DNA of 21,531 nucleotides from a virus, in the IMG/VR virus record IMGVR_UViG_3300018080_000092, positions 1 to 21,531 of that record; one strand, given 5' to 3'. The notes beneath the pieces are model-generated. The model saw only the letters and a list, made by a program, of their open reading frames with translations, had not been told where the DNA came from and ran no database searches. The position numbers and the translations under genes are program-made. Positions 1-21,531 of this stretch are shown piece after piece. Every line of letters begins with the position of its first letter. Positions within the stretch are counted from its first letter, which is position 1.

Positions 1-123
1 CACTTGCGGATCAATTGGAGTTGATGGTCCTTGTTATCGGGCTCTATGTTCCCTTCGACGAACCTGTCCGGCAAGGGGGAACATAGCCATCGCGCAAAGA
101 AAGATTTGCCGATATTTTGCGGC
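1..123. repeat. Terminal direct repeat, left copy (contig circularises)
   Basis: These 123 bases are identical to the last 123 bases of the window (21409-21531). Joining the ends through this overlap restores one continuous minus-strand reading frame for a VirE-type helicase. The overlap is therefore best read as an assembly overlap of a circular or circularly permuted molecule. A biological terminal repeat would have to interrupt the helicase gene, which is less likely. Confidence 0.93.
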
Positions 124-773
124 CCACTTAGAACGAGCATCGGATTTTGTGCTTTCCCATAAACTTTTGCGATAGCCCCAACAAGCCAGGCTTTCAACCA
201 GTCCGCTGCTGCGCCGTGTTCGTCTATGAGGTGGCGCGCCAGTTCCTCGATGTTTTGCGCGCCATTGTACGTCAGACTCTCCAGGTACTCGCGCACAGGA
301 TGGTACGCATTGCGATATGCCTCAGCTACCATCACGTCCTCAATGGCCGCCATCCCGCGCCAGTTGCGATCTCTCATCTCCATTCGGATCGTTGCCCGCA
401 GCGTGTCGGTTAGCGGCTCTCCATTAACCTCTATGCTATCATCGGTTCGGTCCTGCCTGAAATGGTAGCCTAAGTCCAGAAATTCAGCCAGGATTTTAGC
501 ACTCTTCGAGCCGGGTTTGCGGATTGGTTCGGGAGGGTCTCCCACGTAAGAGCCAGTCAGGAGCTTCAATAGCTCCATTTGCTTCTCTTCTGGTACCTCA
601 TCACAGACGCGCCAGATGTTTTCTTGGACAACTGCCCGCTCAGAGACTGGCAACGAGGCGATAGCGACCTTGAACTGTTCAGCAGCTTGCGTGGCCAGGG
701 GAAGATCGCCGTCTAAAAAGGCATTAGTTGCTTGAGTGAGGAGCTCAGTGCTTTTGTGTTGAACGTTTGGCAT
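1..773 (-). CDS. VirE/VapE-family P-loop helicase, N-terminal part (gene crosses contig ends)
   Basis: The gene starts at the ATG at 773-771, preceded by a strong GGAGGG site, and runs off the window at base 1. It continues at 21408 down to a TAG at 20799, giving 460 residues. This part codes for residues 1-257. Residues 1-200 are helical and match no primase domain that I recognise. The P-loop GPQNIGKS lies at residues 217-224. The family (VirE, Pfam PF05272) contains superfamily 3-like ATPases, often fused to primases in phages and islands. With no primase domain or polymerase visible, it is probably a replicative helicase that relies on host enzymes. A promoter with a 12-bp dyad lies directly upstream (922-883). 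Confidence 0.85.
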   Translation of the reverse strand, partial: MPNVQHKSTELLTQATNAFLDGDLPLATQAAEQFKVAIASLPVSERAVVQENIWRVCDEVPEEKQMELLKLLTGSYVGDPPEPIRKPGSKSAKILAEFLDLGYHFRQDRTDDSIEVNGEPLTDTLRATIRMEMRDRNWRGMAAIEDVMVAEAYRNAYHPVREYLESLTYNGAQNIEELARHLIDEHGAAADWLKAWLVGAIAKVYGKAQNPMLVLSGPQNIGKSFFARWLCSPLPDRFVEGNIEPDNKDHQLQLIRK

Positions 774-790
774 TTTCCCTCCGACAAAAA

Positions 791-855
791 CGGCAGAGCC
801 AGCGCGATAAAGGATGATTGCGGATCATCACTTGGGATTGCGTCCGACTCTGCCG
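791..855 (-). other. Nested inverted repeats in the helicase gene leader
   Basis: An 8-bp inverted repeat (CGGCAGAG at 791-798, CTCTGCCG at 848-855) encloses a second one (GATGAT at 813-818, ATCATC at 824-829, 5-base loop). Both would lie in the untranslated leader of the helicase mRNA, between the predicted start near 888 and the GGAGGG site just before 773. The role is unknown; a translation-controlling fold or protein-binding site is possible. A run of seven T on the plus strand at 864-870 does not follow any plus-strand gene, so it is not a terminator in context. Confidence 0.4.
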
Positions 856-882
856 AGAGAAAGTTTTTTTACCCAAATGTTG

Positions 883-922
883 ATCCGCCTGTCTATGATA
901 CCACAGACAGGCGGATTGTCAA
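883..922 (-). promoter_or_regulatory. Helicase promoter with operator-like 12-bp dyad around the -10 box
   Basis: On the minus strand a perfect -35 box TTGACA (922-917) is followed after 16 bp by TATCAT (900-895), a five-of-six match to the -10 consensus. A perfect 12-bp inverted repeat (ATCCGCCTGTCT at 883-894, AGACAGGCGGAT at 905-916, 10-base spacer) places one arm between the boxes and the other over the predicted start near 888. The arms are 22 bp apart centre to centre, about two helical turns. This looks like a repressor operator controlling the helicase and possibly genes beyond it. The bound protein is unknown; the sequence differs from the operators at 3002-3051. Confidence 0.65.
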
Positions 923-923
923 A

Positions 924-1583
924 TTAGAATGGAATGTCAGCGTCAGTACGGGTTAGATCGAAGCCTTCCGGCCATTGCGTGTTGCTATTATTTTTGGCCC
1001 GTGCCAGGTCGGCCTCTCGCAGGTCGGCCCCTTCCAGGTCAGCCCCTCGCAGGTCGGCCCCTTTCAGGTCAGCCACTCGCAGGTTGGCCCCTCGCAGGTC
1101 AGCCACTCGCAGGTTGGCCCATCGCAGGTAGGCCCCGTGCAGGTTGGCCCCTTCCAGGTAGGCCCCTCGCAGGTTGGCCCCTCGCAGGTTGGCCCCTCGC
1201 AGGTCGGCCCGTGTCAGGTCAGCCCGTAGCAGGTCGGCCTCTCGCAGGTTGGCCCCGACCGCCCATCCCAATCTTATCATTTTCCAGAGCACTTCGGGCT
1301 CAATGCGACGCAAGCGGACCTCTCGATACCGCGCCTTTTGGTTATCTTCTCCGACCAGGCCCCGGCCCTCAGCCCACCAGGGCCACCAGCCCGTGGGAGC
1401 GTGAAACGCGTCAAGCCTTTTCATCAAGTGCCAGCCGCCAGGACCACACGCTTTCCCATCATACTCATACGGGTCAGGGTGCTTAAACCACGGTCCCCAT
1501 TTCTCCCCTTGCTCCGGGACTGGATATACCGTATCCTGCCCGCGATAGATCGTTGCGTTGTTATGATTAAGAAACTTAAACAT
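924..1583 (-). CDS. Pentapeptide-repeat protein
   Basis: The 219-residue protein ends in 17 consecutive pentapeptide repeats of A(D/N)LxX type (about residues 110-194), such as [10 protein letters not shown] and RADLR, which predict a right-handed quadrilateral beta-helix. The N-terminal 109 residues are rich in Trp and Gly and resemble no domain I can name with confidence. The ATG at 1583 overlaps the ERF gene stop as TGATG and sits behind AGGAGGGGG, so I prefer it over the GTG one codon earlier. The family includes DNA mimics such as MfpA and Qnr that bind gyrase, but others have unknown roles. Its place between a recombinase and a helicase fits interaction with DNA enzymes, an inference only. 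Confidence 0.85.
1002..1256 (-). repeat. Tandem 15-bp repeats coding the pentapeptide array
   Basis: Seventeen near-identical 15-bp units lie in phase with the reading frame of the pentapeptide protein. On the plus strand they read as variants of GCAGGTCGGCCCCTC. The periodicity also opens long plus-strand frames across this region, which are by-products of the repeat and not genes. Confidence 0.85.
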
Positions 1584-2263
1584 CACTCCCCCTCCTTTTC
1601 CTGGGCGTGTGCGGCCAATGCCTGCGTCATCTCGTCTATCGCGCTGGCTTTGAAGCCGGTGTAGCCAAGTTTTTTCAACGTATTCTTGACGTGGTTGATG
1701 TGCTTGTAGTAATCCATCGATTTTAGGATGGTTGCGTAGAACTCCGCCGCTGTTTGGCGTGTTTCGGCCTTGGGCGCTGGCTTGGGTTTCTCTTGCCTGG
1801 CCTCTGGCGCTGGTCCTGCGTCCGGTTCGTCGGCCAAGTCGCCGGTGCCAATGATGAAGTTCTTCAAGAGGAAGTATTTCAGGCCGCTGGTAGCTGCTTT
1901 TGCCAGCCCCTTATCTGTTTTGTCATCGGCCTCTGCCCACCACAGGCAATTCCAAATCTCCCCATTCTCGCTGTCGGCGAACGTGAAAGAGAATTGGCAA
2001 AGCCACTTGTTTTCGCGTCTTTCCACGCTGATCATCTCTGCAAAGAACGCAACCCCTTCACTGGCCAGCAAGGGCCGGATCAAATCTGAAACGTCGGCGT
2101 CCGATGCGTAATGGTACTTCTGGTAATCGTTCCATCCTGTTTTGGGCAGACGATTGACCTTCGCCATCACTCGCGCCAGCTTGGCGAAAAGTGGCGCATA
2201 CGCCGTTTTCACGTCCAAAAGCTTAACCTCTCCAGTTTCGTAGTCTAGCTGTTTTTCCGACAC
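1583..2263 (-). CDS. ERF-family single-strand annealing recombinase
   Basis: The 226-residue product matches the ERF family (Pfam PF04404). An N-terminal region of about 150 residues contains the typical YHYASDADV segment (about residues 50-58) and the conserved [20 protein letters not shown] block (about 112-131). A Pro/Ala/Lys-rich linker and a small helical C-terminal domain follow. ERF proteins anneal complementary single strands and in P22 help circularise the genome and recombine ends. Here it probably acts in recombination-dependent replication or repair. The stop overlaps the pentapeptide gene start (TGATG), and the start overlaps the preceding small gene by 19 bases. Confidence 0.9.
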
Positions 2264-2436
2264 GGTACACCCTCCTGTTCAAGAATTTTGGCGTAGACAC
2301 GTTTCGCTGTCTCGCCAGCTTTTTTATTGCCCAAGATCGGGGCAATTCGACAGTAGATGGTGAAGCCCCACGCCGACGCGTAATTGATGGCCTCTGCGTG
2401 CTCAGACCTCAGTGCTTCGTAGCTTATATCGTACAT
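2245..2436 (-). CDS. Small hypothetical protein upstream of ERF
   Basis: This 63-residue frame starts at the ATG at 2436 (MYDISYEALRSEHA...), with AAGGAG placed just upstream. A GTG five codons earlier lies within that ribosome binding site and is less likely. The protein is mixed helical and ends in a basic tail (PCRKNS). It overlaps the end of the preceding gene by 35 bases and the ERF start by 19. I do not recognise a family. Position suggests a minor early protein coexpressed with ERF. Confidence 0.6.
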   Translation of the reverse strand: MYDISYEALRSEHAEAINYASAWGFTIYCRIAPILGNKKAGETAKRVYAKILEQEGVPCRKNS

Positions 2437-2605
2437 TTTCACTCCTTTCACTTAATTCCCAGACCTGGTAGCACATTCGCGCCACCGGGCACTCAGAGCA
2501 GCCCCAGAAATCGGCCGGGACGTCCTGCCCGAAATGTGGGCAAGTACCCGCGTACTCGATAATCAGTGGGCCAGTCCAACGATCAAAATTTAACTCAGGC
2601 ATCAT
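2402..2605 (-). CDS. Small Cys-rich hypothetical protein
   Basis: The 67-residue product begins with ATG ATG at 2605-2600 behind GGGAG. It contains a cysteine cluster (CPHFGQ... followed by CSECPVARMC) with four or five Cys spread over 25 residues, which could bind zinc or an iron-sulphur cluster. The ending of the cluster resembles WhiB-like CxxC-type arrangements, but the match is too weak to name. It is the middle gene of the small early cluster 2245-2851. Confidence 0.6.
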   Translation of the reverse strand: MMPELNFDRWTGPLIIEYAGTCPHFGQDVPADFWGCSECPVARMCYQVWELSERSENVRYKLRSTEV

Positions 2606-2635
2606 TACTCCCTTCGATCATTCCAGCGGGGCAAG

Positions 2636-2851
2636 CTATTTCAGGCCAATATCTTTCAATAATTGCTGTGCTGCCAGAGCAATTGTCCTGGTATCCCCTT
2701 CAAACACCGCGAGTGATGGTTGTACTCTTTTACGGTGTTCCTTATCTTCCCACAGCAAGGTTCTCATGGCCCACTCATATTGACGCAGCGATTCCTTGAT
2801 AAGCTGCAATTCATAAGGTGATACTTTTAGAGTTACGGTTGCTTGTGCCAT
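2636..2851 (-). CDS. Small helical early protein, first gene of the leftward operon
   Basis: The 71-residue product (MAQATVTLKVSPYELQLI...) starts at the ATG at 2851 behind GAAAGGAATG. It has a short beta-like start followed by two predicted helices (about residues 12-40 and 54-70). The pattern resembles small phage proteins that pair a strand with helices for dimerisation or DNA contact, but no family is recognised. It is the first gene behind the leftward promoter at 3018-2990, after a leader of about 130 bases that carries the tRNA-like element. Confidence 0.65.
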   Translation of the reverse strand: MAQATVTLKVSPYELQLIKESLRQYEWAMRTLLWEDKEHRKRVQPSLAVFEGDTRTIALAAQQLLKDIGLK

Positions 2852-2911
2852 TGCTCATTCCTTTCTTAAGTCATATAGTGCGGACACAATCGCAGGCTTG
2901 CCCGGTTTATG

Positions 2912-2974
2912 CCCCCACGTCAGGACTTGAACCTGAACGGGCTATCATCCGTCGCCTCCGTGGATCTCGTGGGG
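2912..2974 (-). ncRNA. Degenerate tRNA-like element in the early leader
   Basis: On the minus strand the first seven bases CCCCACG (2974-2968) pair perfectly with CGTGGGG (2919-2913) as an acceptor stem. A canonical T arm, TCAGG-TTCAAGT-CCTGA (2936-2920), precedes the 3' strand. Only about 31 bases lie between the acceptor and T arms, some ten too few for a normal tRNA. An arm GGCGA/TAGCC can be drawn there, but its loop lacks U33 and there is almost no D arm. No CCA is encoded. It is thus a tRNA pseudogene or mimic, not a normal tRNA. It starts about 9 bases after the predicted start of the leftward transcript. Confidence 0.5.
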
Positions 2975-2989
2975 CTGTTTACTACCCTC

Positions 2990-3018
2990 ATTCTATCATA
3001 CCTATTGCCGTGTGGCAA
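2990..3018 (-). promoter_or_regulatory. Leftward early promoter
   Basis: The minus strand has -35 TTGCCA (3018-3013, five of six matches) and -10 TAGAAT (2995-2990, five of six) with a 17-bp spacer; transcription would begin near 2983. The -35 box lies within the palindromic operator 3002-3021. It would drive the early genes from 2851 onward. Confidence 0.6.
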
Positions 3019-3021
3019 TAG
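3002..3021. promoter_or_regulatory. Operator palindrome 1
   Basis: CTATTGCCGTGTGGCAATAG is a perfect 8-bp inverted repeat around GTGT. It overlaps the -35 box and spacer of the leftward promoter. Its centre is exactly 30 bp, about three helical turns, from that of the second palindrome, so two dimers would sit on the same DNA face. The likely ligand is the XRE-type protein encoded at 3320-3553. Confidence 0.65.
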
Positions 3022-3031
3022 TACAGCAGTA

Positions 3032-3051
3032 CCATTGTCGTATGGCAATGG
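3032..3051. promoter_or_regulatory. Operator palindrome 2
   Basis: CCATTGTCGTATGGCAATGG is an 8-bp inverted repeat with one imperfect position (T opposite G). It shares the core ATTG(C/T)C...GGCAAT with operator 1 and overlaps the -35 box of the rightward promoter. Confidence 0.6.
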
Positions 3052-3063
3052 ATGTGATAGAAT
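3035..3063 (+). promoter_or_regulatory. Rightward promoter
   Basis: The plus strand has -35 TTGTCG (3035-3040, four of six) and -10 TAGAAT (3058-3063, five of six) with a 17-bp spacer. The start would be near 3070, giving an almost leaderless transcript that places the AGGAGG site (3070-3075) at its 5' end. The arrangement mirrors the leftward promoter. Confidence 0.55.
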
Positions 3064-3081
3064 AGAGTCAGGAGGTTCGAG

Positions 3082-3336
3082 ATGGTTTACTTAATTCACT
3101 TTAACGTACCATACAAGCACGCAAGGCATTATTTGGGCAGTTGTGATGACTTGCAAGCTCGATTGGCGCGCCACAAGGCAGGCAATGGAGCCCGTCTAAT
3201 GGAAGTAGTAAAGAATGCTGGCATAACCTGGCAATTGGCCAGAACGTGGGAAGGAGGAAAGGGTAAAGAGCGGGAATTGAAGAGACAAAAAAATTCACCT
3301 CGACTTTGCCCGATTTGCAATGGAAGAACTCATTAG
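3082..3336 (+). CDS. Small GIY-YIG-like nuclease
   Basis: The 84-residue protein begins VYLIHF and continues HYLGSCDDLQARLARH, matching the strand-Tyr, Tyr-x-Gly and Arg elements of the GIY-YIG fold (Y3, Y17, R27). ERELKRQKN near residues 63-71 supplies the expected Glu and Asn. A CPIC motif near the C terminus (76-79) could bind metal. Small single-domain GIY-YIG proteins cut or nick DNA, but the substrate here is unknown. The ATG at 3082 is six bases after a perfect AGGAGG. It is the first gene of the plus-strand cassette and overlaps the repressor gene by 17 bases. Confidence 0.75.
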   Translation: MVYLIHFNVPYKHARHYLGSCDDLQARLARHKAGNGARLMEVVKNAGITWQLARTWEGGKGKERELKRQKNSPRLCPICNGRTH

Positions 3337-3553
3337 ACTGCTGAAACAACGACAGGGCTCTCAATCGCTGAACGAATTCGCGGCCGCGATTGGTATCTGG
3401 CCGTCCACATTATCGCGCTACTACTCTGGCCAGCGCAAGCCAAGCAGAGGGAGCTTAGAGAAAATGGTACGCTATTTCACTCAACGCGGAGACTTTCGCG
3501 CTGTGAGCGTGCTCACGGCTTATGCCTTTGGAGGGATGTATGGCGACAAATGA
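3320..3553 (+). CDS. XRE-type helix-turn-helix repressor candidate
   Basis: The 77-residue product contains a Cro/C1-type helix-turn-helix at about residues 14-48 (LNEFAAAIGIWPSTLSRYYS, then GQRKPSRGSLEKM). It has no C-terminal cleavage or peptidase domain, so it would not respond to SOS by autocleavage. Its start lies inside the end of the GIY-YIG gene without a clear ribosome binding site, which suggests translational coupling. The two palindromes at 3002-3051 upstream of its own operon are its probable binding sites, giving autoregulation and control of the opposite early promoter. Confidence 0.82.
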   Translation: MEELIRLLKQRQGSQSLNEFAAAIGIWPSTLSRYYSGQRKPSRGSLEKMVRYFTQRGDFRAVSVLTAYAFGGMYGDK

Positions 3554-3914
3554 TCTAGCTGATCAACTGGCGTGGGAGATCAAGTGGGCGAACCTGCCGG
3601 AACCGGAGAGGGAGTATCGCTTTCACCCTGACAGAAAGTGGCGCTTCGATCTGGCTTACCCAGATTGCCGGATCGCCTTCGAGTGCGAGGGAGGTATCTG
3701 GTCACGTGGCCGCCATACGCGAGGGCAGGGCTTCATCAACGATTGCGAGAAATACAACGCGGCCACGCTGCTTGGCTGGCGGGTGTTCCGCCTGCCAGGC
3801 CCCTGGATTGAGAGTGGCCTCGCTCTCGAATACGTGGAGCGAGTACTCAATGCTGAAGAAGATATTCGGAAAAACAGTAGAAAACGAGGGAAGCTACAGA
3901 ATGAAAAACAGTAG
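3540..3914 (+). CDS. PD-(D/E)XK-type endonuclease, Vsr/DUF559-like
   Basis: The 124-residue protein reads WRFDLAYPDCRIAFECEGG (D37, E48, E50) followed by GRHTRGQGFINDCEKYN and LGWRVFRL. This is the signature of a widespread phage family of small Vsr/DUF559-like nucleases with a restriction-type active site (D...ExE). I choose the ATG at 3540 because GGAGGG lies four bases before it; an in-frame ATG at 3522 has no such site. It overlaps the repressor gene by 14 bases. Possible roles include branch processing during replication or packaging, or attack on competing DNA; context does not decide. Confidence 0.75.
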   Translation: MATNDLADQLAWEIKWANLPEPEREYRFHPDRKWRFDLAYPDCRIAFECEGGIWSRGRHTRGQGFINDCEKYNAATLLGWRVFRLPGPWIESGLALEYVERVLNAEEDIRKNSRKRGKLQNEKQ

Positions 3915-4023
3915 AAACTGCGTGTTAGAATTCATAATCAGCGCTGTTCTCTTGCTCGGTATCCTGGCCCACGTGTGGAACGACCAGGGGGTAGGGGGAT
4001 GGATGCTAGGAGGGTTGTCGTAA
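3901..4023 (+). CDS. 40-residue single-helix membrane protein
   Basis: The short product has a basic, polar start (MKNSRNC), one hydrophobic helix at about residues 9-26 (LEFIISAVLLLGILAHVW) and a glycine-rich tail. The N-in orientation is likely. The start overlaps the nuclease gene end by 14 bases, with only a distant GAGGG upstream, so it may depend on coupling. Its stop forms TAATG with the next gene. Function is unknown; holin-like and superinfection-exclusion roles are both possible. Confidence 0.5.
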   Translation: MKNSRNCVLEFIISAVLLLGILAHVWNDQGVGGWMLGGLS

Positions 4024-4139
4024 TGGATGGGAGCTTGGCTGCAAGCGCGGGACTGGTCGTGTTGTTTTACCTATTGCTGCCGTGGATACTGACCGGTGTG
4101 GTGTGGTGGATCGTCGGTATCTTTGTAGGAAAGGAGTGA
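4023..4139 (+). CDS. 38-residue membrane protein
   Basis: The product starts at the ATG within TAATG at 4021-4025, with AGGAGGG eight bases upstream, one of the best sites in the window. After eight polar residues the chain is hydrophobic to residue 36 (LVVLFYLLLPWILTGVVWWI...), long enough for one tilted helix or two short ones broken at Pro20. It ends GKE. The strong initiation signal argues that it is translated. Pairing with the 40-residue membrane protein suggests that the two act together. Confidence 0.6.
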   Translation: MDGSLAASAGLVVLFYLLLPWILTGVVWWIVGIFVGKE

Positions 4140-4142
4140 ACG

Positions 4143-4481
4143 ATGAATCGTATTTTAATCGAAGCTTTTGATAATTGCCGTTTGAGACAAGCAAGTATTG
4201 AACGAAAACTGCGCCCACGCGGAATCGATGGTATCGCAGTTGATGATGATTACTGGGCATTGGAGTGGCAACGCCTGGATCGTATCGCGTGCAAATGCTA
4301 TGAGCGTATTTTTTTCAAGCTCGAAGCTGCTGAGGTGCTGGCCAGGGTGGTAGAGAAAGTGAGCAGTGGGATCAAACCCGCAGCAAGTGGGGAACCGGAG
4401 CTTGTGATTGATCCGGAAGATATGGTCCTTTTGGCTACCGCCCTGCGTCGGTATCGGGAGGCGACTCGTGAGACTCAATAG
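4143..4481 (+). CDS. Hypothetical helical protein
   Basis: The 112-residue product starts at the ATG at 4143 behind AAGGAG. It is largely helical and charged, with many Arg and Glu (for example LRQASIERKLRPRG and ALRRYREATRET). It is not membrane-bound and has no recognisable catalytic motif. It lies three bases after the second membrane-protein gene and overlaps the next gene by 14 bases, so it is part of the same transcript. No family recognised. Confidence 0.65.
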   Translation: MNRILIEAFDNCRLRQASIERKLRPRGIDGIAVDDDYWALEWQRLDRIACKCYERIFFKLEAAEVLARVVEKVSSGIKPAASGEPELVIDPEDMVLLATALRRYREATRETQ

Positions 4482-4635
4482 CAACGAAAACGACATTCAG
4501 GCGAAGATAGATGCAATTTGGCGCGATATGGAGCGTGGACTCATCTCGCCAGCCGTTACAGAGTTGCGCATTGCGCGCATTGAGGCAGAGGCCGGCTGGC
4601 GCCAGGCCGGGAGTATCTCATACCGTGCCGACTAA
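4468..4635 (+). CDS. Small hypothetical protein (GTG start)
   Basis: A 55-residue frame opens at the GTG at 4468, seven bases after GGGAGG. It codes for an acidic-basic helical peptide (IQAKIDAIWRDMERG, then ELRIARIEAEAGWRQ) with coiled-coil-like spacing. It overlaps the previous gene by 14 bases, the same overlap used elsewhere in the cassette. Function unknown. Confidence 0.5.
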   Translation: MRLNSNENDIQAKIDAIWRDMERGLISPAVTELRIARIEAEAGWRQAGSISYRAD

Positions 4636-4720
4636 ACTGACCTATTGCGCGAGGTGTGAAAAGATCACAAACCACGTCTGGCTCTGGGGCCAGTGGGTGT
4701 GTGTTTCCTGCCTGCGTTAG
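4625..4720 (+). CDS. 31-residue zinc-ribbon-like protein
   Basis: Reading from the GTG at 4625 gives a 31-residue peptide with two CxxC knuckles (CARC and CVSC) separated by 17 residues, a compact zinc ribbon. The ribosome binding site is weak (GGGAG about 10 bases upstream), and the frame overlaps the preceding one by 11 bases. Its stop overlaps the stop of the convergent minus-strand fibre gene by four bases, so it is the last possible gene of the cassette. It may be a real microprotein or chance; the paired CxxC favours real. Confidence 0.42.
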   Translation: MPTKLTYCARCEKITNHVWLWGQWVCVSCLR

Positions 4721-5655
4721 CCTTCAATCTCTACGATAGCTTGTGCGGTCAAAAAGTCGGGACTGGGAGCGCCACCAAACTCCACAATTTGTGCATAATG
4801 TGCTCCCAACGATGCAGCCGCTGCCTTGAATGAGGCGAGATGATATAGATTCGCGACTGGCGCCGCCAATGCTGGTTGCGAAAGGCTGCTTGTGCTGGCA
4901 GTATCAATACCCAGTCCAACATACCCGTTTGCTTCACCGGAAGCGGCCAAAAAGCCGGTTTGGACTTCGTACCGCGCATAAATCTCTGCCACGCCTACCA
5001 CCCAATTTACGCGCACAGAAGTATCGTTGTTCCAGGCCCGATATGAAGCCGTGGCGTAGGTGTGACTTGTAGAATCAATCACCCACATAAGCAGGCGGAT
5101 GCGATGGTAATAATTCCACAAGAATCTCTTGCTGAGACTATTCTCAGTCTGACCGCTGACGCTCGTGGTTCTGCCGGTGCCCAGGTACCGTCTCGTAGTC
5201 GCTCCACTCTTGACGTAGACGCCATCCTGAGTCGTCAAAGCCGTCGCTCTGGTAGTATCGTTAGTCCAGGATACTGCCTCTAGCGCAACGGTTCCGCCAT
5301 CGTTGTACGCGAATATGTCGAATGGCGTATTTGTGGTGGCCGGGACTGACACGCTCTTCTCCGTAAAATGTAGTGTGTCCCAACTGGCAGAGCCATCATA
5401 GAGACTGATGCGATTGCCTTTGTATGGGGTAAAGTAAACAGTTGTTTGGGCGGTCTGATCCGCTGTGGCGACTGGATTGCCCGACGTGAGGGTCAGGCGA
5501 CCCTCACAAATACCGTTGTTTCCTTCCTCTCCCAAAACACCCTCTATCGCGACCACGGCGTCTTGTAGGTCATTTACGTGAGCCGCTACCACGTCGTCAA
5601 CGCCATCAACTTTGGTCGTGTATGAGTCCAGGCTCCCAGGATAGTTAGTTGTCAT
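4717..5655 (-). CDS. Putative tail fibre / receptor-binding structural protein
   Basis: The 312-residue protein begins with a typical tail-appendage opening (NYPGSLDSYTTKVDGVD, then HVNDLQDAVVAIEGVLGEEG), a helix that commonly trimerises in fibres. A segment near residues 60-125 (TPYKGNRISLYDGSASWDTL) is common in phage fibre-like proteins of metagenomic origin. The rest is Ser/Thr/Ala-rich beta structure. No enzymatic motif is seen. It is the last gene of the late unit, as is usual for host-recognition proteins, and ends tail to tail with the plus-strand cassette. Assignment rests on composition, N-terminal pattern and position. Confidence 0.65.
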   Translation of the reverse strand: MTTNYPGSLDSYTTKVDGVDDVVAAHVNDLQDAVVAIEGVLGEEGNNGICEGRLTLTSGNPVATADQTAQTTVYFTPYKGNRISLYDGSASWDTLHFTEKSVSVPATTNTPFDIFAYNDGGTVALEAVSWTNDTTRATALTTQDGVYVKSGATTRRYLGTGRTTSVSGQTENSLSKRFLWNYYHRIRLLMWVIDSTSHTYATASYRAWNNDTSVRVNWVVGVAEIYARYEVQTGFLAASGEANGYVGLGIDTASTSSLSQPALAAPVANLYHLASFKAAAASLGAHYAQIVEFGGAPSPDFLTAQAIVEIEG

Positions 5656-6022
5656 CTTGCCTCCCCCATTGTTGTAATAACCGAATCACCTTACTAATAT
5701 CACATAGGAACTGTCTCGCGTCTTTGAGATTGTTCATCTCCTCAATCTCCTCATCAGTTGGCATCTCTATTTGAATCAGAGACGCCCACAATCGCTCTGG
5801 CAATGTTTCCAATTCTACAGGAATGAGGGAATTCTGATTTACGTCTTTAAATCTAAATTCCTCTAGTTCTTCCTCAACCTTCTCTTCTAGCCATTCCTCG
5901 ATAGCAGTGCAATCATCAGGCCAGCCAGGACCCTGGGATAAATCAATCCTTGCACAAGTCTCTCCGTCCCGATTCACAGCCAGAATATGGCGGGAAGGGG
6001 TTCTGTATAGCCTCATCTTCAT
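5645..6022 (-). CDS. Acidic hypothetical protein between tail genes
   Basis: The 125-residue product is strongly acidic, with a Glu-rich stretch (IEEWLEEKVEEELEEF) around residues 41-56 and a helical C-terminal half. The ATG at 6022 is one base after the stop of the minor tail gene, with AGGGG upstream, and its end overlaps the fibre gene by 11 bases. It could be a small tail component or a fibre assembly chaperone, since such chaperones often neighbour fibre genes. No family recognised. Confidence 0.6.
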   Translation of the reverse strand: MKMRLYRTPSRHILAVNRDGETCARIDLSQGPGWPDDCTAIEEWLEEKVEEELEEFRFKDVNQNSLIPVELETLPERLWASLIQIEMPTDEEIEEMNNLKDARQFLCDISKVIRLLQQWGRQDDN

Positions 6023-6023
6023 T

Positions 6024-7907
6024 TTATGCCCCTAAGAAGCTTACAGAGAGAACACTGTCGGCGTTCACGTTCAATGCTCCACCACTATCCTGAAAGACTT
6101 CTACCGTAATATAGTCATTCGCCTCAAGATGTAGCACCTGTGCCACGTGCTGATCAAATATCTCCGCCTCTGAGATGTCGTTGACAATGCCCTCTCGCTG
6201 CGTAGATCCGTTCACCTGTATACGCACCTTGCGATACCCAGTAGCATTACCCTCCCACTGAATCGTAGTCGCCACTAGATAATATCCATCTCCACCGGAT
6301 GGAATGGTAACTCGCTCTGAATTGGAGCTTGTGCTATGGTAGCTCCCCACATCTATATCTTCAGCATTCCAGGACACATCGGTATTGGTGCTATTGGGTA
6401 TCGATTCGCTGCTGCTTCTTACTACTTGACATCCCTTGAACGCCACGATTTCCTCTCCTTCTTCTCTATAGGGCTCTAATTTGAATTTTGTCCTGATAGC
6501 CTGTCCGGTTGAGTTCAGCCAGGCGTGTTCGATATACCCTATTCGATATGGCCTGAGCAACCCATATTCCGGCAGATCGGCTACAGCCAAATCCCATAAG
6601 TCTGGATAGAATTGCTTATGAGTGCGATTCTCTAATTGTACCGTCAGGTATGCTTCCGGGTCTTTCAGCATAGCCAGAGCGATGGTTGCCAGATAAGATG
6701 CATAAATATTATCCTCTAGCCAAGGTGATCTGATATTTAGTGTGTTTTGCCCATATTGATTGATGCTATCTTGATCGTAGGATATCTTTGTTGATAGCCA
6801 GGGATCATAAATCGCATCTCCCGTTGCCGATAAAGCGGTTATATAACCGTCGCTACCTGATAGGTTTGTAATCCATATCTTCGCGCCAGGTCCAATATCG
6901 GAGTCGTATTCCAGTAGGCATTGTGATGTTAAGTCAGCCCCGGAGCCGTCCTCAGCAGCGTTGACTGTAAAATCGAATGTCATAGAACTACCACAGGGAG
7001 CCCACTCTTGGTACTTAAATTGTGCCTCCACATAGTAAGTCTCGTTTGCGTCAATGGACGGCGTGTCTTGCAATTCCCACAGGACGGTGTTGACCAGGTC
7101 TAATTTCTTTGGCCTGCTCTCTGCGCGAATACTATTTTTAACATATTCCCAGGGAACGGGTCTGCCGATGTCCCGCAGCAATTCATCCTGATTAAGGGCG
7201 ATTGACCGTCTATATGAGTACGTTATGGGACGCCACGTAAAATTGCCTTCACGGCTATGGAAAGCTACAGATAATTGGGAATTATTTAGGTCAGTTAGCG
7301 CCTTGAAGGCCTGCTCATTCCACGCCCACCAATAGACTTGTGTATAGTCAGGGAGGGAAGAAATATCGCTACCCCATCGTGTGGGCCAATCTACATTATC
7401 CTGTAGCAAGGAAATGATAGCAGGAACAGAAGCGGAGGAGGCGAGTCCTATGTTCACCGTATTCTCGACAAACCAACGTAGCCCATCCTCTACTACAATC
7501 CGGGCCATTTCTCTGCCGTCTCTCGTGAACAATTGCACATCAACCACCACGCCAAACATTATGGCGTAGTTGGTCCCCTCGGTTTCATCTTTCACCGCGA
7601 TCTTGGTAAACTTTCCGGGTAATACGTGTGGATATAGCGGGCTATTCTCGTTTAGAGCATCGTATCGGCCATCTTCATTGTCAAATTCTCCCATTGCTTT
7701 TCCGACACCAAAAGGAATGAAGCCCTTTTCTCCTACCGCCTGTGTTCGGCCACGCTGCATCGTAAAATTGACCATTCTCTGGGCTTCATTGCCCCAACCG
7801 TAGTATCCGTCCCAGGCCACTATGAACGTCCATTTGAGATTAGCGTCCCAGACCTCGGTTCCATATTTTGTCCCATCACCATAGGTGAATTCGTTGTATT
7901 TAGCCAC
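6024..7907 (-). CDS. Minor tail / baseplate protein with C1q-like C-terminus
   Basis: The 627-residue protein follows the tape measure gene, where siphophages place distal tail and hub proteins. Near residues 48-105 it has FTMQRGR... and EFDNEDGRYDALNENSPLYP followed by a Pro-Gly turn; this is the LDN.DGRYDP...SPLYPN signature of a known minor tail family. The last 95 residues (YLVATTIQWEGNATGYRKVR... AQVLHLEANDYITVEVFQ) match the jelly-roll pattern of C1q/TNF-like domains found in receptor-binding proteins. It probably forms the tail tip and may bind the host surface. It overlaps the tape measure gene by 8 bases. Confidence 0.75.
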   Translation of the reverse strand: MAKYNEFTYGDGTKYGTEVWDANLKWTFIVAWDGYYGWGNEAQRMVNFTMQRGRTQAVGEKGFIPFGVGKAMGEFDNEDGRYDALNENSPLYPHVLPGKFTKIAVKDETEGTNYAIMFGVVVDVQLFTRDGREMARIVVEDGLRWFVENTVNIGLASSASVPAIISLLQDNVDWPTRWGSDISSLPDYTQVYWWAWNEQAFKALTDLNNSQLSVAFHSREGNFTWRPITYSYRRSIALNQDELLRDIGRPVPWEYVKNSIRAESRPKKLDLVNTVLWELQDTPSIDANETYYVEAQFKYQEWAPCGSSMTFDFTVNAAEDGSGADLTSQCLLEYDSDIGPGAKIWITNLSGSDGYITALSATGDAIYDPWLSTKISYDQDSINQYGQNTLNIRSPWLEDNIYASYLATIALAMLKDPEAYLTVQLENRTHKQFYPDLWDLAVADLPEYGLLRPYRIGYIEHAWLNSTGQAIRTKFKLEPYREEGEEIVAFKGCQVVRSSSESIPNSTNTDVSWNAEDIDVGSYHSTSSNSERVTIPSGGDGYYLVATTIQWEGNATGYRKVRIQVNGSTQREGIVNDISEAEIFDQHVAQVLHLEANDYITVEVFQDSGGALNVNADSVLSVSFLGA

Positions 7908-9258
7908 TACGCATGGCCTTTCTTATGATGGGAGTAAGCGCTTGCTCAAGCTCATATTCGTCTGCCAGGGACAAGACTGGAGAGTATTGGATTACGTAGG
8001 TATGCCCTGTGGCGCTGCCCGTCGCCGCTCCAGAGGCAAGGCTCCCAAATCCTTTGAACCCGCTTCCCAGCTTCTTGTTCACGTCGCCCATCGCATCACC
8101 GATACCTCTTAGCCCTATCTCCAGGGGAGTCGGTGAGCCAGGGGTTAGCCAGTCAGGAATGGCATTAATCGCATCCTGGGCTGCCTGTTTCATCTCGTTC
8201 CACTTATCGATCACCCAGTCAATCGCATCACGGAGCGTGCCCAACGCGTCCGCCACGTCCTGAACGACCTCAGCGATCCCCTGAAGGACCGTTGCCGCCA
8301 GGCTGATCCCAATCTTCATTGCCTCAACGGCCAGCGTCAGCAAATCCATTTCGCCGGTGTTCAAGCCCAGGGCCTCGGCGATTTCGCCCAGCGCCTGAAA
8401 CAAGTCATCGATCACTGGCCCAAGCTCATCCTTGAGGTGGCCCATCACTTCCTTGAACCCTTCCAGCAACGGAGGCAGGGCCGTGGTTGCCAGGTCGACG
8501 ATGATACCCAGAAGAGGAGTGACAAAGGGAAGGAGCTCGCTTCCTATGGTGGTCGCCGCCTCAGATAGCGTGGACTTTAATGCTCTCATCTGGTTGGCCC
8601 ACGAGCCCGCCGTGGCCGTCGCGTCGCCCTGTGCGTCTGACGTGCCAGCATAGATCAAGTTGAGACGCGCTTGAACCTTCTCTTGCTCTGTGGCCGCCGC
8701 GATCCCGCCCTCGACGCCCATCTTTAATAGCTCTTGATCCAACGTGGCCTGGGTAATGACCACGCCATACTTGCGCATCGTTTCGTGATTGCCGACAATG
8801 GCGCTTTGAAGATCGAGCATTACCTGGTCATCGGCCACGTTGTTGAAACTGCCCATATCCACTGCCAACTTGGTAAGCTCTGTGGACATCCCTGACGCTT
8901 CATCCCTCGCAAAGCCAAGCGGGACGAACGTATCCTGAACGGTTGCGGCCATCTCCATTAACTCAAATTTGGAGCGCCCAACCGTATTACCAAATTCGTC
9001 CAGGGCCGCAATCGCCTCAGGCGCCGACGTGCCAAATACGACGTTGAATTTGGATGACATCTCTTCGGCGTCAGAGCCAAGCCCGATTAGCTTTGAGCCA
9101 ACTCCGATAGTGGCAGTCCCAACTGCCGCAATCGCGCCGGCCGCAAGGCCAACCGGTGCCGGGATCGAAGAAAACAGGTCGGTCAAACGGCCAATGCCTT
9201 TCTCTGCATTGCCGGTCTGGTCGACTCTGATCTCAAGCTTTCTTACTGAGGTTGCCAC
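7900..9258 (-). CDS. Tail tape measure protein
   Basis: The 452-residue protein carries the TP901-type tape measure core (LQSAIVGNHETMRKYGVVIT, about residues 150-169). Hydrophobic Ala/Gly-rich segments lie at about 34-54 and 241-265, and the rest is long amphipathic helix. It starts with GTG at 9258, 16 bases inside the end of the frameshifted chaperone frame. At about 0.15 nm per residue it would set a tail of roughly 65-70 nm, an estimate from the general rule. It is short for a siphophage tape measure and shows no lytic transglycosylase or peptidase motif. Confidence 0.88.
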   Translation of the reverse strand: MATSVRKLEIRVDQTGNAEKGIGRLTDLFSSIPAPVGLAAGAIAAVGTATIGVGSKLIGLGSDAEEMSSKFNVVFGTSAPEAIAALDEFGNTVGRSKFELMEMAATVQDTFVPLGFARDEASGMSTELTKLAVDMGSFNNVADDQVMLDLQSAIVGNHETMRKYGVVITQATLDQELLKMGVEGGIAAATEQEKVQARLNLIYAGTSDAQGDATATAGSWANQMRALKSTLSEAATTIGSELLPFVTPLLGIIVDLATTALPPLLEGFKEVMGHLKDELGPVIDDLFQALGEIAEALGLNTGEMDLLTLAVEAMKIGISLAATVLQGIAEVVQDVADALGTLRDAIDWVIDKWNEMKQAAQDAINAIPDWLTPGSPTPLEIGLRGIGDAMGDVNKKLGSGFKGFGSLASGAATGSATGHTYVIQYSPVLSLADEYELEQALTPIIRKAMRSG

Positions 9259-9718
9259 AATTTAATGCCCTGTTTGCTTTCCTGGTAGAGAAGCTCCGTT
9301 AGCCTGATCACCCACTCCATTGGTTCGTTATCGATAGCCGATGGCAGGACATTGTAGGCACGAGCCAGGACGATTTGCCACACCCAATCGGGCAGATCTG
9401 GAAGGTGATCGTGCCCCGCTTTCAGGTTGTGGAGGTAGAGGGTGATTGCTCGCCGCTCACTTTTTTTACTTCCGCAGTTACCCCCATTTTCTGCGCAAAC
9501 GCTCCGTTGACCTCTGCGCATTGATCGAGCGACAACTCATCCAACTCTCCGATCGGAAGTGCTTCCCCCGTTTCCGCGTCGGTGAAGTCCCAATCCGAAA
9601 CGAGCGATAAAGCAAAGCGGAGCACGTCTTCCTCTGTCGCCTCTCCGCTTTCGATGCGCGCATTGATTGCCTGCGCTTCCCGATAGTGCTTGAATTTAAG
9701 TGTCTTGAATTGGACCAT
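9243..9718 (-). CDS. Tail assembly chaperone GT fusion (programmed -1 frameshift)
   Basis: The upstream chaperone frame and an overlapping -1 frame can be joined at A AAA AAA (9467-9461), in the correct phase: GTA AAA AAA slips back one base and continues AGT GAG CGG. The product would be 158 residues: 86 from the first frame and 72 from the second (SERRAITLYLHNLK... WQPQ). Its order, tail tube then G/GT chaperone then tape measure, is exactly that of lambda and many siphophages, where the ratio of short and long forms guides tail assembly. The downstream frame has no good start of its own. Confidence 0.8.
9422..9718 (-). CDS. Tail assembly chaperone, short form (G-like)
   Basis: The 98-residue unshifted product starts at the ATG at 9718, after a G-rich site, 11 bases downstream of the tail tube stop. 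It is helical and acidic (ARIESGEATEEDVLRFALSL), typical of G-like chaperones that coat the tape measure protein. It ends in a Ser/Thr-rich tail (GEQSPSTSTT) encoded after the slippery site, the part replaced in the long form. Confidence 0.8.
   Translation of the reverse strand: MVQFKTLKFKHYREAQAINARIESGEATEEDVLRFALSLVSDWDFTDAETGEALPIGELDELSLDQCAEVNGAFAQKMGVTAEVKKVSGEQSPSTSTT
9461..9467 (-). promoter_or_regulatory. Slippery heptamer for -1 ribosomal frameshifting
   Basis: The minus strand reads AAAAAAA, in phase as A_AAA_AAA relative to the chaperone frame (last base of codon 84 plus codons 85-86). Both paired tRNAs can re-pair fully after slipping one base back. No strong downstream hairpin was evident by eye. 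Confidence 0.75.
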
Positions 9719-9729
9719 CCCAGTCCCCC

Positions 9730-10695
9730 CTAGTATGAAACAACGTCCGTAACCACCACTATTGAACCGGTGTTGTCGCTGGCGTCCTTCTCGCCCTTCA
9801 GCGTGACGGCTATGATGTTGTTGCCGTCGCGTTCGTCGAGGGTGTCTACTTCCTCGACCATATACATACCGTCTATGTTGCAGTAGTCGTTTGCGTCTAC
9901 GTATCCGCGCACACGGACCGCGTATTGGGTAGTGGTCAGTACCGCGTCGGCGAACGTCTGAGCCTCAGCCGCGCTTACCTCCAGAACAAGCTTCAAAGTG
10001 ACTTGCCAGGGAGCCGTGCCCCTGCCATTGGGGTAGAGTGCCCCTGCGTATTGCTTGGTGTGCAAGTAGTTTTCCAGCTTCCAATTGAAGCTGATCAATT
10101 CCTCCACATTAGAGCCGCCGATACTCGCGTAGGCGGTGTCCACGTAGAGAAGAGTCTCAGCCATCTTGATTGGAGTGACGGTATCATCCAATGCAGGAGA
10201 GGCGCTCAAAGCGTCGGGCAGATCCACCTCGCCGCCTGTAAGCTCAGCTTCGACCTGCCAGCCCTCCCCCGCCGCCCCTGAAATGGTGAGGCCCGATGCA
10301 AATACGTCCGTTCCGCGAACCACGTAGGTGCCGCCATCCGTATACTCAATCGTCCACAAATCGAAGGTGGGTTCATCAGTTACATCGTCCGGCAGAGGCC
10401 AGGTATAGGTATAAGGCGCGCCGTTGCCGCTCGCTCCCGTCTGATTGCCAAGCGCCATCGAAAGCGGGATCAAGATTTGCTCGTATGTCGCATCCATCTT
10501 AAGGGTGCCTTCGGGCATTATCTGGCCCACGTAGTGCCGTGCTGGCGCATAGCTCCCTATGTTTTCCTCCGGGTGAATCTTGCTCACACTTGGCTTCAGA
10601 TCACAGGTCGCTCTAAGAAGAGTATCAACGTTAACTGCCGTGCCTGCCACAGCCTGTAGGCCTACACAGACCTGTCGTGTTGCGATTGATGTCAT
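9730..10695 (-). CDS. Major tail protein (tail tube)
   Basis: The 321-residue protein is beta-rich, with a typical tube-protein pattern: the N-terminus TRQVCVGLQAVAGTAVNVDT, the central IEYTDGGTYVVRGTDVFASG and an ELTGG strand pair. It follows the tail terminator and precedes the chaperone pair, the standard place. Ribosome binding site AAGGAG lies before the ATG at 10695, which overlaps the preceding stop as TGATG. The length fits a tube subunit without a large added Ig-like domain. Confidence 0.82.
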   Translation of the reverse strand: MTSIATRQVCVGLQAVAGTAVNVDTLLRATCDLKPSVSKIHPEENIGSYAPARHYVGQIMPEGTLKMDATYEQILIPLSMALGNQTGASGNGAPYTYTWPLPDDVTDEPTFDLWTIEYTDGGTYVVRGTDVFASGLTISGAAGEGWQVEAELTGGEVDLPDALSASPALDDTVTPIKMAETLLYVDTAYASIGGSNVEELISFNWKLENYLHTKQYAGALYPNGRGTAPWQVTLKLVLEVSAAEAQTFADAVLTTTQYAVRVRGYVDANDYCNIDGMYMVEEVDTLDERDGNNIIAVTLKGEKDASDNTGSIVVVTDVVSY

Positions 10696-11096
10696 CAGGT
10701 TGTCTCCTTAACAGATAAACTATGACTCTCCACTCGATAGGCTACGCCGCTTATTTCTGCGAAATACGCATCGCTTGGCTCTTCGAGGGAGAGGTAATCC
10801 CAATTGGCGTTGCTCTGGTTAGCCTTGATGGTTGATCTGATCGTGTCGTGCAACGAGTCCAGCGTGTCCTCTGCAGTCTCCCCACCAGACCGCTTGACCA
10901 GCACATCCAGGGTGAAGACGTAGAAATTGTGTTCCAAGGCCTGGCTCTCCTGTTGATGGTGAGTCCGGTCGCTATAGATATTGAGTACCTTGTCGTAGCC
11001 TTGCAGGTCTGGAGGTGCATAGCCATTGACCTGGTTGAATTCACCGGTCGCATCGAAAACGACGACAAGTGCCTCACGTGCCGTCTGTCTAGACAT
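10695..11096 (-). CDS. Tail terminator-like protein
   Basis: The 133-residue protein lies directly before the tail tube gene and has the size and alternating helix/strand pattern of tail terminators (lambda U or HK97 gp10-neighbour type). It includes FYVFTLDVLVKRSGGETAEDTLDSLHDTIRS around residues 58-90, where a long helix follows a strand, as in that fold. The ATG at 11096 has GAGGGAG upstream. The identity depends mainly on position and fold pattern. Such proteins cap the growing tail tube and join it to the head. Confidence 0.65.
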   Translation of the reverse strand: MSRQTAREALVVVFDATGEFNQVNGYAPPDLQGYDKVLNIYSDRTHHQQESQALEHNFYVFTLDVLVKRSGGETAEDTLDSLHDTIRSTIKANQSNANWDYLSLEEPSDAYFAEISGVAYRVESHSLSVKETT

Positions 11097-11232
11097 ACTC
11101 CCTCACACATAGCACTATGGTCGTAATCGGCCAGACCACCAGGCCGAAATCGAGTGTACCGAGATTGCAAAGCAACATCAGCACGAGGCCTACTACCAGG
11201 GCACGAAGTAAGATTGTGTTTAGCGCGTTCAA
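11089..11232 (-). CDS. 47-residue two-helix membrane protein (TTG start)
   Basis: The gap between the two neck genes is filled by a frame starting with TTG at 11232, whose TTGA overlaps the stop of the upstream gene. It runs to a TAG at 11089, 8 bases inside the next gene. The product has two hydrophobic stretches (about residues 7-22, TILLRALVVGLVLMLL, and 29-43, FGLVVWPITTIVLCV) joined by a short turn. The ribosome binding site is weak (GGTGG), so coupling is required. It could be a holin-like or neck-region membrane peptide; the exact fit between both neighbours supports a gene. Confidence 0.5.
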   Translation of the reverse strand: MNALNTILLRALVVGLVLMLLCNLGTLDFGLVVWPITTIVLCVREYV

Positions 11233-11531
11233 AATGGTTTCACCACCCAGTCAAAGTGCTTATCATAAGGAAAGGCGTCAATCGCTCTTTGAGCATAGTC
11301 GTGTGAGCCTCCCCTGTCGGCCTCGAAGCCCGCGTAGTACGCATCAGCCCCGGCCACGTTGCGCTTGTGGTACACAGTGCTCTTCATAAAGCCGGTGTCC
11401 ACGTGGGCAAAGTTGTGCATATCCTGGTCAAGTTGTTTCGTGATCTCCTCAGTGTTGCCCACGCGCTGACTGACTTTGACCAGGGCCCTGTGTACCTTGT
11501 CCGCGCCGATGACCTGGACATCACGAGCCAC
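11229..11531 (-). CDS. HK97 gp10-like neck/tail component
   Basis: The 100-residue product contains HVDTGFMKSTVYHK followed by AYYAGFEADRGG and YAQRAI, the hallmark order of HK97 gp10-like tail-completion proteins (DTG.L..S, then Y...E.G). It starts with GTG at 11531, seven bases after GGAG, and overlaps the previous gene by 11 bases. It probably lies at the head-tail joint. At 100 residues it is shorter than most relatives. Confidence 0.75.
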   Translation of the reverse strand: MARDVQVIGADKVHRALVKVSQRVGNTEEITKQLDQDMHNFAHVDTGFMKSTVYHKRNVAGADAYYAGFEADRGGSHDYAQRAIDAFPYDKHFDWVVKPF

Positions 11532-11829
11532 TCTGGTACTCCAGTACCAGGAAGTAGTATGCGTCCATTGACCCCTGCGCTGGCCAGTCGTGAACCGCCT
11601 TTACGGCAAAGGTCGTTCCATCCGACACGAGATAGTCTCCCGCTGCAAAGGCGGTGTATTTGGTGAAGCACTGGCGCATCAGGAAAAGCTTGTCCGTTGG
11701 GTACTGCTGAGAGTACCCTTTATCCAGCGGATCAATGGGAGAGATTGATATGTCAGTCGCGACGGTCGCCAGAGATGCGCCAGTCGGGTTGTTCTTGTGC
11801 GTGCAGGTCTCAGTTAGAACGTTTTCCAT
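11521..11829 (-). CDS. Putative head-closure (stopper) protein
   Basis: The 102-residue protein lies between the connector candidate and the gp10-like protein, the usual slot for the head-closure protein. Its sequence is beta-rich (AAGDYLVSDGTTFAVKAVHDWP, then YYFLVLEYQS), consistent with the small barrel of such proteins. The ATG overlaps the upstream stop as TGATG. No motif proves the function; position and fold type are the evidence. Confidence 0.6.
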   Translation of the reverse strand: MENVLTETCTHKNNPTGASLATVATDISISPIDPLDKGYSQQYPTDKLFLMRQCFTKYTAFAAGDYLVSDGTTFAVKAVHDWPAQGSMDAYYFLVLEYQSGS

Positions 11830-12284
11830 CAGTCGTCATCGCTCCCGGTATAGTGCTCTGCGAACTCGTAGGTAATGACGCCGGTCTCCAGGGCCACAGC
11901 GCCATAGCCGTATATGTTCTCAAGGCGTTTTTGCACCATCTCAAGGCGCTTCTGGACTTGCGCTGCAAGCTGGCTCAGCTTTTCAGAGCGTGGGCCAACC
12001 GTCGTATCTACGTCATCGAGATTGCCCAGGATGTTCGCCAACGTGCGATACTCTGCCAGGTCAACCACTTCGTCAATATCGTCTTCCGCGTCCCCAACCT
12101 CAGAGGAGGTGGGACTCGTGATGTCAGCGGTTGTATAGCCCGCTTCCCTTAAACCAAAGCCGATAGGATAGGCCAAATCGTCATTTGTGCCGTCGACGGT
12201 CGAACCATCCATACCGGCCTTGGTCAGGAGGGGACCAACGCGATGAACGAGTACGTTCTCTACGTTTGCTCGCGTGACTGCCAT
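11829..12284 (-). CDS. Putative head-tail connector (adaptor)
   Basis: The 151-residue protein is mostly helical: an N-terminal helix (RANVENVLVHRVGPLLTKAG), an acidic middle (VGDAEDDIDEVVDLAEY) and a long central helix (RSEKLSQLAAQVQKRLEMVQ). This fits the helical-bundle adaptor that docks under the portal. The start overlaps the beta-helix gene's stop as TAATG. Order relative to the capsid and neck genes supports the call. Confidence 0.6.
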   Translation of the reverse strand: MAVTRANVENVLVHRVGPLLTKAGMDGSTVDGTNDDLAYPIGFGLREAGYTTADITSPTSSEVGDAEDDIDEVVDLAEYRTLANILGNLDDVDTTVGPRSEKLSQLAAQVQKRLEMVQKRLENIYGYGAVALETGVITYEFAEHYTGSDDD

Positions 12285-13231
12285 TAGTCTGTCTCTGCGT
12301 AGTTGTTCCCGGAACAGTAAAGCCCCAGGGCCGCCAGAGCCGCGTAGTTTACGTCGAAGGTCGAAGTCCCCACAGCGGTCTCAAACCAGTTGTCGGCGAT
12401 GAGTCCTGTAGCAGCGTTGCTATTTGAGTCGAGCATCTTGCCATCTTCCACCACATTGCCCTTATAGATGCAATGCGGCCCACCGCCAGCGAACGCGCCG
12501 TGGGTGATCGCGTAGGTGCAATCTCGGAACCGGCAATTCCTGATTTCGAGGTTTTGTGTAGCCCCTTGAACATAGATGCCGGTCGTGAAGTCAGATCCGA
12601 CACCTTCAAAGTAGCATTCCTCAATCAAGCAATCTGAGGTTCCCTCAATGGCAATCCCTTTGCTGTTGTCGAGGTTCCATTTCGGGAATCGGCATTTGTG
12701 GATATGCACGCCGAAGGGCAACGCTGTGCCCTCGCCACCGATAAGCATAGCAGCGCCAGAGTAGAACGTTGTCCCGGCATCACGAGAAACAAACGCCATT
12801 CCGCTTATGGTGCAACGTTCTGTGATCGTAGCAACCGGGCCATCAGTGAAGGTGGAGGCCGCGTACATCGAAAAGTACTCGCCCTTTGCGCCAGGCGCAA
12901 GGCCAGCCGTACAGGCAATCACGGTCACTCCTGCGACATTGAAGTCGCAGGTTTCCGTGACTTCCTCTCCACCCGGAAAGCGGATGATAACGTCGTTTCG
13001 ACCAGAAGTGCACAATGCTAGTGCTGCCGCCATTGTATTTACTGGAGCATCACGAGAGCCAACATTGCCAGCCGCTCCATTCGTCGGGTCACAGTAAAAC
13101 ACTTGTGCACCGTCATCCAGATTGCTCCACAATGAGGCCCCTTCAGCGTTCAGCCCACCGAGAAACGAGGCGTCTGTCTCTACGGTCAATTCGTCCGCGA
13201 CGAGATGTCCAAATCGCTGTTTCGCGCTCAT
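12284..13231 (-). CDS. Beta-helix repeat structural protein in the head module
   Basis: The 315-residue protein has the repeating pattern of a right-handed parallel beta-helix (pectate-lyase type): ITERCTISGMAF, then VHIHKCRF, DCLIEECYFEG, NLEIRNCRFRD and GNVVEDG, from about residues 130 to 270. No obvious catalytic set is visible, although such helices often bind or cut polysaccharide. Its N-terminus (MSAKQRFGHLVADELTV) is short and could be an anchor. It sits between the capsid and connector genes, so it may be a head fibre, decoration or receptor-binding appendage. Its stop overlaps the connector start. Confidence 0.68.
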   Translation of the reverse strand: MSAKQRFGHLVADELTVETDASFLGGLNAEGASLWSNLDDGAQVFYCDPTNGAAGNVGSRDAPVNTMAAALALCTSGRNDVIIRFPGGEEVTETCDFNVAGVTVIACTAGLAPGAKGEYFSMYAASTFTDGPVATITERCTISGMAFVSRDAGTTFYSGAAMLIGGEGTALPFGVHIHKCRFPKWNLDNSKGIAIEGTSDCLIEECYFEGVGSDFTTGIYVQGATQNLEIRNCRFRDCTYAITHGAFAGGGPHCIYKGNVVEDGKMLDSNSNAATGLIADNWFETAVGTSTFDVNYAALAALGLYCSGNNYAETD

Positions 13232-13395
13232 TTGGATTTTCCTTTCGGCTTCTCAGCCGGAACGTCCAGCTTGGCTAGTAGTTTGTGAAGCTCTTCAACG
13301 ACCAGCTCTTGACCTGAAAGAATGTCTTCGATGCCCTGTTCCAACTTCCTACGGTGTGCGTCTTGCTTGAGTTTTTCAGCTTTGACTGTAGCCAT
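13228..13395 (-). CDS. 55-residue helical head-module protein
   Basis: This frame starts at the ATG at 13395 behind GGGGGAG and ends with a TGA that overlaps the next start as ATGA. The product (MATVKAEKLKQDAHRRKLEQ...) is predicted as two helices with charged heptads (LEQGIEDIL, LVVEELHKLLAKL) and a basic Lys/Pro tail. The strong ribosome binding site and precise junctions with both neighbours support it. It may be a small accessory or linker protein for the beta-helix appendage. No family recognised. Confidence 0.7.
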   Translation of the reverse strand: MATVKAEKLKQDAHRRKLEQGIEDILSGQELVVEELHKLLAKLDVPAEKPKGKSK

Positions 13396-13404
13396 ATCTC
13401 CCCC

Positions 13405-14502
13405 TTATACGATGGTCGGGTCAGTGTAAGAGCCGCCAGCCGCACACTCGACAACGACACCGTTCAGGCGATTGGCAACGCCGAAGCCGAACCGATGACG
13501 CCACGAGCTTTCCTTGAACGGAAATTCTTCGTCTTCCGCAACGAGTTGCAGGTCAACGCCTAGCCCGGTCTCAGGCGGATCGATGCGTTTCATTAGAGGC
13601 GCTTCCACGCCAGTGTGAACGCTCAGGATGTAGGTCGCCGGGATGAAGTCCCATCGTACAATCCAGGCCCCGGCCCGATGGCGTCCGATGACCACACCAG
13701 GTAGGTTCGTGGGCACTTGCACCGGTGAAGCGGTCTGCGCGCCTTCCTGAATTTGCAAGATGTCAACCGGCTCGAAGTCAGTCAAGGCTGAAACCTCTGT
13801 GACCTCAGCCTGGTTGATGAAACTTACAATCTCAGCACTGCCCGCGCTCACGCCAAAATGCTCTTCAAGCTCTGTGACGATGTTGACGCTATTGGTGTTG
13901 ACACCTACCCACGGATCGTGAGTATCGTCAATCGCCGTGGCCACGTCGCCAAGCTCCAGATAGTGTTCGTCATCGGCTTCGTCCACACTGCCGATGACAG
14001 GCGGATAGCTCGTGCTGTCCGTGTTGGCCAGTGAACGGATAGTCAACGAGCCGTGAAGAGGATCAACAAACGTGCCGTTGCTGCGGCTCATCAGGGCCGT
14101 CAGCAGTTCGTAGCGAACGGTGTTGACGTTCTGTTGCACGACAGTCTTAATGTGCCGGTCCAATTCTGCGATGGTCATATAGGCCATATCCACGTCGTTT
14201 CCGGCAATCATCGCGCCGAAATCTTCCAGAGGGAAAGCCACGTCCCATTCCCCGTATGCCTTGACCGCGCCATAGCGACCGTCAGGCCCACGTCGCTGCA
14301 AGTACCCGTTGCCGGGCAGCTTGTAGCGTAGAGTATGGTCTGTCGTGTTCCCGGACACAAAAACGCTAAGCAACCGGTTCAGCACTTCGTTGGAGCGATT
14401 GATATAGTTCGTCGCCGCCTCGAAGACGACTCGTTGCCCCACAGTGCCCGAAAATACATAATCCGAGTCTGAAATGTTGAGATGTCCAAAGATTCCACTC
14501 AT
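13405..14502 (-). CDS. Major capsid protein (HK97-like fold expected)
   Basis: The 365-residue protein follows scaffold and decoration genes and precedes the connectors, the canonical capsid slot. Sequence features fit the HK97-type fold: an N-terminal arm, a long helix with MTIAELDRHIKTVVQQNVNT (about residues 109-130), and a C-terminal beta-rich axial/peripheral region (DFIPATYILSVHTGVE, about 302-317). No N-terminal delta domain or prohead protease cleavage region is seen, which agrees with a separate scaffold gene. The ATG has AAGGAGAATAACA upstream. Confidence 0.82.
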   Translation of the reverse strand: MSGIFGHLNISDSDYVFSGTVGQRVVFEAATNYINRSNEVLNRLLSVFVSGNTTDHTLRYKLPGNGYLQRRGPDGRYGAVKAYGEWDVAFPLEDFGAMIAGNDVDMAYMTIAELDRHIKTVVQQNVNTVRYELLTALMSRSNGTFVDPLHGSLTIRSLANTDSTSYPPVIGSVDEADDEHYLELGDVATAIDDTHDPWVGVNTNSVNIVTELEEHFGVSAGSAEIVSFINQAEVTEVSALTDFEPVDILQIQEGAQTASPVQVPTNLPGVVIGRHRAGAWIVRWDFIPATYILSVHTGVEAPLMKRIDPPETGLGVDLQLVAEDEEFPFKESSWRHRFGFGVANRLNGVVVECAAGGSYTDPTIV

Positions 14503-14513
14503 TGTTATTCTCC

Positions 14514-14945
14514 TTAACTGGCCTTTGCCTGTCCAAGCTGAATGTCGAGCAAGATAACTTCCGTTGCCGATTTATCGGCTAATGGACTTATTCGGCCCAG
14601 GATCACGGTCACGTCGCCAGCCGCGTCAGCAGCCGCGCCAGCCGTGTTGGATAGGTAAACCAGGTCGCCACTGTCCATTCCCGAAACGGTGAAGCCGTAG
14701 ACCTCCCCTTTTCGAACAACGTCAATAGCCTGGCCAGCGCCACCAGCGCTCAAAGCCACGCCCACCACTTGCTCGAAGAGGTAGCCGCCGCCTGTGCTGG
14801 CGTCTGCCGGATCAACCGTGCCATCAGTGGCCAACGCCACAACTTGTCCCTTGGTGATGGTGGCACCGGCAATGTACGTCTTGACGGTCGCCTTAATCGG
14901 GTCGACCAGTCCTACTTTTGCCGCTGTTACGGTGATGTCGCTCAT
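14514..14945 (-). CDS. Capsid decoration protein, DUF2190-like
   Basis: The 143-residue, Gly/Ala-rich beta protein has the DUF2190 pattern: YIAGATITKGQVVALATDG early, then FEQVVGVALSAGGAGQAIDV and VRKGEVYGFTVSGMDSGDLV. DUF2190 proteins sit just before capsid genes and decorate or stabilise the shell. The ATG at 14945 follows AGGAGT, and the gene lies between scaffold and major capsid genes. Confidence 0.75.
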   Translation of the reverse strand: MSDITVTAAKVGLVDPIKATVKTYIAGATITKGQVVALATDGTVDPADASTGGGYLFEQVVGVALSAGGAGQAIDVVRKGEVYGFTVSGMDSGDLVYLSNTAGAAADAAGDVTVILGRISPLADKSATEVILLDIQLGQAKAS

Positions 14946-14954
14946 TCGAAACTC

Positions 14955-15473
14955 CTATATTCTGATAGTCGGAGCAGCTTGCTCCTTGTGATCGTCGCCG
15001 GTTGGCTTGCCTCTTCCACGAGGTGTGCCAAACCCGGCTCCTTTCTCTTGCTCTGCCATTGGGAGCCGTCCCGACTCCACCAGGGCGTCAAGAGATTTCT
15101 CATAGCCTTTCACTTGCCCATCGTCGGCAATCTCCACTTCGGAAAGATCGAGCAAGGAATAGGCGTCTTCGGGATGCGCAAAACCGGCTTCGGACACTTT
15201 CGCCATCACGACGTTTTTGATCCGCAAGGCGCGATTCTCTTTCTCCCGTTGCTCATCACGAGCCTTCATTGCCTCGACTTCGGCCTGGAGCTTCTGAACC
15301 TCAGAAAGTTGCTCGCCTTCCTGTTCCTTGAATTTCTCAAGTTCCTTACGTCTGGCGGCACTCTCCGCGTTAACCTCTTTCAGCCGCTTTTGTGCGCCTT
15401 CCAGAGTTTCGTTAAGCTCCTTGACCGCTTTCAAAAGTTCCTCTTGGGACATCTCATCCCATTTCTTGTCCAT
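14955..15473 (-). CDS. Scaffolding protein (GP20-like)
   Basis: The 172-residue protein is dominated by a long charged coiled coil (about residues 8-85, LLKAVKELNETLEGAQKRL...), followed by a segment with AHPEDAYSLLDLSEVEIADD (about 99-118) and a basic, flexible C-terminus. This order is typical of the phage scaffold family near GP20 (Pfam PF06810). Scaffold proteins guide capsid assembly and leave before or during packaging. It is placed two genes before the capsid gene, as expected. AGAAGGAG precedes the ATG. Confidence 0.82.
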   Translation of the reverse strand: MDKKWDEMSQEELLKAVKELNETLEGAQKRLKEVNAESAARRKELEKFKEQEGEQLSEVQKLQAEVEAMKARDEQREKENRALRIKNVVMAKVSEAGFAHPEDAYSLLDLSEVEIADDGQVKGYEKSLDALVESGRLPMAEQEKGAGFGTPRGRGKPTGDDHKEQAAPTIRI

Positions 15474-15488
15474 CTCGGATTGCTCCTT

Positions 15489-15743
15489 CTACTTAATCCC
15501 TTTGATCACGCTGGCTATCAGGTCCATTCCAACTACGCCGCCCAACGCGCCAAGCGCGATGTACCAATACAGGTTTGGTACTTCGATATTGTAGTACAAA
15601 AGTACCGAACCGGCAATAATGCTCACCAGGCCGATAATGCCCGATGCTATGATGCGAAACTTGGTGATGTTGCCGTTGCTCACGCCGTTAGTGTTCAGTT
15701 TCTTGAACGTGTCGCTAATTCTCTTCTGTGTCTCTTCAACCAT
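15489..15743 (-). CDS. Two-helix membrane protein (holin-like candidate)
   Basis: The 84-residue protein has a polar N-terminal third and two transmembrane segments (about residues 31-51, IIASGIIGLVSIIAGSVLLY, and 58-80, LYWYIALGALGGVVGMDLIA), then a basic GIK end. Size and topology match class II holins, but its place among head genes is unusual. AAGGAG precedes the ATG by eight bases. It is the best holin candidate in the genome, although a head-module membrane role is equally open. Confidence 0.6.
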   Translation of the reverse strand: MVEETQKRISDTFKKLNTNGVSNGNITKFRIIASGIIGLVSIIAGSVLLYYNIEVPNLYWYIALGALGGVVGMDLIASVIKGIK

Positions 15744-15761
15744 AAATCACTTCTCCTTATG

Positions 15762-15842
15762 CTATGCGTCGGTATCGATTGGTGGCTCCGGTGGAAGCGG
15801 CGGTAAAGGGTCTGGTGCCGGAGTCGGAACATAATTGCTCAT
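15762..15842 (-). CDS. 26-residue proline-rich miniprotein
   Basis: A short frame opens at the ATG directly after the MuF gene stop (TAGATG), with AGGAGA seven bases upstream, and ends at 15762. Ten of its 26 residues are proline, in PxPxP and PPLPPEPP-like runs, with an acidic end (IDTDA). The spacing fits the tight gene packing here, and without it the strong ribosome binding site would serve nothing. It may bind a partner through a polyproline helix. Its small size leaves real doubt. Confidence 0.5.
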   Translation of the reverse strand: MSNYVPTPAPDPLPPLPPEPPIDTDA

Positions 15843-16772
15843 CTAACTTCTCCTGTCGCGATTTAATTTGGCTGCGTCCAATCTAGCAGCCCTGATTGTA
15901 TCATACTTTTTGAATTTGTGCCAGCGTCCGTTTCTAAACTCTTGCACCGTGTGACCCACCACGCGATAGTGGGCCTTGCCCTCCCTCGATGAGGGTCTTG
16001 GCTCCTTGCCTTGCTCGATTGCCTCTCGCCGCATCGAACGGGTGACATCATCGTCAATCTGGTCTTCCGGGATGATGATCACGCCAGTTCTACACCCTTT
16101 GTGGAATGGTGGCTGGTGCATATCGTCCGCGTAGCGTGGTGTACCGGTCAGGTGAAAGTCTTGCTTCATCCGCACAATCTGGCCGTGAACGTTCAGGCAG
16201 GTTTGCGTCGTATCGCTGTCTATCTGTGCCACGGCCTGTCTGCGCGCATCATCTCCCATTCGGTCGCTTACGCTCGTGGTGTAGGCGAGTAGGGAAAGGC
16301 TTGTCATCCAAAATAGCGTTTCGCCAATGACAGGGCCAGGACGAAGGACGCCCAATCGGTTTTCATCGCCAAGCACGTATTCGTCGCCCAACTCCAACGC
16401 CACGAGAGACATCGCTCTGTCGCTTTGAAGTTGCACCGTCGCCATCGCTGCGGCAATCGCCGGTTGCAGAATACTGTCAGACAGGGCTGTAGGGCTCTCC
16501 AGGCCGTAGAGTTGCAGGTCGCGAACCGCTTGCTCGATCCCGACCTCGACCGCCTTTTGCAGTTCAAGCGGGACAATGGCCGAAATTACAGCCTCCAGCG
16601 TGGATAGCGCGTCCGCCGCTTCCATAATATTCGCGTTGCTCATTGCGTTTTGCACGACGCGATAAGCGGTACGGATGGGTGAGCGTACCGCCCTGAGCCG
16701 GTCAAAGAGCTTGCCTAGCTCTTCGACCGTTCGCGTGGCTGAGCGCACAGCGTCCGAGTGGGGATCAGGCAT
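15843..16772 (-). CDS. MuF-type head morphogenesis protein
   Basis: The 309-residue protein carries the C-terminal MuF signature (about residues 180-235): VAQIDSDTTQTCLNVHGQIV, then PPFHKGCRTGVIII, with C192, H196, H224 and C227 as a likely metal site. The N-terminal half is helical. Mu gpF/SPP1 gp7-type proteins follow the portal gene, enter the procapsid and affect DNA ejection. Position after the portal fits. After the MuF domain comes a basic tail (HYRVVGHTVQEFRNGRWHKF) of unknown role. The start lies 8 bases inside the preceding CxxC gene. Confidence 0.8.
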   Translation of the reverse strand: MPDPHSDAVRSATRTVEELGKLFDRLRAVRSPIRTAYRVVQNAMSNANIMEAADALSTLEAVISAIVPLELQKAVEVGIEQAVRDLQLYGLESPTALSDSILQPAIAAAMATVQLQSDRAMSLVALELGDEYVLGDENRLGVLRPGPVIGETLFWMTSLSLLAYTTSVSDRMGDDARRQAVAQIDSDTTQTCLNVHGQIVRMKQDFHLTGTPRYADDMHQPPFHKGCRTGVIIIPEDQIDDDVTRSMRREAIEQGKEPRPSSREGKAHYRVVGHTVQEFRNGRWHKFKKYDTIRAARLDAAKLNRDRRS

Positions 16773-16941
16773 TGTCTTTTAGAAGAAAAGAGGTCCAATG
16801 GGCATTATCGCAAATATCGCACTCTGCCCACGGTGAAATTATCCAACGGTTGCAACACTCACAACGATGTATCCTAGTTGCCAAAAGTAAATACAGTTTA
16901 TTATTTAATCGCTTAAGTTTGTTCGGCCCCATCTTCCTCAT
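16765..16941 (-). CDS. 58-residue CxxC zinc-binding protein
   Basis: The space between portal and MuF genes holds a frame that starts at 16941 with ATGA overlapping the portal stop and ends 8 bases inside the MuF gene. The product is basic at the start (MRKMGPNKLKRLNNKL) and carries two CxxC knuckles (C27-E-C-C30 and C41-D-I-C44), a likely zinc ribbon. The junctions on both sides mark it as a true gene. Its function is unknown. Confidence 0.65.
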   Translation of the reverse strand: MRKMGPNKLKRLNNKLYLLLATRIHRCECCNRWIISPWAECDICDNAHWTSFLLKDNA

Positions 16942-18470
16942 TGCAAATTCTCCATTAAGCCAACTCTGGCTTGCATCTCAGGGCTGGCCTCCAATTCTGC
17001 AAGATCGTCCTCTGACCAACCATTTCGGGCCAGGAAGATTGAAAGTGGCAGACCTGCCTCACGTGCCATCTTAGCCGCTTCCCAGAAAGCTAACTCTTCG
17101 TCGTATTCGTCAAGCTTGTCGTTGCTGAACACGGGCCTATCTGCGAAATTAAATTCAAGCGCGCCTTGCTCGTAGCTATCCAGGTTAATGCCTGGAAAAA
17201 TATTACGCAACCCCCCAATGGTCACGGCCATTTGCAAAGCGCGCTTCAATCCATCGTCATAGTTCCCGCGTCGTTGCTGAACTTTTGTCTCAGTCGGCTG
17301 GCGTGCAACCCTAAGCGCGCGCCCACTCACTTCTCCCCCTACGCGCAAGGCATCAAACTTTAGTTCGGGGTAGTCCCGCTCGAAGTCCTTCAAGATTTCC
17401 TGGATGTGCATCAGGTACCCTTCGACTTCCAGGGGAAGGATCACTGGCTCCACTCGCGCCTCTGGGTTTGGCAGATAGTAAGCGTTCGCCTCCTCACGCC
17501 CTAGCTCAGGTTTGCCGAGTGACGCGCTTTTCTCAGTCGTGCGCCGGGTCGAGTAAGTGCTTGGCGTGGGCGAGGTGTCGGGCTTCTTGGCACCCACAAA
17601 GGCATAGCCGGAACTGTGGACGGCCTTTCTTACCTGGTCGGATAGTAAACTTGCCAGATCGTCAAGCTCGTGCATCTTGGATCGGCAAGCGTGCAACTCA
17701 GACCATCCCCAATCAAAGCCAACGTCATTGTGCTGGATATGCACCATCGGGATGAAGCCGTATGGCTCTGCCCATTCGCTGGCCTGCCCATTCCAAGCGT
17801 AAGGCGCATCGTTCAAATACGTCCTGTAGACCACAAGCTGCCCTTCCCGCTCAGCCGTTTCTCGGTACGTCACTGTCCGCGATTGGTTGACCGGGTGAAG
17901 GCGCTCTTCTTCGATGGTGTAGGCCTTGATGTTTCCAAATGGATCTTTCTCTAAATCAGTCACAAGGCCGGGGTAAAGCATCTCCAGGTAGACCTTGCCT
18001 AATTCGGTATCGTCTACCACTCGGAGAATGGAGTCGCCATAGATAGCACCGTGTAGGGACATTATGTCCTTGTTCACGTCCCACCTCGACCACTTCCAAA
18101 GCTCTGCGACGAACGGACGAAGGGCCTCGTTATCGGTCACTACTGGGAGCGCGCCTGCTTCCCCTGCGTCCAGGTCTAGTTGGCCGCCCCACAGGTGGGC
18201 CTTCCAGAACTCGCCCAGGCGATAGGCTGGATTGTAAATAGACCGGATGTACTGGTACAGGCCATAGCGCGTCTTGTAGGTCCGTGCCCAACTGTGGATG
18301 TCGCGATAGACAGTGTTTTCGTATTGCGCCCACAAGATGTCATACCTCACCTTGCGTGCATCGGGATCGTTGAAATCTTCCTCGTTGTAGACTGACGTGG
18401 AAACGTACTCCTCACGGAATGCGCGTAATGCTGCCGTCGCTGCCATTTTCACCCTGCCTAGTAGACTCAT
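16938..18470 (-). CDS. Portal protein
   Basis: The 510-residue protein directly follows the large terminase gene (ATGA overlap). It has the portal pattern: N-terminal helices, WARTYKTRYGLYQYIRSIYN near residues 61-80, a beta region with LRVVDDTELGKVYLEMLYPG, and a helical stem with VEGYLMHIQEILKDFERDYP around 355-375. The following VSGRALRVARQPTETKVQ and NYDDGLKRALQMAVTIGG (about 388-425) are typical of portals. The dodecameric ring forms the DNA channel and docks terminase during packaging. Confidence 0.88.
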   Translation of the reverse strand: MSLLGRVKMAATAALRAFREEYVSTSVYNEEDFNDPDARKVRYDILWAQYENTVYRDIHSWARTYKTRYGLYQYIRSIYNPAYRLGEFWKAHLWGGQLDLDAGEAGALPVVTDNEALRPFVAELWKWSRWDVNKDIMSLHGAIYGDSILRVVDDTELGKVYLEMLYPGLVTDLEKDPFGNIKAYTIEEERLHPVNQSRTVTYRETAEREGQLVVYRTYLNDAPYAWNGQASEWAEPYGFIPMVHIQHNDVGFDWGWSELHACRSKMHELDDLASLLSDQVRKAVHSSGYAFVGAKKPDTSPTPSTYSTRRTTEKSASLGKPELGREEANAYYLPNPEARVEPVILPLEVEGYLMHIQEILKDFERDYPELKFDALRVGGEVSGRALRVARQPTETKVQQRRGNYDDGLKRALQMAVTIGGLRNIFPGINLDSYEQGALEFNFADRPVFSNDKLDEYDEELAFWEAAKMAREAGLPLSIFLARNGWSEDDLAELEASPEMQARVGLMENLQ

Positions 18471-19732
18471 AACGCCCCAACCTGAACCTCTCCCGCTGGC
18501 TCTGCAATGTGGACCGCCGCCGCTCTCAGACAGTCCAAAAGGTGGTACTTTCTTTTGTCCTCGATTTCGGCTAAGACTTTTCCTTGCTCGTCTGTCTTGC
18601 GGCGATAGCTGCCGATTTCATCTCGGAGCATACGAAGTGACTTGAACAAGTATAGCCGATTTCGCTTGAAAAGTCCAACGGCCCGGTCAATGCCGGGATC
18701 AACCCCCATGACAGGCGGCTTGGCCAGGAATTGGCCGTGGTCGGCCCAGTCCCTGCGCTCCTGTGTCTCCGACGGCCCACCACCCACGAACTCAGCCTGT
18801 TGGCCTTTCAGTACTAGACCTTGTGCCTTTTGCACGTGCTCCCTCGTGGTGTGTTGATAATCGAGCGTTTCTCTAAACGCGAACCAATCCAGGTTTTCGG
18901 GATTCTGCGCAAGCCAGAGCGTGGCACAGTGGCCGCCGCTTGGGTCGACGCCCACTACCACCGGCCAGTCGTATGGAATTGTGAAATCGTCTACCCAGTG
19001 TTCTGGTGTGACGCAGCCATAGATCATACTTGGCGGCATCGCAAACTGGCCCAGGTAGAACATTTGGAAGCGCCAATCTTGCATCCGCTCTTGCACGCGC
19101 TCGAATTCCTCTACTGGAAAAGCCGGGTTAAGCACTGAGGCAAACTGTATGACTTCCACGTCGTTGCTCTCACCACGAGCCCACGGATCGTATAACTCCG
19201 ACTTAAGCCAACCAAGATTGTATAGCGTGGTACCGATGCAGCACCTACCTTGTGCCAGCGATAAACGACGAATGATAGCCTCCCAATCTTCCAGCGTAGC
19301 TTCGTCTTGTCCAGCTTCGTCAAATATTGCGCCTTTTGCCGTAGCACTTTCTAACGCTCCTTTCCCCTGTACAGACCGCAGAATGATGCGACCCCACATA
19401 TCATCGTCTGCGTGCTTTGCCCAGAAATGCGCCTGCGGATCGCATAGCTCGATCACGCGATTACCTGCCCACCATCGGCCGATGCGCAATGTGTGCTCGA
19501 AGACGTTGCGCATTTCTGGTAAGAATTTGAGCTTGAAAAGATCATACGAGGTGGTGATCGCGAGGTAATCACCAGGCCCACAGAGCGTAATCTCCCTTGC
19601 CAGCCACCAGGGCAGGAAGGAAGTCTTCCCCCCCTGCGTACCAGCCAGCATCACCACGAACCGTTTATCGCTCTGCCAGGCGCGCCACTGGCCCTCGTGT
19701 GGATGAATCGTCCCGTTGCTGTAGAGGTTCAT
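18467..19732 (-). CDS. terL: Terminase large subunit
   Basis: The 421-residue protein has Walker A GTQGGKTS (residues 31-38), Walker B AIFDEA (135-140) and the coupling motif TT at 168-169. A nuclease domain begins VVVGVDPSGG (catalytic D263) and ends with the conserved KYHLLDCLRAAA near residue 400. It pumps DNA through the portal and cuts the concatemer. At 421 residues it is compact but complete. The ATG at 19732 has a weak ribosome binding site, and the upstream zinc-ribbon frame overlaps the first 68 bases. Circular permutation of the assembly would fit headful packaging. Confidence 0.93.
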   Translation of the reverse strand: MNLYSNGTIHPHEGQWRAWQSDKRFVVMLAGTQGGKTSFLPWWLAREITLCGPGDYLAITTSYDLFKLKFLPEMRNVFEHTLRIGRWWAGNRVIELCDPQAHFWAKHADDDMWGRIILRSVQGKGALESATAKGAIFDEAGQDEATLEDWEAIIRRLSLAQGRCCIGTTLYNLGWLKSELYDPWARGESNDVEVIQFASVLNPAFPVEEFERVQERMQDWRFQMFYLGQFAMPPSMIYGCVTPEHWVDDFTIPYDWPVVVGVDPSGGHCATLWLAQNPENLDWFAFRETLDYQHTTREHVQKAQGLVLKGQQAEFVGGGPSETQERRDWADHGQFLAKPPVMGVDPGIDRAVGLFKRNRLYLFKSLRMLRDEIGSYRRKTDEQGKVLAEIEDKRKYHLLDCLRAAAVHIAEPAGEVQVGAL

Positions 19733-19856
19733 ATCCGCACTTTATACAAGGCTCTGGGAAAAGCGGGAGAGGTGTGTCCTCTGGTTTGCGGATATAGATA
19801 CTATCCAGCCCGCATTGTGAGCATATTTTGTGATACCAATATTCTTCATTACTCAT
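19665..19856 (-). CDS. 63-residue zinc-ribbon protein between terminase genes
   Basis: Starting at the ATG at 19856, this frame codes for HKICSQCGLDSIYIRK... EPCIKCGYEPLQ, two CxxC knuckles (C12-C15 and C37-C40) of a small zinc ribbon. It overlaps the end of the small terminase gene by 8 bases. It overlaps the TerL start by 68 bases, so about the last 22 residues are encoded inside terL. The zinc ribbon lies outside the overlap, which supports a real gene. Either the overlap is genuine or TerL starts further downstream, which its sequence argues against. Function unknown. Confidence 0.55.
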   Translation of the reverse strand: MSNEEYWYHKICSQCGLDSIYIRKPEDTPLPLFPEPCIKCGYEPLQQRDDSSTRGPVARLAER

Positions 19857-20184
19857 CTCCAGGCGGCTCCACTTGCACGAACGTGGGATGAATGGCGCCA
19901 GTCGGCATCTCCAGCGCCAGACTCGAACTGGCAGAGGGCAGGCCGTCCAGGCGATTGAACACCCATTCCACCAACGCAAACCAGGTATCGTAATCGAGTA
20001 TCAAAGGCGGCCCCTCTCCAATCTGCCAGACACCCGTAATAAGTGTCTCCGTGATGATCTTGGCAAGTAGCCGCTTGTTCTTGATCTTCAATTCTCTGTC
20101 GAGGTAGTAGGTCAACGACTTGGGCGGTCGGCCGCTTGGGTTGCCGCTCGTGCCCTTGACCCATCTTCCATTTTCATCTCTCAT
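19849..20184 (-). CDS. Small terminase subunit candidate (DUF5681-like)
   Basis: The 111-residue protein opens with GRWVKGTSGNPSGRPPKS, the signature of DUF5681 proteins often encoded just before terL in phages and prophages. The middle helix (NKRLLAKIITETLITGVWQI) and an acidic tail (VEPPGDE) follow. TerS proteins recognise viral DNA and load TerL; location two genes before terL supports that role. No clear winged helix or HTH can be defined by eye. An inverted repeat (20193-20206) overlaps its ribosome binding site. Confidence 0.65.
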   Translation of the reverse strand: MRDENGRWVKGTSGNPSGRPPKSLTYYLDRELKIKNKRLLAKIITETLITGVWQIGEGPPLILDYDTWFALVEWVFNRLDGLPSASSSLALEMPTGAIHPTFVQVEPPGDE

Positions 20185-20192
20185 TGTGTTTT

Positions 20193-20206
20193 ACCTGTTA
20201 GCAGGT
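20193..20206. promoter_or_regulatory. Hairpin over the small terminase ribosome binding site
   Basis: ACCTGTTAGCAGGT is a perfect 5-bp inverted repeat with a 4-base loop. In minus-strand mRNA its 3' arm contains AGGT, the best candidate ribosome binding site for the ATG at 20184, eight bases on. It could dampen initiation. No U-run follows, so it is not a terminator. Confidence 0.35.
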
Positions 20207-20403
20207 TAAGAAATCCGTTTCTCGCGCTTCTCAGCCGCAAAATCGAGCCAGGCCCTGAGCATAGCTTGCCATTTCGCTGGACGAACGCGCTTGACGTACT
20301 CCGAGTAAGTGCCGAACCCGCCGTGGTCAGGGAAGTCATCAGCCCCGGCCATCCTGGAAACGATCCCGCGATTATTGACCTTAAGCCACTCTTTGAAATT
20401 CAT
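20206..20403 (-). CDS. 65-residue hypothetical protein
   Basis: The helical product (MNFKEWLKVNNRGIVSRMAG...) has one FPDHGGFGTYSEYVKRV segment and a basic end (AEKREKRIS). Its opening FxEWL and length recall YozE/SAM-like small domains, but the match is weak and not relied on. The start lies 4 bases inside the preceding zinc-ribbon gene, and the stop is at the hairpin before the small terminase gene. Role unknown; position suggests a packaging-region accessory. Confidence 0.65.
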   Translation of the reverse strand: MNFKEWLKVNNRGIVSRMAGADDFPDHGGFGTYSEYVKRVRPAKWQAMLRAWLDFAAEKREKRIS

Positions 20404-20606
20404 AGCTCAAATCCTGGGAGCACTTGCGCGCCCTGAGCTATCATTTTCATCGATTCGGGAATTCCTGCAGTATAACCACATCGCGGCCAATTGGGGCAGC
20501 CTAAAAACTGGTGGCCAGTGTGCCGATTTTCCTTGACAATCAATTTTCTGGAGGGGATGCACTCAGGGCAATTCAAGTTAACTTCTGAATTAATGACGAA
20601 TTTCAT
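20400..20606 (-). CDS. Topoisomerase-type zinc-ribbon protein
   Basis: The 68-residue product carries CPECIPSRKLIVKENRHTGH followed by QFLGCPNWPRCGY. This is the CPxC...G.F.GC..xPxC pattern of the C-terminal zinc ribbons of bacterial topoisomerase I (Pfam PF01396), here as a stand-alone protein. Such ribbons bind single-stranded DNA. It is the first gene after the iteron-like array, with AAGGT before the ATG at 20606, so it may act at the origin or in packaging. Confident on the fold, not on the role. Confidence 0.75.
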   Translation of the reverse strand: MKFVINSEVNLNCPECIPSRKLIVKENRHTGHQFLGCPNWPRCGYTAGIPESMKMIAQGAQVLPGFEL

Positions 20607-20654
20607 TTTTCTGACCTTTCAACGTGATTAAGCACATATTCCTTTCGCTCCTTC

Positions 20655-20800
20655 CTTGCCAACCTACCAACCTTGCCAACCTATTTCCCCATGATATAGA
20701 ATCCCCCCTTTATACCTATGTAGGTTTTAGGTTGGCAAGGTTGGCAAGTTGGCAAATCACGCCTAAAATGCTTGCCAACCTGTTGCCAACCTTGCCAACT
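20655..20800. repeat. Iteron-like repeat array, origin candidate
   Basis: Eight copies of CTTGCCAACCT or close variants lie in three clusters: two on the plus strand (20655-20665, 20672-20682), three on the minus strand (20729-20739, 20738-20748, 20747-20756) and three on the plus strand (20771-20781, 20782-20792, 20791-20800). Units within a cluster repeat every 9-17 bp. The middle cluster can pair over 17 bp with either outer one (20667-20683 with 20728-20744, or 20731-20747 with 20783-20799). An A/T-containing spacer (20684-20727) separates the first two clusters. Placement next to the helicase gene supports an origin or a regulatory array. Confidence 0.7.
20709..20738 (-). promoter_or_regulatory. 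Promoter candidate for the morphogenesis unit, inside the iteron array
   Basis: The minus strand has -35 TTGCCA (20738-20733) within an iteron and -10 TATAAA (20714-20709) after 18 bp, each a five-of-six match. Transcription would start near 20702 and reach the zinc-ribbon gene at 20606 after about 95 bases that include the first iteron cluster. A protein bound to the iterons would compete with RNA polymerase. Confidence 0.5.
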
Positions 20801-21531
20801 AAAAGAGGTTTTTCGACCTGATTCCAACATAACCGCGTAGTTGATCGCCATCTAGTCGCCTACTTCTGGCCAACCTCCACTTCTTGAGTATGGCCGCCAA
20901 TTGCATTTGGTGGCCGCGTCTACTCGATCCGTGCAATCCATTATTCTCCAGTGTATCGAGTAGGTGGCTTGTTGGCGTGAACCACGTTTCTTGGGCCGGG
21001 TCAATTTCGTAGAACTGGCGCAAGATGTCTTCAATTGGGTCTTCGATCTCAAATTGCGCGTTTATGTTCTGAGCCAGGGCCACTTGCTCTTTTCGGAGCT
21101 TGCCCAGGTCGCCGTGTGAGAATTGCCGAAAGGCCTCAGCCCAAACCTGGTTTACGTCCACTTTCTTGGAATACGACCACATTATACTCTTTAGGTCGAG
21201 AATGAGAAAGCGTCGGTTTCCGGTACTATCGTTCAGAAATCCGTACTCGTTGTTGATCGTTCCTATAAACGAGGCCAGTGCCGGTTTGACAATGTCGTTT
21301 CGCCCATATGGTTTGCGCACTGTCACCACTTCCTGAGTCAGAAAGAACTTAAGCGCCTCCCTATCGGCGCGTCGCATCGTATTACCTAGCTCTCCGACTT
21401 CCCATATCCACTTGCGGATCAATTGGAGTTGATGGTCCTTGTTATCGGGCTCTATGTTCCCTTCGACGAACCTGTCCGGCAAGGGGGAACATAGCCATCG
21501 CGCAAAGAAAGATTTGCCGATATTTTGCGGC
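20799..21531 (-). CDS. VirE/VapE-family P-loop helicase, C-terminal part (continues from 773-1)
   Basis: This is the remainder of the helicase whose start is at 773, ending with TAG at 20801-20799. Bases 21409-21531 duplicate 1-123, so the P-loop at residues 217-224 is only just outside or at the edge of this copy. Visible here are the Walker B-like segment WEVGEL (residues 260-265), ADREALKFFLTQ, the PYGRN segment, the sensor-like GTINNEYGFL and the arginine motif GNRRF (321-325). Together these are the classic order of VirE-domain ATPases. The last 90 residues form a separate helical domain, possibly DNA-binding (SSRRGHQMQLAAILKKWRLA). The stop lies at the edge of the iteron array. Confidence 0.88.
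   Translation of the reverse strand, partial: PQNIGKSFFARWLCSPLPDRFVEGNIEPDNKDHQLQLIRKWIWEVGELGNTMRRADREALKFFLTQEVVTVRKPYGRNDIVKPALASFIGTINNEYGFLNDSTGNRRFLILDLKSIMWSYSKKVDVNQVWAEAFRQFSHGDLGKLRKEQVALAQNINAQFEIEDPIEDILRQFYEIDPAQETWFTPTSHLLDTLENNGLHGSSRRGHQMQLAAILKKWRLARSRRLDGDQLRGYVGIRSKNLF
21409..21531. repeat. Terminal direct repeat, right copy
   Basis: These bases are an exact copy of 1-123. They should be removed when the molecule is circularised, leaving 21,408 bp. Confidence 0.93.

What the first reader, a model, noticed from the sequence alone, without database searches (positions are those of the whole stretch)
2990..3063. Mirror-image promoter-operator pair controlling divergent transcription
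The 32 bases read leftward from 3021 and rightward from 3032 agree at 24 positions, and all eight differences are transitions. Each copy holds a palindrome (8-bp arms), a -35 box inside it, a 17-bp spacer and the same TAGAAT -10 box. The operators are centred 30 bp apart, on one face of the helix. With a small XRE protein encoded on the right arm, this looks like a compact two-operator switch that arose by inverted duplication of a whole promoter-operator unit.
Basis: partly seen in the sequence, partly recalled or inferred. Interest (0 to 1): 0.75.

Follow-up and report, generated by a model that had tools for sequence, protein, structure and literature searches.

The report
Mirrored phage promoters with twin operators
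A small bacterial virus has two back-to-back promoters, each overlapping a copy of the same palindromic site, which looks like an ordinary compact repressor-controlled switch, with an unexpected tRNA-like stretch at the start of one of the two transcripts.

Summary
Arms 2990-3024 and 3029-3063 match at 27 of 35 positions when mirrored, and all 8 differences are transitions. No shuffle of the 230-bp intergenic region came near (0 of 2000 reach 24). Each arm has a palindrome over the -35 box, a 17-bp spacer and TGATAGAAT. The palindrome occurs nowhere else in this circular 21,408-bp phage genome. It sits at the divergence point of nearly all genes (leftward) and a short rightward operon: GIY-YIG-like nuclease, 77-aa XRE protein, phrog_503 protein.

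Best reading: an ordinary divergent promoter/operator switch in which XRE dimers repress both directions, including their own operon. No binding was tested, and no relative preserves the site.

The 'inverted duplication of a whole unit' is not established. The two operators are more alike head-to-tail (16/20) than mirrored (14/20), and similarity stops at the -10 box.

From 2974 to 2911 (minus strand), about 9 nt after the predicted leftward start, lies a tRNA-like element: a perfect acceptor stem and T-arm, no D-arm. There were 0 such acceptor/T-arm motifs in 400 shuffled genomes.

The parts
3002..3021 (.). Left operator, CTATTGCC-GTGT-GGCAATAG; covers the leftward -35 box
   Evidence: operator pattern has only two matches with fewer than 3 mismatches in the window
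3032..3051 (.). Right operator, CCATTGTC-GTAT-GGCAATGG (7 of 8 arm pairs); covers the rightward -35 box
2990..3018 (-). Leftward promoter: TTGCCA (3018-3013), 17-bp spacer, extended -10 TGATAGAAT (2998-2990); predicted start about 2983
   Evidence: second best of 7 genome-wide sites; start position inferred
3035..3063 (+). Rightward promoter: TTGTCG, 17-bp spacer, extended -10 TGATAGAAT (3055-3063); predicted start about 3070, leader about 12 nt with AGGAGG at its 5' end
   Evidence: start position inferred
2990..3063 (.). Whole imperfect inverted repeat (arms 2990-3024 / 3029-3063)
2911..2974 (-). tRNA-like element: 7-bp acceptor stem, D-replacement loop, anticodon-like arm (GAT, G at position 33, one G.A), T-arm TCAGG-TTCAAGT-CCTGA
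   Evidence: ARAGORN -mt mode; not called in standard mode; 0 acceptor+T-arm motifs in 400 shuffles
3082..3336 (+). GIY-YIG-like small nuclease, first gene of the rightward operon
   Evidence: PF01541 E 5.9e-4, just below the curated cut-off; relatives aligned
3320..3553 (+). 77-aa XRE-family protein, candidate repressor; overlaps the end of the preceding gene
   Evidence: PF01381 E 1.3e-6; five-helix model, mean pLDDT 87
3522..3914 (+). phrog_503-family protein of unknown function (ORF from the first possible start; overlaps the XRE gene)
   Evidence: E 9.6e-34
2636..2851 (-). 71-aa protein, first gene of the leftward operon, no family; single-sequence model poor
1583..2263 (-). ERF single-strand annealing protein in the leftward operon
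   Evidence: PF04404 E 4e-15, phrog_155

Best explanation
This is the main control region of a small circular phage genome. Two sigma-70-type promoters point away from each other, with their -35 boxes 16 bp apart. Each -35 box and part of each spacer lies inside a copy of the same 20-bp palindromic operator. The 77-aa XRE protein, made from the rightward operon, most likely binds each operator as a dimer and blocks RNA polymerase at both promoters. It would thus shut off the leftward operon (ERF, helicase, and by read-through perhaps the structural genes) and limit its own synthesis. Shown: the anatomy, its rarity, the gene layout, the HTH family. Inferred: promoter activity, XRE as the binder, repression rather than activation, start sites. 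Whether the two units arose by inverted duplication or by operator duplication plus promoter selection is open.
For: Mirrored match 27/35, 0 of 2000 shuffles reach 24. Two of the 7 best promoter-like sites of the genome are exactly these. Operators found only here. All large genes run leftward from here round the circle, with the short rightward operon opposite. The second rightward gene is HTH_3/XRE, with a confident five-helix model whose weak structural neighbours include small XRE regulators and controller proteins. No second HTH protein was hit among the flanking genes scanned.
Against: No relative keeps the site. The XRE protein was found only in a sequence-identical contig among viral contigs, and not in the phage or plasmid records. 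The GIY-YIG relatives whose upstream DNA I read lack the arrangement. No binding was computed. Foldseek matches were weak (best E 0.13). The host and its promoter consensus are unknown. No integrase appeared among the proteins scanned, so a lysogeny decision is not supported.
Confidence: 0.62

Rival explanations
1. Same divergent promoter-operator pair, but the binder is another protein (host factor or the 71-aa product of the first leftward gene); the XRE protein acts elsewhere or not on DNA here.
For: The 71-aa gene is the divergent neighbour and has no family; the operator palindrome resembles no half-site that I could tie to this XRE protein.
Against: The 71-aa model shows no HTH or ribbon-helix-helix and is poor (pLDDT 61). 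XRE regulators usually act on sites beside their own gene (recalled). The operator occurs nowhere else in the phage.
Confidence: 0.17
2. A rival about origin, not function: an inverted duplication of one complete promoter-operator unit, later changed by transitions only.
For: All 8 mirrored differences are transitions; the shared extended -10 TGATAGAAT is identical, including non-consensus letters. Random mismatches would be all transitions about once in 6500 cases (arithmetic, 1/3 to the eighth).
Against: Operators agree better head-to-tail (16/20) than mirrored (14/20); after the -10 only 4 of 20 bases agree. The direct comparison also differs by transitions only, so it does not single out mirroring.
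Confidence: 0.3
3. The 74-nt inverted repeat works as a nucleic-acid structure (cruciform, replication origin or RNA hairpin) rather than as operators.
For: RNA of the + strand folds at -40.4 kcal/mol, z -8.8; single-stranded DNA gives a branched fold, z -6.6. On the + strand six of the eight differences leave G-U pairs (read).
Against: Any two palindromes in mirrored promoters give this. No + strand transcript is expected across it, no Rep protein was seen among the proteins scanned, and the promoter boxes with exact spacing would be unexplained.
Confidence: 0.06

Closest known systems
Temperate-phage switches with divergent promoters and palindromic operators (lambda OR; TP901-1 / Staphylococcus phage 13 OR, OL, OD)
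   Same: Divergent promoters with palindromic operators overlapping them, HTH-type regulator encoded alongside (phage 13 passages read; lambda recalled)
   Different: Two near-identical operators instead of three; the regulator is the second gene behind a GIY-YIG nuclease; no integrase or divergent CI/Cro pair seen in the scans; short 77-aa regulator without a second domain
Tn10 tetR/tetA regulatory region
   Same: Two operators between divergent genes, repressor represses both (two operators and repression of both genes: passages of PMC3037858); centre spacing of about 30 bp and promoter overlap are recalled
   Different: TetR family, not XRE; operators not known to me as mirrored with identical -10 boxes; drug-responsive
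Restriction-modification controller (C) proteins such as C.Esp1396I, C.AhdI
   Same: About 77-80 aa single-domain XRE proteins; weak structural neighbours of the model; C.Esp1396I binds its natural operator as a tetramer (title of 3clc), paired palindromes being recalled
   Different: No R-M genes recognised here; sequence searches gave no C-protein match; operator spacing here is 30 bp between two promoters

Membership tests
XRE (HTH_3) regulators | HTH_3 domain above curated cut-off | tested here: met
   28.8 bits against cut-off 23
XRE (HTH_3) regulators | Specific binding to a palindrome near its own gene | not testable with these tools
   Palindromes present about 270-320 bp upstream of the gene; no binding data
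Divergent promoter/operator switch | Two promoters facing away with operators overlapping both | tested here: met
   Sequence level only:
Divergent promoter/operator switch | Opposed transcription units begin on both sides | tested here: met
   ORF map
Lambda/TP901-1-type lysogeny switch | Integrase or other maintenance function in the genome | tested here: not met
   None among the 27 distinct protein segments scanned; small ORFs not all scanned, circular maintenance not excluded
Restriction-modification C-protein systems | Methyltransferase and restriction genes under the controller | tested here: not met
   Neighbours are GIY-YIG-like and phrog_503; no methyltransferase hit among the proteins scanned
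tRNA genes | Acceptor stem and T-arm with canonical T-loop | tested here: met
   0 in 400 shuffles
tRNA genes | D-arm and called by standard ARAGORN / Rfam | tested here: not met
   no tRNA call; U33 is G in the drawing

The most novel reading that the evidence does not exclude
A fully symmetric two-operator switch whose leftward, almost genome-long transcript begins with a D-armless tRNA-like element only about 9 nt from its start. Host RNase P or RNase Z would process or recognise this element, so that early phage mRNA is released with a tRNA-coupled 5' end: repressor and tRNA-processing control stacked in about 150 bp.
Probability: 0.1. Interest if true: 0.6.

Novelty: new member of a known kind. 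Interest (0 to 1): 0.33.

Why it matters
As a switch it is a neat, testable, minimal example: two near-identical operator/promoter units 30 bp apart in a phage for which I found no close named relative. Changing one operator at a time would show whether equal repression of both sides or a slight bias matters. The tRNA-like element at the head of the leftward transcript would matter more if it is processed, since standard tRNA finders miss it.

Tried and rejected
Relatives: the XRE protein, the 71-aa protein and ERF each brought only the identical contig 3300017991_000563. The GIY-YIG alignment gave 13 loci, 12 of them not the window's virus.

Search of the loci for another mirrored pair: one search ran on 101 entries. 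By my count these were 91 DNA loci plus 10 protein alignment rows taken in by mistake. None of the inverted repeats listed was a mirrored promoter pair before a GIY-YIG gene. L006 has arms scoring 8 and 8, but 3.8 kb away. L030/L031 have an inverted repeat (25/30) just upstream of their GIY-YIG gene, but no divergent -10 boxes or divergent gene that I could see. L103 has a TATAAT and a palindrome before its GIY-YIG gene and a divergent neighbour, but the promoter scan found 0 there and there is no mirrored copy.

Operator pattern with up to 2 substitutions in the loci held: 8 scattered matches, none paired.

Host: XRE protein matched 0 of 6 genomes carrying related terminases, then weakly 2 of 400 and 3 of 291 genomes of two phyla (HTH-level similarity, loci L106-L110 not read). 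T-arm plus acceptor 24-mer with up to 2 mismatches: 0 of 301 and 0 of 291; a 23-mer with up to 3: 0 of 6. Host unknown.

Rfam microRNA-type hits over 2983-3072 and 20725-20806 are far below gathering scores and reflect long hairpins; rejected. The tRNA-like stretch searched in phage records gave 152 records, none covering 80% of the query; the 20 rows shown are 32-base matches at E 10; treated as chance.

The 71-aa protein as ribbon-helix-helix: not supported by the model. RNA folding of the tRNA-like core is not unusual by energy (z -1.05; a longer piece z -0.31). This counts against a strong structure claim; the case rests on the acceptor/T-arm motif, and the motif was defined after seeing it.

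Literature: the listings showed no title about a phage transcript headed by a D-armless tRNA; only listings and the passages were seen.

Full report
What the window is. The window's first and last 123 bases are identical. An independent contig (IMGVR 3300017991_000563) with the same sequence runs across that junction, so this is a circular 21,408-bp phage genome. Compared base by base over window 2001-4500, the two contigs are identical, so the second is no evidence of conservation. All large recognisable genes run leftward: ERF annealing protein, pentapeptide protein, a VapE-like helicase crossing the junction, terminase, a portal-like protein, head and tail genes. Only a short set runs rightward from 3082: a GIY-YIG-like protein (PF01541, 20.5 bits against a cut-off of 22.6), an XRE protein and a phrog_503 protein. 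The finding lies exactly at the divergence point.

The observation. The mirrored arms 2990-3024 and 3029-3063 agree at 27 of 35 positions; the 8 differences are all transitions. In 2000 dinucleotide shuffles of the 230-bp intergenic region the best value was 23. In the whole window 1 of 40 shuffles reached 24 of 32 within a 60-base gap, and the real window holds one other such repeat, at 20657-20754. Both arms carry a promoter-like site, TTGCCA-17-TAGAAT and TTGTCG-17-TAGAAT, each with TG before the -10. Only 7 sites of that quality exist in the genome. The operator pattern has no other match with fewer than 3 mismatches. In that scan 5 matches at up to 3 mismatches are not clearly more than chance (9 of 100 shuffles have as many); the two exact ones are the point.

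How it probably works. Each operator spans its -35 box and part of the spacer, so a bound dimer should exclude RNA polymerase. The XRE protein is the natural candidate: HTH_3 above the curated cut-off, a confident five-helix model from a single sequence (mean pLDDT 87.4), and encoded in the rightward operon, overlapping the end of the GIY-YIG gene. It would repress the leftward operon and its own. The predicted rightward leader is only about 12 nt with the Shine-Dalgarno sequence at its very 5' end (sequence), so XRE synthesis may be low. Binding, direction of the effect and start sites are inferred, not shown.

Origin. Because the operators are palindromes, they look mirrored and direct at once, and as direct repeats they agree better (16/20 against 14/20; also D2). 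Downstream of the -10 boxes only 4 of 20 bases agree. The mirrored likeness is thus almost confined to functional parts. The transition-only differences support common descent of the operators in either orientation. I leave the origin open.

Comparative evidence. I looked for the arrangement in relatives found through the GIY-YIG protein, terminase, XRE, 71-aa and ERF proteins, and through a DNA pattern scan of the viral collection, which returned only the identical contig. Of 14 loci with a GIY-YIG match outside this virus, I read the upstream DNA of 13; L031, which carries the same match and the same repeat as L030, was not read. None has the mirrored pair. So conservation could not be tested for or against function.

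What else is there. On the minus strand 2974-2911, about 9 nt after the predicted leftward start, ARAGORN in its metazoan mitochondrial mode draws a D-armless tRNA: a perfect 7-bp acceptor stem, a 5-bp T-arm with loop TTCAAGT, and an anticodon-like arm with GAT, but G instead of U at position 33 and one G.A mismatch. Standard ARAGORN and Rfam do not call it, and its folding energy is not unusual. Yet the acceptor-plus-T-arm motif occurs once in the real genome and 0 times in 400 shuffled ones (the motif was defined after the sighting), and 0 times in 103 related or fetched loci. It is probably a tRNA relic or tRNA-like leader element. An attachment site is possible, but no integrase was seen in the proteins scanned.

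Verdict. Observation confirmed; regulatory reading likely; duplication story unproven; class of system well known (phage divergent switches, tet-type regions; and recall). Interest is moderate and lies mainly in the tRNA-like leader.

Noticed in passing
2911-2974, minus strand: D-armless tRNA-like element at the start of the predicted leftward transcript, missed by standard tRNA search.
   Followed up: partly
20654-20806: Iteron-like repeats TTGCCAACC / GGTTGGCAA forming a 27-of-32 inverted repeat just downstream of the helicase gene, plus a + strand TTGCCA-18-TAGAAT resembling the left-arm promoter; possibly a replication origin or second control site.
   Followed up: partly
1-123 and 21409-21531: Exact 123-base end repeat: the record closes into a circle of 21,408 bp; a second contig runs across the junction.
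   Followed up: yes
895-922, minus strand: Best promoter-like site of the genome (TTGACA-16-TATCAT with TG), just upstream of the helicase gene that starts at 773.
   Followed up: no
L030 and L031, 2337-2432: A different 25-of-30 inverted repeat immediately upstream of a GIY-YIG homologue in two related viral contigs.
   Followed up: partly
L103, 4934-4962: Palindrome next to a TATAAT just before a GIY-YIG homologue with a divergent neighbour gene.
   Followed up: partly

Follow-up and report, generated by a model that had tools for sequence, protein, structure and literature searches.

Replication modules of related elements

The rep-ori modules of staphylococcal pathogenicity islands (SaPIs) and PICIs, such as those of SaPIbov1, SaPI1 and EcCICFT073, are the closest described counterparts of the locus presented here. 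PICI origins always consist of two iteron sets placed around an AT-rich region immediately 3' of rep, and for members of the SaPI/PICI group rep and ori have been shown to drive autonomous plasmid replication (PMC6092414). The SaPI Rep protein acts through its C-terminal domain on iterons that directly follow the gene encoding it, and the C-terminal domain of SCCmec Cch2 binds short direct repeats located just past the end of the Cch2 gene (PMC7581432). PriRep1 is described as a SaPI self-loading helicase by Qiao et al. 2022, as cited in PMC10516667.

A comparable arrangement is annotated in Streptococcus phage Sfi21, which served as a positive control. In the Sfi21 record, a noncoding region of 302 bp that directly follows the 3' end of a D5/DUF5906 helicase gene is labeled "origin of replication, phage inhibitory sequence", and two inverted TTAGTTAC pairs within this region flank an AT-rich stretch. 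In phage P4, a satellite with separate ori and crr sites, the primase-helicase alpha ends in a winged-helix origin-binding domain (1KA8). Iteron plasmids with Rep_3-type initiators (RK2, P1, F) resemble the present locus in their tandem short direct repeats, element-coded initiator and AT-rich neighbor; the Rep of such plasmids is not a helicase and loads host DnaB.

Here, a dense repeat array from a viral contig is interpreted as a SaPI/PICI-type rep-ori module that is recognized by the phage's own VapE-type helicase and carried by a full tailed phage, with a probability of roughly 0.83. Judged from the sequence, the repeats are very probably the spot where the phage begins to copy its DNA, marked for the adjoining helicase. 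Both the initiator and this kind of rep-ori are already known. What is new is the breadth of the layout beside phage VapE helicases and a third repeat cluster that touches the helicase stop codon.

Genome organization and the repeat array

The window, the whole stretch of 21,531 nucleotides that was analyzed, has identical ends over 123 bp (positions 1-123 equal 21409-21531), and the genome is therefore a circle of 21,408 bp (about 21.4 kb). It encodes terminase, major head, scaffold, minor head, tape-measure and tail proteins as well as an Erf-type annealing protein. With its own virion gene set, the element is therefore a tailed phage and not a satellite, and it falls outside the definition of a PICI as a helper-dependent island without a full virion gene set. 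Because the contig is circular and the gene is split at its ends, the first-pass annotation missed the neighboring helicase: the gene abutting the array encodes a VapE-type helicase of 460 amino acids divided over both ends of the window. The join is crossed by an independent contig of this virus, L055/L061 (99.9-100% identical), on which the gene is intact and specifies exactly the same 460-residue protein. The features of the locus are as follows.

20400..20606, minus strand: zinc-ribbon protein, 68 aa, Zn_ribbon_Top1-like (30 bits, below the curated 32); next gene downstream
20656..20799: iteron array, putative replication origin; eight exact TTGCCAAC copies and one degenerate unit, with chance control
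20656..20680, plus strand: left cluster, distal to the helicase gene; units 20656-20663 and 20673-20680
20681..20730: AT-richer spacer, candidate melting region between opposed clusters
20731..20755, minus strand: central cluster; units 20731-20738, 20740-20747 and 20748-20755
20772..20799, plus strand: right (third) cluster, reaching the helicase stop codon; units 20772-20779, 20783-20790 and 20792-20799
20799..21531, minus strand: VapE-type helicase gene, 3' part (stop TAG 20799-20801; PF05272, E 1.8e-30), encoding the last part of the VapE domain and, as protein residues ~366-460, the C-terminal winged helix
1..773, minus strand: VapE-type helicase gene, 5' part, with its ATG at 773 and running on over the circular join

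All eight exact copies of TTGCCAAC lie within 20656-20799, in the order two plus, three minus and three plus that had been reported for them, and no other exact copy occurs anywhere in the window. A degenerate ninth unit, CTACCAAC, sits at 20664-20671 between both units of the left cluster. The density is far above chance, as had also been proposed, since 300 first-order Markov replicates of the window produced no 8-mer with more than three copies per 148 bp. Apart from base 20799, the array is contained in a 192-bp noncoding gap (20607-20798); an earlier description of the array as noncoding save for its end is borne out, the sole coding base being 20799, the last base of the minus-strand TAG stop codon of the helicase. 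The AACCT ends of the left and central units point into the 50-bp spacer, so that these two clusters are opposed. The AT content of the spacer is 62-65%, compared with 47% in the locus, which is only a moderate enrichment. GC skew tracks gene orientation throughout the window and therefore gives no independent origin signal, neither for nor against.

The adjoining helicase

Both halves of the helicase, when scanned separately, match the VapE-like domain PF05272. A profile of the helicase and 16 relatives found a single relative in the PDB, 7pds, "Similar to D. nodosus vapE" (E 2.1e-30). The predicted model of the helicase (mean pLDDT 84.7) matches the same entry ("PriRep1 with dsDNA") with a Foldseek E of 1e-16 and a Z of 25.1 over residues 82-460, followed by phage NrS-1 polymerase, the SaPI5 primase-helicase and D5-type helicases. 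PriRep1 (7PDS) is the SaPI helicase of solved structure. As would be expected of a SaPI/PICI initiator, the protein is homologous to the SaPI Rep SF3/AAA+ helicase. No Pfam match to a Rep_3-type initiator was found among the 14 window sequences scanned, which are a subset of the ORFs. The first-pass conclusion that the initiator would be new was wrong: the protein encoded next to the array shares homology with PriRep1, the initiator helicase of SaPIs, and the initiator is not new.

Folded alone, the C-terminal 95 residues form a winged helix (pLDDT 81) whose best matches are RFX DNA-binding domains (Z 8.5 and 8.2; 1dp7, Z 8.2). The tail of ASFV PrimPol (Z 8.1) and the origin-binding domain of phage P4, 1ka8 (Z 6.2, 3.0 A over 75 residues), are matched as well. 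With Z values that are modest for a small domain, the predicted fold suggests a role in origin binding. The TTGCC/GGCAA of the unit resembles RFX X-box half-sites, which is a lead only, because other relatives use other units. Distances between iteron units and distances between C-terminal domains are not correlated among 12 or 19 relatives (Mantel r -0.02, p 0.57), and covariation therefore does not identify the reader of the units.

By analogy with the rep-ori of staphylococcal pathogenicity islands, the VapE-type helicase of the phage would be a self-loading initiator. The winged-helix C-terminal domains of its subunits would bind the TTGCCAACCT units, and two helicase rings may assemble at the opposed central and left clusters on either side of the 50-bp spacer. 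Melting of the AT-richer spacer would then allow both rings to start bidirectional unwinding. The third cluster, by the helicase stop codon, could offer extra binding sites for loading or copy control.

Comparison with described systems

The likeness to the SaPI/PICI modules is threefold: the helicase is a homologous VapE-type protein with a C-terminal domain, the putative origin is immediately 3' of the helicase gene, ending at base 20799, and iteron sets surround an AT-rich stretch, here the central and left clusters opposed over their spacer. The present array differs in being carried by a full tailed phage, which has terminase, head and tail genes of its own, rather than by a satellite, in having three clusters rather than two, the third being extra, and in its own unit sequence. 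SCCmec Cch2 shares the C-terminal domain and the short repeats immediately downstream of its own gene but has only three AAGTG repeats, resides in a chromosomal cassette and is a Primase_Cterm/D5_N-type helicase. The model of the C-terminal domain of the window helicase aligns with the winged-helix domain that ends P4 alpha, although the P4 unit sequence is unlike that of the window. Sfi21 likewise places noncoding repeats directly 3' of the helicase gene, with inverted pairs around an AT-rich stretch, but its helicase matches Pox_D5/DUF5906 and not PF05272, its unit is TTAGTTAC and its clusters number two.

Recurrence of the array beside helicase genes

Relatives were collected protein-first: loci were fetched by helicase sequence alone, and the 500 bp on the 3' and 5' sides were searched for the commonest 8-mer, with four or more copies within 500 bp counted as an array. 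By this measure, 53 of 84 IMG/VR loci have an array on the 3' side as compared with 1 of 77 on the 5' side. Dereplication of the viral loci left the asymmetry in place (37/56 versus 1/52, p 1e-13), and an independent set of loci from bacterial genomes displays it as well (21/41 versus 0/40, p 2e-8). The sole 5' case (L061) is the window's own virus and is produced by its pentapeptide-repeat gene; L055/L061 was not counted as independent evidence of conservation, though L061 is among the 56 viral representatives. About one third of the viral relatives and one half of the genome relatives have no array by this criterion, and therefore the layout is common but not universal. The conservation check suggested in the first-pass annotation is thereby positive, and its replication-origin reading is well supported, in that arrays of the same logic stand directly 3' of VapE-type helicases in most of the relatives examined.

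The unit sequence differs between lineages while the layout, consisting of tandem units every 8-10 bp and opposed clusters, persists. The TTGCCAACCT unit occurs in the window phage, L062 and L160. Other relatives use GTGCGACCT, CGTCAACCT, ATGCAACCT, TGTCCAACCT, CATCCAACCT or TGTTCCAACCT, and some units are unrelated (e.g. GTATCCA and TGACACC). In each of the 17 cases measured, the A+T content of the largest gap in the array exceeds that of the locus; this gap lies between convergent units in 12 of the 17, between divergent units by the assigned orientation in four and between same-strand units in one. The three-cluster order is repeated in L074 with a unit of its own. L160, a locus in an Anaerolineales genome that was found by protein alone, is the closest bacterial relative (51% identity) and has TTGCCAACCTTACCAACCTTGCCAACCT ... 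AGGTTGGCAAGGTTGGCAA right after the helicase stop codon, with the TTGCCAACCT unit in opposed clusters. Since nearly all of the best-matching genome loci are from Chloroflexota, a host in this phylum is suggested for the window phage on the basis of these sequence matches.

Arrays 3' of the helicase gene were also found in named phages, namely Marinobacter phage PS3, Enterococcus phiFL4A, S. aureus phiSa2wa_st1, Hamiltonella APSE-1 and Paenibacillus Ollie. A weak array signal was obtained for Stiles and the satellite Javan56. No array was seen 3' of the helicase in Mica, CKB-S1, EMB1 and RcSalem; in Mica and CKB-S1, overlapping genes occupy its place.

A motif-first search gave a consistent picture. 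Scanning for the pattern TTGCCAACCTTGCCAAC returned 58 loci, most of them without a further array. All records with dense mixed-orientation arrays (L006, L008/L043, L012, L020, L036, L039, L051 and L055) carry PF05272, which for L008 was read through its duplicate L043/L062. In L034, the array follows a DUF5906 helicase gene. The array of L012 lies at the contig end and would be 5' of the VapE gene if that contig is circular, making it a possible positional exception. Many of the pattern-only matches are a single 17-mer in an otherwise unit-free contig and look like chance, and in L010, L017, L022 and L030 most same-strand units are at multiples of 9, as coding repeats would be.

Alternative explanations

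The first-pass annotation had also proposed an RNA/DNA switch. In such a switch, the central cluster would pair with either the left or the right one, in the transcript or as a cruciform in DNA, and would thereby control expression between the helicase gene and the zinc-ribbon/morphogenesis genes. The perfect 17-bp pairing of the center with either flank is real (20731-20747 with 20783-20799 on the right; 20728-20744 with 20667-20683 on the left, extending to 28 nt at 93%). Only one of the two pairings can form at a time, and the minus-strand RNA, with arms of 17-28 nt, has a very stable predicted fold (-72 kcal/mol, z -7.2). However, the inverted complementarity arises because one unit occurs on both strands, which already implies pairing, and a stable RNA fold is expected of an array that holds inverted copies of one unit; the stems are by-products of unit placement. 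In the 19 relatives compared, the length of the longest perfect inverted repeat is anywhere between 9 and 19 bp. Tandem units on the same strand, spaced 8-10 bp apart, are kept even though they have no use for pairing, and the gene after the array is a Prim-Pol, a VRR-NUC or a zinc ribbon rather than a conserved partner. The array has no match to a known RNA family in Rfam, and no terminator-like site was found there. The switch is consequently unsupported and very improbable. An operator array serving a regulator, either the 77-aa HTH protein encoded at 3320-3553 or the helicase as an autorepressor, is an unlikely explanation. The window does encode this XRE-type HTH protein, and four relatives have autoregulatory-like two-unit sites just before the start of the PrimPol-VapE gene.

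L001, 7976-7992: two-unit TTGCCAACCTTGCCAAC site between the upstream gene and the PrimPol-VapE start
L002, 9364-9380: two-unit TTGCCAACCTTGCCAAC site, same position
L038, 1642-1658: two-unit TTGCCAACCTTGCCAAC site, same position
L046, 3056-3072: two-unit TTGCCAACCTTGCCAAC site, same position

Also in favor of an operator, the array is overlapped by two promoter-like matches, but they are on the plus strand whereas the neighboring genes are on the minus strand. Against it, the window array comes after the helicase gene and not before it, and eight units in opposed clusters are more than an ordinary operator contains. Across phages, moreover, arrays follow VapE genes with differing next genes. 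The same positional argument bears on a partition (centromere-like) or packaging site, an exceedingly improbable reading even though centromere sites can also be short repeat arrays and the terminase gene is ~0.9 kb downstream of the array in the direction of transcription: it is the helicase gene, and not terminase or partition genes, that arrays follow, and the next genes in relatives are Prim-Pol or VRR-NUC. No ParB-type protein was found among the window proteins scanned, again a subset of the ORFs.

Implications

The layout was once described as special to parasitic "satellite" islands. Here it is found beside many ordinary phage and prophage helicase genes: it is common among IMG/VR viral contigs and named phages and at helicase loci of Chloroflexota and other bacterial genomes. 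An odd repeat thereby becomes a testable replication origin for a phage apparently without one, and a simple rule follows for predicting origins in many phages and prophages, namely to search the DNA just past the 3' end of the VapE/D5-type helicase gene. The finding also bears on the source of the replication modules of satellites and on the way in which co-infecting elements avoid confusing their origins. As a tentative extension, VapE origins might follow a grammar in which each unit joins a conserved half-site (AACCT/GACCT in this branch) to a variable tag of 3-4 nt. Such units would recur at intervals of 8-9 bp and form opposed clusters past the 3' end of the gene, and a third cluster, placed at the stop codon, would serve as a switch for loading or copy control. 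The tag could separate the origins of co-resident phages (cf. L066/L068).

Additional observations

L066 and L068 (IMG/VR 2751185414_000001 and _000002) appear from their record names to come from one isolate genome. Their helicases share 81% ATPase identity, yet the iteron is CGTCAACCT in one and ATGCAACCT in the other, a difference that would be expected if replicons residing together have to avoid cross-talk.

In L006 (10665-10890), L039 (2807-3052) and L139 (downstream of 5122), the spacers between opposed clusters contain alternating purine-pyrimidine runs (GCGCGCGTGCG...), which are Z-DNA-prone and replace plain AT-rich DNA.

Two other genes of the window may be mentioned. The pentapeptide-repeat protein gene at 924-1586 (Pfam E 9e-44) contains 11 copies of ACCTGCGA, the only other dense repeat in the window, and its product may possibly act as a DNA mimic, a putative role. 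A 130-aa protein encoded at 3522-3914 matches PHROG 503 (E 1e-33), a family of unknown function, and by eye resembles Vsr/DUF559-type nucleases.
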